Positions 1 through 64,000 of a stretch of DNA of 64,000 nucleotides are shown in pieces. The DNA is from Streptomyces macrolidinus (lineage in GTDB: Bacteria > Actinomycetota > Actinomycetes > Streptomycetales > Streptomycetaceae), in NCBI RefSeq assembly GCF_023887685.1, contig NZ_JAMWMR010000003.1:310001-374000 (forward strand), given 5' to 3'. The position numbers were made by a program, and so were the translations under genes. A model generated the notes under the pieces. It searched no databases, was not told where the DNA came from, and was given only the letters and a program-made list of their open reading frames with translations. How positions within the stretch are numbered: the first letter of the stretch is position 1; each line of letters begins with the position of its first letter.

Positions 1-704
1 ACACGATCGGCGCCCAGATCGTGGAGGCGTACCGCATCCACCACGACGTCGACAAGAAGACCGCGCGCAAGCGGGCGGTCGAGATGCTCGACCGGGTGGG
101 CATCCCGCAGCCGGACAAGCGGGTGGACAGCTACCCGCACGAGTTCTCCGGCGGCATGCGCCAGCGCGCGATGATCGCGATGTCGCTCGTCAACAACCCC
201 GAACTGCTGATCGCGGACGAGCCGACCACCGCCCTCGACGTCACCGTCCAGGCGCAGATCCTCGACCTGATCCGGGATCTGCAGAAGGAGTTCGGCTCCG
301 CGGTCATCGTCATCACCCACGACCTGGGCGTCGTTGCCGAACTGGCCGACGACATCCTGGTGATGTACGGCGGACGCTGTGTGGAGCGGGGTCCGGCCGA
401 GAAGGTGTTCTACGAGCCCCGCCACCCCTACACCTGGGGTCTGCTCGGCTCGATGCCGCGGCTGGACCGCGACCAGCAGGAACGGCTGATCCCGGTCAAG
501 GGGTCGCCGCCCTCGCTGATCAACATCCCGTCCGGCTGCGCCTTCAACCCGCGCTGCCCGTACGCCGACATCCCCAAGGACAACATCACCCGGACGGTCC
601 GCCCCGAGCTGACCGAGGTCGGCGGCCGGCACTGGGCCGCCTGCCACATGTCGCAGGAGGAGCGGCAGCGGATCTGGGCCGAAGAGATTGCGCCGAAGCT
701 GTGA
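1..704 (+). CDS. Oligopeptide/dipeptide ABC transporter ATP-binding protein, DppD/OppD type (5' truncated)
   Basis: Open from the window edge (frame beginning at base 3), so the N-terminal part with Walker A is missing. Visible are the ABC signature FSGGMRQR, Walker [13 protein letters not shown], the H-loop ITHD, and a C-terminal oligopeptide-transporter domain with the typical [11 protein letters not shown] cysteine cluster (residues counted from the GTG at 21: about 170-180). This is the first of the two cytoplasmic ATPases that drive uptake of peptides through a membrane permease pair. Its stop (TGA 702-704) overlaps the GTG of the next gene by 4 nt, so the two are translationally coupled; permease and binding-protein genes presumably lie upstream outside the window. 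Substrate (di- or oligopeptide) cannot be read from the sequence. Confidence 0.93.
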
Positions 705-2119
705 GCGAGGACAACGTGACCATTCCCGCGCAGAGCGACGGTGCCACCGGCACCGGAGACACCGCCCCGGGCGAGGTCCTGCTGAAGGTGACCGGCCTCC
801 AGAAGCACTTCCCGATCAAGAAGGGGATGCTGCAGCGGCAGGTCGGCGCGGTGCGCGCCGTCGACGGCATCGACTTCGAGGTCAGGGCCGGTGAGACCCT
901 CGGCGTCGTCGGTGAGTCCGGCTGCGGCAAGTCGACCATGGGCCGGCTGATCACCCGGCTGCTCGAACCGACCGCCGGCACGGTGGAGTTCGAGGGCAAG
1001 GACATCACGCACCTCGGTGTCGGCGGCATGCGTCCGCTGCGCCGCGATGTGCAGATGATCTTCCAGGACCCGTACTCGTCGCTGAACCCGCGCCACACCA
1101 TCGGCACGATCATCGGCGCCCCCTTCCGGCTCCAGGGCGTCACGCCCGAGGGCGGGATCAAGAAGGAGGTCCAGCGGCTGCTGTCGGTCGTGGGCCTCAA
1201 CCCCGAGCACTACAACCGCTATCCGCACGAGTTCTCCGGCGGCCAGCGTCAGCGCATCGGCATCGCCCGCGCGCTCGCGCTCAAGCCGAAGCTGGTCGTG
1301 GCCGACGAGCCGGTCTCCGCGCTCGACGTGTCGATCCAGGCGCAGGTCGTCAACCTCCTGGACGACCTCCAGGACGAGCTGGGCCTGACGTACGTGATCA
1401 TCGCGCACGACCTCTCGGTCGTCCGGCACGTCTCGGACCGGATCGCGGTGATGTACCTCGGCAAGATCATGGAGCTGGCCGACCGCGACGCCCTGTACAA
1501 GACGCCGATGCACCCGTACACCAAGGCGTTGATGTCGGCGGTGCCGATCCCGGACCCGAAGCGGAAGAACGCCAAGAGCGAGCGCATCCTGCTCAAGGGC
1601 GACGTCCCCTCGCCGATCGCCCCGCCGAGCGGCTGCCGCTTCCACACCCGGTGCTGGAAGGCGACGGAGATCTGCCGGACGACCGAGCCGCAGCTCAAGG
1701 AGCTGAAGCCGGGCCAGCGGGTCGCCTGTCACCACCCGGAGAACTTCGAGGACCAGGCGCCGCAGGACACGGTGCTGCTGTCGGCCGCGAAGGAAGCGGC
1801 CGAGCTCGTGGCGGACGAGGTCCTGGCGCAGTCGGCGGAGACGTCGGCGGCGGTCGCGGCCCAGGTCGAGGCGGAGGCGGAGGCGTCGGCGGAAGCCGCG
1901 CCCGAGGCGGACGCCACGGGCGAGAAGCCTGCCGCGTCCGAGGCGAAGCCTGCCGCGGCCGAGAAGTCCGAGAAGTCCGAGGGGTCTGCGAAGTCTGCGA
2001 AGTCCGAGAAGAAGTCGGCCGCGTCGGAGGAGACCACCGAGTCGTCCGAGACTGCTGAGTCCTCCGAGTCCTCCGAGGCCTCTGAGCCTTCCGGCTCGAC
2101 CGACTCTTCCGAGTCCTGA
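701..2119 (+). CDS. Oligopeptide/dipeptide ABC transporter ATP-binding protein, DppF/OppF type, with low-complexity tail
   Basis: 472 aa. Complete ABC ATPase: Walker [10 protein letters not shown] (about residues 72-80), Q-loop, signature FSGGQRQR, Walker [14 protein letters not shown]-loop, then the oligopeptide-transporter C-terminal domain with a GCRFHTRCW cysteine cluster. It pairs with the preceding DppD-type subunit to energise peptide import. Start is the GTG at 701, overlapping the upstream stop. DppF-type proteins normally end soon after the cysteine cluster near residue 340; here about 120 further residues follow that are almost only Ala, Glu, Ser, Lys and Thr, an acidic and probably disordered tail of unknown role. 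A hairpin terminator lies just downstream. Confidence 0.93.
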
Positions 2120-2141
2120 ACCGGCGTTCCGACTCCCGAAA

Positions 2142-2175
2142 GAGGCCGTCGCTGACCGCGGCGGCCTCCTTCGTT
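2142..2175 (+). terminator. Hairpin terminator after peptide ABC genes
   Basis: GAGGCCG (2142-2148) pairs with CGGCCTC (2162-2168), followed by a short pyrimidine/T-rich stretch. Lies 22 nt after the stop of the DppF-type gene. Confidence 0.6.
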
Positions 2176-2183
2176 TGCTCCCC

Positions 2184-2224
2184 ACGGGAATCCCCACTGG
2201 TATCCCTACGGGAATCCCCACTGT
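2184..2224. repeat. 16-bp direct repeat
   Basis: ACGGGAATCCCCACTG occurs at 2184-2199 and again at 2209-2224, 25 bp apart and perfectly conserved, between the ABC transporter terminator and the TRIC-type gene. Each unit contains a GGGAnTCCC-like palindrome, so it could be a protein-binding site; no function is known to me. Confidence 0.6.
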
Positions 2225-2296
2225 GTAATCCCGGGCATTCGATCACCTCGCCTTGCTTTGCAAGGTGCACACCCTGTGGTAGGTGAGAATGTAAGG

Positions 2297-2983
2297 GTGC
2301 TCCAGCAATTGTTCAGTCCCTCCGTCCAGCACACGCTCGACATCGTCGGCATCTTCGTCTTCGCGATATCCGGCGCGCTGCTGGCCGTGCGCAAGAACTT
2401 CGACGTCTTCGGCATAGCCGTGCTCGCCGAAGTCACCGCGCTGGGCGGCGGACTGTTCCGCGATCTGGTCATCGGCGCCACCCCGGCCGCCTTCGCGGAC
2501 CTCGGCTACTTCCTGGCCCCGCTGCTCGCCACCGTCCTGGTCTTCTTCCTCCACCCCGAGGTGGAGCGCACCCAGGGCGCCGTCAACGCCTTCGACGCCG
2601 CCGGTCTCGGTCTGTTCTGCGTCACCGGTACGACCAAGGCGTACGACTACGGGCTGGGCCTCACCGCGTCCGCCGTCCTGGGCATGGCGACCGCCGTCGG
2701 TGGCGGTGTGCTGCGCGACATACTCGCCAACGAGGTGCCCTCGCTGCTGCGCTGGGACCGCGACCTGTACGCGGTGCCCGCGATCGTCGGCGCCGCGATG
2801 GTCGCGCTCTGCATCCGCTACGAGGTGCTGACCCCGCTCACCTCCGGGCTCGCGGCCGTCACGGCCTTCGTACTGCGCCTGCTCGCGATGCACTACCACT
2901 GGCGAGCGCCGCGGGCCTGGAACCGGCGTTCCCGGGTGGCGGAGGAGGACCTGCTGTCGCCCGACCCGTCATCTGCCGGGTGA
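2297..2983 (+). CDS. TRIC/UPF0126 family membrane protein (putative cation channel)
   Basis: 228 aa from a GTG at 2297, chosen because AGGTGAG (2281-2287) sits 9 nt upstream; the open frame extends to 2258 but without a ribosome site. About seven hydrophobic segments arranged as two similar halves, each with the family motif: ALGGGLFRDL near residue 50 and AVGGGVLRDI near residue 135. Members of this family (bacterial homologues of trimeric intracellular cation channels) form homotrimeric K+/Na+ channels in structural studies; the physiological role in Streptomyces is unknown. The last 125 nt overlap the end of the convergent esterase gene, which is unusual. Confidence 0.85.
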   Translation: MLQQLFSPSVQHTLDIVGIFVFAISGALLAVRKNFDVFGIAVLAEVTALGGGLFRDLVIGATPAAFADLGYFLAPLLATVLVFFLHPEVERTQGAVNAFDAAGLGLFCVTGTTKAYDYGLGLTASAVLGMATAVGGGVLRDILANEVPSLLRWDRDLYAVPAIVGAAMVALCIRYEVLTPLTSGLAAVTAFVLRLLAMHYHWRAPRAWNRRSRVAEEDLLSPDPSSAG

Positions 2984-4082
2984 GCCAGCCGAAGGCCGTG
3001 GGGATCTGCGGTCGCCACACGGCCATGGTGTGGCCGCCCGCGCTGCGCGGGATCAGCACCGCGCGCACCACCGTCGGCGGCTTGGCGATCCGCGCCAGCG
3101 CCGCGCCCGCCCGGTAGCCGTCGTCGTACGCGCCGGAGGCGTAGAGCGAGATCCGGGGCGGGGTGCGGTAGCCCTTCAGTAGGACGTAGGGGTTGTTCTG
3201 CCGCCGCAGCCCGAGGTCGCGCGCGGCGAGTGAACCGGGTTCGCCGATCGGGTCGTTGTAGCCGGACAGGCTGATCGCGGCCCGGTAGCGGTCGGGGTGG
3301 GCGACCACGAGCTTCGCCGCGCAGTGCGCCCCCGCCGAGTAGCCCGCGACCGCCCAGCCGTCCGGCGCGGACCGGGCGCGGAAGTTGTCCGTCACCATCC
3401 TCGGCACATCGATGCTGAGCCAACTGTCGGCGTTCACGGTGCCCGGGATGTTCGCGCACCCCGTGTCGACCTTGGCGATGAGGTTGGTGCGCGGCGCCAC
3501 CAGGATGAACGGCGCCACCTGCCCGCTGCGCATCAGCGGCAGCAGCTGCTGATGCACCTTGAGGGACCCGAACCACGCCTTCGCCGAGCCCGGATAGCCC
3601 GACAGCAGCTCCACGACCGGGAACTTGGTGGCCCGGTAGGCGGGGTCGTCGTACTGCGGCGGCAGCCAGACGTAGACCTCCGCGTCGACGCCCGAGACCC
3701 GGCCGTCGAGCTGGGTGACGCGCACCCCACCCGCCGCGTGCATGCTCGGCCCGTCGGCGCGGGTGAAGGTCTGGCGCACCTTCGGCAGGGCCTGGGTGGG
3801 GATCCCACCGGTGCCGTCCTTGCCGAGGTCGGCGGCCTGCTGCACATGGTTGCCCGTGCCCAGCAGATCGGCCCAGTTGTCGTAGAGGTCGTTGGCGTCG
3901 TTCACCAGCACGAAGACCAGGGTCACCGCGGTGAGCTGGGCGAACAGCAGCATCAGGACGCGGACGGCATGGCGTACGAGCACCGGGCCGCGCACCCGGG
4001 ACCACAGCAACAGCGGCAGGACCAGGGCGACGGTCGTGAGGGCGATCGAGGTGAAGAGGAAGGGTGTCCCGGTGAGGCTCAT
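2859..4082 (-). CDS. Membrane-anchored alpha/beta-hydrolase (putative esterase, Ag85/esterase D fold)
   Basis: 407 aa starting at the ATG at 4082 (an upstream AGGAAG is 11 nt away; an in-frame ATG at 4124 is the alternative). Two hydrophobic segments at the N-terminus (about residues 6-27 and 36-60) should place the catalytic part outside the cell. The domain has the nucleophile elbow GYSAG and a late histidine in AGGHTMAVW, followed by a GWL segment as in the esterase-D/antigen-85 group. The C-terminal 35 residues are Pro/Gly/Ala rich and are encoded on the strand opposite to the 3' end of the TRIC-type gene, so the two genes share 125 bp tail to tail. Substrate unknown. Confidence 0.85.
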   Translation of the reverse strand: MSLTGTPFLFTSIALTTVALVLPLLLWSRVRGPVLVRHAVRVLMLLFAQLTAVTLVFVLVNDANDLYDNWADLLGTGNHVQQAADLGKDGTGGIPTQALPKVRQTFTRADGPSMHAAGGVRVTQLDGRVSGVDAEVYVWLPPQYDDPAYRATKFPVVELLSGYPGSAKAWFGSLKVHQQLLPLMRSGQVAPFILVAPRTNLIAKVDTGCANIPGTVNADSWLSIDVPRMVTDNFRARSAPDGWAVAGYSAGAHCAAKLVVAHPDRYRAAISLSGYNDPIGEPGSLAARDLGLRRQNNPYVLLKGYRTPPRISLYASGAYDDGYRAGAALARIAKPPTVVRAVLIPRSAGGHTMAVWRPQIPTAFGWLTRQMTGRATAGPPPPPGNAGSRPAALASGSASRAGAVRRP

Positions 4083-4316
4083 CGGCGTGAGCGCTTCCTG
4101 TGCACGGACGGATCGAGCGGTCATCTGCTGAGAGGGGATCCCGGGGCTCTCGGTCGCGGTCGTATACGGACACTTACCGAGACATTGCCGAATGCGCACC
4201 CGAGGCACCGGGAATCCGGGTGCGCGGCGGGCCGGAGGATGGGCGGGGCCGGGTGGAGAAGGGGCGCTGTCCGGCCAAAGCTACTGCTTGGTAATTTCCT
4301 GTTGTACTGTTCGGGC
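4083..4316. promoter_or_regulatory. Divergent intergenic region with inverted repeat
   Basis: 234 bp between the divergently transcribed esterase and thioesterase-like genes, so it must hold both promoters. It contains a 9-bp inverted repeat, GCGCACCCG (4194-4202) and CGGGTGCGC (4217-4225), with a 14-nt spacer; this could be an operator or an RNA hairpin. I see no further gene here. Confidence 0.45.
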
Positions 4317-5174
4317 ATGTTCGAAGAGACCGCACAGGCCGCGCGCGCCACGATCGGCGACAGCGAGTTCGACCGCGACACCGCGGTCACCCTCCGCGAA
4401 CCCGGCGTCTACGGCATCGATCTCTCGGCCGGGTGGACGATCATCAACGCGGTGAACGGCGGCTATCTGCTGGCCGTGCTGGGCCGTGCGCTCGGGGAGG
4501 CGCTGCCGCACTCCGACCCGTTCACGATCTCCGCGCACTACCTCACCGCGTCCCAGCCGGGCCCCGCGGTGATCCGTACGGACGTCGTACGCACCGGCCG
4601 TACGCTCTCCACCGGCCAGGCGTCCCTCTTCCAGTACGACGAGGAGGGCCGCGAGGTCGAGCGCATCCGCGTGCTCGCCTCCTACGGTGAGCTGGACTCC
4701 CTGCCCGACGACGTCCGGACGAGCGCGAAGCCGCCCGTCCTCCCGCCCCTGGAGCAGTGCTTCGGCCCCGGGGACGCGCCGACGCCGATCCCCGGCAGCT
4801 CGGCCATCACCGACCGGCTGATGCTCAAGCTCGACCCCGCCACGCTGGGCTGGGTGCTCGGGAAGCCGTCCGGGAAGGGCGAGATGAGGGCCTGGTTCGG
4901 GCTCGCCGACGGCCGTGACGCGGACCCGCTCTCGCTGCTGCTCGCGGTGGACGCGCTGCCGCCCACCGCCTTCGAACTCGGGCTGTCCGGCTGGGTGCCC
5001 ACGGTCGAGCTGACCGTGCATGTGCGCTGCCGTCCGGCGCCGGGCCCGCTGCGGGTGTCGATCACCACGCGCAACCTCGCCCATGGCTTCCTGGAGGAGG
5101 ACGCCGAGGTCTGGGACAGCGCAGACCGCCTGGTCGCCCAGTCCCGCCAGTTGGCGCGGGCCAGGCTGGCCTGA
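4317..5174 (+). CDS. Thioesterase family protein (TesB-like double hotdog)
   Basis: 285 aa from ATG 4317; the open frame continues upstream but only as antisense of the esterase gene. The N-terminal half carries the hotdog-helix pattern INAVNGGYLLAVLGRAL typical of acyl-CoA thioesterase superfamily proteins (TesB/4HBT_3), and the C-terminal half a second hotdog ending GFLEEDAEVWDS...LVAQSRQLA, also typical (the AQSRQ motif). Such proteins hydrolyse acyl-CoA thioesters in the cytoplasm. It lies next to a convergent TetR gene, which may control fatty-acid related functions, but no operator was seen directly upstream. Confidence 0.82.
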   Translation: MFEETAQAARATIGDSEFDRDTAVTLREPGVYGIDLSAGWTIINAVNGGYLLAVLGRALGEALPHSDPFTISAHYLTASQPGPAVIRTDVVRTGRTLSTGQASLFQYDEEGREVERIRVLASYGELDSLPDDVRTSAKPPVLPPLEQCFGPGDAPTPIPGSSAITDRLMLKLDPATLGWVLGKPSGKGEMRAWFGLADGRDADPLSLLLAVDALPPTAFELGLSGWVPTVELTVHVRCRPAPGPLRVSITTRNLAHGFLEEDAEVWDSADRLVAQSRQLARARLA

Positions 5175-5254
5175 CCGTCACGCACGGATGATCTGTGGGC
5201 GGTGTGCTCGGTGAACGAGCGTGCCGCCCACGGGTGTTGGGGCGTCGGTGTCCG

Positions 5255-5881
5255 TCAGTCGTTCCAGTGGTCGCGGCCGATGTCGATCAGCAGGAGCCGC
5301 TGGGTCGTCACCCGGACCACCCGGTCCCGCTCCTCGGGGGAGGACTCCAGGGCCACCAGGAACTGGGAGGCCGTCATCAGCATCTGGTCGACGTAGAGAC
5401 CGGCCAGCATCAGCAGATCCTCGTCGCTCCACCCCTCGGACTCGGGGTGCTGGGCCAGCGCGACCTTCACCTCCTCGGCGAACCGGGCCAGTTGGCGCCG
5501 GATCGCCTCCCGTACGGGCTGGACGCCGCCGTGCCACTCGCGCGCGATGAACCGTACGTGCGCGGGGTACGCCTCCACATGGCCGGCGATCAAGTCGACG
5601 GCGCGCGCGCAGCGTTCGGCCCGGTCGCCTTCCGCGGAGGCCGTGGAGCCGATCAGCGGGTGGAGGCTGTCGAGGGCCTCCTTGACCAGTTCGACGCCGA
5701 GGTCGGCGATCGAGGGGAAGTGCCGGTAGAAGGCGGTCGGGGCGACGCCGACCGCACGGGTGACCTCCCGCAGACCCAGGCTGCTCAGGCTCTGCTCCTC
5801 CAGCAGGACCAAGGCGGCGTCCAGGAACGCCTGCCGGGTCTTCTGCTTCTGGGCCTGCCGGACGCCGAGGGGGTGACTCAT
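5255..5881 (-). CDS. TetR family transcriptional regulator (lipid-type, DesT/FadR-like)
   Basis: 208 aa from ATG 5881; the frame extends a little upstream but the region before the ATG holds promoter-like sequence. N-terminal TetR helix-turn-helix at about residues 28-58 (EVTRAVGVAPTAFYRHF). The HTH sequence is reminiscent of regulators of fatty-acid desaturation/degradation, but that is a similarity I recall rather than measured. It is convergent with the thioesterase-like gene and divergent from two small membrane proteins. A motif GTTAACAACCGT lies 8-19 nt upstream of its start and recurs 60 bp away, suggesting autoregulation. Confidence 0.88.
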   Translation of the reverse strand: MSHPLGVRQAQKQKTRQAFLDAALVLLEEQSLSSLGLREVTRAVGVAPTAFYRHFPSIADLGVELVKEALDSLHPLIGSTASAEGDRAERCARAVDLIAGHVEAYPAHVRFIAREWHGGVQPVREAIRRQLARFAEEVKVALAQHPESEGWSDEDLLMLAGLYVDQMLMTASQFLVALESSPEERDRVVRVTTQRLLLIDIGRDHWND

Positions 5882-5888
5882 GCCTGCA

Positions 5889-5960
5889 GTTAACAACCGT
5901 TCTCCGAAATTGGAAAGCGACGGCATGCGGCGTTAGACTCAGGAGTCAGTGAACAACTGT
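5889..5960. promoter_or_regulatory. Candidate TetR operator pair
   Basis: GTTAACAACCGT (5889-5900) and GTGAACAACTGT (5949-5960) match at 10 of 12 positions in the same orientation, exactly 60 bp apart, in the divergent promoter region of the TetR gene. A -10-like TAGACT (5934-5939) for the rightward gene lies between them. Inference only. Confidence 0.35.
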
Positions 5961-6016
5961 AACCACAGGCGTTCACCGAACCGTCATGACGGGCATCTCG
6001 GAGGGGGATTTCGTCC

Positions 6017-6184
6017 ATGCTGTTCCTTGTCGCCGCACTCCTGCTCCTGGGCACCGTGCTCGGCACCGTGGCCCAGGCGCCACCCACCATCTCCCTCGCG
6101 GTCGCGGCGGTCATCGGCGTATGGCTCGTGGCCTTCGCGGTCCGCGAACGCCACGGACGCCGGACCGTTCGATCCGATTCGTGA
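6017..6184 (+). CDS. Small membrane protein, 55 aa
   Basis: Short open frame with a near-perfect ribosome site GGAGGGGG about 9 nt before the ATG. It starts MLFLVAALLLLGTVLG and has two hydrophobic stretches (about 1-19 and 25-42) followed by a basic tail (RERHGRRTVRSDS), so it should be a two-pass membrane protein with a positively charged cytoplasmic end. Codon third positions are G/C-rich as in neighbouring genes. I do not recognise a family. It is divergent from the TetR gene and its stop is immediately followed by a degenerate tandem repeat. Confidence 0.65.
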   Translation: MLFLVAALLLLGTVLGTVAQAPPTISLAVAAVIGVWLVAFAVRERHGRRTVRSDS

Positions 6185-6300
6185 CCACCGGTCCTTCGTG
6201 GTCACCGGTCCTTCGTGGCCACGGTCTTTCGTGATCATCGCCCTCGACCACCGGTCCTTCGTGATCATCGACCTTCGTGACCATCGACCTTCGTGACCAT
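6182..6300. repeat. Degenerate tandem repeat, 16-18 bp unit
   Basis: About seven copies of a unit like RWCAYCGRYCTTCGTG run from the stop of the 55-aa gene to just before the DUF4190 gene. Units vary from 16 to 18 bp with one longer interruption. No open frame uses it plausibly. Confidence 0.7.
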
Positions 6301-6344
6301 TGATCTGTCGTACGCCCCACGCATCGTCGGGAGTTGACCACGTC

Positions 6345-6632
6345 ATGCATCTCACCCTCACACCTGCCAAGGACACCGCCGCGCCGATCCGCCGGACGAA
6401 GGCGGCCGATGCCGACGGTATGGCCGTCGCTTCCTTCGTGCTGGGGCTGCTCGGGCTGCTCGTCATGAACCTCTTCCTGGGGCCCTTCGCCATCGTCCTG
6501 GCCGCCGTCGCGCTGTGGCGCGGTACCACGCGTCGGGGGCGGGCCCTGCTGGGGCTGGGGCTGGGCGTCGCGGATCTGGTCGTCCTGGTGACCCTCATGC
6601 AGGTCAACCACACGGTGTCCTGGAGCTTCTAG
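6345..6632 (+). CDS. DUF4190-type small membrane protein
   Basis: 95 aa from ATG 6345 (GGGAG about 10 nt upstream; the frame reaches back to 6300 but that part lies in the repeat). After a charged N-terminus the sequence DGMAVASFVLGLLGLL... starts the first of two membrane helices, with a GRALLGLGLGVADLVVLVTL second helix. This pattern (AxASFVLGLLG... RGRALLGLGLG) is that of DUF4190 proteins, common in actinobacteria and of unknown function. Confidence 0.75.
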   Translation: MHLTLTPAKDTAAPIRRTKAADADGMAVASFVLGLLGLLVMNLFLGPFAIVLAAVALWRGTTRRGRALLGLGLGVADLVVLVTLMQVNHTVSWSF

Positions 6633-6676
6633 GCCAACGTCCCGCAGTCGGGCTGAGGCCGCCGAGGCAGGGCCCG

Positions 6677-6682
6677 TAGAAT
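6677..6682 (+). promoter_or_regulatory. -10 box of the cysteine desulfurase gene
   Basis: TAGAAT ends 10 nt before the ATG at 6693. A start of transcription about 7 nt downstream would give a leader of only 3-4 nt. Confidence 0.45.
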
Positions 6683-6692
6683 CGGCCTCACC

Positions 6693-7856
6693 ATGGCATA
6701 CCTCGACCACGCAGCGACCACCCCGATGCTTCCCGAGGCGGCGCAGGTGCTCACCGCGCAACTCGGCGTCACCGGCAACGCCTCCTCGCTGCACGCGTCG
6801 GGCCGCCGTGCCCGACGTACGGTCGAGGAGGCCCGCGAGGCCCTCGCCGAAGCGCTCGGCGCGCGGCCCAGCGAGGTCGTCTTCACCTCCGGCGGCACCG
6901 AGGCCGACAACCTCGCCGTGAAGGGCCTGTACTGGTCGCGCCGCGCCGCCGACCCCGCCCGTACCCGCGTCCTCGCCAGCCCCGTCGAACACCACGCGGT
7001 CCTCGACGCCGTCGACTGGCTCGGCGAACACGAGGGCGCCACGGTCGAGTACCTGCCCGTCGACGCCTACGGCCGCGTCCGCCCCGAGGCGCTGCGCGAG
7101 GCCATCGCCCGCAACCCCGACGACGTCGCCCTCGCCACGGTGATGTGGGCCAACAACGAGATCGGTACGGTCATGCCGATCCGTGAACTGGCCGACGTGG
7201 CAGCCGAGTTCGGCATCCCGCTGCACGCCGACGCGGTGCAGGCCGTCGGTCAGGTCCCGGTCGCCTTCGAGGCCTCGGGGCTCGCCGCGATGACGGTCTC
7301 CGGGCACAAGATCGGCGGCCCGTACGGCATCGGCGCGCTGCTGCTCGGCCGCGCGTACAGCCCCGTCCCGGTGCTGCACGGCGGCGGCCAGGAACGGCAT
7401 GTGCGCTCCGGCACCCTCGACGTTCCGGCCATCGCCTCCTTCGCGGTCGCCGGACGGCTCGCCACCGAGCAGCGCGCGTGGTTCGCCCGCGAGATCGGCG
7501 CCCTGCGCGACGAACTGATCGACGCGGTCCGTACCGCCGTACCGGACGCGATCCTCGGCGGCGATCCGCGGGACCGGCTCCCGGCCAACGCCCACTTCAC
7601 CTTCCCCGGCTGCGAGGGCGACTCCCTGCTCCTGCTGCTGGACGCGCAGGGCATCGAGTGCTCCACGGGCTCCGCCTGCACCGCAGGGGTGGCCCAGCCG
7701 AGCCATGTCCTCCTCGCCACCGGCGCCGCCCCCGACCTCGCCCGCGGCACCCTCCGCTTCTCCCTCGGCCACACCTCCACGCGGGCCGACGTCGAAGCGG
7801 TCGCCAAGGCCATCGGCCCCGCCGTGGAGCGGGCGCGGAGCGCGGGACTGACCTGA
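6693..7856 (+). CDS. Cysteine desulfurase (IscS/NifS family)
   Basis: 387 aa. Fold-type I PLP enzyme that takes sulfur from cysteine as an enzyme persulfide. Typical start [12 protein letters not shown], the PLP-lysine motif [10 protein letters not shown] near residue 203 and the persulfide cysteine loop [10 protein letters not shown] near residue 320. The length is normal for IscS-like enzymes. It lies 55 nt upstream of mnmA in the same direction, so the natural reading is that it supplies the sulfur for tRNA 2-thiouridine, and perhaps Fe-S assembly as well. Confidence 0.95.
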
Positions 7857-7911
7857 GGCCTGTCGCGACCGGTCCCGGCCCCGCGGCGGCTCCCCGTACC
7901 CTGGAAGGGCT

Positions 7912-9039
7912 ATGACTGACACCCCGCAGCGCCCCCTTCGCGTCCTCGCCGCCATGTCCGGCGGGGTCGACTCCGCCGTCGCCGCCGCCCGTGCCGCCGA
8001 AGCCGGTCACGACGTCACCGGAGTCCATCTCGCGCTCTCCGCGAATCCGCAGTCCTTCCGTACGGGCGCGCGCGGCTGTTGCACCATCGAGGACTCGCGC
8101 GACGCCCGCCGCGCCGCGGACGTCATCGGCATCCCCTTCTACGTGTGGGATCTCGCCGAGCGGTTCCGCGAGGACGTGGTGGAGGACTTCATCGCCGAGT
8201 ACGAGGCCGGGCGCACCCCGAACCCCTGCCTGCGCTGCAACGAGAAGATCAAGTTCGCGGCGCTGCTCGACAAGGCCCTCGCCCTCGGCTTCGACGCGGT
8301 CTGCACCGGCCACTACGCCAAGATCGTCACGCTCGCCGACGGCACCCGCGAGCTGCACCGCGCCTCCGACATGGCCAAGGACCAGTCGTACGTCCTCGGT
8401 GTACTGGACGAGAAGCAGCTCGCGCACGCGCTGTTCCCGCTCGGCGACACGCTCACCACCAAGGACGAGATCCGCGCGGAGGCCGAGCGCCGGGGCCTCG
8501 CGGTCGCCAAGAAGCCCGACTCGCACGACATCTGCTTCATCGCCGACGGCGACACCCAGGGCTTCCTCGCCCAGCGGCTCGGCAAGGCGGAGGGCGACAT
8601 CGTCGACGAGTCGGGTGCCCGCCTCGGCACGCACGAGGGGGCGTACGGCTACACGATCGGCCAGCGCAAGGGCCTCCGGATCGGCACGCCCGCGCCCGAC
8701 GGCAAGCCGCGCTACGTCCTCGACATCTCCCCGGTCGACAACACGGTGACGGTCGGCCCGGCGTCCTCCCTGGACGTCAGCGCGCTGACCGCGATCAAGC
8801 CCCGCTGGTGCGGGGCGCCCCCGACCGGCCCCGGCACCTACACGGCCCAACTCCGCGCCCACGGCGGCGAGACGGAGGTGACCGCGGAGGTGGTCGACGG
8901 CGAACTCCACGTGCGCTTCACCGCACCGGTCCGCGGCGTGGCCCCCGGCCAGGCGATCGTCCTGTACGACGACACGCGGGTGGTCGGCTCGGCGACGATC
9001 GCGACCACGGTCCGCACGAAGGACTCCACTTCGGCCTGA
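7912..9039 (+). CDS. mnmA: tRNA-specific 2-thiouridylase MnmA
   Basis: 375 aa. Adenylates and thiolates U34 of Lys, Glu and Gln tRNAs using sulfur relayed from a cysteine desulfurase. PP-loop SGGVDSAV at residues 16-23; the two catalytic cysteines are in [10 protein letters not shown] and in [12 protein letters not shown]; the C-terminal beta-barrel domain follows (YTIGQRKGL). GGAAGG lies a few bases before the ATG. The upstream cysteine desulfurase gene is its likely partner and the two are probably co-transcribed. Confidence 0.96.
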
Positions 9040-9943
9040 CCCCCAGCCAAGTCGGCACCTGACACGGCACCAGTCGGCCGTGTCCGACCGCCGCCGCACT
9101 CGCCGACGCCTTCCGGGAGGTCGAGGCGGACGCGTCGGCGCGGGTGGCGGTGCGGGGCTGCGCGGGCGCAGCCCCGAAGGCGGCGGGCGCCGAGCGCGGC
9201 AAGCGGGCGACCGAGGACGACGACGGCCCGATCGGACCGCCCAGGCTGCGGACGCGCCCCACGCCCGCTCGCCCCGGTCCGCAGGCTCGTCCCCGGTACG
9301 CACTGGTCGGCACCGCTCGTCCCCGGACGTACCAGCCCTCACCGGCCTGTCTGGTCCGAACGGGTCCTCCCCGGCCCGCACCGAGTCCTTCTCTGGTACG
9401 GACCGGCAGGGCCACAGGACTCCCGCGACAGCCACCTCGGCCTGACAGGCGGACGGACGCGGCCCGCGCCCGCTTGCCCCGGTCCGCCCGCACTGCTCGG
9501 CCCTGGTCCTTACCGGTCTCCACCAGTCCGTCCCGTCCTCTCCGGGCCGAACCGGCCTTCTCCTGCACCTCATCGGTCCTCTCCGGGCCGAACCGGCCTT
9601 CTCCGAACCTCACCGGTCCGCACCGGTCCTTCTCCGGTCCCCACCGGCTCCGCAGCAGTCTGCGGCGCTGTCGCGCTCCCCTTGCGTCCGTCGCCAGGCG
9701 GGACGCCGACGCGCCCGCCTTCGTCGTCCCGGCGCGTTCCGAATGTTCACCTCCCGGTAACTCGCCGGTCCCGCTCGGGTCTTGCCCTTGGTCGGGAACT
9801 GTGCGATCTTCGGGCATCCAGGCGCGGGGCGGAGCGGCCCGGACATCTCCGGTGGCCCCCGCGAAGGACGCTTCCGTCAGTGACGAGCGCGCGCGCCGAC
9901 GCGTCGGCGTAGCCCTGGCTAGCCCAGAAGATCATCTGGCGCC
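9040..9943. other. About 0.9 kb without a convincing gene
   Basis: No open frame on either strand has a ribosome site plus protein-like composition. A frame open from 9063 begins with protein-like sequence (ADAFREVEADASARVAVRG) but has no start codon until a weak GTG at 9144 and soon dissolves into Arg/Pro/Thr repeats, so it may be the decayed end of an older gene. From about 9270 to 9650 the sequence is dominated by CCGGTCC/CGGACCGG-like words. Confidence 0.5.
9535..9604. repeat. 29-bp perfect direct repeat, period 41
   Basis: The 29 bases at 9535-9563 recur without change at 9576-9604. The unit contains CTCCGGGCCGAACCGGCC and is part of a longer run of degenerate CCGGTCC-like repeats. Confidence 0.75.
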
Positions 9944-9975
9944 AGGGCCGAAAGTCCTTGATCATCAGGACCTTT
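9944..9975. promoter_or_regulatory. DevR/DosR-like box and overlapping inverted repeat
   Basis: GGGCCGAAAGTCCT (9944-9957) closely fits the GGGAC-TWWA-GTCCC core bound by DosR/DevR hypoxia regulators. It overlaps an imperfect inverted repeat, AAAGTCCT (9950-9957) and AGGACCTTTT (9966-9975), around a central TGATCA. It is about 330 bp upstream of the flavohemoprotein start. Inference from a motif remembered from mycobacterial/Streptomyces dormancy regulons. Confidence 0.4.
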
Positions 9976-10308
9976 TGCCTGGTGAAAGGGCTCTTCGGCC
10001 GGGTCCTCAAGATCCATCTCGGGGATGTAATAGCAGCGCGCCCCTCGGCTGCCCGCCGGGGGATGCCGCCGCCTCTGCCCACCACTCACCGTCGTCGCCG
10101 CCCGCCAGCGGCGGTTCGGCGTGGGCGCGGGCGGTGCCTATACCCGCAGATAGGAAAGTCGCGTCATGCCCCGCCCAGCCTCTCCCGCCCGCGCCACGGC
10201 CACGGCCTTCCGGGACGGCGACGTGTGCGGCGTGTCCGCGAGGAAGAACCGCTGATGACTGCCGCGGACGAGATCCCGGGGCGGTGCGGCCGTGAGGAGA
10301 GCACGATC

Positions 10309-11652
10309 ATGGACAACGGCAACTCCAGGACGAGGGACAGCAGGAAGGGCGACGAGTACCACGCCCTGCTCGCGCGTCGGGACGCGATGCGCCTGCGTGA
10401 CCAGATGCTCGCCCCGTCCCGCGCCGTGGAGAAGACGAAGTCTCCTACCTACGACGCCTACGACGGCGCCGCCGACCAGGAACTCATCGTCCAGAACCTG
10501 GCCGCGGTCACCCCGTTCAGTGAACTCATCGCCCACCTCTACGACGCCATGTTCGAACGGCACCCGTATCTGCGGCAGTTGTTCCCGGAATCGATGGAGT
10601 TCCAGAAGGCGCACCTGGAGCGGGCGTTCTGGTTCCTGATCGAGCATCTGCACAAGCCCGAGGAAATCACCACGTTCTGCACGCAGTTGGGCCGCGACCA
10701 CCGCAAACTCGGCGTCCAGCCCGTGCACTTCCAGGTGTTCGAGGTCGCGCTCTCCGAGGCGATGTACCGCATGTCCGGCGGTCGTGTCGACCAGGAGGTG
10801 GAGCAGGCCTGGCTGCGCATGGTGCGGTTCGCCGCCGCGGGCATGGTCGCGGGCTCGAAGCGCGCACTGGCCGAACCCCCCGCCTGGCACGGCACGGTGA
10901 CGTCCCATCAGCTCCGCCGCCCCGACCTCGCGGTGATCCGCGTCCGCACCGCCGAGCCCTACCCGTACCAGCCCGGCCAGTACGCGACCATCGAGTCCCC
11001 GCTGCTGCCGCACACCTGGCGCCCGTACACGTTCGCCACCGTCCCCGCACCGGACGGCGAGCTGGAGTTCCACATCCGCCGCACCGGTCCGGGCGGCGTG
11101 AGCGACGCCATGACCCTGCACACCCGCGTCGGTGACACCCTGCGCCTCGGTCCGCCGCAGGGCACGGCGACCCTGGACGACGACCAGGGGCGGGACGTGC
11201 TCATCGTGGCGGGCGGCACCGGCTGGGCCACCGGCCGGGCGCTCCTTGAGGACCTGTCCCAGCGGCGCGCGCCGGGCCGCAGGGCCCATCTCTTCCTCGG
11301 CGCCCGTACCTCCGAGGACCTGTACGACGCACAGGCCCTGTCCCGGCTGGAGAACCGCTGCCCCTGGCTGCGGGTCGTCCCGGTGATCAGCGACGGCCCG
11401 GGGGCGTCCCCGGACGGCTCGGTGGCCGAGGCGATCGCCCGGCACGGGGACTTCTCCCAGCACATCGCCTACGTCAGCGGCCCGCCCGCGATGGTCACCG
11501 CGGCCGTGTGGCGACTGGCCGGTCTCGGCCTGCCCGCCGACCGCATCCGCCACGACCCGGTCGCCGGTATGGTCCCGCTGCCCTCGCACGCGCAGCGGAC
11601 CCGGCCGACGGGACCGGCGGTGGGTCACATGGCCGAAGGCGCCCAGGTCTGA
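10309..11652 (+). CDS. Flavohemoprotein (globin + FAD/NAD reductase), nitric oxide dioxygenase type
   Basis: 447 aa from ATG 10309 (GAGGAGA 7 nt upstream); an in-frame ATG at 10255 with GAGGAAG is an alternative start. After a charged stretch of about 55 residues comes a globin domain with the B10 tyrosine in LIAHLYDAMF and the proximal histidine in GRDHRKLGVQPVHF. A ferredoxin-reductase-like module follows with the FAD motif RPYTFATV (RxYS in most relatives) and the nucleotide site VAGGTGWATGRAL. Such proteins oxidise NO to nitrate with O2 and NAD(P)H in the cytoplasm. The N-terminal extension and aromatic FAD motif mark it as a divergent actinobacterial type. It stands alone between a gene-poor region with a DevR-like box and a strong terminator. 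Confidence 0.9.
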   Translation: MDNGNSRTRDSRKGDEYHALLARRDAMRLRDQMLAPSRAVEKTKSPTYDAYDGAADQELIVQNLAAVTPFSELIAHLYDAMFERHPYLRQLFPESMEFQKAHLERAFWFLIEHLHKPEEITTFCTQLGRDHRKLGVQPVHFQVFEVALSEAMYRMSGGRVDQEVEQAWLRMVRFAAAGMVAGSKRALAEPPAWHGTVTSHQLRRPDLAVIRVRTAEPYPYQPGQYATIESPLLPHTWRPYTFATVPAPDGELEFHIRRTGPGGVSDAMTLHTRVGDTLRLGPPQGTATLDDDQGRDVLIVAGGTGWATGRALLEDLSQRRAPGRRAHLFLGARTSEDLYDAQALSRLENRCPWLRVVPVISDGPGASPDGSVAEAIARHGDFSQHIAYVSGPPAMVTAAVWRLAGLGLPADRIRHDPVAGMVPLPSHAQRTRPTGPAVGHMAEGAQV

Positions 11653-11657
11653 CGCTC

Positions 11658-11687
11658 CGGCCCGGCCTGCCGCGGCAGGCCGGGCCG
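11658..11687. terminator. 30-bp perfect palindrome between convergent genes
   Basis: The whole of 11658-11687 is self-complementary (14-15 bp arms, centre CCGCGG), 5 nt after the flavohemoprotein stop and 5 nt before the end of the convergent DUF427 gene. Likely a bidirectional terminator without U-tract. Confidence 0.7.
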
Positions 11688-11692
11688 ACCGG

Positions 11693-12028
11693 TCACCCGT
11701 CCGCTGACGACACCTCCGCCTCGTAGAAGCAGAAGTGGTCCTTGATCGGGGCGACATCGGGCTTCGGAGACGGATACGCCCAGACGATGTCGGCCGCGTC
11801 CGGCAGGGACCAGTACGACGCGGTGCCCTTGAAGGGGCACACGGTGTGCGTGTCGGACGGGGTCAGCAGATCGAGGCGTACGTCCTCGGCCGGGATGTAG
11901 TACCGCGGAGGGCACCCGGTCTCGCGCAGGACGACGGGCCGGTCGGTCTCCGCGAGGACCTGTCCGCCGTGCACCACGCGCACGTGCTGGTCGCCCCGCT
12001 CGATGGTGATGGTGTGTCCTTCGGTCAT
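11693..12028 (-). CDS. DUF427 domain protein
   Basis: 111 aa from ATG 12028; the open frame runs on upstream for 1.1 kb only as antisense of the next genes. The sequence has the family landmarks: GGQVLAETDRPVVLRETG, YYIPAEDV, the CPFKGTASYW motif and DAADIVWAYPSPKP. DUF427 proteins are small single-domain beta proteins common in actinobacteria; no reaction is established. No obvious ribosome site is seen. The start is only 51 nt from the divergent LOG-like gene, so they share a promoter region. Confidence 0.88.
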   Translation of the reverse strand: MTEGHTITIERGDQHVRVVHGGQVLAETDRPVVLRETGCPPRYYIPAEDVRLDLLTPSDTHTVCPFKGTASYWSLPDAADIVWAYPSPKPDVAPIKDHFCFYEAEVSSADG

Positions 12029-12066
12029 ACCGGTGAAGCGCCCGCGGGCCCCGGCTTCTTCCCGCG

Positions 12067-12072
12067 TACGGT
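12067..12072 (+). promoter_or_regulatory. -10 box, leaderless start of LOG-like gene
   Basis: TACGGT followed by 7 nt and then GTG 12080: transcription would begin at or next to the start codon. Confidence 0.45.
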
Positions 12073-12079
12073 GTCCCTC

Positions 12080-12619
12080 GTGAATATCTGTGTCTTTCTC
12101 TCCGCCGCCGACCTCGCCGACCGCTACACCCGCCCCGCCCGTGAATTCGCCGAACTGCTCGGCAAGGGCGGGCACGCTCTTGTGTGGGGCGGATCCGACA
12201 CCGGTCTGATGAAGGTGGTCGCCGACGGCGTGCAGGAGGCGGGCGGCAAGCTGCTGGGCGTGTCCGTCGAGTTCCTGGCCGACAAGGCCCGCAAGGGCGC
12301 CGACGAGATGGTGATCACCAAGGACCTCGCCGAGCGCAAGCGGCTGCTCCTGGCCAAGGCCGACGCGGTGGTGGTCATGGTCGGCGGGACCGGGACGCTC
12401 GACGAGGCGACCGAGATCCTGGAGCTGAAGAAGCACGGGCACACCGACAAGCCGGTGGTCCTGCTGAACACCGCGGGCTTCTACGACGGCCTGAAGGAGC
12501 AGTTCCGGCGGATGGAGGAGGAAGGCTTCCTGACGCGCCCGCTGTCCGAGCTGGCGCACTTCGCCAAGGACCCGGCGGGGGCGCTCGCGTATCTGGAGGA
12601 GTCGCTCGGAGCGCGGTAG
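12080..12619 (+). CDS. LOG family protein (TIGR00730-like nucleoside 5'-monophosphate phosphoribohydrolase)
   Basis: 179 aa from GTG 12080 (GTG 12071 is possible). Rossmann-like fold with the pair of motifs of the LOG/lysine decarboxylase-like family: WGGSDTGLMKVVADG near residue 40 and VGGTGTLDEATEIL near residue 100, the latter matching PGGxGTxxE with Val for Pro. Family members release ribose 5-phosphate from nucleotides, as in cytokinin activation, but many bacterial ones are uncharacterised. No ribosome site, and a TACGGT -10 box directly upstream suggests a leaderless message. Followed after 24 nt by an SDR gene in the same direction. Confidence 0.85.
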   Translation: MNICVFLSAADLADRYTRPAREFAELLGKGGHALVWGGSDTGLMKVVADGVQEAGGKLLGVSVEFLADKARKGADEMVITKDLAERKRLLLAKADAVVVMVGGTGTLDEATEILELKKHGHTDKPVVLLNTAGFYDGLKEQFRRMEEEGFLTRPLSELAHFAKDPAGALAYLEESLGAR

Positions 12620-12643
12620 CCCCCAGGTGCGAGCATGGCGGGC

Positions 12644-13333
12644 ATGGCTACACATGTGATCACCGGAGCGGGCTCCGGCATCGGCGCGGCCGTGGCCCGC
12701 CGTCTGCACGCGCGCGGGGACGAGCTCGTCCTGCACGCGCGTGACGCGGGGCGGGCCAAGGAGCTGGCGGCCGAGTTCCCCGGGGCGCGGACCCTGGTCG
12801 GCGACCTCGCGGAGCCGGACCGGCTGTCCTGGGCGTTCTCGCACCAGACCCTGCCGGACCGGGTGGACTCGCTCCTGCACATCGCGGGCGTGGTCGACCT
12901 CGGCCAGGTCGGCGAGCTGACCCCGAAGGCCTGGCGCCACCAGCTCGACGTCAACCTGATCGCCCCCGCCGAGCTGACCCGCCACTTCCTGCCCCAGCTC
13001 CGCACCGCACGCGGCCAGGTGCTGTTCGTCAACTCGGGCGCCGGTCTGAACGCCCACGCGTCCTGGTCCGCGTACGCCGCCTCCAAGCACGGGCTGAAGG
13101 CCCTCGCGGACTCCCTGCGCGCCGAGGAGCGCGGCAACGGCGTGCGGGTCACCTCGGTCTACCCGGGCCGTACGGCGAGCCCGATGCAGGTCAAGGTGCA
13201 CCAGCAGGAGGGCAAGCCGTACGACCCCGCGCAGTGGATCGACCCCGAGTCGGTGGCGACGACGATCGTGATGTGCCTGGACCTGCCGAGGGACGCGGAG
13301 GTCAACGATCTGACGGTACGACCGGGCGGCTGA
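12644..13333 (+). CDS. Short-chain dehydrogenase/reductase (SDR)
   Basis: 229 aa from ATG 12644; an in-frame ATG at 12635 is equally possible. Classical SDR: nucleotide-binding TGAGSGIG at residues 8-15, a serine in FVNSGAG and the catalytic YxxxK as YAASK near residue 145. It uses NAD(P)H on an unknown alcohol or ketone. It follows the LOG-like gene closely and precedes the MetE-like gene, which has its own promoter. Confidence 0.92.
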   Translation: MATHVITGAGSGIGAAVARRLHARGDELVLHARDAGRAKELAAEFPGARTLVGDLAEPDRLSWAFSHQTLPDRVDSLLHIAGVVDLGQVGELTPKAWRHQLDVNLIAPAELTRHFLPQLRTARGQVLFVNSGAGLNAHASWSAYAASKHGLKALADSLRAEERGNGVRVTSVYPGRTASPMQVKVHQQEGKPYDPAQWIDPESVATTIVMCLDLPRDAEVNDLTVRPGG

Positions 13334-13371
13334 CGGTCTCGGGGCCGGTACGGAGTCGCCGCGGGATTCCG

Positions 13372-13377
13372 TAGGCT
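13372..13377 (+). promoter_or_regulatory. -10 box, leaderless start of MetE-like gene
   Basis: TAGGCT followed by 6 nt (13378-13383) and GTG 13384, with no ribosome site, the standard layout of a Streptomyces leaderless gene. Confidence 0.5.
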
Positions 13378-13383
13378 GCCGGG

Positions 13384-14391
13384 GTGAGTGAAGACAGCCA
13401 GATCAGGTTCGGTGCGGCAACCGGCGTCGGGTCCATGCCCGGCGGGGACGCGCGCGAGGCGGCCAGGACCGTCACCGGAAGCTTCGAGGACTTCCCCTTC
13501 CTCGCCGAGTTGCCGGCCCGCGGGCCCGGCGCGGACATGATCGGGCGGACCGCCGGGATGCTGGTCGATCTGTACGCGCGCGTGGAGCCCAGCGGCTGGC
13601 GGTTCGGGGACCGGCCGGGGCGGGACACCAAGCGGGCCCGCTCCTGGCTCGGCGAGGACCTCGACGCGCTGGAGGAGTTCACCCAGGGCTACGAAGGCCC
13701 GCTGAAGGTCCAGGCCGTCGGGCCCTGGACGCTGGCCGCCGCGCTGGAGCTGAAGAACGGCGAGTCGGCCCTCTCCGACCCCGGCGCCTGCCGCGACCTC
13801 GCCGGATCGCTCGTCGAGGGGCTGCGTCTGCACCTGGACGAGATGCGGCGGCGCGTGCCCGGCGCCCGTCTCGTCCTGCAGCTCGACGAGCCGTCGCTCA
13901 CCTCCGTCCTGCGCGGGCAGGTGCGGACCGCGAGCGGCTACCGCACCCACCGGGCCGTCGACCGGCAGATCGTAGAGGCCACGCTCCGGGACGTCGTCGG
14001 GGTGCACGCCGACGGTCCGGTCGTGGTCCATTCCTGCGCTCCTGACGTGCCGTTCGCCCTGTTGCGCAGGGCGGGGGCCGCCGGGGTCTCCTTCGACTTC
14101 TCGCTCCTCACCGAACGTGACGACGATGCGATCGGCGAGGCCGTGGAGGGCGGCACCCGGCTCTTCGCGGGCGTCGTGGCGAGCACGGACGGCCCGTTGT
14201 CAGACCCTGCCGGTAGCGTCATGGGTGTCAGGACGCTGTGGCGCAGGCTGGGGCTGCGTCCGGGGGCTCTCGCGGACGCGGTCACGCTCACGCCGACATG
14301 CGGGCTCGCGGGCGCTTCCCCGGACTACGCACGCCGGGCGCTCGCCCACTGCGTCCGGGCGGCGAGATCCCTCGCGGACAACCCTGAGTAA
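13384..14391 (+). CDS. Cobalamin-independent methionine synthase-like protein (MetE C-terminal/UROD fold)
   Basis: 335 aa. It matches the short proteins annotated as vitamin B12-independent methionine synthase family. Landmarks are GVGSMPGGDAREA at the N-terminus, LQLDEPSL in the middle, VVHSCAPD with the His and Cys that bind zinc in MetE, and TPTCGLAG with the second zinc cysteine near the end. Because the zinc ligands are kept but the substrate domain of full MetE is absent, a thiol methyl-transfer reaction is plausible but the acceptor is unknown. Only 15 nt separate it from ligA, suggesting co-transcription. Confidence 0.85.
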   Translation: MSEDSQIRFGAATGVGSMPGGDAREAARTVTGSFEDFPFLAELPARGPGADMIGRTAGMLVDLYARVEPSGWRFGDRPGRDTKRARSWLGEDLDALEEFTQGYEGPLKVQAVGPWTLAAALELKNGESALSDPGACRDLAGSLVEGLRLHLDEMRRRVPGARLVLQLDEPSLTSVLRGQVRTASGYRTHRAVDRQIVEATLRDVVGVHADGPVVVHSCAPDVPFALLRRAGAAGVSFDFSLLTERDDDAIGEAVEGGTRLFAGVVASTDGPLSDPAGSVMGVRTLWRRLGLRPGALADAVTLTPTCGLAGASPDYARRALAHCVRAARSLADNPE

Positions 14392-16602
<2,211 letters not shown>

Positions 16603-16766
16603 CGGACGAAGGCTCCCGGTTCCTCGGATACGCGATGTATCCGGATGGGCGGGGCGCATTGGGGCAACCGCCGACGACCGCTGCCCCGGAACGCTTGCTG
16701 CGGCCTACTGTTGAGGTGTACGCCTGCCATGCCCGGACGCGTGGCGGGCGGTCGGGCGCGATGTTG

Positions 16767-16781
16767 CTGACGGTTCGTCAG
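16767..16781. promoter_or_regulatory. Perfect palindrome upstream of GGDEF-EAL gene, BldD-box-like
   Basis: CTGACGGTTCGTCAG (6-bp arms, 3-nt centre) lies about 50 nt before the ATG at 16830. Compared with the BldD consensus TnACnCWGnGTnA it keeps TnAC and GTnA but differs in the centre (7 of 9 fixed positions). The rest of the 227-nt gap after ligA (16603-16829) shows no gene. Confidence 0.35.
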
Positions 16782-16829
16782 GCATCGGGCCGTATGACGT
16801 CGGCACCGCCGGCTGTGAGAGGGACGGGA

Positions 16830-19142
16830 ATGGAACGGACCGAGAGCGCCGCCCCGGACTCATGGCTGCGCCTGCGCCGGATGTCGGACGCCTGGCGCGC
16901 GGGGCGCTGGACGGCGTGGCTGTCGGGGTACCGGGGCGCGGACGGCCGAAGTGCCTTGCCGGGGCGTGTTCCTGGCGAGTCGCTCGCGGCGGACAGGACG
17001 CCGCGGCCCGTCGCGACCGGTCCTGCCGGACCTGCCGGTCCGTTCGCCGCCGGACAGCGCGCCGGGCGGCCCGGCCCGGACGGCGGCGGGCGCCCGTCCC
17101 GGTCCGTGCTGCTCTGGGCGGTCCTCGCGGCGGCCGGGCTCGCCCTCGGCGCCGCCTTCTTCCGCGCCTTCGGCGGACACCACGCGCTCTTCCCGCCCGG
17201 CACGGTCGGCTGGTCCCTGGCCCTGCTGACCGGCGTCATCGTCGGCCATCTGGTCGCCCTCGGCCGCGCCCGCTGGTGGGGCGGTACGGGCTCGGGCGCC
17301 GCCCTGACCCTCGCCGTCCTGCTGCTGTACGGCTGGGTGCCCGCCGCGATGGTGAGCCTCACGGTCGTCGTCCTGGTCGGCCTCGTGCGGCCGGGCTGCT
17401 GGCGGCAGGGCCTGCTGCACGGCGCGGTCGACATCCTCGGCGTCGGCGCCTCGACGCTCGCGCTGGCCGCCTTCGGGCACGTCCCGAGTGTCGAGTCCCC
17501 CTGGGAGCCGCGGAGTTGGACGATCGCCGCCGCGCCCGCGATCGTCCTCGCCGCCCTCGCCTACCTCGCGGTGACCCGGCTGCTGGTGTGGTGTCTCACC
17601 GCGCCGCGCATGGGCGGACTGCCCACCATCGCCCGTACCGCCCTGGTCCGGCAGGGCCTCGTCGCCGTCGCGCTGCTCGGCATAGCGCCACTGGTCTGCG
17701 TGGTCGCGAGGACGCTGCCCGTGCTGCTGCCGCTGTTCGCCATCCCGCTCATCGCCCTCGACTCCACCCTGTGGATCGCCCGCGCCCGCGCCGAGGAGCA
17801 GCTCCGCGACCCGCTCACCGGCCTGCCCAACCGGCAGTGGCTGCTGGAGCGCACATGGGCGGCGCTGGACGACGCCGAGCGCATCGGGGCGCGTTCCGCC
17901 CTGATGTTGATCGACCTCGACCGCTTCCGGTCGGTGAACGACACGCTCGGGCATCTCGCCGGTGACCGGCTGCTCCTCCAGATAGCGGAGCGGCTGCGGC
18001 TGGCGCTGCCCCGCGGGGCGGAGGCCGCGCGGCTCGGCGGCGACGAGTTCGCCGTGTTACTGCCCGTCGCGGACTCCACGACGTCCGCGTCCCGGGCGGC
18101 CCGCAATCTGGTCGCCGCGCTCGGCTCCCCGCTCGACCTGGACGGGCTCACGCTCGTCCTGGAGGCCAGCGCCGGTGTCGCCGTCTTCCCTGACCACGCG
18201 CTGGACGCGGAGGGGCTGCTGCGCCGGGCCGACGTCGCCATGTACCAGGCGAAGCGGGACCGTACGGGGGTGGAGGTGTACGAGTCCAAGCGGGACTCCA
18301 ACACCCCGGACCGGCTAGGGCTGCTGGGCGATCTGCGGCGCGCGCTGGACGCGCACGAGGTGGAGCTGCACTACCAGCCGAAGGTCCGCTTCGACGGACA
18401 GGTCGCCGGTCTCGAGGCGCTCGTGCGCTGGGTGCACCCCGAGCGCGGGAAGGTGCCGCCGGACGAGTTCATCGCCATCGCCGAGTCCTCCGGGCTGATG
18501 CCGCATCTGACGGAGTACGTCCTGGAGACCGCGCTCGGACAGGTGGCCCGGTGGCGGGCGCAGGGCCTGCGGGTCCCGGTGGCCGTGAACGTCTCCCCGC
18601 GCGACGTCCACACGCCGGGCTTCGCGGGCGCGGTGGCCGCGCGCCTGGCACGGCACGGCGTCCCGGCGGGCGCGCTGCAGTTGGAGATCACCGAGCATGT
18701 ACTCCTGGAGGACCCGCAGCGGGCCGCGGACACCCTGGCCGGGCTGGCCGGGCACGGCGTGAAGATGTCGCTGGACGACTTCGGCACGGGGTATTCGTCG
18801 CTGGTGCATCTGCGGCGGCTGCCGGTGAGCGAACTGAAGATCGACCGTTCGTTCGTGGCCCGGCTGGCCGTGGACGCCCAGGACGCGGAGATCGTGCGCT
18901 GCACGGTGGACCTCGCGCATTCGCTGGGCCTGCTCGTCGTCGCGGAGGGCGTCGAGGACGACGAGACCTGGGAGCGGCTGCGGGACCTGGGCTGCGACGC
19001 GGTCCAGGGCTGGCTGGTCGCCGCCGCGATGCCGCCGGAGGAGACCACGGCCTGGCTGCGGGCCCGGGGATCGAGGGGCTGGCAGCGCCCGAAGGCCGCG
19101 CTCCCGGCGGCTGCCGCGGACGACCAGGGGCGGATCGGTTAG
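16830..19142 (+). CDS. Membrane GGDEF-EAL c-di-GMP turnover protein (RmdB-like)
   Basis: 770 aa from ATG 16830 (GAGAGGG just upstream). After a Pro/Gly-rich cytoplasmic stretch come about six membrane helices (about residues 90-320). A GGDEF domain follows (GGDEF intact at 403-407, but the inhibitory site reads RGAE rather than RxxD), then an EAL domain with EAL at 529-531 and all metal and catalytic motifs kept ([31 protein letters not shown]). It should therefore be able to hydrolyse c-di-GMP and may also synthesise it. Position after ligA and before gatC fits the S. coelicolor phosphodiesterase RmdB as I remember it. Role in development is inferred from that. Confidence 0.9.
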
Positions 19143-19254
19143 GGGCCAGGGCGACCCCGTACGAACCCTGGGGCCGGGGTCCTCGCCCCGCGCCCTGGCA
19201 CCGGGTGCGACCCGTCCCGGGGAATCCGTTTCACGGGCACAGGGCCCCGCGCCA

Positions 19255-19260
19255 TAGGAT
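19255..19260 (+). promoter_or_regulatory. -10 box upstream of gatC
   Basis: TAGGAT, 41 nt before the gatC ATG, predicts a start of transcription near 19267 and a leader that includes AGAGGAT as ribosome site. Confidence 0.35.
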
Positions 19261-19300
19261 TGAGCCCAAACCACACACTCTCACCCCAGAGGATCGCTGC

Positions 19301-19597
19301 ATGCCTGGCATCACGCGCGAGGAGGTCGCCCACCTCGCCCGGCTGGCGCGTCTGGAGCTGAAGCCCGAAGAGCTAGAGCACTTCGCAGGCCAGCTCGACG
19401 ACATCATCGGCGCGGTCGCCCGCGTCAGCGAGGTCGCCGACCAAGACGTCCCGCCGACCTCTCACCCGCTGCCGCTGACGAACGTCATGCGCGCGGACGA
19501 GGTCCGTCCCTCGCTCACCCCCGAGCAGGCGCTGTCCGGCGCCCCGGCCCAGGAGCAGCAGCGTTTCAAGGTGCCGCAGATCCTGGGGGAGGAGTAG
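19301..19597 (+). CDS. gatC: Asp-tRNA(Asn)/Glu-tRNA(Gln) amidotransferase subunit C
   Basis: 98 aa. The small subunit that wraps and stabilises GatA in the GatCAB complex, which turns misacylated Glu-tRNA(Gln) and Asp-tRNA(Asn) into the amidated forms. Typical sequence from the start: [17 protein letters not shown], then [19 protein letters not shown] and a C-terminal [16 protein letters not shown] precedes the ATG. First gene of gatC-gatA-(80 aa)-gatB, 6 nt from gatA. Confidence 0.96.
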
Positions 19598-19603
19598 CCC
19601 GTC

Positions 19604-21106
19604 ATGACGGACAAGAACAGCATCATCCGGCTCACGGCCGCCGAGACCGCCGAGAAGATCGCCTCCGGCGAACTCACCGCCGTCGAGGTCACCGAGGCCC
19701 ACCTCGCCCGTATCGAGGCCGTCGACGAGAAGGTGCACGCCTTCCTGCACGTCGACCGCGAGGGCGCCCTGGCGCAGGCCCGTGCCGTCGACGCGAAGCG
19801 CGAGCGCGGCGAGAAGCTCGGCCCGCTGGCCGGTGTGCCGCTGGCGCTCAAGGACATCTTCACCACCGAGGGCATCCCGACCACGGTCGGTTCGAAGATC
19901 CTCGAGGGCTGGATCCCGCCGTACGACGCCACGCTCACCAAGCGACTGAAGGCCGCCGACGTCGTCATCCTCGGCAAGACCAACATGGACGAGTTCGCCA
20001 TGGGGTCCTCCACCGAGAACAGCGCCTACGGGCCGACGGGCAACCCCTGGGACCTCACCCGGATCCCCGGTGGCTCCGGCGGCGGGTCGAGCGCCGCGCT
20101 CGCCTCCTTCCAGGCCCCCCTCGCGATCGGCACCGACACCGGCGGCTCCATCCGGCAGCCCGCCTCCGTCACCGGCACGGTCGGCGTCAAGCCGACGTAC
20201 GGCGCCGTCTCCCGCTACGGCATGGTCGCCTTCAGCAGCAGCCTCGACCAGGGCGGCCCCTGCGCCCGTACGGTCCTGGACGCGGCGCTCCTGCACGAGG
20301 TCATCGCCGGGCACGACCCGCTCGACTCCACCTCCATCGACGCCCCGGTCCCGCCGGTCGTCGAGGCCGCCCGCAACGGCTCCGTCCAGGGCATGCGCAT
20401 CGGTGTCGTCAAGCAGTTCCGCGGCGAGGGCTACCAGGCCGGTGTCGTGCAGCGCTTCGACGAGTCCGTCGAGCTGCTGAAGAAGCTGGGCGCCGAGATC
20501 GTCGAGCTGGACTGCCCGTCCTTCGACCTGGCGCTGGCCGCGTACTACCTGATCGCGCCGAGCGAGTGTTCGAGCAACCTCGCCCGGTTCGACGGTCTGC
20601 GCTACGGCCTGCGGGTCGCCGACGACGGGTCGCACTCGGCGGAGGAGGTCACCTCCCTCACCCGTGAGGCGGGCTTCGGCCCCGAGGTCAAGCGCCGCAT
20701 CATGCTCGGCACGTACGCCCTCAGCTCCGGCTACTACGACGCGTACTACGGCTCCGCGCAGAAGGTCCGTACGCTCATCACCCGCGACTTCGAGAAGTCG
20801 TTCGAGCAGGTGGACGTGATCGTGTCGCCCACGACGCCCACCACGGCCTTCCCGATCGGCGAGCGCGCCGACGACCCGATGGCGATGTACCTCGCGGACC
20901 TGTGCACCATTCCGGTCAACATGGCGGGCAACGCCGCCATGTCCCTGCCGTGCGGACTCGCCCCGGAGGACAACCTCCCGGTGGGTCTGCAGATCATCGC
21001 CCCGGCGATGCAGGACGACCGGCTGTACAAGGTCGGCGCCGCCGTCGAGGCCGCCTTCGTGGAACAGTGGGGACACCCGCTTCTCGAGGAGGCTCCGTCG
21101 CTATGA
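19604..21106 (+). CDS. gatA: Asp-tRNA(Asn)/Glu-tRNA(Gln) amidotransferase subunit A
   Basis: 500 aa amidase-signature enzyme that releases ammonia from glutamine for transamidation on GatB. The Ser-cisSer-Lys triad is visible as Lys83 (LKDIF), Ser158 (PGGSGGG) and Ser182 (TGGSIRQPA), with the same spacing as in characterised GatA. GGAGGAG in the 3' end of gatC serves as ribosome site. Its stop overlaps the ATG of the next small gene (ATGA). Confidence 0.97.
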
Positions 21107-21345
21107 GCAAGGCACTGTCCAAGGCCAAGGGCTTCAAGCAGTCCAAGTCCGGTACGTACCTGTCCATGGCCACCACCGCGTACGGCGCCTTCGGCGTCGC
21201 CAAGCAGGTCAAGAAGGCCCGCAGCGAGCACGACACGCTGCGCCTGATCGACGCCGCCGTGTCCGCCGCCGCCATCGTCACCGGTCTCGCCCTGCTCGTC
21301 CGTGAGCTGAAGCGCCTGGGCGACGACGACGTCCTGCTGGGCTGA
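21103..21345 (+). CDS. Conserved small protein inside the gatCAB operon, 80 aa
   Basis: Starts at ATG 21103, overlapping the gatA stop by 4 nt, with GAGGAGG upstream, and ends 15 nt before gatB, so it is an integral cistron of the operon. Sequence: basic N-terminus ([19 protein letters not shown]), then [33 protein letters not shown], one probable membrane helix at about 50-68. I know of no function; the tight coupling suggests that it is made together with GatCAB. Confidence 0.85.
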
Positions 21346-21360
21346 GAGGGAAGTTTCACC

Positions 21361-22875
21361 GTGACCACCCTGACCGACCTGGAGTCGTACGAGGACGCGC
21401 TGGCGTCGTACGACCCCGTCATGGGCCTCGAGGTCCATGTCGAACTCGGCACCAAGACCAAGATGTTCTGCGGTTGTTCGACGGCGCTCGGCGCCGAGCC
21501 GAACGCGCAGACCTGCCCCACCTGCCTCGGCATGCCCGGCTCGCTCCCGGTCGTCAACGCGATCGGCGTCGAGTCCGCGATCCGCATCGGTCTCGCGCTC
21601 AACTGCGAGATCGCCGAGTGGTGCCGCTTCGCCCGGAAGAACTACTTCTATCCGGACATGCCGAAGAACTTCCAGACCTCCCAGTACGACGAGCCGATCG
21701 CCTTCAACGGCTACCTCGACGTGCAGTTGGAGGACGGCGAGACCTTCCGCGTGGAGATCGAGCGCGCCCACATGGAGGAGGACACCGGCAAGTCGACCCA
21801 CGTCGGCGGCGCCACCGGCCGTATCCACGGCGCGTCCCACTCCTTGCTGGACTACAACCGCGCCGGCATCCCGCTCATCGAGATCGTCACCAAGCCGATC
21901 GTCGGTGCCGGCGAGCGCGCGCCCGAGGTGGCGAAGGCGTACGTGCGTGAGCTGCGCGAGCTGATCCGCGCGCTCGGCGTCTCCGAGGCCCGTATGGAGA
22001 TGGGCCAGATGCGCTGCGACGTGAACCTGTCGCTGATGCCCAAGGGCGCCGAGAAGTTCGGCACGCGCAGCGAGACGAAGAACGTCAACTCGCTGCGCTC
22101 CGTCGAGCGCGCCTGCCGCTTCGAGATCCAGCGCCACGCCGCCGTGCTGAACAGCGGCGGCACGGTGATCCAGGAGACCCGGCACTTCCACGAGGACACG
22201 GGCTCGACGACCTCGGGCCGCGTGAAGGAAGAGGCCGAGGACTACCGGTACTTCCCGGAGCCGGACCTGGTCCCCGTCGCGCCCCCGCGCGCGTGGGTCG
22301 AGGAGCTGCGCGCCGCGCTGCCGGAGCTGCCCCTGGTGCGCCGTAACCGGCTGCGCGAGGAGTGGGGTGTCTCCGCGACCGACATGCAGGCGATCCTCAA
22401 CGCTGGTGCGCTGGACCTGATCGTCGCGACGATCGAGGCGGGCGCCGACTCCGCCGCCGCGCGCAAGTGGTGGATGGGCGAGCTGGCCCGCCAGGCCAAC
22501 GAGACCGGCAAGGCCCTGGACGAGCTGCCCATCACCGCGCAGCAGGTGGCCCGGGTCACCCGGCTCGTGGCCGACGGCGACCTCAACGACAAGCTGGCCC
22601 GCCAGGTCATCGAAGGCGTTCTCGCGGGCGAGGGCACCCCGGACGAGGTCGTCGACAAGCGCGGTCTCAAGGTCGTCTCCGACGAGGGCGCCCTGACCGC
22701 CGCCGTCGACGAGGCGATCGCCGGCAACCCGGCCATCGCGGACAAGATCCGCGGCGGCAAGGTGGCCGCGGCCGGTGCCCTGGTCGGCGCGGTCATGAAG
22801 GCCACCCGCGGCCAGGCGGACGCCGCCCGCGTCAAGGAGCTGATCCTGGAGAAGCTGGGTGTCAGCGAGGGCTGA
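21361..22875 (+). CDS. gatB: Asp-tRNA(Asn)/Glu-tRNA(Gln) amidotransferase subunit B
   Basis: 504 aa from GTG 21361 with GAGAGGGA upstream. Kinase and transamidase subunit: phosphorylates the tRNA-bound Glu or Asp and receives ammonia from GatA. Clear landmarks: [58 protein letters not shown], and C-terminal tail domain (GatB/Yqey, [23 protein letters not shown]). Ends the operon, before a long perfect hairpin. Confidence 0.97.
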
Positions 22876-22905
22876 GACAAGCGGCGGACGCCGCTGAACG
22901 ACCGC

Positions 22906-22944
22906 CCGGGGGCGGTGCACCGAACGCCGGTGCACCGCCCCCGG
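22906..22944. terminator. 17-bp perfect hairpin after gatB
   Basis: Arms 22906-22922 and 22928-22944 are fully complementary around the loop AACGC. No T-run follows. Confidence 0.75.
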
Positions 22945-22951
22945 CGCGTTG

Positions 22952-23016
22952 ACGAGAGTCATCTACGAGAGCCACGTACGGGGGTCATGTACGAGAGCCA
23001 CGTACGGGAGTCATGT
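22952..23016. repeat. Five tandem copies of a 13-bp unit
   Basis: Units start at 22952, 22965, 22978, 22991 and 23004; consensus ACGRGRGYCAYST. Two versions alternate: ACGAGAGCCACGT (copies 2 and 4, identical) and ACGGGRGTCATGT (copies 3 and 5). They lie between the gatB terminator and the MMPL gene. The remaining 23017-23232 contains no gene I can support and must hold the MMPL promoter. Confidence 0.8.
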
Positions 23017-23232
23017 ACGCGCGCTGACAAGAACCTTATGCGGCGGGGGAGTTGCCCGCGGTGGCTGTGAAGTGGGTCGCAATCCTGTGAGGAACCCCAC
23101 GAATGCGACAAACGATCACTTCTGGCTGCAACAGTGGACACAGACGTTCATTCGTTCTTTGCGAGCCGTTCAGTTCCCTCAGCGTCTGTTCCCGGGCAAA
23201 GATCGTCCAACCGTTCCCAGGGAGCGCGTCCC

Positions 23233-25473
23233 GTGGCAGCCCTCGCACGCTGGTGTATCCGCCACCGCCTCGCGGCGGTCCTGCTCTGGCTGCTCGCCTT
23301 CGGCGGAGTCGCCGTCGGCGCGGCGGCCACGGGGACCGCGTACACCAATCACTACGACGTCCCCGGCACCGAGACGGGCCGCGCCGCCGAGCTGCTCCAG
23401 AGGGGCTTCCCCGGACACGGCGGCGACAGCGACACCCTCGTCTGGCACACCGCCACCGGCAGCGTGCGCGCGTCCGGCGTCGAGCAGACGATGACCCGCA
23501 CCCTGGACAGGATCGAGGACCTGCCCGGCATCGCCTCCGTCACCAACCCCTACGCCGGCGACCACGGCGCCCAGATCAGCCGCGACGGCCGCACCGCGTA
23601 CGCCACGATCACCTTCGACGAGCAGAGCGAGAACATCAGCAAGGGCGAGGCCCAGGCCGTCGTCGACACCGCCCAGGCCGCCGAGAGCGACGAACTGCGG
23701 GTCGAACTGGGTGGCAGCGCGATCGCCCTCACCGAGGCGCGCAGCGGGCATCTCGCCGAGGCCGTCGGTGTGGTCGTCGCCGCCGTCGTCCTCTTCCTCG
23801 CCTTCGGCTCGCTCGCCGCCTCCCTGCTGCCCATCGCGACCGCGCTGATCGGCGTCGGCACCGCGTACGCCGGTATCGCCCTGCTCGGGCACGCCATGAC
23901 CGTCGCCGACTTCGCGCCCATGCTGGGCCTGCTGATCGGGCTCGGCGTCGGCATCGACTACGCCCTGTTCATCGTGACCCGGCACCGCCGCAGCCTGAAG
24001 CGGGGCGTCCCGGTGACGGAGGCCGCCGTGGGCGCCGTCGCCACCACCGGCCGGGCCGTCGTCTTCGCGGGCGCCACGGTGTGCATCGCGCTCCTCGGCA
24101 TGCTGATCCTCCGGCTCGGCTTCCTCAACGGTGTCGCGATCGCCGCCTGTCTCACCGTCCTGCTCACCGTCGCGGCCTCCGTGACCCTGCTGCCCGCCCT
24201 CCTGTCCTTCATCGGACCCCGCGCCCTCAGCAGGCGCGAGCGGCGCAGACTGGCCGAGAACGGGCCCGAACCGGAGCTGCCGGGAGGGTTCGCCGCCCGC
24301 TGGTCCGCGTTCGTCGAGCGCCACCCCAAGAAGCTCGGCGTCCTCGCCATGGCCGTCATGGCCGTCCTCGCGCTGCCCACGCTCTCCCTCCACCTGGGCA
24401 CCGCCGACCAGGGCAACGGCCCGAAGTCGGCGACCACCCGGCAGGCGTACGACCTCATCGCCGACGGGTTCGGGCCCGGCGTCAACGGCCCGCTCACCCT
24501 CGTCACCCGCGTCGGCGGCGCCGAGGACAGGCTCGCGCTCGACCACCTCGACAGCACGCTCGCGGCCACGCGGGGCGTCGCGAGCGTGAGCCCGGTGACC
24601 TACAACAGCGGCGGCGACATGGCGCTCCTCACCGTCGTCCCCGACTCCGCCCCGCAGTCCCGGGACACCAGCGAACTCGTGGACCGGCTGCGCACCGAGG
24701 TGCTGCCGCGCGCCGAGCAGGGCACCACGCTCGACCTCGCGGTGGGCGGCAGGACCGCGGCCTACGACGACTTCGCGAGCGTGATCGTCGGCAAGCTGCC
24801 GCTGTTCGTCGGGGTGGTGATCAGCCTCGGCTGTGTGCTGCTCCTGTTCGCCTTCCGCTCGATCGGCATCCCGCTGAAGGCCGCCGTGATGAACGTCGCG
24901 GCCGTCGCCTCCGCCTTCGGCGTGGTCGTCGCGATCTTCCAATGGGGCTGGGGAAGCGAACTGCTGGGCCTCGGCCGGGCCGGGCCCATCGAACCCTTCC
25001 TCCCCGTGATCATGGTCTCGGTGCTCTTCGGGCTCTCCATGGACTACCAGGTGTTCCTGGTCAGCCGCATGTACGAGGAGTGGCGGGAGACCGGCGACAA
25101 CCGGCGCGCCGTACGCGTCGGCCTGGCCGAGACCGGCCGGGTCATCAACTCCGCGGCGGTCATCATGATCTCCGTCTTCCTCGCCTTCGTCCTCAGCGGC
25201 GACCGGGTGATCGCCATGTTCGGCATCGCGCTCGCCGCGGCCGTCGCCCTGGACGCCTTCGTCCTGCGGACCCTTCTCGTCCCCGCGCTGATGCATCTGC
25301 TCGGCGGCGCCAACTGGTGGCTGCCGTCCTGGCTGGAGCGCCGCCTTCCGCACATCAGCATCGAACCGCCGGAACACCGTGCGACCATGCCCCGGAAGAC
25401 GGCGCACGAGGACGCGCTCATGGACGCACTGGTGAAGGAGCAGCAGCAGGATGTACGCGATATCCCTGGGTGA
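23233..25473 (+). CDS. MMPL family RND-type membrane transporter
   Basis: 746 aa from GTG 23233, preferred over the longer frame from 23134 because AGGGAGCG sits about 8 nt upstream and translation then begins AALARWCIRHRLAAVLLW, the usual start of the first membrane helix. Two repeats of one helix plus large extracytoplasmic loop plus five-helix bundle give about 12 membrane segments; GIDYALFIVTR and the second-half SMDYQVFLVSRMYEEW are the proton-relay motifs of the family. MMPL proteins export lipids or drugs. Its end overlaps the GNAT gene by 23 nt. Confidence 0.93.
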   Translation: MAALARWCIRHRLAAVLLWLLAFGGVAVGAAATGTAYTNHYDVPGTETGRAAELLQRGFPGHGGDSDTLVWHTATGSVRASGVEQTMTRTLDRIEDLPGIASVTNPYAGDHGAQISRDGRTAYATITFDEQSENISKGEAQAVVDTAQAAESDELRVELGGSAIALTEARSGHLAEAVGVVVAAVVLFLAFGSLAASLLPIATALIGVGTAYAGIALLGHAMTVADFAPMLGLLIGLGVGIDYALFIVTRHRRSLKRGVPVTEAAVGAVATTGRAVVFAGATVCIALLGMLILRLGFLNGVAIAACLTVLLTVAASVTLLPALLSFIGPRALSRRERRRLAENGPEPELPGGFAARWSAFVERHPKKLGVLAMAVMAVLALPTLSLHLGTADQGNGPKSATTRQAYDLIADGFGPGVNGPLTLVTRVGGAEDRLALDHLDSTLAATRGVASVSPVTYNSGGDMALLTVVPDSAPQSRDTSELVDRLRTEVLPRAEQGTTLDLAVGGRTAAYDDFASVIVGKLPLFVGVVISLGCVLLLFAFRSIGIPLKAAVMNVAAVASAFGVVVAIFQWGWGSELLGLGRAGPIEPFLPVIMVSVLFGLSMDYQVFLVSRMYEEWRETGDNRRAVRVGLAETGRVINSAAVIMISVFLAFVLSGDRVIAMFGIALAAAVALDAFVLRTLLVPALMHLLGGANWWLPSWLERRLPHISIEPPEHRATMPRKTAHEDALMDALVKEQQQDVRDIPG

Positions 25474-26017
25474 CGACGGAGCCGAACTGCGTCCCCTGGA
25501 GCCCTGGCACGCCGAGGAGTTCCTCGCCCATCTCGACCGCGGGCGCGAGTTCATCAACCAGTACGTCCCGTTCGGGTCCAAGGCCACGGACGTGGCCGGC
25601 GCGCGCACCATCCTGCAGTCGTTCGCCGACCGGCGCGCCGCGGACACCGGCTTCCTGCACGGGCTGTGGCTGGACGACAAGCTGGTCGGCGGCGTGCTCT
25701 TCCCCCTCTTCGACGCCGAGCACGGCACTTGCGAGATGGGCGTCTGGCTGGAGCCCGCGGCGGCCGGGCGGGGCCTGGTCACGCGCGGCGCGCGGGCGCT
25801 CATCGACTGGGCGTTTGACGAGCGCGGCATGCACCGTGTGGAGTGGCAGGCGTCGCCCGCCAACGAACCGAGTGTCAACGTGGCGCGGCGGCTGGGCATG
25901 ACACGCGAGGGTGTGCTCCGCGAGAGCTTCCCGCATCGTGGCGTACGCCACGACATGGAGGTCTGGTCGGTGCTCGCCCCCGAGTGGCGCGAGGCACGCG
26001 CGCGTGCCCGGAAGTGA
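25451..26017 (+). CDS. GNAT family N-acetyltransferase (RimJ/RimL type)
   Basis: 188 aa. Starts inside the end of the MMPL gene (AAGGAGCAGCAGCAGG upstream), so the two are translationally coupled. RimJ/L-like pattern: ELRPLEPWHAEEFLAHL at the N-terminus, CEMGVWLEPAAAGRGLVTRGARALIDWAF containing the acetyl-CoA loop, then HRVEWQASPANEPSVNVARRLGM. Transfers an acetyl group to an amine, either protein N-termini or a small molecule. The link to the exporter hints at a shared role, but the substrate is not visible. Confidence 0.92.
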   Translation: MYAISLGDDGAELRPLEPWHAEEFLAHLDRGREFINQYVPFGSKATDVAGARTILQSFADRRAADTGFLHGLWLDDKLVGGVLFPLFDAEHGTCEMGVWLEPAAAGRGLVTRGARALIDWAFDERGMHRVEWQASPANEPSVNVARRLGMTREGVLRESFPHRGVRHDMEVWSVLAPEWREARARARK

Positions 26018-26062
26018 CCGGTAGGTCGGTAGGTCGTTAAGAGACCTCTCAGACAGCGTCCA

Positions 26063-26068
26063 TACGGT
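26063..26068 (+). promoter_or_regulatory. -10 box, leaderless start
   Basis: TACGGT followed by 7 nt and ATG 26076, with no ribosome site. Confidence 0.45.
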
Positions 26069-26075
26069 GCGAGGC

Positions 26076-26648
26076 ATGGGAACGAAGACAGTAGACGAGG
26101 CCGACGCCGCGACCGGCGCCGAGGCGACGACGAACGACGAGAAGACGGCCGAGGCGACGACGAACGACGAGAAGACGGCCGAGGTGACCGAGACCGAGGT
26201 GACCGAGACCGAGGACACCGCTGCGAAGGTGGCCGAGGAGACGCCCGACGAGGGGCCGTCCGGGGTCGGCCAGGGAGCCGGGGCGGTCGTCTCCGCCGGG
26301 CTCGGCGTGGTCTCCCTCACCGGGAGCTGGGTCTCCACCGTGGCCTCCGCGCGCGAGACGCTGCTGGGCCAGTTGAAGACCTCGACGTCGGCGAGCGTCG
26401 GCCAGCAGATCAAGGCGGTGTACGGCGAGGCATGGCACGCCACCGCGCTGTGGGGCGGCGTGTTCGCGCTGGCCGCGCTGATCGTGGGCGTCGTGGTCCT
26501 GGCCCGCCCGGCCTTCGGAGCCCCCGGGAAGCCACAGGCCGCCTGGATCAAGTCGGTCGCCTGGGGCGGCGTCTCCCTGGGCGTCATCGGGCTGCTGCTG
26601 GCGGTCCTGAAGTACACGGACGTCCTGCTGGGACTACCGTCCGCCTGA
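26076..26648 (+). CDS. Hypothetical membrane protein with acidic repeat N-terminus
   Basis: 190 aa from ATG 26076; leaderless by the TACGGT 7 nt upstream. The first 60 residues are acidic and repetitive (TTNDEKTAEA repeated, then TETEVTETED), encoded by a perfect 30-bp tandem duplication at 26121-26180. Then a Gly/Ser/Val-rich stretch and two membrane helices (about 117-140 and 158-182) follow. No family recognised. It stands between the GNAT gene and the LAL regulator, with a hairpin downstream. Confidence 0.75.
   Translation: MGTKTVDEADAATGAEATTNDEKTAEATTNDEKTAEVTETEVTETEDTAAKVAEETPDEGPSGVGQGAGAVVSAGLGVVSLTGSWVSTVASARETLLGQLKTSTSASVGQQIKAVYGEAWHATALWGGVFALAALIVGVVVLARPAFGAPGKPQAAWIKSVAWGGVSLGVIGLLLAVLKYTDVLLGLPSA
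26121..26180. repeat. 30-bp perfect tandem duplication inside a coding region
   Basis: 26121-26150 and 26151-26180 are identical and encode EATTNDEKTA twice; in frame, so length variation here would keep the protein intact. Confidence 0.85.
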
Positions 26649-26664
26649 CCCGAAGCCGAGCCCG

Positions 26665-26731
26665 AGGGACCCGACGACCCTGAGGGGCCTCAGGACGTTC
26701 GTACGACGTACGGAAGCCCTGAGGTCCCTCA
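26665..26731. terminator. Nested inverted repeats before the LAL gene
   Basis: GAGGGACC (26665-26672) pairs with GGTCCCTC (26724-26731); inside lies TGAGG-GG-CCTCA (26682-26693). Either a terminator for the membrane protein gene or an operator. The rest of 26649-26814 shows nothing else. Confidence 0.45.
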
Positions 26732-26814
26732 CGCGTGTCCGAGGCCCCCGCGCGGGCGCGGGCGCGGGTGGCGGGCGGCGCCGTCGTGTCGGACCCTCGT
26801 GCGATGCTCGGGGC

Positions 26815-29800
26815 GTGGCGATCCATACCTTCGTGGGCAAGGTCTGCCCCGTCTTCGTCGGTCGGGCCGAGGAGGCGGGGGCGTTACGCGACGCGCTCGC
26901 GCGTGCCGCCGCGGGTACGCCGCAGACCGTGCTCGTCGGGGGTGAGGCCGGGGTCGGCAAGTCCCGGCTGATCGAGGAGTTCACCGCCACGGCCACCCAG
27001 GCGGACGCGGTCGTCGCGGTCGGCGGCTGCGTCGAGATCGGCGCCGAGGGCCTGCCCTTCGCCCCGTTCTCCGCCGCCCTGCGTGCCCTGCGCCGCGAAC
27101 TGCCCGCGGAGACGGCCGAGGCGGCCACCGGCCAGGAGGAGGAACTGGCCCGGCTGCTCCCGGAGTTGGGCGAGCCGCGCCACGCCCCGTGGGACGACGA
27201 GGCGGCCCTGGCCCGTCTCTTCGAGCTGACCGCCCGCCTGCTGGAGCGCGTCGCCGCCCACCGCACCGTCGTCCTCGTCCTGGAGGACCTCCACTGGGCC
27301 GACGCCTCCACCCGCCATCTCCTCGCCCACCTCGTCCGTACGCTGCGCACCGGCCGCCTGCTCCTTGTCGCCTCGTACCGCACCGACGACCTCCACCGCC
27401 GCCACCCCCTGCGCCCCCTCCTCGCCGAACTCGACCGCCTTCGCACGGTCCGCCGTATCGCCCTCGGCCGCTTCGACCGCACCGAGGTCGCGCGCCAGCT
27501 CACCGGCATCCTCGCCACCGAACCCGACCCCGCCCGGGTCGAGGAGATCTTCGAACGCTCCGACGGCAACGCCTTCTTCGTGGAGGAGCTGGCGGTCGCC
27601 TCGCGCGAGGACCGCCGCGCGGGCCTGCCCGACTCCCTGCGCGACCTCCTCCTCGTCCGCGTCGACCGACTGCCGGAGACCGCCCGCCGCGTCGCCCGGA
27701 CCGTCGCCGAGGGCGGCTCCACCGTCGAGCACCGCCTCCTCGCGGCCGTCGCCGGGCTCGCCGAGGACGACCTCATCGAGGCCCTGCGCGCCGCCGTCGA
27801 CGCCCACATCCTGCGCGCCACCCCCGACGGCGACAGCTACCGCTTCCGCCACTCCCTCGTACGCGAGGCGGTCGGCGACGACCTGCTCCCCGGCGAACGC
27901 ATCCGCCTCGAACGGCGGTACGCGACGGCCCTGGAGGCCGACCCCACGCTGGTACCGGCCGACCAGTACGCCCCCCGGCTGGCCGGATACTGGTACCACG
28001 CGCGCGATGCGGCCAAGGCCCTGCCCGCCGTCCTCGACGCCGCCGCGGCGGCCCGCCACCGGCACGCGCACAGTGAGCGACTGCGGCTGCTGGAGCGCGC
28101 GATGGAGCTGTGGGACCTCGCGCCCGCGTCCGTACGGGCCGGCCTGCGCCCGTACGGACACGCGCGCGAGACGTATCCGCGCGCCGCGCACGATCCGGCG
28201 AGCGAGCGCCTGCGCTACGTCGATCTGCTGGCGGAAGCCGCCGTCGCGGGACGGCTGTGCGGGGAGGCCGAGCACGCGCTGGAGATCACCGGGCGCGCCC
28301 TGCGGCTCCTGGACAAGGACTCCGACAGTGAGGACGACCCCCTGCGGGCCGCCTGGTTCTGGGCGCAGCGCGCGCGGCTGATGCGGCACACCGCCCGCGG
28401 TGACGGCTGGGCGGAACTCACCACCGCCCAGCGGCTGGTACGCGGACTGCCGCCCTCGACGGTGCACGCCGAGGTCCTCGCCCTCGTCGCCACCTGGTCC
28501 ACGCGGCACGTCCCCGGCCCCGAGGCATTCTCGGCCGCCGAGCGCGCCGTGGAGTACGCGCGCCTGGTGGGTGCCCGTGACATCGAGCTGAACGCGCGCC
28601 TGACCCTGGGCGGGCTGCTCGTGGAGGCGGGCGACATCGGCACCGGGCTCGCGGAGATGTACGCGGTCCAGGAGCGGGCCGAGGCTCTCGGCCATACGCA
28701 GGTGACGGGCCGCCTCCATGTGGACCTGCCGGCCCGCCTGGAGGACATCGGCCGCTCCCGGGAAGCCGTCGAGGTGCTCCGCCGGGGCCTCGAACTCGCC
28801 CGTGGACTGGGCCTGCTGGACACCGAGGCCCGAGTGCGGGCGCACCTCGGCGTCTCTCTCTTCTCCCTGGGCCGCTGGGACGAGGCCGCCGCTGCCTTCG
28901 AGTGTGTCGAGCGTGTCGGGCGGCAGGGTCCGGCCGCGACAGGGCACGCCCGACTCGCCCTCGCGCGAGGCGATGTGACCGAGGCGGAACGACAACTCAC
29001 CGCCGCGCGCGCGTCGTTCGGTACACGAGCCACCTCGGCGCGGCACCGGCTGCCGCTGGCGCACCTCGCTCTGGGGATCGCGGCCGAGGAGGGCCGCCTC
29101 GCCGACGCCCGCGCCGCCCTCCACGACGTACTCGACGAACTCGACGTACCCGGCGAGGGGTTCCCGCCGGGCAGCCGAGCCCACGCCTGGCCACTGCTGC
29201 TCGCCGCCGCCACCGCCGAGGCCGACGCCTTCGGGCTGCCCGCCGCCGAGCCGGGCCGCGCCGAGACGCTCGCGCGGATCCGTAAGGCCGCCAAGACCCT
29301 CACCACGCACGCACCGGTGTGGCACGCGTACGAGCGCTGGGTCCGCGCCGAGGTGCTCCGCGCCGAGGGCCGTGACGAGCCGCTCGACTGGTCCGAGGTC
29401 GTGGCCGCCTTCGAGACCCTGGAGCGCCCGTACGACCTGGCCCGCGCCCGCCACCGCCTCGCCGCGTCCCTGCTGGCGGCGGGCGGCGAGGAGGACGGGT
29501 GCGAACGGGCCACGGAGCTGCTGCGGCTGGCCGGTGCGGTGGCCGGACACCTCGGCGCCCGGCCGCTCGCCGACTCGGTCGCCCTGCTCGCGCGCCGGGC
29601 CCGCCTTCCGCTGTCGCCCACCGCGCGCCGGGACCCGGCCGAGTCCCTGGGGCTCACCAGCCGCGAACGGGACGTGCTCCGCTTGGTCGCGGCGGGGCAC
29701 AGCAACAGACAGATAGCCGGGGAGCTGTTCATCTCACCGAAGACGGCCAGCGTCCACGTCTCGAACATCCTGGCCAAGCTGGGCGTCTCGGGCCGAGGAG

Positions 29801-29850
29801 AGGCGGCGGCACTGGCTCACCGGCTCCAACTCTTCGCCGCCGAGGCGTAG
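26815..29850 (+). CDS. LuxR family transcriptional regulator, LAL type (large ATPase-HTH)
   Basis: 1011 aa from GTG 26815. N-terminal AAA-type ATPase with Walker A GGEAGVGKS at residues 42-50 and Walker B VLVLEDLHWAD near 155, a long middle region of TPR-like helical repeats, and a C-terminal LuxR helix-turn-helix in the last 65 residues (LTSRERDVLRLVAAGHSNRQIAGELFISPKTASVHVSNILAKL). LAL regulators activate secondary metabolite or sugar-use genes on ligand binding, usually near their targets, yet no biosynthetic cluster lies around this one. No clear ribosome site is present. Confidence 0.92.
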   Translation: MAIHTFVGKVCPVFVGRAEEAGALRDALARAAAGTPQTVLVGGEAGVGKSRLIEEFTATATQADAVVAVGGCVEIGAEGLPFAPFSAALRALRRELPAETAEAATGQEEELARLLPELGEPRHAPWDDEAALARLFELTARLLERVAAHRTVVLVLEDLHWADASTRHLLAHLVRTLRTGRLLLVASYRTDDLHRRHPLRPLLAELDRLRTVRRIALGRFDRTEVARQLTGILATEPDPARVEEIFERSDGNAFFVEELAVASREDRRAGLPDSLRDLLLVRVDRLPETARRVARTVAEGGSTVEHRLLAAVAGLAEDDLIEALRAAVDAHILRATPDGDSYRFRHSLVREAVGDDLLPGERIRLERRYATALEADPTLVPADQYAPRLAGYWYHARDAAKALPAVLDAAAAARHRHAHSERLRLLERAMELWDLAPASVRAGLRPYGHARETYPRAAHDPASERLRYVDLLAEAAVAGRLCGEAEHALEITGRALRLLDKDSDSEDDPLRAAWFWAQRARLMRHTARGDGWAELTTAQRLVRGLPPSTVHAEVLALVATWSTRHVPGPEAFSAAERAVEYARLVGARDIELNARLTLGGLLVEAGDIGTGLAEMYAVQERAEALGHTQVTGRLHVDLPARLEDIGRSREAVEVLRRGLELARGLGLLDTEARVRAHLGVSLFSLGRWDEAAAAFECVERVGRQGPAATGHARLALARGDVTEAERQLTAARASFGTRATSARHRLPLAHLALGIAAEEGRLADARAALHDVLDELDVPGEGFPPGSRAHAWPLLLAAATAEADAFGLPAAEPGRAETLARIRKAAKTLTTHAPVWHAYERWVRAEVLRAEGRDEPLDWSEVVAAFETLERPYDLARARHRLAASLLAAGGEEDGCERATELLRLAGAVAGHLGARPLADSVALLARRARLPLSPTARRDPAESLGLTSRERDVLRLVAAGHSNRQIAGELFISPKTASVHVSNILAKLGVSGRGEAAALAHRLQLFAAEA

Positions 29851-29881
29851 TTACTCACTGTCCCGGCGCAGGGGTGAGGTC

Positions 29882-29887
29882 TAGGCT
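29882..29887 (+). promoter_or_regulatory. -10 box upstream of DUF6191 gene
   Basis: TAGGCT, 27 nt before GTG 29915; the predicted leader contains GAGGGAGG as ribosome site. Confidence 0.4.
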
Positions 29888-29914
29888 GTCAGGATCCGGG
29901 CCGAGGGAGGCACC

Positions 29915-30169
29915 GTGTTCAACCTGTTCGAGGAACTCTTCGCACAGGGCCGCAAACACACCCACGACGAGAAGAGACGCCTGGAGCTGTCCCGGGTGGA
30001 CGTGACGGACGGCGATCCCGGCCGCGGCCCGATCGACCTGGCCTCGGGCAAGGTACTCGTCCGCCCACCGAAGCCGGATCAGCCGGATCAGCCGGACCGG
30101 TCGGACCGGTCGGACCGGACAGATCGGTCGGATCAGGCCGCGGCCGACCCCGAGGCAAGCCCGGACTGA
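29915..30169 (+). CDS. DUF6191-type small protein with tripeptide repeat tail
   Basis: 84 aa from GTG 29915, with GAGGGAGG about 6 nt upstream. The first 55 residues (MFNLFEELFAQGRKHTHDEKRRLELSRVDV... GPIDLASGKVLVR) match a conserved small Streptomyces family I recall as DUF6191, function unknown. The tail is a run of three-residue repeats, PDQ PDQ PDR SDR SDR TDR SDQ, encoded by near-identical 9-bp units. Convergent with the sugar dehydrogenase gene 8 nt away. Confidence 0.75.
   Translation: MFNLFEELFAQGRKHTHDEKRRLELSRVDVTDGDPGRGPIDLASGKVLVRPPKPDQPDQPDRSDRSDRTDRSDQAAADPEASPD
30072..30140. repeat. 9-bp tandem repeats in DUF6191 gene
   Basis: Units CCGGATCAG, then CGGACCGGT/CGGACCGGA repeated with small changes, giving PDQ/SDR tripeptides. 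CGGACCGGT-like words also dominate the gene-poor region at 9.3-9.65 kb. Confidence 0.7.
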
Positions 30170-30177
30170 AGCACGCC

Positions 30178-31335
30178 CTACGACACCTCCACCTCCAGGA
30201 TCCGGTCGTCCGTCTTCGTCGGATGCCCCCTGCCGTCCGTGTTGCTCGTCGTCAGCCACAGCTTGTCGCCGCCCGCCGGGACCACCGTGCGCAGGCGGCC
30301 GTACTTGCCCTTCAGGAACGCTTGCGGCGGCGCGTAGGTCTCGGTGCCCTTCAGGGGGATGCGCCACAGTCGTTCACCGCGCAGGGCCGCCATCCAGATC
30401 GAGCCCTCGGCGTAGGCGATACCGCTGGGGGAGGCCTCGGCGGGATGCCACTCGGCGATCGGGTTGTGGTACTTCGGGTCCGACGACTTCCCCTCGGCCT
30501 TCGGCCAGCCGTAGTTGTCCCCCGGCTTGATCGCGTTCAGCTCGTCCCAGGTGTCCTCGCCGAACTCCGAGGCGAACAGCCGCTGTTTGTCGTCCCAGGC
30601 CAGCCCCTGCACATCGCGGTGGCCGTAGGAGAGGACGGTCGAGTCGGGGAAGGGGTTGCCGGGGGCCGGTTCGCCCTGCGGGGTCATGCGCAGGATCTTG
30701 CCGCCGAGCGAGTTCTTGTCCTGGGCCAGATCGCGGTTGCCGGTTTCGCCCGTACCCGCATACAGCATCCCGTCCGGGCCGAACGCGATCCGGCCGCCGT
30801 TGTGGATGGCGCCCTTCGGGATGCCTCTGAACACCGTGTTGGGGGCGCCGAGTTGGTCGCCCGGGTCCCGCTTCGGGTCGTACAGCATGCTCACGATGCG
30901 GTTGTCGGAGTCCGTCGTCATGTACGCGTAGATCAGATGGTCCGAGCCGTAGTCGGGGGAGAGGGCGAGACCGAGCAGACCGCCCTCGCCCGCGGCGGCG
31001 ACCCCGGGCACCTCGCCCAGCTCCGTCTTCTTCCCGGACTTCTCGTCGATCCGCGTGATCGTCCCGTCGTCCCGCGAGGAGACCAGCAACCCGCCGCCGG
31101 GCAGCGGCGCGAGACCCCACGGCGTGGTGAGATGCTCGGCGACCGTACGCACCACACGGACCGATCCCTTGGCGGGCGGCGTCGCCTCGGGCGGTGTGAC
31201 GAAGGGCGACCCCGGTGTCGTACCGTGCGGCGTGACACTCGCGCCGCCGCCCGGCCCGCCCTCGCCGCCCGAGCAGCCGACCGCCAGCAGCAGTACGGCG
31301 GCGGCCACCACGGCCGCCCCGGCTCGTTGTCGCAC
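30178..31335 (-). CDS. PQQ-dependent sugar dehydrogenase, lipoprotein
   Basis: 385 aa from GTG 31335 (AAAGGA about 10 nt upstream). Lipoprotein signal: basic start MRQRAGAAVV, hydrophobic core and lipobox LAVGC with Cys21, then a Gly/Pro/Thr linker. The six-bladed beta-propeller of the glucose/sorbosone dehydrogenase family follows: HLTTPWGLAPLPGG, GGLLGLALSPDY, HNGGRIAFGPDGMLYAGTGE with the catalytic histidine, and GDNYGWP near the end. It should oxidise sugars outside the cell with pyrroloquinoline quinone, if the cofactor is available; no pqq genes are in the window. Confidence 0.92.
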   Translation of the reverse strand: MRQRAGAAVVAAAVLLLAVGCSGGEGGPGGGASVTPHGTTPGSPFVTPPEATPPAKGSVRVVRTVAEHLTTPWGLAPLPGGGLLVSSRDDGTITRIDEKSGKKTELGEVPGVAAAGEGGLLGLALSPDYGSDHLIYAYMTTDSDNRIVSMLYDPKRDPGDQLGAPNTVFRGIPKGAIHNGGRIAFGPDGMLYAGTGETGNRDLAQDKNSLGGKILRMTPQGEPAPGNPFPDSTVLSYGHRDVQGLAWDDKQRLFASEFGEDTWDELNAIKPGDNYGWPKAEGKSSDPKYHNPIAEWHPAEASPSGIAYAEGSIWMAALRGERLWRIPLKGTETYAPPQAFLKGKYGRLRTVVPAGGDKLWLTTSNTDGRGHPTKTDDRILEVEVS

Positions 31336-31453
31336 GCTCCACGTCCTTTCGCCACGGGGCTTCTTCCCCTGAGTCCACCGCCCGAGTCCCCAGCATCCCC
31401 GATCGGGCGGGGGTGATGCGGTACTTGAGCCCCGTGCGGCCGGGGCGGGCTCC

Positions 31454-32452
31454 TCAGTCCCAGGAACCCTGCGCCGCCGGGAGCCGCGCCAGTTCCGTCA
31501 GATCCCGCGGTGTCAGCCGCAGCCCGGCCGCGCCCGCGTTCTCCGTCACCCAGCGCTCCCGCTTGGCACCCGGTATCGGGACCACCTGCGGCCCCTGGGC
31601 GAGCACCCAGGCCAGCGCCACCTGGGCCGGGGTGACCTCCTCGCCGTGGCGGCGGGCCACCCGGCGCAGCCCGGCCACGATCGGCTGGTTCGCCGCCATC
31701 ATCTCGGCCGTGAAGCGGGGATGCCGGGCCCGCAGATCGTCCCGCTCGAAGCCGCCGCCCGGGGTCAGCGTGCCGGTCAGGAACCCGTTGCCGAGCGGCA
31801 TCGCCGCCAGGAAGCCGACCCCGCGCGCCGCGCACCACGGCAGCAGCGCGTCCAGCGCCTCCGCCGACCACAGCGACAGCTCGGCCTCCACCGCGCTCAC
31901 CGGGAACACCTGCTGCACCCGCTGCAGTTGCCGCAGCGTGCCGTCGTACAACCGGGCCCCGGTCCGTCGCCCGCCCCGTACGCCCACCGCGCACAGCCCC
32001 AGCGCCCGTACCTTGCCCGCCCGCACCAGCTCCGCCATCGCGCCCCAGGTCTCCTCGACCGGGACCTCCGGGTCCGGGCGGTGCAACTGGTAGAGATCGA
32101 TGACGTCCGTCTGCAGGCGCCGCAGCGAGGCGTCGCAGGCCCGTCTCACATAGCCGGGGCGGCCGTTGGCCACGATGTGCTGGTCACCGACCAGCAGCCC
32201 GACCTTGGTCGACACGAACGCCTCGGCGCGCCGCTGCCTCAACACCCGGCCCACCAGCAGCTCGTTGGTGAACGGCCCGTACATGTCGGCCGTGTCGAGC
32301 AGCGTCGCCCCCAGATCGAGCGCTCTGTGCACCGTCCGCAGCGACTCCTCGCCCCGTTGCCGGGAACCGGAGTACGCCCAGTTCATCGGCATGCATCCGA
32401 GTCCGACGGCCCCCACTTCGAGCGTTGCCGCGCCGATCGTCCTGCGCTCCAC
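31454..32452 (-). CDS. Aldo/keto reductase
   Basis: 332 aa starting at GTG 32452, chosen because AGGGAGGG lies about 9 nt upstream; the frame opens at 32479. AKR (beta/alpha)8 barrel with the catalytic tetrad visible: Asp in LLDTADMYGP, Tyr in the same motif, Lys in FVSTKVG, His in YQLHRPD. The nucleotide-binding end reads PQVVPIPGAKR. Reduces aldehydes or ketones with NADPH; substrate unknown. Divergent from the 2-hydroxyacid dehydrogenase gene. Confidence 0.93.
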   Translation of the reverse strand: MERRTIGAATLEVGAVGLGCMPMNWAYSGSRQRGEESLRTVHRALDLGATLLDTADMYGPFTNELLVGRVLRQRRAEAFVSTKVGLLVGDQHIVANGRPGYVRRACDASLRRLQTDVIDLYQLHRPDPEVPVEETWGAMAELVRAGKVRALGLCAVGVRGGRRTGARLYDGTLRQLQRVQQVFPVSAVEAELSLWSAEALDALLPWCAARGVGFLAAMPLGNGFLTGTLTPGGGFERDDLRARHPRFTAEMMAANQPIVAGLRRVARRHGEEVTPAQVALAWVLAQGPQVVPIPGAKRERWVTENAGAAGLRLTPRDLTELARLPAAQGSWD

Positions 32453-32609
32453 CTGGCCGTGCCCTCCCTTTCCTGGCACCCCAAACTAACCAATGCGGCA
32501 GCGGAGGACGCCCGGCGCCCCTGCGTGCCCGTCACGCCTCGCGCGAGGGCCGTGAGCAGGCATGTCACAGAGGCCGAAGGCCCCCACGCGGGACATCGGG
32601 CACACGCCT

Positions 32610-32615
32610 TAGCCT
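32610..32615 (+). promoter_or_regulatory. -10 box, leaderless start
   Basis: TAGCCT followed by 7 nt and ATG 32623. Confidence 0.45.
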
Positions 32616-32622
32616 CCAGGGC

Positions 32623-33564
32623 ATGAGCGACGACATCTGGCTTCCGTTCCGCACCGACGAGATCGAGGGCCTCCCCGAGGGTCCCACCTACCGCTACTGG
32701 GACGGCGCCGAGGAGTACCCCGCCGACCCGGCCGACTGCGTGCTGTACGTCGTGCCCTACATGAAGGGCGCCGAGACCGAGGTGCGCCCCCTGCCCGCGA
32801 TGCGATCCCTGCGCGTCGTGCAGACCCTCACCGCCGGTGTCGACCACATCCTGCCGAGCCTCCCGCTGCTGCCCGACGGCGTGCTGCTCTGCAACGCACG
32901 CGGGGTGCACGACGCCAGCACCGCCGAACTCGCGCTGACGCTGATCCTCTCCTCCCTGCGCGGCATCCCCGACTTCGTACGGGGCCAGGACCGCGAGGAG
33001 TGGCGCGAGGGGTTCCGCCCGGCGCTCGCCGACCGGTCCGTCCTCATCGTCGGGTACGGGTCCGTGGGTGCCGCCATCGAAGACCGGCTCGTGCCGTTCG
33101 AGCTCGCGCGGGTGGCGCGCGTGGCGCGCCGCGAGCGCGATACGGCGCGCGGTGTTGTGCATCCCATCTCCCGATTGTCGGAACTTCTGCCCGACGCCGA
33201 TGTCGTGGTCCTCGCCACACCCCTCACCGGCACGACGAAAGGCCTGGTCAACGCGGACTTCCTGGCCCGGATGAAGGACGGCGCGCTGCTCGTCAACGTC
33301 GCGCGCGGTGCGGTCGTCGACACCCAGGCGCTGCTTGCGGAGGTGAAGACCGGCCGTATCACGGCGGCACTCGATGTCACCGCCCCCGAACCGCTGCCCG
33401 CGGGGCACCCCCTGTGGCATGCGCCGGGTGTGCTCGTCACCCCTCATGTCGGCGGTGCCACATCGGCGTTCGAGCCCCGTGCCAAGCGTCTTCTGGCCGC
33501 CCAGGTGAACCGTTTCGTACTGGGGGAACCGATGGAGAACGTGATGGTGAACAGCGGCGCGTGA
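32623..33564 (+). CDS. D-2-hydroxyacid dehydrogenase family protein
   Basis: 313 aa from ATG 32623; the longer frame upstream is antisense to the aldo/keto reductase. NAD-binding VLIVGYGSVGAAIEDRL near residue 135, the substrate-side arginine in LVNVARGAVVDTQAL and the catalytic His in VTPHVGGAT, with a Glu in TAPEPLPAGHPLW, all as expected for this family. Reduces 2-keto acids to D-2-hydroxy acids, or the reverse. TAGCCT 7 nt before the ATG and no ribosome site indicate a leaderless message. Confidence 0.92.
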   Translation: MSDDIWLPFRTDEIEGLPEGPTYRYWDGAEEYPADPADCVLYVVPYMKGAETEVRPLPAMRSLRVVQTLTAGVDHILPSLPLLPDGVLLCNARGVHDASTAELALTLILSSLRGIPDFVRGQDREEWREGFRPALADRSVLIVGYGSVGAAIEDRLVPFELARVARVARRERDTARGVVHPISRLSELLPDADVVVLATPLTGTTKGLVNADFLARMKDGALLVNVARGAVVDTQALLAEVKTGRITAALDVTAPEPLPAGHPLWHAPGVLVTPHVGGATSAFEPRAKRLLAAQVNRFVLGEPMENVMVNSGA

Positions 33565-34073
33565 CCGGTGCGGGGGAGGCGGCGGACGGAGAGCCGGGAG
33601 GGGTGAACGGGCCGTTCCGGCGCACGATTTCAGCCGCCGCGCCCTCGGGCGCACGCGGTGCCCGACGGCCGTACCACCGGGGTGCGCATCGTCTACGGTT
33701 TCGCTCCCGGAACGCTTCGGGCACACTCCGCAGTCCCCCGTACGCGGTAAGTACCCGCACCCTTGCTGATCGTTACGGAGCGTAGAGGGGCTATGTCCCT
33801 GAGTGACGAGACTGGTGTATCGTCCCGACAGGGGATGCGCCGCGCAGGTTCGGCGCCGGGGACGGAACTTTGAGACATGTGAGGGGGGCGACGGGCGATG
33901 TACGGCCTATCGACGAACGATCCGAAGCGGCGTGACCGCGAGCGGCGACCCTGGCAAGCGGTGGCCCGCGGAGACGGTCACGGCGATCACAACCGCGGAG
34001 ACGGTCACGGCGGTCACAACCCACCCCGCCGGGACCGGTGGCACCCGGTGGCATCTCGGCTCGGGAGGATCCG
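33565..34073. promoter_or_regulatory. 509-nt upstream region of the second GGDEF-EAL gene
   Basis: No gene with a ribosome site was found. At 33772-33786, gTTACGGAGCGTAGa fits 7 of 9 fixed positions of the BldD box (nTnACnCWGnGTnAn). At 33966-34019 a 27-bp unit is repeated twice in tandem with one mismatch (contains CGGAGACGGTCACGGCG). GGGAGGAT at 34062-34069 is the ribosome site of the next gene. Confidence 0.4.
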
Positions 34074-37000
34074 GTGAGCTCCCTCGGAGCACTGCCGGCC
34101 CGCCGCCCGGTCCCGGGCGGCCCCACGCGCCTGGTTCCGCAACTCGCCCTGGTCCTGGTGTGCGCGACCTACGCCGTGGGCTCCGCGCTCGGCTGGGGCT
34201 CCCGGCGACTCGCGCTGTTCATGGGTGACTTCGGGCTGAGCGTCGCGGCGGGTATCGCGGCGGTCTCGTGTTTCATCTACGCCCGTAGCACGCGCAGCCG
34301 CTTCCGCCCCGCCTGGCTGCTGTTCGCGCTCTCCTCCGCCATGGCGACGCTGGGCAACGCCGTCTGGGGCTGGTACGAGGTCGTCCTCCAGGACCCCGTC
34401 CCCTCGCCCAGCTACGCCGACCTCTTCTTCCTCTGCTTCGCTCCACCGGCCATCGTAGGACTGCTCGTGCTCGCCAAAAGGCCTGTCAGCAAGGCGGGTT
34501 GGGTCTGCCTCGGGCTCGACGCATGGCTGATCGGCGGCTCGCTGCTCACGCTGTCGTGGAGCCTCGCGCTCGCCCAGGCGGCCAAGTTCGACGGACCGAG
34601 CGTCGCGCACACCGCGCTCTCGCTCGCCTACCCGCTCCTGGACATCGCCCTGATCAGCATGGTTCTCGCGTTGCACTTCCGGGGCTCGGCGGTCCACCGC
34701 TCGGCGGTCAACACCGCCATCGGCGCGCTCGCCCTGACCGTGATGTGCGACGCCCTGTTCACCTCACCGCTGCTGCACAGCAGTTACCGCTCGGGCCAGT
34801 TGCTGGACGCGGGCTGGTTCTCCGGCTCGCTGCTCCTGGCCTACGCCCCCTGGCTCGGCTCCCGGTACCGGCTGCCGAGCCCCGACGGCCACGCCCGCCC
34901 GCCCCACGGCCAGGTGCCGGGCCAGCGGCAGACGGCCGACGGGCGGACGGGCCGCCAGGACGGGCACCCGCACACACGCCCGCACCCGCTCACCCGAGGC
35001 CGGGACCACGGCTCCTCCCGGCAGCCGGACCCCGGCCCCGCGCGCGAGCCGGGCCACGCGCCGCCGAAGGAGGCGGGACTCCCGCAGGACCTCGGCCGCG
35101 AGTGGTACGCGGCCACGGGCGCGCGCCCGATCGCCGGGTGTTCGCTGGCCGCGCTCACGCCCTACCTGGCCGCCGCCGTCTGCACCCTGGGGATCCTCTA
35201 CAACGTCCTCAACGGCCAGAGCATCGACCGCGTGGTGCTCATCACCGCGGGCGCCGTGGTGCTCGCGCTCGTCGTCCGCCAGGGCATCATGCTGCTCGAC
35301 AACATCACCCTCACCCGGGAACTGGCGCAGAAGGAGAACCACTTCCGCTCCCTGGTGCAGGGCTCCAGCGACGTCATCATGATCGCCGCGCCCGACGGCA
35401 CCCTCAACTACGTCTCCCCGGCCGCCGCCGGCGTCTACGGACGCTCCGCCGAGGAACTGGTCGGCACCGAACTCGCCGCGCTCATCCACCCGGAGGACCT
35501 GGGCTGCGTGGTGCACGAAGTACGCCGCTTCCTCGCCGCCGGCCACGCCGAGGAACCCACCACGCGCATCGAGTGCCGCTTCAGGTCGGGCCGCGGCGGC
35601 TGGCTCAACGTCGAGTCCACGGTCAACCGCCACCACGGCGGACTGATCCTCAACAGCCGGGACGTGACCGAGAGAGTGCGCCTCCAGGCACAGCTCCAAC
35701 ACAGCGCCGAGCACGACCCGCTCACGGACCTGCCCAACCGCGCCCTGTTCACCAAGCGGGTCCAGCAGGCCCTCTCCGGCCGCCGCTCCTCCGACCGCGG
35801 CGCCGCCCTGCGCAACACCGCGGTGCTCTTCCTCGACCTCGACGGCTTCAAGGCCGTCAACGACACCATCGGCCACCACGCGGGCGACGAACTGCTCGTC
35901 CAGGCCGCCCGCAGACTCCAGGAAGCGCTGCGGCAGGGCGACACGGCCGCCCGTCTGGGCGGCGACGAGTTCGCGGCCCTGATCGTCGGCGACGGCACGC
36001 ACGACCGCACCGCGCGCGAACGCCACATCCTCGAACTCGCCGACCGGCTCCGCGTCACGCTCTCCCAGCCGTACGACATCGACGGCAACGACGTCCGGGT
36101 GGCCGCGTCCATCGGAGTGGCCTTCTCCGAGCCGGGCCAGGGCGCCGGTGAACTGCTGCGCAACGCCGACCTCGCCATGTACCGCGCCAAGGCGGGCGGC
36201 AAGAACCGCGTCGAGCTGTACGCGCCCCAGATGCAGCAGGACGTGGCGCGCAGGACCGAGCCGGGCGCGCGGCTGCGCGCGGCGCTGCGGGACGGCGAGT
36301 TCGTGCTGGTGCATCAGCCCGTGGTGTCGCTGGACGACGGCCGGATCGCCTCGGTCGGCGCCCAGGCGCGCTGGCGCTCCTCCCAGGGAGTGCTCTTCAC
36401 ACCCGCCGAGTTCCTGCGCGTCTCCGAGGACAGCGACAAGGCCGCCGAACTGGGCCGCTGGACGCTGGAGGAGGCCGTCGAGCAGGCCGCCCGGCGCACC
36501 GCGGCCGGGCTCGCCGTGCCCGTCGCCGTGAGCATGAGCGCCCGGCGGCTGCTCGACCGTTCCCTGCCCCTCGGCTCCGTGGAGGCCCTCCTCGCCCGGC
36601 ACGGCCTGGCCTCGGGGGCGCTGACGATCGAGCTGTCGGGCATCGACCCGCGCGTCTGCCTGGACGACCTGGAGCGCAGGCTCGGCGCCCTGCGCAGGAT
36701 CGGCGTCCGGATCGCTCTCGACGGCTTCGGCAGCGGCTACGCGGCCATCACGGCGCTGCGCAGTCTCCCCGTCGACGCCCTGAAGATCGACCGCGAGCTG
36801 GTCGAGGGCGTCGTCGAGTCCGCCCGGCTGCACAAGATCACCAGCGGCCTGCTGCGGATCGCATCGGACCTGGGGCTCGAATCGGTCGCCGACGGAGTGG
36901 ACCTGCCCGAGCAGGTCGCCGCGCTGCGCGCGATGGGCTGTACGCACGGCCAGGGCATGGCCTTCTCCGGGCCGCTGGACGAACACCTGCTGCGCCGGGA

Positions 37001-37154
37001 GCTGGCCGCCGGCCGCTATCCGGTGCCGCACGGCCCGGCGGAGCCGGTCCTCGCAGGCGGGGGAGTGGAGGTGTACACCGGAAGCGTGCCCGCTGTTTTC
37101 GGAGGTGGAACGGGATTGCGCTCACATAATGAGACGTCCGTCCCACCTGCTTGA
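34074..37154 (+). CDS. Membrane PAS-GGDEF-EAL protein with degenerate EAL domain (putative diguanylate cyclase, CdgE-like)
   Basis: 1026 aa from GTG 34074 (GGGAGGAT just upstream). About eight membrane helices to residue 265, a hydrophilic Pro/Arg/His-rich linker (268-345), two more helices (about 350-405), and a PAS domain (about 420-540). The GGDEF domain has GGDEF intact at 629-633 and an intact inhibitory RQGD site. The EAL domain is present in length but broken in key places: EAL is replaced by GAQ at 762-764 and the metal-binding DDFG by DGFG at 883-886. So it should make c-di-GMP but not degrade it. Location directly before ilvB fits S. coelicolor CdgE as I remember it. Confidence 0.88.
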   Translation: MSSLGALPARRPVPGGPTRLVPQLALVLVCATYAVGSALGWGSRRLALFMGDFGLSVAAGIAAVSCFIYARSTRSRFRPAWLLFALSSAMATLGNAVWGWYEVVLQDPVPSPSYADLFFLCFAPPAIVGLLVLAKRPVSKAGWVCLGLDAWLIGGSLLTLSWSLALAQAAKFDGPSVAHTALSLAYPLLDIALISMVLALHFRGSAVHRSAVNTAIGALALTVMCDALFTSPLLHSSYRSGQLLDAGWFSGSLLLAYAPWLGSRYRLPSPDGHARPPHGQVPGQRQTADGRTGRQDGHPHTRPHPLTRGRDHGSSRQPDPGPAREPGHAPPKEAGLPQDLGREWYAATGARPIAGCSLAALTPYLAAAVCTLGILYNVLNGQSIDRVVLITAGAVVLALVVRQGIMLLDNITLTRELAQKENHFRSLVQGSSDVIMIAAPDGTLNYVSPAAAGVYGRSAEELVGTELAALIHPEDLGCVVHEVRRFLAAGHAEEPTTRIECRFRSGRGGWLNVESTVNRHHGGLILNSRDVTERVRLQAQLQHSAEHDPLTDLPNRALFTKRVQQALSGRRSSDRGAALRNTAVLFLDLDGFKAVNDTIGHHAGDELLVQAARRLQEALRQGDTAARLGGDEFAALIVGDGTHDRTARERHILELADRLRVTLSQPYDIDGNDVRVAASIGVAFSEPGQGAGELLRNADLAMYRAKAGGKNRVELYAPQMQQDVARRTEPGARLRAALRDGEFVLVHQPVVSLDDGRIASVGAQARWRSSQGVLFTPAEFLRVSEDSDKAAELGRWTLEEAVEQAARRTAAGLAVPVAVSMSARRLLDRSLPLGSVEALLARHGLASGALTIELSGIDPRVCLDDLERRLGALRRIGVRIALDGFGSGYAAITALRSLPVDALKIDRELVEGVVESARLHKITSGLLRIASDLGLESVADGVDLPEQVAALRAMGCTHGQGMAFSGPLDEHLLRRELAAGRYPVPHGPAEPVLAGGGVEVYTGSVPAVFGGGTGLRSHNETSVPPA

Positions 37155-37187
37155 CAGTGACGGTGCGGCGGCGAGAGGGTCAGTGCC

Positions 37188-37229
37188 ATGCGCACCCGAA
37201 TTCTCGTACTTGGACAGCGCGTCGGCTGA
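37188..37229 (+). CDS. ilv leader peptide MRTRILVLGQRVG
   Basis: 13-aa open frame with GAGAGGG before the ATG, too short for usual gene finders. It carries the run Ile-Leu-Val-Leu, the three end products of the pathway encoded downstream, and is followed 54 nt later by a U-tract terminator. This is the arrangement of transcription attenuation, known for actinobacterial ilvBNC operons such as that of Corynebacterium. When charged branched-chain tRNAs are short, ribosomes would stall on these codons and favour an alternative RNA fold that lets transcription reach ilvB. Confidence 0.85.
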   Translation: MRTRILVLGQRVG

Positions 37230-37282
37230 GCTGGACGGCACCGGAATGCAACCGGAATCCCAGCGACCACACCCGACGCGCT

Positions 37283-37316
37283 CCCCTCGCTTGCCTCCCG
37301 GCACGAGGGGTTTTTT
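37283..37316 (+). terminator. Attenuator terminator of ilvBNC
   Basis: CCCCTCG (37283-37289) pairs with CGAGGGG (37304-37310) and is followed at once by TTTTTT (37311-37316). One of only two hairpins in the window with a true T-run, the other being in front of cimA. Confidence 0.85.
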
Positions 37317-37368
37317 GTTGCACAAGCACCAGTCGAACCCCGTACAAACCTCGCAAAGCTCCTCAGCG

Positions 37369-37430
37369 AGAACCCCCAGTAGAACCCCCAGTAGAACCCT
37401 CAGCAGAACCCCTCAGCAAGAACCCTCAGC
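37369..37430. repeat. 12-bp tandem repeat in the ilvB leader
   Basis: AGAACCCCCAGT at 37369-37380 and 37381-37392, then AGAACCCTCAGC-like units at 37393, 37405 and 37419, i.e. about five copies between the attenuator and the ilvB start. They are A/C rich and should be little structured as RNA. Confidence 0.75.
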
Positions 37431-37448
37431 ATCGAGAAGAGAATGCCG

Positions 37449-40954
<3,506 letters not shown>

Positions 40955-40962
40955 GCCTCACG

Positions 40963-41001
40963 GCCGAGGAGGCCGGAGCCGTCCGCTCCGGCCTCCTCGG
41001 C
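40963..41001. terminator. 17-bp perfect hairpin after ilvC
   Basis: Arms 40963-40979 and 40985-41001, loop CGTCC; no T-run. Separates ilvC from serA. Confidence 0.75.
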
Positions 41002-41100
41002 ATACCGCGGACCATGCCCGGAACCCGGCGTTGTCCAGCCCGTCCAGCCACGGACGGGTGATCCTTCCGCAGCGGCGTAAGACGACGCACGCGGCGCCAC

Positions 41101-41106
41101 TAGACT
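41101..41106 (+). promoter_or_regulatory. Candidate -10 box of serA
   Basis: TAGACT in the 303-nt gap between ilvC and serA, predicting a leader of about 145 nt. A GGCCGTC-GG-GACGGCC hairpin lies near 41215-41230. A short frame from the GTG near 41131 was not convincing as a leader peptide. Confidence 0.35.
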
Positions 41107-41257
41107 GCTGGACAACAACGCGTCAGGCCCACAGTGTCGTGCGTCTTCCACGCGGCTAGGACCTGTCGGGCGCGCGCAGCTCCGGGCAGGCCCTGACACC
41201 CCTCCACCGCATGCGGCCGTCGGGACGGCCGTCCGCAATGGACTTGTGAGGACTCAC

Positions 41258-42859
41258 GTGAGCTCGAACCCCCGTCGCAAAGCCACGGTACTGATCGCCG
41301 AAGAGCTGTCGCCCGCGACCGTCGACGCCCTCGGCCCCGACTTCGAGATCCGGCGCTGCAACGGCGCGGACCGCGCCGAGCTGCTCCCCGCGATCGCCGA
41401 TGTCGACGCCATCCTGATCCGCTCCGCGACCAAGGTCGACGCCGAGGCCATCGCCGCCGCGCGGAAGCTCAAGGTCGTCGCCCGCGCCGGTGTCGGCCTG
41501 GACAACGTGGACGTCTCCGCCGCCACCAAGGCCGGCGTGATGGTCGTCAACGCCCCGACCTCGAACATCGTGACCGCCGCCGAGCTGGCCTGCGGTCTCA
41601 TCCTCTCCACCGCCCGCAACATCCCGCAGGCCAACGCGGCGCTGCGCAACGGCGAGTGGAAGCGCAGCAAGTACACGGGCGTCGAGCTGGCCGAGAAGAC
41701 CCTCGGCGTGGTCGGCCTCGGCCGCATCGGGGCGCTGGTCGCGCAGCGCATGTCCGCGTTCGGCATGAAGGTCGTCGCCTACGACCCGTATGTACAGCCC
41801 GCGCGGGCCGCGCAGATGGGCGTCAAGGTGCTGACCCTGGACGAGCTGCTGGAGTGCGCCGACTTCATCACCGTCCACCTGCCGAAGACCCCCGAGACGA
41901 TCGGCCTGATCGGCGACGACGCGCTGCACAAGGTCAAGCCGAGCGTCCGGATCGTCAACGCCGCGCGCGGCGGCATCGTCGACGAGGCGGCGCTGTACTC
42001 GGCGCTCAAGGAGGGCCGCGTCGCGGGCGCGGGCCTGGACGTGTACGCGAAGGAACCGTGCACGGACTCGCCACTCTTCGAGCTGGACCAGGTCGTCTCC
42101 ACGCCGCATCTCGGCGCGTCGACGGACGAGGCGCAGGAGAAGGCCGGTATCGCGGTCGCCAAGTCGGTGCGTCTCGCGCTCGCCGGTGAGCTGGTCCCGG
42201 ACGCGGTGAACGTCCAGGGCGGAGTGATCGCCGAGGACGTCAAGCCGGGCCTGCCGCTCGCCGAGCGGCTCGGCCGGATCTTCACCGCCCTCGCGGGCGA
42301 GGTCGCCTCCCGCCTCGACGTCGAGGTCTACGGCGAGATCACCCAGCACGACGTGAAGGTGCTCGAACTGTCCGCGCTCAAGGGCGTCTTCGAGGACGTC
42401 GTGGACGAGACGGTCTCGTACGTCAACGCCCCGCTGTTCGCCCAGGAGCGCGGCGTCGAGGTCCGGCTGACCACCAGCTCGGAAGCCACCGACCACCGCA
42501 ACGTCGTCACGGTGCGCGGCACGCTCTCCGACGGCGCGGAGGTCTCGGTCTCCGGCACGCTGACCGGCCCCAAGCACCTCCAGAAGATCGTCGCCGTCGG
42601 TGAGTACGACGTCGATCTGACGCTCGCCGACCACATGGTCGTCCTGCGCTACGAGGACCGTCCCGGTGTCGTCGGCACGGTCGGCCGCATCGTCGGCGAG
42701 GCCGGGATCAACATCGCCGGTATGCAGGTCGCCCGCGCGGACGTCGGCGGCGAGGCGCTGGCGGTCCTGACCGTGGACGACACGGTGCCGTCCGGTGTGA
42801 TGGCCGAGGTCGCCGCGGAGATCGGCGCGACGTTCGCCCGCTCGGTGAACCTGGTCTGA
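41258..42859 (+). CDS. serA: D-3-phosphoglycerate dehydrogenase
   Basis: 533 aa from GTG 41258 (GTGAGGAC about 7 nt upstream; a GTG at 41246 is the alternative). First step of serine synthesis. NAD-binding GLGRIGALVAQRM near residue 150, the active-site Arg, Glu and His regions (RAGVGLDNVD, NAARGGIVDEAAL, TPHLGASTDEA), then the long intervening domain and a C-terminal ACT domain (DRPGVVGTVGRIVGEAGINIAGMQVAR) as in the 530-aa type typical of actinobacteria, which is feedback-regulated by serine. Confidence 0.97.
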   Translation: MSSNPRRKATVLIAEELSPATVDALGPDFEIRRCNGADRAELLPAIADVDAILIRSATKVDAEAIAAARKLKVVARAGVGLDNVDVSAATKAGVMVVNAPTSNIVTAAELACGLILSTARNIPQANAALRNGEWKRSKYTGVELAEKTLGVVGLGRIGALVAQRMSAFGMKVVAYDPYVQPARAAQMGVKVLTLDELLECADFITVHLPKTPETIGLIGDDALHKVKPSVRIVNAARGGIVDEAALYSALKEGRVAGAGLDVYAKEPCTDSPLFELDQVVSTPHLGASTDEAQEKAGIAVAKSVRLALAGELVPDAVNVQGGVIAEDVKPGLPLAERLGRIFTALAGEVASRLDVEVYGEITQHDVKVLELSALKGVFEDVVDETVSYVNAPLFAQERGVEVRLTTSSEATDHRNVVTVRGTLSDGAEVSVSGTLTGPKHLQKIVAVGEYDVDLTLADHMVVLRYEDRPGVVGTVGRIVGEAGINIAGMQVARADVGGEALAVLTVDDTVPSGVMAEVAAEIGATFARSVNLV

Positions 42860-42893
42860 GACACCTGGCCGAGACACCGGCCGCCGCACGCGT

Positions 42894-42933
42894 GAACGCC
42901 GGACGGGCTGCGACAACAGCCCGTCCGGCGTTC
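42894..42933. terminator. 17-bp perfect hairpin between serA and convergent MFS gene
   Basis: Arms 42894-42910 and 42917-42933, loop CGACAA. Symmetrical, so it can serve both converging transcripts. Confidence 0.8.
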
Positions 42934-42951
42934 TGCGTACGAGGGTGACGC

Positions 42952-44514
42952 TCAGACGGTGGCCTTCGCCGCCTCGGCCACCTTGCCCTGGGAGGCCGCC
43001 TCGGTCTGCCGGACATGAATCCGGCGCAGCGGCATCGCCGCGACCGCCGCGAGGAGCAGCACCGCCGCACCCGCGAGCGCCGCGCCGTGCATCCCGTCGG
43101 TGAAGGCCGCCCGCGCGGCGGTCACCAGGGCCTCGCCCGTACGTCCCGGCAGGTGCCCGGCGACCTGGAGCGCGCCGCCGAGGGTCTCATGGGCCGGGCC
43201 CGGCGCGGAGGACGGGATCCCGTGGCGGTAGATCGCCGTACCGATGGAACCGAGGACGGCCATACCCAGCGCGCCGCCGAACTCCGAGCCCGTCTCCAGC
43301 AGCGACGAGGCCGCGCCCGCCCGCTCCACCGGGGCCGCGCCCAGGGCCAGATCGTTCATCTGGGACATGACCATCACGATCCCCGAGGCCAGCACCCCGC
43401 ACGCGGCCAGCACCAGCCACAGCGACTCCGTCCCGGCGAGGGTCAGCATCCCGTAGCCCGCGGCCCCGATGACGAAGCCCGCCATGACGACGTACGCGCG
43501 GTTGACGCCCTTCTGCACCAGCACGGCCGCCACGGGAGCCGCCGCCCCGATCGGCACGGACGGCAGCAGCGACCACAGCGCCGCCTCCAACGCGCTCTTG
43601 CCGAGCACCGATTGCAGGTACTGCGTGGTGAAGAACGCCGAGCCCAGCATGGCGAAGGCGGACACGAGGTTGAGGACGACGGCGGGGGCGAAGCCGCGAC
43701 CGCGGAACAGGGCGGGCGCGATCATCGGGGAGGCGGCGGTGCGCTGACGGTGGACGAAGAGCGCGGCGAAGACCAGACCGACGACGATCGAGGCGACGTA
43801 CAGCGGGTGCACGCCCTCGGAGGGGATCTTCTTCAGGCCGTAGATCACGGGAAGCACCGCCGCCATCGACAGCGGCACGCTGAGAAGGTCGAAGCGGCCG
43901 GGCGCCGGGTTCTTCGACTCGGGCAGCAGGATCGGGCCCAGCACGAGCAGCAGCGCCATCGCGGGCAGGTTGACCAGGAAGACCGAGCCCCACCAGAAGT
44001 ACTGCACCAGGACACCGCTGAGCACCGAGCCGAGCGCGATACCGCCGGTCATCACCCCGGACCACAGCCCGATCGCCTTCGCCCGCTGGCCGGGGTCGGT
44101 GAACATCGTGCGGACCAGCGCCATGGTCGAGGGCATCAGGGTCGCGCCGCCGATCCCGAGGACCGCACGGGCGGCGATGAGGGTCTCGGCGCTGTTCGCG
44201 TACGCGGCGATCAGCGAGGCGGCACCGAAGGCGGCGGCGCCGATGAGCAGTAACTTCCGGCGGCCGATGCGGTCACCGAGCGCGCCCATCGTCATCAGCA
44301 GTCCGGCCAGGACGAACGCGTAGATGTCGAAGATCCAGAGCTGTTGCGTGCCGCTCGGCTCCAGGTCCGCGCTGATCTTCGGGATGGCGAAGTACAGGAC
44401 GGAGACGTCCATCGAGACCAGCAGCAGCGGCAGCATCAGCACGCCGAGGGCGGTCCATTCGCGACGACCGGCGCGGGTGGGAGCGGTCGGGGTGGTGCTC
44501 GTCGGGTTCGTCAT
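42952..44514 (-). CDS. MFS drug efflux transporter, DHA2/EmrB-QacA type (14 TM)
   Basis: 520 aa from ATG 44514. About 14 hydrophobic segments; the DHA2 landmarks are visible in the first third: LWIFDIYAFVLAGLLMTMGALGDRIGRRKLLL (motif A) and GIGGATLMPSTMAL. Proton-driven export of drugs or dyes is typical. Divergent from a TetR gene across 96 nt that hold two copies of AGACnnnnGTCT, so it is probably repressed by that TetR and induced by a pump substrate. Confidence 0.94.
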   Translation of the reverse strand: MTNPTSTTPTAPTRAGRREWTALGVLMLPLLLVSMDVSVLYFAIPKISADLEPSGTQQLWIFDIYAFVLAGLLMTMGALGDRIGRRKLLLIGAAAFGAASLIAAYANSAETLIAARAVLGIGGATLMPSTMALVRTMFTDPGQRAKAIGLWSGVMTGGIALGSVLSGVLVQYFWWGSVFLVNLPAMALLLVLGPILLPESKNPAPGRFDLLSVPLSMAAVLPVIYGLKKIPSEGVHPLYVASIVVGLVFAALFVHRQRTAASPMIAPALFRGRGFAPAVVLNLVSAFAMLGSAFFTTQYLQSVLGKSALEAALWSLLPSVPIGAAAPVAAVLVQKGVNRAYVVMAGFVIGAAGYGMLTLAGTESLWLVLAACGVLASGIVMVMSQMNDLALGAAPVERAGAASSLLETGSEFGGALGMAVLGSIGTAIYRHGIPSSAPGPAHETLGGALQVAGHLPGRTGEALVTAARAAFTDGMHGAALAGAAVLLLAAVAAMPLRRIHVRQTEAASQGKVAEAAKATV

Positions 44515-44537
44515 GGCAGGGACTGTACGCACGTCTT

Positions 44538-44575
44538 AGACGCTTGTCTAGAACGATCGTATGAGACGGTCGTCT
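44538..44575. promoter_or_regulatory. Paired TetR operators between efflux pump and regulator
   Basis: AGACGCTTGTCT (44538-44549) and AGACGGTCGTCT (44564-44575): the same AGACnnnnGTCT palindrome twice, centres 26 bp apart, in the divergent promoter region. Confidence 0.7.
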
Positions 44576-44610
44576 AGGACAGCCGTATAGCCCGGAGTAG
44601 GGTGAGCCGC

Positions 44611-45225
44611 ATGGGACACCGCGAGGATCTGCTCGAAGGCGCCAAGCGCTGCCTGCTGGAGAAGGGGTTCGTGCGCACGACCGCGCGCGACATCGTCAAG
44701 GAGTCGGGGACCAACCTGGCCTCGATCGGCTACCACTACGGGTCGAAGGACGCGCTGCTGGTGCAGGCGTACATCTCCCTCATCGAGGGGATGAGCGGCG
44801 GCTACGGGCCGGGCTGGGGAGTGAGTGACACCTCCCGGACGGCCGCCGGGTCGCTGGAGCGCTTCCAGGAGGTGTGGACGAACATCATCCGCTCGGTGCC
44901 CGAGTCACGCGCGATCTGGCTGCTGAGCTTCGAGCTGATCTTCCAGGGCGAACGGGTGCCGGAGGTACGCAAGTTGCTGGCCGAGGCGCAGGAGGAGGGC
45001 CGCTCGGGGATCGTCCCGCTGTTCACCGACATCCCGGAGGCGGAGGTCGACAAGGAGACGGTCGACACCGAGGGCCGCCTCTACCAGACCCTGCTCCAGG
45101 GCCTCATGGTGCAGTGGCTCTTCGACCCCGACACCGCCGCCCACGCCGACCAGCTCACCGAGGGGCTGCGGCGGGTGCTGGCGGGGGTGGCGAGCGCGGG
45201 GGCTCACGAGGAGGGGCGGGGCTGA
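44611..45225 (+). CDS. TetR family regulator of the adjacent efflux pump
   Basis: 204 aa from ATG 44611 (a GTG at 44602 is in frame). TetR helix-turn-helix in the first 50 residues (TTARDIVKESGTNLASIGYHYGSKDALL), then a ligand-binding helical domain. TAGGGT ends 7 nt before the ATG, suggesting a leaderless message; alternatively AGGGTGAG acts as ribosome site. Divergent from the DHA2 pump and sharing its operators, the usual repressor-pump pair. Confidence 0.93.
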   Translation: MGHREDLLEGAKRCLLEKGFVRTTARDIVKESGTNLASIGYHYGSKDALLVQAYISLIEGMSGGYGPGWGVSDTSRTAAGSLERFQEVWTNIIRSVPESRAIWLLSFELIFQGERVPEVRKLLAEAQEEGRSGIVPLFTDIPEAEVDKETVDTEGRLYQTLLQGLMVQWLFDPDTAAHADQLTEGLRRVLAGVASAGAHEEGRG

Positions 45226-45263
45226 GGCTTACGGAGGCCGGACAGCGGCCTCACGGCAACCTC

Positions 45264-45677
45264 TCACCTCGGGCCCGCGACACCCAACCGCGCCCGCACC
45301 GTCTTGCCGACCTCCGCCCTGAGGAACCAGTCCCACTCCTCGGCGAGTCGGGCGACGACCAGGAGCCCCCGGCCGCCCTCGCTTCCGGGCTCCTCCCGGC
45401 CCGGTTCGAGGAACGCCCGTACCGGGTCGGACACGTCCACGATCAGGTCGCCGCCCTCCAACTCGGCGAGCCGCAGCCACAGTTCATGACCCGGCACCCT
45501 GCCGTGCACGGCCGCGTTGGCGACCAATTCCGAGGCGACGAGTACGGCGTCCTCCACGTCCCCGGCCCAGTTCCACAGAGTGAGGCGACGGCGGACCTGG
45601 GTGCGGGCGACGGGGACGCTGCGCGTGGTCATGGGGTAGCTCATGGACCACTCGTGGGTGAGGAGGGTGGGCAGCAT
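45264..45677 (-). CDS. ATP-binding protein, anti-sigma/histidine kinase-like ATPase (HATPase_c)
   Basis: 137 aa from ATG 45677 (GGAG 5 nt upstream; later ATGs at 45644 and 45632 possible). GHKL fold: N box LVASELVANAAVHG, then DLIVDVSDP for the G1 region and EGGRGLLVVARLAEEWDWF for G2. This is the short Streptomyces family related to anti-sigma factor kinases such as RsbW/SpoIIAB. Genes like this commonly accompany XRE-DUF5753 plus DUF397 pairs, as here, divergent from them by 162 nt. Confidence 0.88.
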   Translation of the reverse strand: MLPTLLTHEWSMSYPMTTRSVPVARTQVRRRLTLWNWAGDVEDAVLVASELVANAAVHGRVPGHELWLRLAELEGGDLIVDVSDPVRAFLEPGREEPGSEGGRGLLVVARLAEEWDWFLRAEVGKTVRARLGVAGPR

Positions 45678-45839
45678 GGGGGCTCCGTTCTGTGCTTCGG
45701 CTGTCCACCCACGGTGCCGAGATTGCAATTCGAGCTGCAATCGAAACTGCCCTGAAATTTCAGAGAAGGTGGAAATGGACTATGCCGGGATCTGCACATT
45801 CGCCTGCGCGACCCGTACGCGCGGTGTAACACTCTGCAC

Positions 45840-46721
45840 ATGGCAGCCAAACGTGGACGCACGGCACAGCGACTCGAACTTGGATTGCAGCTCCGCCAAC
45901 TAAGGGAGGGCTGTGGCCTCGGAGACCGAGGAGGCGGACTCACACGCAAGCAAGCCGTACAGGGACTGCGTATCTCCGAGGCCAGCTTGCTGCGGATCGA
46001 GACCGGCGCACTCAACTTCCGGAACGTCGGTGACCTGCGCAAACTGCTGGACAAGTACGGCGTCACGGATGAGGACGTCATCGAGTCGCTGATCAACCTC
46101 AACAAGGAGTCCAACCAACAGGACTGGCTTACGCAGCATCGAGGTCTCATGCCTCCGGGCTTGCCAGCCTTCGTGGGGCTTGAGCCGGAATCACGAGCCA
46201 TGAAGGTGTATCACCCGACCCTCATCTACGGTCTGCTCCAGACACGGGACTACGCCGTCGCCCTCCACGAGGCACACAAGGCCATCGAGGAGTTCACGTC
46301 CGAGTTCATCCGGAACAGCGTGGAGGTGAGGATGAAACGCCAGGAGATCCTCACCCGTGAGAGTCCGGTGCGGCTGCACGCCATCCTGGGCGAGGCCGCG
46401 CTGCGGTATCCCATCGGTGGCACCGAGGTGATGCGCGAGCAGTTCGCGAAGATCGAGAAGTTGGCGGCCCTGGACCATGTCACCATCCAGGTACTGCCCT
46501 TCCGTCCTGGCTATCGCTCGACCAGCGACTTCGCCATCCTGGACTTCGGCAAGGACTTCCCGCCCCGGGTGACGATCGACACCCCTTGGGGGCCCATCTC
46601 CACGTCGGACAAGCCTCGCGAAGTCGACCGGTTCACCCGCCGGTTCGACGTCATGATGGCGGCAGCACTGCCACCTGACGAGACTCCCGAGTTCCTGCAC
46701 CGACTAGAACGAGAGATCTAG
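45840..46721 (+). CDS. XRE-type helix-turn-helix regulator with DUF5753 domain (WhiJ/AbaA-like)
   Basis: 293 aa. N-terminal HTH (about 15-75: LGLQLRQLREGCG...LTRKQAVQGLRISEASLLRIETG, with an inserted Gly/Arg-rich loop compared with most relatives), then the DUF5753 domain ending VIPF-like QVLPFRPGYRSTSDFAILDF. These regulators are numerous in Streptomyces and work with small DUF397 partners, as in the whiJ and abaA loci linked to development and antibiotic production. A TAACAC hexamer 7 nt before the ATG suggests a leaderless start. The DUF397 gene follows after 3 nt. Confidence 0.9.
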   Translation: MAAKRGRTAQRLELGLQLRQLREGCGLGDRGGGLTRKQAVQGLRISEASLLRIETGALNFRNVGDLRKLLDKYGVTDEDVIESLINLNKESNQQDWLTQHRGLMPPGLPAFVGLEPESRAMKVYHPTLIYGLLQTRDYAVALHEAHKAIEEFTSEFIRNSVEVRMKRQEILTRESPVRLHAILGEAALRYPIGGTEVMREQFAKIEKLAALDHVTIQVLPFRPGYRSTSDFAILDFGKDFPPRVTIDTPWGPISTSDKPREVDRFTRRFDVMMAAALPPDETPEFLHRLEREI

Positions 46722-46724
46722 ACC

Positions 46725-46931
46725 ATGAGCCAGCGTCGCACCGCACATGAACTCGTTCCGGAATGGGGATGGTTCAAGTCCTCGTACAGCGAGCCCGGCC
46801 AGAACTGCCTCGAAGTAGCCCACCTCGCCCCCCACATCGGCATCCGCGACTCCAAGAACCCCCACGGCCCCGCCCTCCTCCTCCCCTCCCACGTCTGGGC
46901 GGAGTTCATCGCTCACGTCAGCGAGGGTTGA
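46725..46931 (+). CDS. DUF397 protein, partner of the XRE regulator
   Basis: 68 aa, ATG 3 nt after the upstream stop. Classic DUF397 sequence: WFKSSYSEPGQNCLEVAHL, IGIRDSKNPHGPALLLPSHVWAEFI. Members form toxin-antitoxin-like or regulatory pairs with the DUF5753 regulator encoded just before; established for the WhiJ/BldB-type systems, inferred here. Confidence 0.95.
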   Translation: MSQRRTAHELVPEWGWFKSSYSEPGQNCLEVAHLAPHIGIRDSKNPHGPALLLPSHVWAEFIAHVSEG

Positions 46932-47031
46932 CGGTTCGGTTCAAGAACGCTGCCGTGGCTGTGACGAAGAGGTCGGCGTCGTCCAGCCACGGATAGTGGC
47001 CCGCACTGGGCTGAATCACCGAGCGCACGTG
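46918..47031 (-). pseudogene. Remnant of an alpha/beta-hydrolase C-terminus
   Basis: About 37 codons on the minus strand reading VIQPSAGHYPWLDDADLFVTATAAFL, the characteristic end of alpha/beta-hydrolases around the catalytic histidine (GHYPWLDDP...F...FL). Upstream in this frame the similarity stops after the residues HVRS and no catalytic serine motif is present, so the gene has lost its N-terminal three quarters. It overlaps the DUF397 end by 14 nt. Confidence 0.55.
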
Positions 47032-47198
47032 AAGGACAGCGCGGCGCCGTGCTCCCACTGGTGGCCGGTCAGTGGCCGGGAAGCGATGCTCACCGTCCGC
47101 CGAGAGAACTCGCGTGGAGACGAGGGCACCCCGCACGACCGGAGGCTTCCTTGTCTGTGGATGTCGTGGGGCAGGAGCGCCCCTGGTACGCCTCTTTC

Positions 47199-47450
47199 AT
47201 GACGCACAAGACCGTCAACCGGGCAGGCATTCCGGACGAGAGTCCGGGTAACCAGCGCGTGCTGGCGTGCGGTGAGGGCATCACAAGGCCTGGATGCCGT
47301 ATTTCCTCGCTCGGCGGCCACCGGTGGCGCGTCGAGACACTTACCCCGGCGCCTCAGGACCACCCGTACCGCATCTTGTACGTGCAGTGGCCCTCGGCTC
47401 GCCCCGGAGAACCCGAGAACTGGGCATCGTGGCAACTCCCCACCCCCTGA
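47199..47450 (+). CDS. Hypothetical protein, 83 aa
   Basis: ATG 47199 without a convincing ribosome site; third codon positions are about three quarters G or C, lower than typical genes here. Contains PQDHPYRILYVQWPSARPGEPENWASWQLPTP at the end, which looks protein-like but belongs to no family I know. The frame is open further upstream to 47049. It overlaps the next gene by 22 nt. Confidence 0.4.
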   Translation: MTHKTVNRAGIPDESPGNQRVLACGEGITRPGCRISSLGGHRWRVETLTPAPQDHPYRILYVQWPSARPGEPENWASWQLPTP

Positions 47451-48502
47451 AGGCCCTGGCCCTGGATCATGCGGGCCTGGCTCGCTGGGCCCTTGGTCGA
47501 ATGGCTGCCGCAGCGGCAGAGAACGTCCGGTTCAGTGCGGATGCGGAATGCTGCCAGCACCGTGTTCCGGAAGATCTCTCCGGTCGCTACGGCTGGCACA
47601 GTGTGGGGCACTTGGGTGAAGCGGAGGCCGCTTCATCAGCGCGGGTGCGCTTCGACACCGACTCCAGCGCCCGCCTCCGCCGGGACGACGAAGCCGCCGG
47701 TGACCCCCTGCTCTCACTCTGCGATCCCGCTCGGCTGGTCAGCGGTGTGGCTGCCGCCTCGGCCGGGCAGTGCGCCTGGAATGAGGGACGCCCCTGCGTC
47801 GACGTTACGCTGGTTCCGCACCCCTGGACCGCCGACCCACAAGACCCCTGGCTCCCGCCAGGGGTGAAACACCTGACCGCCGGTGTCGACATCGCCACCG
47901 GATTTCTCCTGCACACCGGTGCCTACGACGCACAGGGGTGTTTCCGCTCCGGTCACCTGCGCAACCTCCGAACCACGGCGGACGGCAGCGCACCGAAGGC
48001 CGACGAGGCGTGGACGCCAGCGGGCACGGAGGAAGGCGCGTCCTTCGTCCTGGCGCGCATGGCCACCAGTCTGCTCGATCCCGTGAGGATGAGAGCCGAC
48101 GTCGTGGCCGTTCCGGAGATCGAATCGGAACCGTCGGTGGCGAGTGTGCCGTCCAGACGCTCATGGGCCGTCACCCTTCGAGGCAGGAACACGATCACGG
48201 TGAACATGAGCGGTGACTACGAACCCGACCAGGCCGACCCCGCAGTAGCCAGACTCGCTGAACTCCTCAGCCCAGCCCGCATCGTGTCGCATCTCGCAGA
48301 GGTCGCCGCGACCGGGCCGACCTCCATCAAGGCCACGGTTCGGCCCATGAGGTCCTTCCCCTTCAGCGCTTGGGCCCCGGAAGAAGGCCTCACCTGCCAC
48401 TTCACGGTCGATCCCACCACCGGCATCCTCCTGCAGGCCCACACCATGGACGGGCCGCAGACGCTCTTCCGCAACCAAGTCACCGCTTACCTGGCCGAAT
48501 GA
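47429..48502 (+). CDS. Hypothetical protein with two similar halves, 357 aa
   Basis: The most likely start is GTG 47429 (the frame opens at 47294). No signal peptide or membrane helix. Two similar segments occur: VDIATGFLLHTGAYDAQGCFRSGHLRNL near the middle and VDPTTGILLQAHTMDGPQTLFRNQVTAYL at the C-terminus, both fitting VDxxTGxLLxxxxxDxxxxFR. This suggests an internally duplicated domain, perhaps a beta-sheet fold in the LolA/LppX-like style, but I cannot name it. It lies in the lower-GC accessory patch after the XRE/DUF397 pair and is convergent with the PucR gene 26 nt away. Confidence 0.65.
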   Translation: MATPHPLKALALDHAGLARWALGRMAAAAAENVRFSADAECCQHRVPEDLSGRYGWHSVGHLGEAEAASSARVRFDTDSSARLRRDDEAAGDPLLSLCDPARLVSGVAAASAGQCAWNEGRPCVDVTLVPHPWTADPQDPWLPPGVKHLTAGVDIATGFLLHTGAYDAQGCFRSGHLRNLRTTADGSAPKADEAWTPAGTEEGASFVLARMATSLLDPVRMRADVVAVPEIESEPSVASVPSRRSWAVTLRGRNTITVNMSGDYEPDQADPAVARLAELLSPARIVSHLAEVAATGPTSIKATVRPMRSFPFSAWAPEEGLTCHFTVDPTTGILLQAHTMDGPQTLFRNQVTAYLAE

Positions 48503-48528
48503 CCCCATTACCGAAGTTGAACCACCCT

Positions 48529-49728
48529 CTACAACCGCGCCCCCTTCAACGCCATGTGCAGCAGCAGCCGGTCCTCGCCGTCGTCCAGGTCCAGCCCTGT
48601 GAGCTGCTCGACGCGGGACAGGCGGTAGTACAAGGTCTGGCGGTGGATGCCCAGTTCGGACGCCGTGCGGCCCGCCTGGCCCGCGCAGTCCAGGAACGCC
48701 TCGGCCGTGCGGGCGAGTTCACGGTGCGTCGGGGCCAACAGGGCCTGGACGGCGGGGTCGTGGGGCGAGTCCGGGGGGAGGGCCGTCAGCAGGCGGTACG
48801 GGCCGATGGCCGACCACTGGGCGACCGGGCCGAACCGTGGCTCGGCCAGGGCCGCGCGGGCCGCCGCCGAGGCCTCGCGCCAGGCGGCGCCCAGCTCCGC
48901 GAGCCCGTGGCGGGCGCCCGCGACCCCGGCCGCGGCCTGCCCGCCGCCGGTCTCCCGCAGCAGGCGCGAGGCCGCCGTCAGCGCCGGGGTCAGTACGTCC
49001 GCCGAGCGCAGCCGCACCAGCAGGGCCAGGCTCTGGCCCGCCGTGCCCCAGGGCACCGTGCACCGCGCGGTCGCCGCGGGGATCGTACGGGCCGAGGGGG
49101 CGTCGTCCGGGTCGGCCGAGAGCCAGGGGGCCACACACACCACCGTGTGCAGACCATCGCCCCGTACCCCCAGTGCCGTACGCAGCTCGGCCACCGCCAT
49201 GTCCTGCTGCCAGCCGCGCTCGGCGGTGAGGACCGCGCGCAGCTCGCGCGTCAGGTCCGCGCCCGCCTTCGCCTCGTCCGCGAGCAGCGCCCCGATCCGG
49301 GTCGTGACCTCCATCGCCGTGGCCAGCAGGGTCTCGGGCGGGCCCGGCTCGTCGGTGAGCAGCCACACATAGCCGAGGACGACACCCCGATGGCGTACCG
49401 GCAGACAGATCCGTCCCCGGTACACACCCGCCTCCGGCGTGGCCGGGATCCGTACCGGTCCCGTGGCCCGCGCGATACCGAAGCCCTCGAACCATCTGCG
49501 CACCGCCGCCGGGGAGCGGCGCGTGAGGATCGAGCGGGTGCGGACCGGGTCGAGGGACGCCTCGTCGAAGTCCCCCTCGCTGTCGTACGCGGCGAAGGCG
49601 ATCAGCTCGAAGTCCCGGTTCTCCAAGGTCGCGGGGGCGCCGAGGAGCGCCGAGATCTCGTCGACGAGCTCCTGGTAGTCACCCCGGCCTGACTTGAAAA
49701 CATCCGCCACACGGGCATTCTCCCGCAT
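48529..49728 (-). CDS. PucR-type helix-turn-helix regulator, probable activator of proline catabolism
   Basis: 399 aa. Middle GGDEF-like (CdaR) region and the C-terminal PucR HTH of about 60 residues ([40 protein letters not shown]). Divergent from proline dehydrogenase, with 163 nt between, and next to P5C dehydrogenase, a position that strongly suggests control of these two genes. In actinobacteria such PucR/PutR proteins activate putA/putB-type genes in response to proline; here this is inferred from location. Confidence 0.88.
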
Positions 49729-49891
49729 TTTCCCTCCCCTTCATACGGATGTATGAGATCCAGGGCACGGATGCGTGACAGGTGTCGATGGTCGGAGATC
49801 GCGGCGATCCGTAGCTTTCACAGTGGTTCTTCGTGCCGTACCCGACCGAATGCTCGGGATCGGCCTCCTGATGAATGTGTGGAGGTGCCCC

Positions 49892-50818
49892 GTGCTGGGT
49901 CCCGTGATTCTCGCCGCGTCGCGTAGCGACCGGATGCGCCGCCTGATCTCCGCGGTGCCGGTGACCAAGCAGGTCGTCGATCGCTTCATCCCCGGCGAGA
50001 GCGTCGACCAGATCGTCCCGATCGTCAAGGACCTCACCGGCAAGGGCCTTGAGCTGACCATGGACGTCGTCGGCGAGGACATCACCACGCCCGAGCAGGC
50101 CGCCGCCGCGCGCGACGCGTACCTGATGCTGATCGAGCACCTCGCGAAGCTGGACCTCGGCACCAAGGCCGAGATGTCCGTCAAGCTGTCCATGTTCGGC
50201 CAGGCGCTGGAGGGCGGCCACGAGCTGGCCCTCGCCAATGTCCGCCCGGTGGTCGAGGCCGCCGCCGCCATCGGCACCACCGTGACGCTGGACGCCGAGG
50301 ACCACACCACCCTCGACTCGATGTTCGCCATCCACGAGGAGCTGCGGAAGGACTTCCCGCAGACCGGCTGTGTGATCCAGGCCTACCTCTTCCGTACCGA
50401 GGACGACGCCCGCCGCCTCGCCGCGGCCGGCAGCCGAGTGCGTATCGTGAAGGGTGCGTACAAGGAGCCCGCGTCGGTCGCGTACCAGGACAAGGCCGAG
50501 ATCGACAAGGCGTACGTCCGCATCCTGAAGATCCTCATGGAGGGCCAGGGATACCCGATGGTCGGCTCGCACGACCCGCGGCTGATCTCCATCGCGCAGG
50601 ACCTCGGTCGGCGCGCCGGGCGCAAGCTCGACGAGTACGAGTTCCAGATGCTGTACGGCATCCGGAGCGACGAACACCTGCGGCTGGCCGCCGAGGGACA
50701 CCGGATGCGTGTCTACACGGCGTACGGCACCGACTGGTACGGCTACTTCATGCGCCGCCTGGCGGAGAAGCCGGCGAACCTGCGCTTCTTCCTCCGTTCG
50801 ATGGTCAGCAAGGGCTGA
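49892..50818 (+). CDS. Proline dehydrogenase
   Basis: 308 aa from GTG 49892 with TGTGGAGGTG about 8 nt upstream; the ORF opens at 49775 without a site. Monofunctional FAD enzyme that oxidises proline to pyrroline-5-carboxylate. The barrel motifs are plain: GKGLELTMDVVGEDI, TVTLDAEDHTTLDSMF, FPQTGCVIQAYLFRTEDDA, RIVKGAYKEP, and the C-terminal FQMLYGIRSDEHLRLAAEGHRMRVYTAYG with YFMRRLAEKPAN, the proline-contacting end. Works with the glutamate-semialdehyde dehydrogenase downstream. Confidence 0.96.
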   Translation: MLGPVILAASRSDRMRRLISAVPVTKQVVDRFIPGESVDQIVPIVKDLTGKGLELTMDVVGEDITTPEQAAAARDAYLMLIEHLAKLDLGTKAEMSVKLSMFGQALEGGHELALANVRPVVEAAAAIGTTVTLDAEDHTTLDSMFAIHEELRKDFPQTGCVIQAYLFRTEDDARRLAAAGSRVRIVKGAYKEPASVAYQDKAEIDKAYVRILKILMEGQGYPMVGSHDPRLISIAQDLGRRAGRKLDEYEFQMLYGIRSDEHLRLAAEGHRMRVYTAYGTDWYGYFMRRLAEKPANLRFFLRSMVSKG

Positions 50819-50829
50819 TGCGCGAGTGA

Positions 50830-50880
50830 GCGGTAGCTGTCGCCCTCCAGGTGGTGCTGTTGGAAGGCGACAGCTACCGC
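50830..50880. terminator. 15-bp perfect hairpin between proline dehydrogenase and P5C dehydrogenase genes
   Basis: GCGGTAGCTGTCGCC (50830-50844) is fully complementary to 50866-50880, loop 21 nt, no T-run. It suggests separate or attenuated expression of the two genes. The remaining 50881-51071 shows no gene. Confidence 0.6.
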
Positions 50881-51071
50881 CCCGCGGTCGGCTGAGCCGG
50901 ACCCGGTTCCGTCAAAGGAGTCTCGGAACCTGTGACTCCGCCTCTGAGGAGGCTTCTCGCGAACTCGCCGCGGCGAGTCCGTGATGGTCAAGCCCTGACC
51001 GACGCTCACGATATGCAATCGCTTCAGCTCGGCCCGACTGAAGCCCGGGAATCACTCGGAAGAGGTAACTC

Positions 51072-52703
<1,632 letters not shown>

Positions 52704-52721
52704 CGCCCTCGGGCCTCGACT

Positions 52722-52759
52722 CCGCCCCCGTTCACGGCACTGGCCGCGGACGGGGGCGG
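52722..52759 (+). terminator. Hairpin terminator after pruA
   Basis: CCGCCCCCGT (52722-52731) pairs with ACGGGGGCGG (52750-52759). Beyond it, 52760-53016 holds no gene except the ribosome site of the 43-aa frame. Confidence 0.6.
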
Positions 52760-53016
52760 CTCCAATTCCGAGGGCGAGGTGGCGTCGGCTGCCCGGGGGC
52801 GGGGTGGCGCCGTCTCAGATAGTAGGAAGTCCGAGTAATGGTGGAGACAGATCCTCCGTCCTCGCTTAGCTTGGTGGAAGCCGAACGTCTCGCTCGATCA
52901 AGCGAATGGCGGTCGTGAGCCGGGCCCCGCGCAGGCCACCCCTGCGGCACCGCTCCCCGCCCCTCCGGCGTCTCCCCTCATCCGTACTCCCGGAGCCTTG
53001 AAGGAGTCGATTCCCC

Positions 53017-53148
53017 ATGGCCGAGACGACCGCCCGACGCCGAGTCCGCCACGTGTCCCGTACGACCGAGGCCGACCGCAAGAACGCCGCCGCCGCGCTC
53101 CAGCGCGCCCTCGACCGCAGGGACAACGGCGGCGAAACCGGCCACTGA
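53017..53148 (+). CDS. Small basic protein, 43 aa
   Basis: ATG 53017 with AAGGAG about 9 nt upstream. Reads MAETTARRRVRHVSRTTEAD then RKNAAAALQRALDRRDNGGE, ending GH; basic, probably helical, G/C-rich third positions. Below the length limit of most gene finders; I recall similar tiny proteins in other Streptomyces genomes but no function. Two hairpins follow the stop. Confidence 0.65.
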   Translation: MAETTARRRVRHVSRTTEADRKNAAAALQRALDRRDNGGETGH

Positions 53149-53182
53149 GCCCGCGGCGACTCCCCCCGTAAGCCGTAGCTTC

Positions 53183-53243
53183 CCCCCACCCCGTGTGCCG
53201 GTGGGGGTACGGGGTCCGCCGACTTCACCGGTGGACCCCGTAC
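53183..53243. terminator. Two consecutive hairpins after the 43-aa gene
   Basis: CCCCCACC/GGTGGGGG (53183-53190 with 53200-53207) and GTACGGGGTCC/GGACCCCGTAC (53207-53217 with 53233-53243). The second is an 11-bp perfect stem. Confidence 0.6.
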
Positions 53244-53359
53244 CGCTGAACGCACGCCTATGCGCCTGACCGCATCTGTCCTGTGCACCTGGACACCTAT
53301 GCACGTGGACTCATCTGTCCGCATCCCGGACGGCGCATGTCATTCCATGGGACAGGGGG

Positions 53360-53365
53360 TACGGT
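53360..53365 (+). promoter_or_regulatory. -10 box, leaderless start of leuB
   Basis: TACGGT followed by 6 nt and ATG 53372, with no ribosome site. Confidence 0.5.
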
Positions 53366-53371
53366 GCCGTC

Positions 53372-54415
53372 ATGTCTCGCAGCATCAATCTCGCAGTGAT
53401 CCCCGGTGACGGCATCGGCCAGGAGGTCGTGGCCCAGGGGCTCAAGGTCCTTTCCGCCGTCCTTCCGCAGGATGTGAAGCTGGAGACCAAGGAGTACGAC
53501 TTCGGCGCCCGGCGCTACCACGCCACCGGTGAGACCCTCACCGACGCCGACCTGGAACAGCTCAAGCGGCACGACGCGATCCTGCTCGGCGCGATCGGCG
53601 ACCCCTCGGTCCCCTCCGGTGTCCTGGAGCGCGGCTTCCTGCTCAAGCTCCGCTTCGCCTTCGACCACCACGTCAACCTGCGCCCCTCCAAGCTGCTCCC
53701 GGGCGTCGAGACCCCGCTCGCGGGCCAGCCGGAGATCGACTTCGTCGTCGTCCGTGAAGGCACCGAGGGCCCCTACACGGGCAACGGCGGCACGATCCGC
53801 CCCGGCACCCCGCACGCGGTCGCCACCGAGGTCTCGCTGAACACCGCGTTCGGCATCGAGCGCGTCGTGCGTGACGCGTACGCCCGCGCGCAGGCCCGCC
53901 CTCGCAAGAAGCTGGCCCTCGTCCACAAGAACAACGTGCTGGTGCACGCCGGTCATCTGTGGACGGACATCTTCCACCGGGTGGGCAAGGAGTTCCCCGA
54001 GGTCACCACCGAGTACATGCACGTGGACGCGGCGACGATCTACCTCGTCACGCAGCCCGAGCGCTTCGGCGTGATCGTCACCGACAACCTCTTCGGTGAC
54101 ATCATCACCGACCTGGCCGCCGCCATCTCCGGCGGTATCGGGGTCGCCGCCTCCGGCAACATCAACCCGTCCGGGGACTTCCCGTCGATGTTCGAGCCCG
54201 TGCACGGCTCGGCGCCGGACATCGCAGGCCAGGGCAAGGCCGACCCCTCGGCCACCGTCCTGTCCGTCGCCCTCCTGCTGCGCCACCTCGGCTACGAGGC
54301 CGAGGCCGTCCGGATCGAGGACGCCGTCTCCGTCGACCTCGCGGAGCGCGTGGGCAAGCCCGCCCGCAGCACCGAGGAGATCGGCGACGCGCTCGCGGTA
54401 CGCGTAGCGAGCTGA
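53372..54415 (+). CDS. leuB: 3-isopropylmalate dehydrogenase
   Basis: 347 aa. Third step of leucine synthesis: oxidative decarboxylation of 3-isopropylmalate with NAD+. Landmarks: [11 protein letters not shown] at the start, [13 protein letters not shown], substrate arginines and tyrosine in [28 protein letters not shown] (K..N), and the metal/cofactor motif [44 protein letters not shown]. Actinobacterial type II length. TACGGT directly upstream suggests a leaderless message. No leader peptide or U-tract attenuator was found here. Confidence 0.96.
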
Positions 54416-54437
54416 CCCGACCGCTCACACTCTCCAA

Positions 54438-54472
54438 GAAGCCGCCGGGTCGTGATCGCGCCCGGCGGCTTC
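54438..54472. terminator. 12-bp perfect hairpin after leuB
   Basis: GAAGCCGCCGGG (54438-54449) pairs with 54461-54472; loop 11 nt. Confidence 0.7.
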
Positions 54473-54585
54473 CTCATGCCTTCACCGGGTGCCACCATCG
54501 ACCCACCCCCGGACACAAGTACCCACAAGTACGCACATCTCCAGGGATCGCGTTCACGCCATTCCCGTCCCGGTACCGCGATTGC

Positions 54586-54591
54586 GATAAT
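54586..54591 (+). promoter_or_regulatory. Candidate -10 box of ilvE
   Basis: GATAAT, the closest match to the TATAAT consensus in this region, 111 nt before ATG 54703. Confidence 0.4.
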
Positions 54592-54702
54592 CGGACGCGG
54601 AGCCGCGGAATGAGGGAATGCTCGGACGTCCTCGCATCCGCCCCAGGCGGTCCGGGCGCGAGCGCGGCCCGTCACACACAACCGGTGAAGGACACATCAC
54701 AT

Positions 54703-55785
54703 ATGACGACGATCGAGCTGAAGCCCTCCTCCCACCCGACCTCCGACGCGGAGCGGGAGGCGATTCTGGCCAACCCCGGGTTCGGCCGCCACTTCACCGA
54801 CCACATGGTGACGATCAAGTGGACCGAGGGGCGGGGCTGGCACGACGGCCAGCTCGTCCCGTACGCACCGATCCCCCTCGACCCGGCCACCAACGTGCTG
54901 CACTACGCGCAGGAGATCTTCGAAGGTCTCAAGGCGTACCGCCAGCCCGACGGCACGGTCGCCACCTTCCGCCCGGACAAGAACGCCCGGCGCTTCCAGC
55001 ACTCCGCCCACCGGCTGGGCATGCCCGAGCTGCCGGTCGAGACGTTCATCGCGGCGTGCGACGCCCTGGTCGCGCAGGACGAGGCCTGGGTCCCGGCGCA
55101 CGGTGGCGAGGCCTCCCTCTATCTGCGCCCGTTCATGATCGGCACCGAGGTCGGTCTCGGTGTGAAGCCGTCCAACGAGTACCTCTTCGTCGTCATCGCC
55201 TGCCCGGCGGGCGCCTACTTCCAGGGTGGCGTGAAGCCGGTCTCCATCTGGGTCTCGGAGGACCGCGTCCGCGCCGTCCCCGGCGGCATGGGTGACGCCA
55301 AGACCGGTGGCAACTACGCCGCTTCGCTGCTCGCCCAGGCCGAGGCCTCGGCCAAGGGCTGCGACCAGGTCTGCTACCTCGACGCCGTGGAGCACAAGTG
55401 GGTCGAGGAGCTCGGCGGCATGAACGTGTGCTTCGTGTACGGGAACAAGATCGTCACCCCGTCGCTGACCGGCTCGATCCTCGAGGGCGTCACCCGTGAC
55501 TCCCTGCTCGCCGTCGCCCGTGAGCTGGGCTACGAGGCCGAGGAGGGCCGCGTCTCCGTCGACCAGTGGCAGGCCGACAGCGAGAACGGCACCCTCACGG
55601 AGGTCTTCGCCTGCGGCACCGCGGCCGTGATCACGCCGGTCGGCACGGTCAAGCGCGAGGGCGCCGAGTGGAAGCAGTCGGACGGGACGCCCGGCGAGGT
55701 CACCCTCAAGCTCCGCGAGGCCCTGCTGGACCTCCAGCGCGGCACCCGCGAGGACACCCACGGCTGGATGCACCGCCTCGGCTGA
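54703..55785 (+). CDS. ilvE: Branched-chain amino acid aminotransferase
   Basis: 360 aa from ATG 54703 (GAAGGA about 11 nt upstream). Fold-type IV PLP enzyme carrying out the last step for Val, Leu and Ile. Family landmarks: MVTIKWTEGRGWHDGQLVPYAPIPLDP, LHYAQEIFEGLKAYR, RPFMIGTEVGLGV, MGDAKTGGNYAASL, LDAVEHKWVEELGGMN with the cofactor-binding region, EVFACGTAAVITPVG. Separate transcription unit from leuB (terminator between) with its own promoter and a terminator after it. Confidence 0.96.
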   Translation: MTTIELKPSSHPTSDAEREAILANPGFGRHFTDHMVTIKWTEGRGWHDGQLVPYAPIPLDPATNVLHYAQEIFEGLKAYRQPDGTVATFRPDKNARRFQHSAHRLGMPELPVETFIAACDALVAQDEAWVPAHGGEASLYLRPFMIGTEVGLGVKPSNEYLFVVIACPAGAYFQGGVKPVSIWVSEDRVRAVPGGMGDAKTGGNYAASLLAQAEASAKGCDQVCYLDAVEHKWVEELGGMNVCFVYGNKIVTPSLTGSILEGVTRDSLLAVARELGYEAEEGRVSVDQWQADSENGTLTEVFACGTAAVITPVGTVKREGAEWKQSDGTPGEVTLKLREALLDLQRGTREDTHGWMHRLG

Positions 55786-55805
55786 ACCGCCGCCCGCCTC
55801 ACCTC

Positions 55806-55840
55806 AGGGCCGCCCCGGACATCGCGTCCGGGGCGGCCCT
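55806..55840. terminator. 15-bp perfect hairpin after ilvE
   Basis: Arms 55806-55820 and 55826-55840, loop ATCGC. Confidence 0.75.
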
Positions 55841-55861
55841 GTTGCGTACGGCCGGCGCCAG

Positions 55862-55889
55862 GGGATTTGAGTGACTGGGATTTGAGTGA
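55862..55889. repeat. 13-bp direct repeat upstream of urease genes
   Basis: GGGATTTGAGTGA at 55862-55874 and 55877-55889, 15 bp apart, upstream of the ureAB promoter region. Confidence 0.65.
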
Positions 55890-55946
55890 TGCTCAACACC
55901 TTGCCGGTGCGTAATGATCTATAGCCTTCCGCGTCAGGTGCTCGGT

Positions 55947-55967
55947 CGTTAGAGTGCCGTTCTAACG
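55947..55967. promoter_or_regulatory. Inverted repeat and -10 box of ureAB
   Basis: CGTTAGA (55947-55953) and TCTAACG (55961-55967) form a perfect 7-bp inverted repeat with a 7-nt spacer; a TAGAGT -10-like hexamer (55950-55955) lies inside it, 44 nt before the GTG. A bound repressor would cover the promoter. The TetR gene at 59.5 kb is the obvious candidate. Confidence 0.5.
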
Positions 55968-55998
55968 TGCATCGCGTACGGCAAGGAGGCATCGCGAC

Positions 55999-56679
55999 GT
56001 GAGACTCACCCCCACCGAGCGCGACCGGCTGCTGCTCTTCGGGGCCGCCGAGCTGGCCCGCGCCCGCCGCGCCCGGGGCCTGAGGCTGAACGTGCCCGAG
56101 GCCACCGCGCTGATCGCGGACACCGTCTGCGAGGCCGCCCGCGACGGCAGACGGCTGGCCGAGGCCATCGAGGCAGCCCGCTCCGTGCTCGGCCCGGACG
56201 ACGTACTGCCGGGCGTCGCGGACGTCGTCACCGAGGTGCATGTGGAGGCCGTCTTCGACGACGGCTCCCGGCTCGCGGTGGTCACCGACCCCCTCGGCGG
56301 CGGCTCGGGCGACCGTGCGCCGGGCGCGCTGCTGCCCGGCCCCGCGCACACCGAACCCGAGGCGGTCGTACGGATATCCGTCACCAACACCGCCACGGTC
56401 CCGGTGTCCGTCACCTCCCACTTCCACTTCTTCGAGGCCAACCCGCGGCTCGACTTCGCACGGGAGCGCGCCTACGGCATGCGGCCCGCCGTCCCCGCCG
56501 GGGCCTCGGTCCGCTTCGGGCCGGGGGAGACCGCGGAGGTGGGGCTCGTGCCGATCGGCGGCGACCGGATCGCCATCGGCTTCGCGGGCCTGGTCGACGG
56601 GCCGCTGGACGCGCCGGGCGCGAAGGAAGAGGCCCTGCGCAGGGCCGCCGCCTGCGGATACCTGGGGGCGGACCGATGA
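55999..56679 (+). CDS. Urease gamma/beta fusion subunit
   Basis: 226 aa from GTG 55999 with AAGGAGG about 9 nt upstream. Residues 1-100 are the gamma subunit (MRLTPTERDRLLLFGAAELAR... LPGVADVVTEVHVEAVFDDGSRLAV) and about 120-226 the beta subunit (VVRISVTNTATVPVSVTSHFHFFEANPRLDFARERAYG... AVRF-like PGETAEVGLVPIGG), joined as in Helicobacter UreA. Several beta motifs differ from the common pattern. It overlaps ureC by 4 nt (ATGA). No ureD, ureE, ureF or ureG lies nearby. Confidence 0.9.
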   Translation: MRLTPTERDRLLLFGAAELARARRARGLRLNVPEATALIADTVCEAARDGRRLAEAIEAARSVLGPDDVLPGVADVVTEVHVEAVFDDGSRLAVVTDPLGGGSGDRAPGALLPGPAHTEPEAVVRISVTNTATVPVSVTSHFHFFEANPRLDFARERAYGMRPAVPAGASVRFGPGETAEVGLVPIGGDRIAIGFAGLVDGPLDAPGAKEEALRRAAACGYLGADR

Positions 56680-58358
56680 ACCCGTACGCCTACGCCGCCA
56701 CCCACGGCCCCCGCGCCGGTGACCGGATCCGGCTCGGGGACTCCGGGCTCGTCGTCCGGGTCGAGTCCGACGCGCAGAAGTACGGCGACGAGTTCCTCGC
56801 CGGCTTCGGCAAGACCGCCCGCGACGGGCTGCACCTCAAGGCCGCCGCCGTCCGCGACACCTGTGACGTCGTCATCAGCAACGTCCTCGTGATCGACGCG
56901 GCCCTCGGCATCCGGAAGGTCTCCCTCGGCATCCGGGAGGGCCGGATCCACGCCATCGGGCGGGCCGGGAACCCCGACACGCTCGACGGAGTCGACGTCG
57001 TCGTCGGCACCGGCACCTCGATCGTGTCCGGGGAGGGGCTGATCGCGACCGCGGGTGCCGTCGACACTCATGTCCATCTGCTCTCGCCGCGCATCATGGA
57101 GGCCTCGCTGGCCTCCGGTGTGACCACGATCATCGGCCAGGAGTTCGGCCCGGTGTGGGGCGTCGGCGTCAACTCGCCGTGGGCGCTGCGCCATGCCTTC
57201 AACGCGTTCGACGCCTGGCCGGTCAACATCGGCTTCCTGGGCCGGGGTTCGTCCTCGGACCCCGCACCGCTGGTCGAAGCGCTGGCCGAGGGCGGCGCCT
57301 CGGGCTTCAAGGTGCACGAGGACATGGGCGCCCACACCCGCGCCCTGGACACCGCGTTGCGCGTGGCCGAGGAGCATGACGTCCAAGTCGCTCTGCACAG
57401 CGACGGGTTGAACGAGTGCCTGTCGGTCGAGGACACCCTCAGCGTGCTGGAGGGGCGGACCATCCACGCCTTCCACATCGAGGGCTGCGGCGGCGGGCAT
57501 GTGCCCAACGTCCTGAAGATGGCGGGTGTTGCGAACGTCATCGGCTCCTCCACCAACCCCACCCTGCCCTTCGGCCGGGACGCCGTCGCCGAGCACTACG
57601 GCATGATCGTCTCCGTCCACGATCTGAAGACCGACCTGCCCGGCGACGCCGCCCTGGCCCGTGACCGCATCCGCGCCGGAACGATGGGCGCCGAGGACGT
57701 GCTGCACGACCTGGGCGCGATCGGCATCACCTCCTCCGACGCGCAGGGCATGGGCCGCGCCGGGGAGACCGTACGTCGTACGTTCGCGATGGCCGGGAAG
57801 ATGAAGGCTGAGCTGGGCCCGATGGACGGCGACGGGCTCGACGACGACAACGCCCGCGTCCTGCGCTACATGGCCAAGCTGACCATCAACCCCGCTCTCG
57901 CGCACGGCCTCGCGCACGAGGTGGGCTCCCTGGAGGTCGGCAAGCTCGCCGACATCGTGCTGTGGCGGCCGGAGTACTTCGGCGCCAAGCCGCAGCTCGT
58001 GCTGAAGTCCGGCTTCCCCGCGTACGGCGTGGTCGGCGACCCGAACGCGGCCACCGACACCTGTGAACCCCTGGTGCTCGGACCGCAGTTCGGCGCGCAC
58101 GGCGCGACCGCCGCCGATCTCTCCGTCGCCTTCGTCGCGCAGGCCGCCCTCGACCAGGGCCACGACCGGATCCCGACCCGGCGCCGCAGGGTCGCCGTCC
58201 GCGGCACCCGCGGTATCGGCCCCGCCGATCTGCGCCTCAACTCCCGTACGGGAGCGGTCGAGGTGGACCAGCGCACCGGCCTGGTCACCCTCGACGGCGA
58301 CCCGCTCCGCTCCGAGCCCGCCGACTCGGTCTCGCTCAACCGCCTGTACTTCCTCTGA
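56676..58358 (+). CDS. Urease alpha subunit-like amidohydrolase, divergent (flap Cys replaced)
   Basis: 560 aa. By alignment from memory to the Klebsiella enzyme the nickel ligands are kept: His132 and His134, the carbamylated Lys212 with His214, His241, His267 and Asp355; the catalytic His315 and Arg331 are kept too. The flap cysteine that precedes the catalytic His in classical ureases is Val314 here (SVHDL instead of VCHHL), and the pocket loop GTNATTCTPG is replaced by VGVNSPWA near 163-170. So it should be a di-metal hydrolase of the urease type with altered substrate pocket. It is followed after 10 nt by agmatine deiminase. Confidence 0.88.
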   Translation: MNPYAYAATHGPRAGDRIRLGDSGLVVRVESDAQKYGDEFLAGFGKTARDGLHLKAAAVRDTCDVVISNVLVIDAALGIRKVSLGIREGRIHAIGRAGNPDTLDGVDVVVGTGTSIVSGEGLIATAGAVDTHVHLLSPRIMEASLASGVTTIIGQEFGPVWGVGVNSPWALRHAFNAFDAWPVNIGFLGRGSSSDPAPLVEALAEGGASGFKVHEDMGAHTRALDTALRVAEEHDVQVALHSDGLNECLSVEDTLSVLEGRTIHAFHIEGCGGGHVPNVLKMAGVANVIGSSTNPTLPFGRDAVAEHYGMIVSVHDLKTDLPGDAALARDRIRAGTMGAEDVLHDLGAIGITSSDAQGMGRAGETVRRTFAMAGKMKAELGPMDGDGLDDDNARVLRYMAKLTINPALAHGLAHEVGSLEVGKLADIVLWRPEYFGAKPQLVLKSGFPAYGVVGDPNAATDTCEPLVLGPQFGAHGATAADLSVAFVAQAALDQGHDRIPTRRRRVAVRGTRGIGPADLRLNSRTGAVEVDQRTGLVTLDGDPLRSEPADSVSLNRLYFL

Positions 58359-58368
58359 GGACCCCCCT

Positions 58369-59415
58369 GTGAACACTCCCGCCGCCGACGGCTTCCACAT
58401 GCCCGCCGAGTGGGCCCCGCACGAGCGCACCTGGATGGCGTGGCCGGGCCCCAACCCGACCTTCGAGGACCCGGACGACCTGGCCGCCTCCCGCGCGGCC
58501 TGGGCGTCGGTCGCCCGCGCCGTGCGCCGCTTCGAACCGGTGACCGTGGTCTGTGGCCCCGGCCGGTCCACGGCGGCGCGCACCCTGCTGGGCGAGGGCA
58601 TCGAGACGGTCGAACGCGACCTGGACGACGCCTGGATGCGCGACATCGGCCCCACGTTCCTCACCGACGGGCGCCAACTCGCCGCCGTGGACTGGACGTT
58701 CAACGGCTGGGGTGCCCAGCACTGGGCCCGCTGGGAGCACGACGCGAAGGTCGCCGCGCACGTCGCGGACCTCGCGGGCGCGCGGACGTACGCCTCGAAG
58801 CTCGTCAACGAGGGCGGCGCGATCCATGTCGACGGCGAGGGCACCGTCCTGCTCACCGAGACCGTGCAGCTCGGCCCCGAGCGCAACCCGGGCTGGACCA
58901 GGGAGCAGGTCGAGGCGGAGATCCACGCCCATCTCGGCACCCGCAAGGCGATCTGGCTGCCCCGCGGTCTGACCGGCGACTACCCGCCCCACGGCTACGG
59001 CACCCTCGGCCATGTCGACATCGTCGCCGCCTTCGCCCGCCCCGGCGTCGTCGTCGCCCACCACCAGCCGGACCCGGCACACCCGGACCACGCGGTGACC
59101 CAGGAGATCCTCGGGATCCTGCGCTCCGCCACCGACGCGCGCGGCCGACGCCTGGAGGTGGTCGAGGTGCCCGCGCCGACCGTGCTGGAGGCCGACGGCC
59201 GCTGGGCCGACTACTCCTACATCAACCACTACCTCTGCAACGGCGGCGTCGTCCTGTGCGGCTTCGACGACCCCCGCGACGAGACGGCCGCCCGCATCTT
59301 CGACCGGCTGTTCCCCGAGCGGACGGTGACGCTGGTCGACGCCCGTACGATCTTCTCCGGCGGCGGAGGCATCCACTGCATCACGCAACAGCAGCCGAAG
59401 ATCAGCAGTCGGTGA
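58369..59415 (+). CDS. Agmatine deiminase (peptidylarginine deiminase family)
   Basis: 348 aa from GTG 58369 (TGAGGAC about 8 nt upstream). Converts agmatine to N-carbamoylputrescine and ammonia. Guanidine-modifying fold with MPAEWAPHERTWMAWP at the start, catalytic WMRDIGPTF, GHVDIVAAF and the nucleophile Cys337 in GGGGIHCITQQQP. The next enzyme of the known pathway, N-carbamoylputrescine amidase, is absent here; instead the divergent urease lies immediately upstream in the same operon. TetR gene 67 nt downstream. Confidence 0.94.
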   Translation: MNTPAADGFHMPAEWAPHERTWMAWPGPNPTFEDPDDLAASRAAWASVARAVRRFEPVTVVCGPGRSTAARTLLGEGIETVERDLDDAWMRDIGPTFLTDGRQLAAVDWTFNGWGAQHWARWEHDAKVAAHVADLAGARTYASKLVNEGGAIHVDGEGTVLLTETVQLGPERNPGWTREQVEAEIHAHLGTRKAIWLPRGLTGDYPPHGYGTLGHVDIVAAFARPGVVVAHHQPDPAHPDHAVTQEILGILRSATDARGRRLEVVEVPAPTVLEADGRWADYSYINHYLCNGGVVLCGFDDPRDETAARIFDRLFPERTVTLVDARTIFSGGGGIHCITQQQPKISSR

Positions 59416-59482
59416 TCCACGGCAGCAGATGATCCACGACCAGCCGAAGGTCCAAGAGCAGTCGAAGAGCTAGGAGCCGCAG

Positions 59483-60082
59483 ATGGCCGGTGCCCGCAGG
59501 AACGCGCCGCCACGTGAGGACGTCCTCGCCGCAGCCATGGGCATGATCGCCGAGCGCGGTCTGGAGAAGCTCACCATGGCGGCGCTCGGCCGCGAGGTCG
59601 GGATGAGCAGCGGGCATCTGCTCTACTACTTCCGCTCCAAGGACGAACTGCTGCTCCAGACCCTGGAGTGGAGCGAGGGCCGCCTCGGCGCCGAACGCGG
59701 CCGGTTGCTCAGCCGCACGGCTCCGGCGCGGGAACGGCTGGACGCGTACGTCGATCTGTACGTGCCCGACGGCCCGCGCGACCCGCACTGGACGCTCTGG
59801 CTGGAGGTCTGGAACCGCTCGCAGACCGCCGCCGACGACGCACGCGAGCGGCAGGCCGCCATCGAGGGCGCCTGGCACCGCGACCTCGCGGCCCTGCTCG
59901 CCGAGGGCGTCTCGCGCGGGGAGTTCCGGCAGCTCGACCCGGACCGCCTCGCCACCCGGCTGCGCGCCCTCCTCGACGGGTTCTCCATCCATGTGGCGAT
60001 CGGTCTGCGCGGCACCGACCGGGAACAAGTGCTGCACCACGTACGGGAGTTCGTGGACGACGCCGTACTTCCGCACACGTGA
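59483..60082 (+). CDS. TetR family regulator (BetI-like)
   Basis: 199 aa, ATG 59483 with AGGAG 7 nt upstream. Typical HTH (LTMAALGREVGMSSGHLLYYFRSKDELLLQTLEW) and a C-terminal domain like BetI-type regulators (DPHWTLWLEVWNRSQTAADDAR). Same direction as, and between, agmatine deiminase and the MHS transporter, so it is likely part of the cluster and its regulator; the inverted repeat before ureAB is its best candidate target. Confidence 0.92.
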   Translation: MAGARRNAPPREDVLAAAMGMIAERGLEKLTMAALGREVGMSSGHLLYYFRSKDELLLQTLEWSEGRLGAERGRLLSRTAPARERLDAYVDLYVPDGPRDPHWTLWLEVWNRSQTAADDARERQAAIEGAWHRDLAALLAEGVSRGEFRQLDPDRLATRLRALLDGFSIHVAIGLRGTDREQVLHHVREFVDDAVLPHT

Positions 60083-60204
60083 GCGACCGCGCCCGGCCGA
60101 ATGATCCGCTCTCGTGCCGATGATCCGCACTCACGCCGAGAACGCAATGAACGAAACCCGAGGCGCTCTTGTCGCGTCCGCGAACGACCGGCACGTTACC
60201 GGCC

Positions 60205-61506
60205 ATGGGACGAGAGCAATGGAAGCGGATCTGGATCGGCTCGGCCGGCAACATGGTGGAGTGGTACGACTGGTTCGTCTACGCCAGCTTCGCCACGTAC
60301 TTCGCCGGGGCGTTCTTCCCGGACGGAAACCCCACGGCCCAACTCATGAACACCGCGGGCATCTTCGCGGTCGGGTTCTTCATGCGCCCGGTCGGCGGCT
60401 GGCTGCTCGGCCGGGTCGGTGACCGCAAGGGCCGCAAGGCCGCGCTGACCCTCACGGTCACCCTGATGTCCGCCTCCGCGGTCCTCATCGCCGTCGCGCC
60501 GACGTACGCCGTCGCGGGCTACGGCGGCGCGCTCGTCCTGCTGCTCGCCCGGCTGCTGCAAGGGCTCTCGGTGGGCGGCGAGTACGCGGCCAGCGCGACC
60601 TACCTCACCGAGGCGTCCGACCCGAAGCGGCGCGGCTTCGCCTCCAGCTTCCAGTACGTCTCGATGACCGCGGGGCAGATCGTCGGCCTGGGCCTGCTGA
60701 TCCTGCTCCAGCACACGATGTCCGACAGCGCGCTGCACAGCTACGGCTGGCGCATCCCGTTCGTGCTGGGCGCGCTCGGCGCGGCGGTGATCTTCTATCT
60801 GCGGCGCTCCATGCTGGAGACGGAGGTCTACGAGGCCGACGACAGCGGCGGCGAGGAGCGCGGCACGCTGCGCGCGCTGTGGCGGCACAAGCGCGAGGCC
60901 TTCCTGGTGATGGCGCTGACCATGGGCGGCACGGTCGCCTACTACACGTACACCACCTATCTGACCAAGTACCTGTCGAACTCGGCGGGCCTGTCCAAGC
61001 AGACGGCGACCCTCGTCTCCTTCACCGCGCTGATCGCCTTCGCCTGCCTCCAGCCGCTGGCCGGGCGGCTCTCCGACCGGATCGGCCGCCGCCCGCTGCT
61101 GATCGGCTTCGCGGTCGGCTCCACGTTCCTGACCGTGCCGATCATGACGCTCCTGAAGCACGCCGACAGCTACTGGCCCGCGCTCGGGCTGTCCCTGCTG
61201 GCCCTGGTCGTCGTCACCGGCTACACCTCGATCAACGCGTGCGTGAAGGCGGAGCTGTTCCCGACCGGCGTGCGTGCCCTGGGCGTCGCCCTGCCCTACG
61301 CCCTCGCCAACGCCCTCTTCGGTGGCACGGCGGAATACGTCGCCCTGTGGTTCAAGAACGCGGACGCCGAGTCCGGCTTCTTCTGGTACGTCGCGGGCTG
61401 CGCGGCCGTGTCCCTGGTGGTGTACCTGTCCATGCGGGAGACCCGCGACCTCGACCTCACCCGGATGAAGGGTACGGAGCCGACCTCGCTGACGCCCGCA
61501 TCCTGA
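60205..61506 (+). CDS. MFS transporter of the metabolite:H+ symporter (MHS) type
   Basis: 433 aa from ATG 60205; no clear ribosome site, and an upstream TTG at 60169 is unlikely. Twelve membrane helices. MHS landmarks: SAGNMVEWYDWFVYASFATYFAGAFFP, GFFMRPVGGWLLGRVGDRKGRKAAL, RLLQGLSVGGEYAASATYLTE. Relatives import alpha-ketoglutarate, shikimate, betaine or proline with protons. In this cluster it could import a guanidine or amine compound, which is inference. Its stop lies in a 21-bp repeat. Confidence 0.92.
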   Translation: MGREQWKRIWIGSAGNMVEWYDWFVYASFATYFAGAFFPDGNPTAQLMNTAGIFAVGFFMRPVGGWLLGRVGDRKGRKAALTLTVTLMSASAVLIAVAPTYAVAGYGGALVLLLARLLQGLSVGGEYAASATYLTEASDPKRRGFASSFQYVSMTAGQIVGLGLLILLQHTMSDSALHSYGWRIPFVLGALGAAVIFYLRRSMLETEVYEADDSGGEERGTLRALWRHKREAFLVMALTMGGTVAYYTYTTYLTKYLSNSAGLSKQTATLVSFTALIAFACLQPLAGRLSDRIGRRPLLIGFAVGSTFLTVPIMTLLKHADSYWPALGLSLLALVVVTGYTSINACVKAELFPTGVRALGVALPYALANALFGGTAEYVALWFKNADAESGFFWYVAGCAAVSLVVYLSMRETRDLDLTRMKGTEPTSLTPAS

Positions 61507-61548
61507 AGCCGATCGCTCGCATCCTGAAGCCGACCGCTCGCATTCTGA
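61497..61548. repeat. 21-bp tandem repeat spanning the transporter stop
   Basis: CGCATCCTGAAGCCGAYCGCT at 61497-61517 and 61518-61538 (one mismatch) and a partial third copy at 61539-61548. The transporter stop TGA (61504-61506) is inside copy 1 and is repeated in copies 2 and 3. Confidence 0.75.
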
Positions 61549-61590
61549 GACGGTGATGAGCGCGGGGGCGGATTGTGCCAAACTGCCCCC

Positions 61591-61641
61591 GTGCTCACGT
61601 TCGCCATGATTATTGGCAGCAGGCGCGCCGGTCCGCAGTGA
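61591..61641 (+). CDS. cimA leader peptide MLTFAMIIGSRRAGPQ
   Basis: 16-aa frame from GTG 61591 with Leu, two consecutive Ile codons (ATT ATT) and a Phe/Met-containing core. A hairpin with a T6 run follows 55 nt after its stop, before cimA. ATT is a rare Ile codon in this high-GC genome, which would enhance stalling when Ile-tRNA is scarce. CAAACT, 6 nt before the GTG, may be the -10 box, making the leader mRNA itself leaderless. Not described in any source I can cite. Confidence 0.75.
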   Translation: MLTFAMIIGSRRAGPQ

Positions 61642-61696
61642 CCACCGTGTACGACCAGGTACGGGTGGGCACTATCGCCCTCGACCCGCGCGCAGA

Positions 61697-61722
61697 CCTC
61701 TCGCATCCGCGAGGGGTTTTTT
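61697..61722 (+). terminator. Attenuator terminator of cimA
   Basis: CCTCTCGC (61697-61704) pairs with GCGAGGGG (61709-61716, one G-U pair), loop ATCC, followed by TTTTTT (61717-61722). Confidence 0.85.
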
Positions 61723-61830
61723 CGTTTTCCCGGCCCACCTTCAGCCGGGAGAAGAGCGCGAGGGATCATGGGGGGACGGTGGAACCGGTCATTCCGGTAG
61801 ACCGAGACCCAATACAGGAGCCTTGACACC

Positions 61831-63444
61831 ATGACGGAAACCAGGGAATCCAGCGAGCTGGACGACTCGTTCCACGTCTTCGACACGACGCTGCGCGACG
61901 GCGCGCAGCGCGAGGGCATCAATCTGACCGTCGCGGACAAGCTGGCCATCGCACGGCACCTGGACGACTTCGGCGTCGGCTTCATCGAGGGCGGCTGGCC
62001 CGGTGCCAACCCGCGCGACACCGAGTTCTTCGCCCGCGCCCAGCAGGAGATCGAGTTCCGGCACGCGCGACTCGTCGCCTTCGGCGCGACGCGCAGGCCC
62101 GGTGCCAAGGCGGCCGAGGACCCCCAGGTCAGGGCGCTGCTGGAGTCGGGCGCGCCGGTGATCACGCTGGTCGCGAAGTCGCATGACCGTCATGTCGAGC
62201 TGGCGTTGCGCACGACGCTCGACGAGAACCTGGAGATGATCCGCGACACGGTCTCCCATCTGCGCGCGGCGGGCCGCCGGGTCTTCGTGGACTGCGAGCA
62301 CTTCTTCGACGGTTACCGGGCCAACGCGCAGTACGCGACCTCGGTGGTGCGCACGGCGGCGGAGGCGGGCGCGGACGTCGTCATCCTCTGTGACACGAAC
62401 GGCGGCATGCTGCCCGCCCAGGTGCACGCGGTGGTCTCGACGGTCCGAACGGACACGGGCGCCCGCCTCGGCATCCACGCCCAGGACGACACGGGCTGCG
62501 CGGTCGCGAACACCCTGGCCGCGGTGGACGCGGGCGCGAGTCATGTGCAGTGCACGGCGAACGGCTACGGCGAGCGGGTGGGCAACGCCAACCTGTTCCC
62601 GGTGGTCGCGGCCCTGGAGCTGAAGTACGGCAGGAAGGTGCTGCCCGAGGGCAGGCTCCGCGACATGACGCGGATCTCGCACGCGATCGCGGAGGTCGTG
62701 AACCTCACCCCCTCCACGCACCAGCCCTACGTCGGGGTCTCCGCCTTCGCCCACAAGGCGGGCCTGCACGCGTCCGCGATCAAGGTCGACCCGGACCTCT
62801 ACCAGCACATCGACCCCGAGCTGGTCGGCAACACCATGCGGATGCTGGTCTCCGACATGGCGGGCCGCGCGTCCGTGGAGCTCAAGGGCAAGGAGCTGGG
62901 CGTCGACCTGGGCGGCGACCGCGAGCTGGTCGGCCGCGTCGTGGAGCGCGTGAAGGAGCGCGAGCTGCGGGGCTACACCTACGAGGCGGCGGACGCGAGC
63001 TTCGAGCTGCTGCTGCGCGAGGAGGTTGCGGGCAAGCCGCTGCGCTACTTCCGTACGGAGTCCTGGCGGGCGATCACCGAGGACCGCCCCGACGGCACCC
63101 ACGCCAACGAGGCCACGGTCAAGCTGTGGGCGAAGGGCGAGCGCATCGTGGCGACGGCGGAGGGCAACGGTCCGGTCAACGCCCTGGACCGCGCCCTGCG
63201 GGTCGCCCTGGAGCGGATCTACCCCGAGCTGGCCGCGCTCGGCCTGGTCGACTACAAGGTCCGCATCCTGGAGGGCAGGCACGGTACGCAGTCCACGACG
63301 CGTGTCCTCATCTCCACCTCGGACGGCAAGGGCGAGTGGTCCACGGTGGGCGTGGCGGACAACGTGATCGCCGCGTCGTGGCAGGCGCTGGAGGACGCGT
63401 ACGCCTACGGGTTGCTGCGCGCGGGCGTGGAACCGGCGGAGTAG
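61831..63444 (+). CDS. cimA: (R)-citramalate synthase
   Basis: 537 aa. Condenses acetyl-CoA with pyruvate to citramalate, an entry to isoleucine that does not need threonine. LeuA-type barrel with the family start DTTLRDGAQREGINL, metal-binding His in GIHAQDDTGCAVANTLAA and the downstream NGYGERVGNANL, then the regulatory LeuA dimer domain (GVADNVIAASWQALEDAYAYGLLR). The substrate-side sequence FDTTLRDGAQ and length are those of CimA (TIGR00977-type) rather than of LeuA. Preceded by an Ile leader peptide and attenuator, consistent with end-product control by isoleucine. Confidence 0.93.
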   Translation: MTETRESSELDDSFHVFDTTLRDGAQREGINLTVADKLAIARHLDDFGVGFIEGGWPGANPRDTEFFARAQQEIEFRHARLVAFGATRRPGAKAAEDPQVRALLESGAPVITLVAKSHDRHVELALRTTLDENLEMIRDTVSHLRAAGRRVFVDCEHFFDGYRANAQYATSVVRTAAEAGADVVILCDTNGGMLPAQVHAVVSTVRTDTGARLGIHAQDDTGCAVANTLAAVDAGASHVQCTANGYGERVGNANLFPVVAALELKYGRKVLPEGRLRDMTRISHAIAEVVNLTPSTHQPYVGVSAFAHKAGLHASAIKVDPDLYQHIDPELVGNTMRMLVSDMAGRASVELKGKELGVDLGGDRELVGRVVERVKERELRGYTYEAADASFELLLREEVAGKPLRYFRTESWRAITEDRPDGTHANEATVKLWAKGERIVATAEGNGPVNALDRALRVALERIYPELAALGLVDYKVRILEGRHGTQSTTRVLISTSDGKGEWSTVGVADNVIAASWQALEDAYAYGLLRAGVEPAE

Positions 63445-63458
63445 GACGGGCGAACCCG

Positions 63459-63491
63459 GTGCCGTCCCGCCTCTCGTCGGCGGGACGGCAC
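63459..63491. terminator. 13-bp perfect hairpin after cimA
   Basis: GTGCCGTCCCGCC (63459-63471) pairs with 63479-63491, loop TCTCGTC. Confidence 0.75.
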
Positions 63492-63550
63492 AAACGAGAT
63501 GATCTAGGGCAGAACGGCGCCGTTCGGGATGATTCGGTAGCTTCTGTCCC

Positions 63551-64000
63551 ATGAACGACAGGCCGGTTCGCACAGTCGCCGCCCCCTTGGTCGCCCTGCT
63601 CGTCGCCCTGCTGACGGTGCTGCCCACCGAGGCGGCCCGCGCGCAGACGGCCACGGACGTCTCGGTCATCGCCGCGGCCCTGCGCAAGAGCCCGGTGTAC
63701 GTCGACCCGGCGGCCTCCGCACAGATGTCCCCCCAGGAGGCGAACGCCCTCGCACAGAAGATCAAGCACGCCGACAAGCCCGTCTTCGTGACGGTCCTGC
63801 CCGCCGACTACCCCACCCGGAACCTCTTCTCCAACCTGCGCACCGCCACCGGCATCACCGGCCTCTACGCGATCCGGCTCGGCGACCGCTTCGACGCGCG
63901 GGCGGACTCCTCGGTCATGTCGCGCACCGCCGTGCAGAACCTGGTCGCCGGTGTCCAGGGCGAGGGCGCCACGGCCCAGCTCAACGACTTCACCGACCGC
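63551..64000 (+). CDS. Secreted or membrane-anchored protein of unknown function (3' truncated by window)
   Basis: Open from ATG 63551 to the window end (150 codons, no stop). Signal peptide MNDRPVRTVAAPLVALLVALLTVLP with a likely cleavage after AARAQ. The mature part begins TATDVSVIAAALRKSPVYVDPAASAQ, then NALAQKIKHADKPVFVTVLPADYP and GDRFDARADSSVMS. This resembles the N-terminal half of actinobacterial membrane proteins with a TPM-like extracellular domain, but I am not certain. TAGCTT ends 7 nt before the ATG, so the message looks leaderless. Confidence 0.8.
   Translation, partial: MNDRPVRTVAAPLVALLVALLTVLPTEAARAQTATDVSVIAAALRKSPVYVDPAASAQMSPQEANALAQKIKHADKPVFVTVLPADYPTRNLFSNLRTATGITGLYAIRLGDRFDARADSSVMSRTAVQNLVAGVQGEGATAQLNDFTDR

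Follow-up and report, generated by a model that had tools for sequence, protein, structure and literature searches.

The window, that is, the whole 64,000-nucleotide stretch of Streptomyces macrolidinus DNA analyzed here (contig NZ_JAMWMR010000003.1, positions 310,001 to 374,000; 71% G+C), carries two genes for GGDEF-EAL proteins, with rmdB lying about 18 kb upstream of cdgC (Table 1). By Pfam typing, its genes run from an NAD-dependent DNA ligase through rmdB, an amidase (gatA), gatB, a LuxR-type ATPase, and a 2-hydroxyacid dehydrogenase to cdgC, which is followed by ilvB and ilvN (for the two subunits, large and small, of acetolactate synthase), ilvC (ketol-acid reductoisomerase), and a phosphoglycerate dehydrogenase gene. 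The gene names, including ilvB for the downstream neighbor of cdgC, are assumed here, as is the likeness of this order to that of S. coelicolor. The neighborhood is as expected for cdgC, with rmdB upstream and what we take to be the usual downstream gene, ilvB, on the other side (the ilvB side was examined in the window alone). Across the 85 genomes described below, rmdB and cdgC lie on one contig in 81, separated by 9.6 to 35 kb.

Table 1. Features of the rmdB and cdgC loci, in window coordinates
Feature	Position	Strand	Basis
Open frame holding rmdB, second GGDEF-EAL protein	16233..19142	+	Pfam GGDEF 2.3e-39, EAL 7.5e-72
PRGA of RmdB, aligned with RxxD	18009..18020	+	Alignment
Intact EAL domain of RmdB	18330..19025	+	Pfam, residues 700-931; residue set intact
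BldD box I	33772..33786	-	Exact match to box I of S. ghanaensis cdgC (PMC7374567)
BldD box II	33793..33807	+	Exact match to box II of S. ghanaensis cdgC (PMC7374567)
cdgC ortholog, membrane-PAS-GGDEF-degenerate EAL	34074..37154	+	Open frame, Pfam, 80 Streptomyces orthologs
N-terminal domain of CdgC	34155..34883	+	Alignment and genome searches; used as mark of orthology
PAS domain of CdgC	35340..35681	+	Pfam PAS models, residues 435-548
GGDEF (diguanylate cyclase) domain of CdgC	35706..36209	+	Pfam PF00990, 6.4e-40
RQGD, the RxxD inhibitory site of CdgC	35931..35942	+	Five residues ahead of GGDEF
GGDEF motif of CdgC	35958..35972	+	Read from the letters
Degenerate EAL domain of CdgC	36270..36974	+	Pfam PF00563, 9.2e-49; Foldseek match to EAL structures
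GAQ replacing EAL in CdgC	36357..36365	+	Read from the letters
Ser at the metal-binding Asn place of CdgC (832)	36531..36533	+	Arg in the other 80 Streptomyces loci
DGFG replacing DDFG in CdgC	36720..36731	+	D895 and G896 in 81/81 Streptomyces
Downstream neighbor, Pfam TPP_enzyme N/M/C (acetolactate synthase large subunit)	37443..39296	+	

The longest open frame of cdgC extends from a GTG at 34038 to 37154 on the forward strand, and all CdgC residue numbers refer to this frame. The GTG at 34074, which the initial annotation had used, is the likely start, since GGGAGGA lies five bases upstream of it, whereas the GTG at 34038 is preceded by GGGA. Pfam models detect the PAS, GGDEF, and EAL domains within the frame. 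We take the N-terminal domain to be transmembrane, as in the published CdgC. The second GGDEF-EAL protein is identified by its domains and its place as RmdB (SCO5495/SVEN_5165). Its GGDEF motif lies at 18036, and the true start of rmdB would fall well inside the open frame, near 17000 if the GGDEF domain begins at about residue 258 as in the published RmdB (PMC13232838).

The gene at 34074 is assigned as cdgC, the ortholog of SCO5511, SVEN_5187, and SSFG_02181 (names tied to CdgC in PMC7911125), on the evidence of 80 Streptomyces loci at 75 to 85% identity, Pfam-typed neighbors, and exact copies of both BldD boxes. The predicted protein has the CdgC architecture: the N-terminal domain common to the family, PAS, GGDEF, and EAL. 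CdgC is described as one of the cyclases that time sporulation and antibiotic production in Streptomyces (PMC6205966, PMC7374567). Of 93 Streptomyces, at least 91 carry the gene, and the S. venezuelae protein is located in the membrane, combines a conserved GGDEF domain with a highly degenerate EAL domain, and produces c-di-GMP in vitro in truncated form; changing its GGDEF to ALLEF resembles deletion (null phenotype) (PMC6205966). The S. ghanaensis protein has an RxxD site, binds heme, shows cyclase activity, and did not hydrolyze c-di-GMP to pGpG; its gene is repressed by BldD through two boxes (PMC7374567). Both of these boxes, whose letters and consensus were taken from that report, are present letter for letter ahead of cdgC in the window. 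Allowing at most one mismatch, box I is found in 62/80 and box II in 77/80 of the Streptomyces cdgC ortholog loci. Another BldD pattern, AGTGA-N4-TCACT, was dropped, as it yielded 58 matches against 118 expected by chance.

In the initial annotation, the protein was described as having GAQ in place of EAL and DGFG in place of DDFG, with GGDEF and RQGD intact, and all of these motifs are present as read. The GGDEF and RxxD motifs stand at standard spacing, as in active diguanylate cyclases. The loss within the EAL domain is wider than was recognized, extending to N832 (Ser), E868 (Gly), E952 (Asp), and E955 (Asp). Compared with what we take to be the canonical set, E-N-E-D-D-K-E-E-Q, whose letters were placed through alignments with solved EAL domains, the window's CdgC reads G-S-G-D-G-K-D-D-Q. 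Six of the nine residues are replaced (E774, N832, E868, D896, E952, and E955) and three are retained (D895, K916, and Q972), leaving CdgC without the complete residue set of an EAL phosphodiesterase. The genome of the window has six GGDEF and four EAL domains; among its four GGDEF-EAL proteins, CdgC alone has RxxD and CdgC alone lacks the EAL and DDFG letters. That the protein should make rather than degrade c-di-GMP, as was also proposed, is backed by the published work on orthologs (PMC6205966, PMC7374567). The main points of the finding were thus already known, as was the idea of ligand binding by the dead EAL domain; binding of a ligand or a partner had been put forward in 2018 (PMC6205966).

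The motif pattern is not due to chance, given its identity across the Streptomyces set (81 sequences, comprising the 80 loci and the window). The GGDEF motif, R632 and D635 of RxxD, and D895-G896 are identical in 81/81, as is all of DGFG but its F, which is found in 76. Position 774 is more varied (S in 40, A in 23, C in 8, T in 5, E in 3, G in 1, and one other residue). Position 832 is R in all 80 loci and S in the window alone. G774 and S832 are among the private changes in the window's CdgC, which could therefore differ from the tested orthologs.

The opposite pattern that the initial annotation ascribed to the neighboring protein is real and fits the published data on RmdB, although the RGAE quoted in place of RxxD is one residue out of register; the RxxD place reads PRGA, and both R and D are absent in either register. 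According to PMC13232838, RmdB is an active phosphodiesterase in which cyclase activity was not detected, its GGDEF domain binds the sigma factor WhiG, and RmdB and CdgC make contact in a two-hybrid assay. We compared RmdB across 79 genomes, a number that includes the window's own copy (L257) and four copies of genus g3 (L331 to L334) whose orthology is less sure. Of the 10 scored EAL residues, all but the second Asp are found in 79/79, and that Asp is kept in 77; four copies have G for the A of EAL. In contrast, RxxD occurs in only 8/79, four of these being the g3 copies. The GGDEF letters are present in 71/79 genomes, with SGDEF in the other eight, so that sequence alone would not mark the RmdB cyclase as dead.

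For CdgC, the comparison covered 85 genomes: 80 from the window's family (f1, presumably Streptomycetaceae), one from a sister family (f2), and four from f3, a further family of the same order. These 85 copies are part of those listed and include the window's own gene (L133); L206 was left out as a repeat of L145. Another candidate, L190 (388.8 bits), was dropped as a paralog, since in that genome the N-terminal domain lies in a different frame, 387 residues long. Of 121 family genomes, nine gave no match to CdgC at 1e-110. Eight of the nine have the N-terminal domain in frames of more than 1,000 residues, which stand outside the residue counts; in G107, also without a match at this threshold, the N-terminal domain was absent as well.

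CdgC has an intact GGDEF motif and both residues of RxxD in 85/85 genomes, and the single f2 copy also has a complete EAL site. Among the 79 f1 copies with an EAL domain, the canonical Asn is absent throughout, with Arg or Lys in its place in 68/79. The other residues, in order of increasing retention, are the last Glu (955; 4 copies), the second Asp (6), the second Glu (15), the third Glu (952; 31), the E of EAL (38), the first Asp (48), Lys (56), and Gln (68). The early-branching genera g6 and g9 (three copies each) have lost the Asn and at least one Glu, and they keep the E of EAL and, in 5/6 copies, both Asp residues. The E of EAL was thus not the first residue to be lost, as g6 and g9 retain it without the Asn. 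In the window's own genus, it is lost in 27/28 copies.

CdgC ends after the GGDEF domain, with no EAL domain, in five genomes: the four of f3 and one of the window's family (L158). A tblastn search of these loci with four EAL queries returned a 16-residue stump in L158 (E value of 3e-4) and otherwise nothing below an E value of 0.03, save one match (0.002) that falls within the PAS-GGDEF part of the f3g4 copy. That five genomes, including one from the window's family, do without the domain speaks against an indispensable role.

With the EAL columns left out, a tree built from 50 of the 85 CdgC copies and five outgroup rows requires the EAL state to have changed at least three times. This was a quick tree in which long branches meet at the base, the fork joining f3 with the window's family has 51% support, and the deepest order is unsure. 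The outgroup was drawn from homologs beyond the order that share the N-terminal domain (up to 150 bits); their orthology is uncertain, and they served this purpose alone. By a simple pattern scan, 16 of 20 fetched outgroup homologs have an EAL motif with DDFG; the Asn pattern was found in 8 of these 16, the five tree rows included, and missed in the other 8. The residue counts and the tree suggest that the CdgC EAL domain was once complete and was inactivated in an ancestor of the window's family, presumably that of Streptomycetaceae. The evidence for a complete EAL site comes from a single f2 genome and the outgroup homologs.

CdgC and RmdB appear as mirror images when their domains are compared over the same genomes. 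Both genes were found in 67 genomes, in 62 of which CdgC has its EAL domain; these 62 form 1,891 pairs, which are not independent and which leave out G148, whose CdgC has no EAL domain (1,953 pairs with G148). In CdgC, the GGDEF domain was more alike than the EAL domain in 1,828/1,891 pairs (median likeness of 0.701 and 0.539, respectively), while in RmdB the EAL domain was more alike than the GGDEF domain in 1,840/1,891 (0.818 and 0.662). Both orderings held together in 1,779/1,891 pairs, in 53/61 comparisons with the window alone, and in 61/61 with f2. One history to be considered is that the linked CdgC and RmdB (10 to 35 kb apart) stem from two complete GGDEF-EAL proteins, with opposite halves being lost within the window's family. 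The EAL chemistry of CdgC would have gone in a sequence that began with Asn, continued with the second Asp, and ended with the E of EAL. RmdB would have lost its RxxD feedback site and, in certain genera, also the initial G of GGDEF. The dead EAL domain, in which Arg or Lys now occupies the former metal site as a derived state, would have been kept as a module regulating the cyclase. We consider the chances of this history to be evenly balanced. Among the open-access matches listed, judged by titles and the openings of abstracts, none treated the history of the pair beyond the genus. The mirror-image history is offered as an addition from these data and not as a proven first.

The EAL remnant of CdgC is under purifying selection and is likely to have a structural, dimerizing, or regulatory role. 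Using Nei-Gojobori counts for 3,166 of the 3,240 Streptomyces CdgC pairs, which are not independent, we obtained a median dN/dS of 0.212 for the N-terminal domain, 0.107 for PAS, 0.146 for GGDEF, and 0.183 for EAL. The value for EAL was above that for GGDEF in 2,334/3,166 pairs. A role of this kind fits a remnant that is looser than GGDEF yet clearly constrained. An EAL-only model (pLDDT of 77), used for a fold check alone, matched EAL structures in Foldseek with TM-scores of about 0.7 and an rmsd of 6 to 8. An AlphaFold model of PAS-GGDEF-EAL was set aside (mean pLDDT of 59), the low score probably arising because its 30 alignment rows are close relatives.

The suggestion in the initial annotation that the remnant may sense c-di-GMP or GTP corresponds to a receptor that tunes the cyclase, as in FimX or LapD, which we regard as possible but rather unlikely. 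The EAL fold is kept (TM-score of 0.73 and rmsd of 7.5 to FimX 3hv9 for the same model), Q760, R778, and F976 are identical in 81/81 Streptomyces, and the basic residue that stands for Asn in most f1 copies might hold phosphate without a metal. The six columns that we take to be EAL ligand contacts are also more conserved than the rest in f1 (0.79 versus 1.36 bits of entropy; 4.4% of random sets were as low). Within Streptomyces, however, the contact columns are conserved no more than the rest (0.41 versus 0.38 bits), the window's protein itself has no Arg at 832, and five genomes are missing the domain. Sequence matches of the CdgC EAL domain to solved structures of the FimX/LapD type are weak (5e-14 to 8e-12), one of these being the structure of a c-di-GMP binding protein that we take to be LapD.

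A passive, functionless leftover is less probable again. Its appeal lies in the catalytic columns, which drift at the background rate in f1 (1.26 versus 1.36 bits for the rest; 0.00 versus 0.55 in RmdB), in the loss of the whole domain from four f3 genomes and one f1 genome, and in the excess of EAL over GGDEF dN/dS in most pairs. Yet the EAL dN/dS remains near that of GGDEF and under that of the N-terminal domain, and 37% of EAL columns are invariant among the 81 sequences. Weak residual phosphodiesterase activity in a bifunctional protein is hardly credible, as only three catalytic residues remain against six replaced, and the S. ghanaensis ortholog showed no hydrolysis (PMC7374567).

The best explanation, and very probably the right one, is that CdgC is a PAS-regulated membrane cyclase with a dead but retained EAL domain and that a nearby phosphodiesterase, RmdB, works oppositely. 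Residue states, orthology, synteny, promoter boxes, and selection were read here from sequence; cyclase activity, lack of phosphodiesterase activity, BldD control, and membrane location were established by others on orthologs. CdgC would be a membrane-bound, PAS-regulated diguanylate cyclase whose GGDEF domain makes c-di-GMP, its location and cyclase activity being those of the orthologs. Binding of the product at RxxD would restrain it, a product inhibition that we infer. Because the metal-binding and catalytic residues of its EAL domain are lost, CdgC would be unable to hydrolyze c-di-GMP, as found by others for an ortholog. The c-di-GMP from CdgC would feed BldD, which in turn would repress cdgC; this loop and BldD control were shown for orthologs and are extended to the window through the identical boxes. 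The EAL domain, complete in the bifunctional ancestor that we infer, would have been inactivated in the ancestor of the family and retained under purifying selection as a structural, dimerizing, or regulatory module. As the nearby phosphodiesterase RmdB has lost RxxD, the two linked enzymes would now act in opposite directions. The complete CdgC of the sister family, the EAL-less relatives, and the mirror-image neighbor together provide a natural series for the role of a dead EAL domain in a working cyclase.

CdgC resembles FimX and LapD in having an EAL fold with its catalytic residues lost. In FimX and LapD, this domain binds c-di-GMP but does not hydrolyze it, whereas CdgC has an active GGDEF domain, and c-di-GMP binding by its EAL domain is hypothetical. 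RmdB is likewise a GGDEF-EAL protein, but it keeps an intact EAL domain and has the GGDEF letters without RxxD. The closest counterparts are the other CdgC proteins of Streptomyces, which share with that of the window the architecture, an intact GGDEF motif, RxxD (noted for SSFG_02181), a degenerate EAL domain, and the BldD boxes; the window's protein differs in having G774, where the others mostly have S or A, and S832, where all 80 have R.

Within the window's own genome, CdgC is the only one of four GGDEF-EAL proteins to carry the RxxD inhibitory site. The motif is absent from all three GGDEF-EAL proteins that keep intact EAL and DDFG letters (loci L001/L008, L003, and L004/L009). In the degenerate EAL domain of the window's CdgC, the codon AGC (positions 36531 to 36533) places Ser where the metal-binding Asn once stood, while Arg occupies this position in 80/80 other Streptomyces CdgC loci. 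This Ser is among several residues private to the window's CdgC.

Among the 121 genomes searched in the window's family, only G107 (genus g14; assembly 93% complete) lacked an RmdB match at a threshold of 1e-150. CdgC also had no match in this genome at 1e-110, nor did the CdgC N-terminal domain at 0.001. In a second genome, G160 (assembly 76% complete), cdgC may be broken, because the open frame with the CdgC N-terminal domain (locus L344, contig C4 near 7997776) encodes only 387 residues.

The window also holds two long open frames that overlap on opposite strands; a Pfam scan of the plus-strand frame returned no match.

Overlapping open frames of the window
Feature	Positions	Strand	Overlaps
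Open frame, >900 residues	23103-25898	+	23179-25956 (-)
Open frame, >900 residues	23179-25956	-	23103-25898 (+)

In RmdB, SGDEF replaces GGDEF in 8 of the 79 genomes compared. The loci concerned belong to genus g7 (L295, L296, L298, and L326), genus g5 of family f3 (L328 to L330), and genus g19 (L297). The substitution looks as if the cyclase motif were decaying.

Follow-up and report, generated by a model that had tools for sequence, protein, structure and literature searches.

A probable isoleucine attenuator before the citramalate synthase gene cimA in Streptomyces and across its class

Citramalate synthase (CimA) opens the threonine-independent isoleucine route by making a precursor of this amino acid, and the DNA ahead of its gene in Streptomyces macrolidinus raises the question of whether isoleucine supply governs its transcription. 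We analyzed this locus within a window of 64,000 nt. The putative regulated gene lies at 61831..63444 on the plus strand, like all parts of the element described here, with an AGGAG box preceding its start at 61831. Its product scored 639.7 bits against TIGR00977, the equivalog model for citramalate synthase (cut-off 450).

A preliminary description had proposed an attenuator at this position, made up of a 16-aa leader with tandem, rare ATT codons and a U-tract hairpin ahead of citramalate synthase, and these parts were recovered. The leader ORF, (V/M)LTFAMIIGSRRAGPQ, is conserved in relatives and runs from GTG 61591 to a TGA stop ending at 61641 (61591..61641). Its translation from this start is VLTFAMIIGSRRAGPQ (16 aa), with the codons GTG CTC ACG TTC GCC ATG ATT ATT GGC AGC AGG CGC GCC GGT CCG CAG TGA. 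The candidate sensing codons, ATT ATT (Ile-Ile), occupy 61609..61614, as judged from leader conservation and codon counts; ATT is rare, with an ATT:ATC ratio of 1:92 in eight CDS of the window. A -10-like box, CAAACT (61579..61584; CAGACT, CACACT or CAAACT-type boxes in relatives), stands 6 nt from GTG 61591, the spacing of a leaderless mRNA, and the distance from box to start is 6–7 nt in 121 of 131 leaders. The internal ATG at 61606 was dropped as a start; it is ACG in several species (for example L006, L025 and L027), which makes GTG 61591 the likely one.

The intrinsic terminator (61694..61722) has a stem pairing 61697–61704 with 61709–61716, the hairpin CCTCTCGC-ATCC-GCGAGGGG (61697–61716), followed by T6 (61717–61722); the stem is extended by an AGA that pairs with letters of the U-tract. 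Beyond what had been described, folding and alignment revealed a second helix, P1, whose 5′ arm (GCGCGCCGGTC, 61623..61633) lies within the last leader codons and pairs with a 3′ arm (GACCCGCGCGC, 61683..61693) flush with the terminator, with one C-C mismatch in Streptomyces. The P1 loop (61639..61682, from folds and alignments), which in Streptomyces contains a variable hairpin P2, ranges from 3 to 56 nt across relatives and measures 3–20 nt in most non-Streptomyces families. The linker between P1 and the terminator is 0–3 nt; in the predicted fold of the window sequence there is no gap, so that the two helices abut without overlapping.

Both helices are supported by covariation. In an alignment of 29 diverse cimA-leader sequences, with shuffles and slid structures as controls, changes on both sides were found in 12 of 20 pairs (7/10 in P1 and 5/10 in the terminator), and 42 doubly changed cells were observed against 9.6 in shuffles. 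The paired fraction was 94.6%, dropping to 36–56% in slid structures. The two P1 pairs adjoining the terminator were invariant in this alignment; they are therefore no evidence of pairing by themselves, and their invariance fits a role at the junction.

Other pairings were considered and set aside. An extension of P1 into the terminator 5′ arm (CGUGAG with CUCUCG, L101) was seen by eye in one family, where a stalled ribosome would cover it. AGACCC/AGACCUC repeats could pair with the terminator 3′ arm in some sequences, too late in transcription to act. A hairpin around the Ile codons, P0, occurs in many leaders and is missing from the shortest ones, and is thus not an essential part.

CimA was sought at three ranks, in the genus (150 genomes), the family (121) and the class (247). 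About 140 cimA upstream regions were examined, with identical ones removed, and 132 non-identical regions had P1 abutting a terminator; the leader counts use 131 of these, L145 having no callable start. Ile codons were present in all 131 leaders, in 128 by script and in the other three by eye (L117, MFNGLLIIGRRAG; L128, MSSISIIGRRAG; L139, MTSWHVATATVIID; starts miscalled by the script). The leaders use ATT and ATC at 216:38, against 1:92 in the window CDS. Leader, P1 and terminator stood before cimA in every sampled Streptomyces and also in other genera and families, in at least 15 GTDB families (f1, f86, f88, f89, f80, f84, f90, f81, f76, f92, f98, f83, f7, f5 and f6) and, by eye, in f101 (L119, MTVRQIIF then stop). 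The shortest leaders outside Streptomyces read MSFCLIIT, MALPLIIA and MNLCLIIS, each followed by a stop, and the remainder of the leader varies; the retained core is therefore an Ile-Ile pair close to a stop codon that itself lies close to P1. Some leaders carry a single Ile codon (ATTATG, ATTACG). The preliminary description had singled out conservation of the leader frame as a check on its proposal; the frame, the Ile codons and the stop near P1 survive substitutions and 1-nt indels alike, and in Streptomyces, where such indels shift the frame 3′ of the Ile codons, an alternative stop codon takes over. Recurrence before cimA across genera and families, together with the covariation, argues that the element is not a product of chance.

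The element was missing upstream of several cimA genes (L125, L130 and L133–L137). In family f87 (L125, L130, L134, L136 and L137) the upstream region has neither a terminator nor an Ile leader, which suggests that attenuation was lost or replaced there. Some relatives within Streptomyces carry a second, more distant cimA-like gene (about 60% identity; L176–L179), without leader or terminator. A short-pattern scan of the phylum gave mostly chance matches outside the genus, and one true distant leader (L041).

The preliminary description had also likened the element to the ilv attenuator 24 kb away. A covariance model, R1, built from cimA leaders only, bore this out, matching the ilvB leader (MRTRILVLGQRVG; 37188..37316, plus strand) at 33.7 bits (E 9.5e-8), with the same P1/terminator layout as in cimA; apart from this match, nothing in the window was better than E 0.17. 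R1 matches occurred in 187 of 297 genomes of the class, and in the 18 genomes whose context was examined closely, leaders of ilvB, of leuS and, in one case, of leuA are among the further matches. On this scaffold the codons are Ile before cimA, I, L and V before ilvB, and LLL before leuS; codon identity thus follows the downstream gene. A third R1 match in the same genome as the window (L213), beside a tRNA gene and without a leader, was taken as a false positive. The leuA case (L236, one genome of family f82) has the scaffold with Leu codons (MKHLLLIESARH) at a position that in most actinobacteria is taken by the LEU element. In family f88, genomes that also carry the cimA element have a second element (L223, MFALVIIM; L224, MFTPRIII; each followed by a stop) upstream of a gene whose small ACT-domain-like product resembles an acetolactate synthase regulatory subunit.

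The placement of the codons relative to P1 was analyzed in 128 sequences with the downstream ribosome footprint set to 11 nt. The first Ile codon ends 7–14 nt 5′ of P1, most often 11 nt (81/128). With a ribosome stalled at that codon, most of P1 therefore stays accessible: 7% of its 5′ arm is covered on average, and none of it in 83 of 128. Relative to where P1 begins, the stop codon ends anywhere from 1 nt upstream to 38 nt downstream, and a ribosome at the stop covers the 5′ arm fully in 119 of 128 (96% on average). Two leaders, L144 and L162, are exceptions, ending 38 nt past P1, where a ribosome at the stop would miss the 5′ arm. Judged by these positions, the predicted placement of P1 is that of the antiterminator in known attenuators.

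These features are consistent with a ribosome-mediated transcription attenuator that would sense charged isoleucyl-tRNA, with P1 as its antiterminator, and we regard this reading as probable. Transcription would begin at or beside GTG 61591, and the ribosome would translate the leader on a leaderless mRNA. With ample Ile, it would pass ATT ATT to the stop and mask the P1 5′ arm; without P1 the terminator would form, ending transcription before cimA. When Ile is short, the ribosome would halt on ATT ATT, roughly 11 nt short of P1, allowing P1 to form; lying flush against the terminator base, P1 would then block completion of the terminator, and RNA polymerase would read into cimA. Sequence and comparison support the leader, its Ile codons, P1, the terminator and their conservation, covariation and spacing, and from these we infer the transcription start, the translation, the Ile dependence and the way in which P1 blocks the terminator. 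The attenuator interpretation of the preliminary description is thereby supported; the exclusion step we infer, because P1 and the terminator are adjacent without sharing letters and the search for a classical antiterminator that overlaps the terminator gave none.

In a thermodynamic pairing test of the 128 cimA leaders with the ribosome at the Ile codons, no antiterminator overlapping the terminator was found: the terminator 5′ arm was mostly unpaired in this stalled state (mean pairing 0.155, median 0.047, from the thermodynamic model only). The E. coli trp control gave 0.62 in the same test, and the ilvB leader of the window resembled cimA at 0.003. Under the nearest-neighbor model, P1 and the terminator can coexist. 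These results weigh against the attenuator reading, as do the leaders with a single Ile codon and the late stop of L144 and L162. Two options follow: P1 works through abutting, or the switch needs something outside the thermodynamic model. We favor abutting, because the gap between P1 and the terminator stays at a few letters despite free variation in loop length, and because the model for C. glutamicum ilvBNC likewise has adjacent hairpins, the proposed antiterminator and terminator sharing three letters (PMC11857589). P1, with its linker of so few letters, would enter the RNA exit channel together with the terminator stem, and the two would therefore compete for basal pairs, as in the C. glutamicum proposal. 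Tentatively, then, cimA, ilvB and leuS leaders of the Actinomycetia may use an antiterminator that has no base in common with the terminator and blocks it sterically at the exit channel; we hold this as one possibility.

The coexistence of P1 and the terminator in predicted folds, and a terminator 5′ arm left unpaired when the ribosome is stalled, would also suit a different role for P1 within ribosome-mediated Ile attenuation, as a pause or protector hairpin that synchronizes ribosome and polymerase, with an antiterminator that is unrecognized or kinetically formed. In trp-type leaders, pause hairpins stand at the place of P1. We nevertheless consider this account rather unlikely: P1 is covered by a ribosome at the stop and freed by a stalled one, which is the antiterminator position, the terminator-adjacent hairpin of C. 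glutamicum ilvBNC was assigned as the antiterminator, and the short-loop families have no other conserved helix.

Much less probable is a role of the conserved helix in binding a protein or small ligand, with translation of the leader being incidental; such a view was put forward for the leuA LEU element and, following the codon mutations, for S. coelicolor ilvB. The GCGCGC core is very highly conserved, which would agree with such a site, as would the mutation of candidate codons before S. coelicolor ilvB, which according to PMC1262725 reportedly had no effect, a result that also weighs against the attenuator reading. However, the P1 loop is conserved neither in length nor in sequence, leaving no constant binding pocket, the reading frame and Ile codons are retained, and codon identity tracks the downstream gene. 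Published codon mutations also conflict, since clear effects were found in M. tuberculosis and C. glutamicum: codon mutation abolished the response of the M. tuberculosis ilvB1 attenuator (PMC13236596), and the C. glutamicum ilvBNC attenuator is further supported by hairpin mutations (PMC11857589). That the hairpin and U-tract, situated between a transporter gene and cimA, merely terminate the transporter gene, the short ORF being fortuitous, is scarcely credible given the conserved promoter-like box and leader between the upstream stop (61506) and the hairpin, the persistence of the element with cimA where the upstream gene differs (IlvE-like C-terminus, L101), the covariation and the retention of Ile codons.

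The favored reading, attenuation by charged isoleucyl-tRNA, places the cimA element among known systems. The actinobacterial branched-chain amino acid scaffold of ilvB and leuS has the same order of a hairpin directly followed by a terminator, with the leader stop near the hairpin 5′ arm. The ilvB/ilvL attenuators of Streptomyces and M. tuberculosis (PMC1262725, PMC8079986, PMC13236596) share the leaderless or short leader, the pathway and, by the R1 match in the window, the P1-terminator layout; they carry a mix of Ile, Leu and Val codons, whereas cimA has Ile alone. Streptomyces leuS attenuators (PMC1262725, PMC8079986), whose scaffold R1 matched in other genomes, differ in their LLL codons and aminoacyl-tRNA synthetase gene. 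The C. glutamicum ilvBNC/ilvB-II motif (PMC11857589, PMC10272879) also combines a near-leaderless leader, branched-chain codons, a U-tract and an antiterminator hairpin directly 5′ of the terminator, but has a trinucleotide overlap where the cimA helices abut, and differs in downstream gene and sequence and from the Ile-only codons of cimA. With E. coli trp-type attenuators (of the Rfam Trp_leader kind) the element shares tandem sensing codons, an intrinsic terminator and a stop codon near a helix that the ribosome can mask; unlike them, it has a predicted leaderless start, and pairing of an antiterminator with the terminator 5′ arm was not found in it. The LEU element before leuA (PMC1262725) likewise has a leader peptide with tandem codons and a related synthase gene, but is pseudoknot-like and without a terminator, its base stem pairing the Leu codons with the leuA Shine-Dalgarno sequence; by contrast, a terminator is present before cimA, and P1 forms at a distance from the ribosome-binding site of that gene.

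No Rfam 15 family matched the cimA element at gathering score, and matches at E up to 10 were chance matches only. In agreement with the preliminary description, which had called cimA a gene not usually listed as attenuated, it is absent from the accessible text of PMC1262725, Table 4 of PMC8079986 and the main text of PMC11109978; an earlier prediction (2010 Lopatovskaya survey) or an unremarked short transcript (supplementary transcript-end tables) may exist. The element thus appears to be a class-wide Ile attenuator of a known kind, apparently undescribed before cimA. Through it, charged tRNA would exert end-product control over the cimA route in addition to the shared ilvB step. With Ile at cimA, Leu at leuS and all three residues at ilvB, these leaders form a natural set on one scaffold for probing actinobacterial attenuators, and the cimA attenuator would offer a practical handle on precursor supply in Streptomyces.

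Also beyond the preliminary description, a palindromic box lies upstream of the promoter. This predicted operator, GCTCGCATTCTGAGA (61536..61550, plus strand), stands about 40–55 nt upstream of the leader start and agrees by eye in 14 of 15 letters with the NdgR/LtbR consensus KTYCRSMWYSYGRRM (PMC8222616). An exact TGAGAC occurs at near-constant distance in 95 of 132 cimA upstream regions, against 1.6% expected from shuffles, and CAYNNTGAGAC has only two occurrences in the window, one upstream of ilvB and one upstream of cimA. The box before ilvB (37120–37134) agrees in 12 of 15 letters. In some families the box is a near-perfect palindrome, GTCTCA-N5-TGAGAC (for example L103 and L111). In S. 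coelicolor, ilvB is an NdgR ChIP-seq target according to the visible part of the published data, and cimA is not among the targets visible there. Based on the predicted operator, cimA would be an additional member of the NdgR/LtbR regulon. A near-direct repeat, CGCTCGCATCCTGAAG / CGCTCGCATTCTGAGA (61513–61551), just 5′ of the cimA promoter, is possibly a duplicated operator half in this S. macrolidinus strain.

Elsewhere in the window, an Rfam Guanidine-II match above cut-off (11371–11415, minus strand, 38.5 bits) lies antisense within a plus-strand flavohaemoprotein-like coding region and is probably a false positive.
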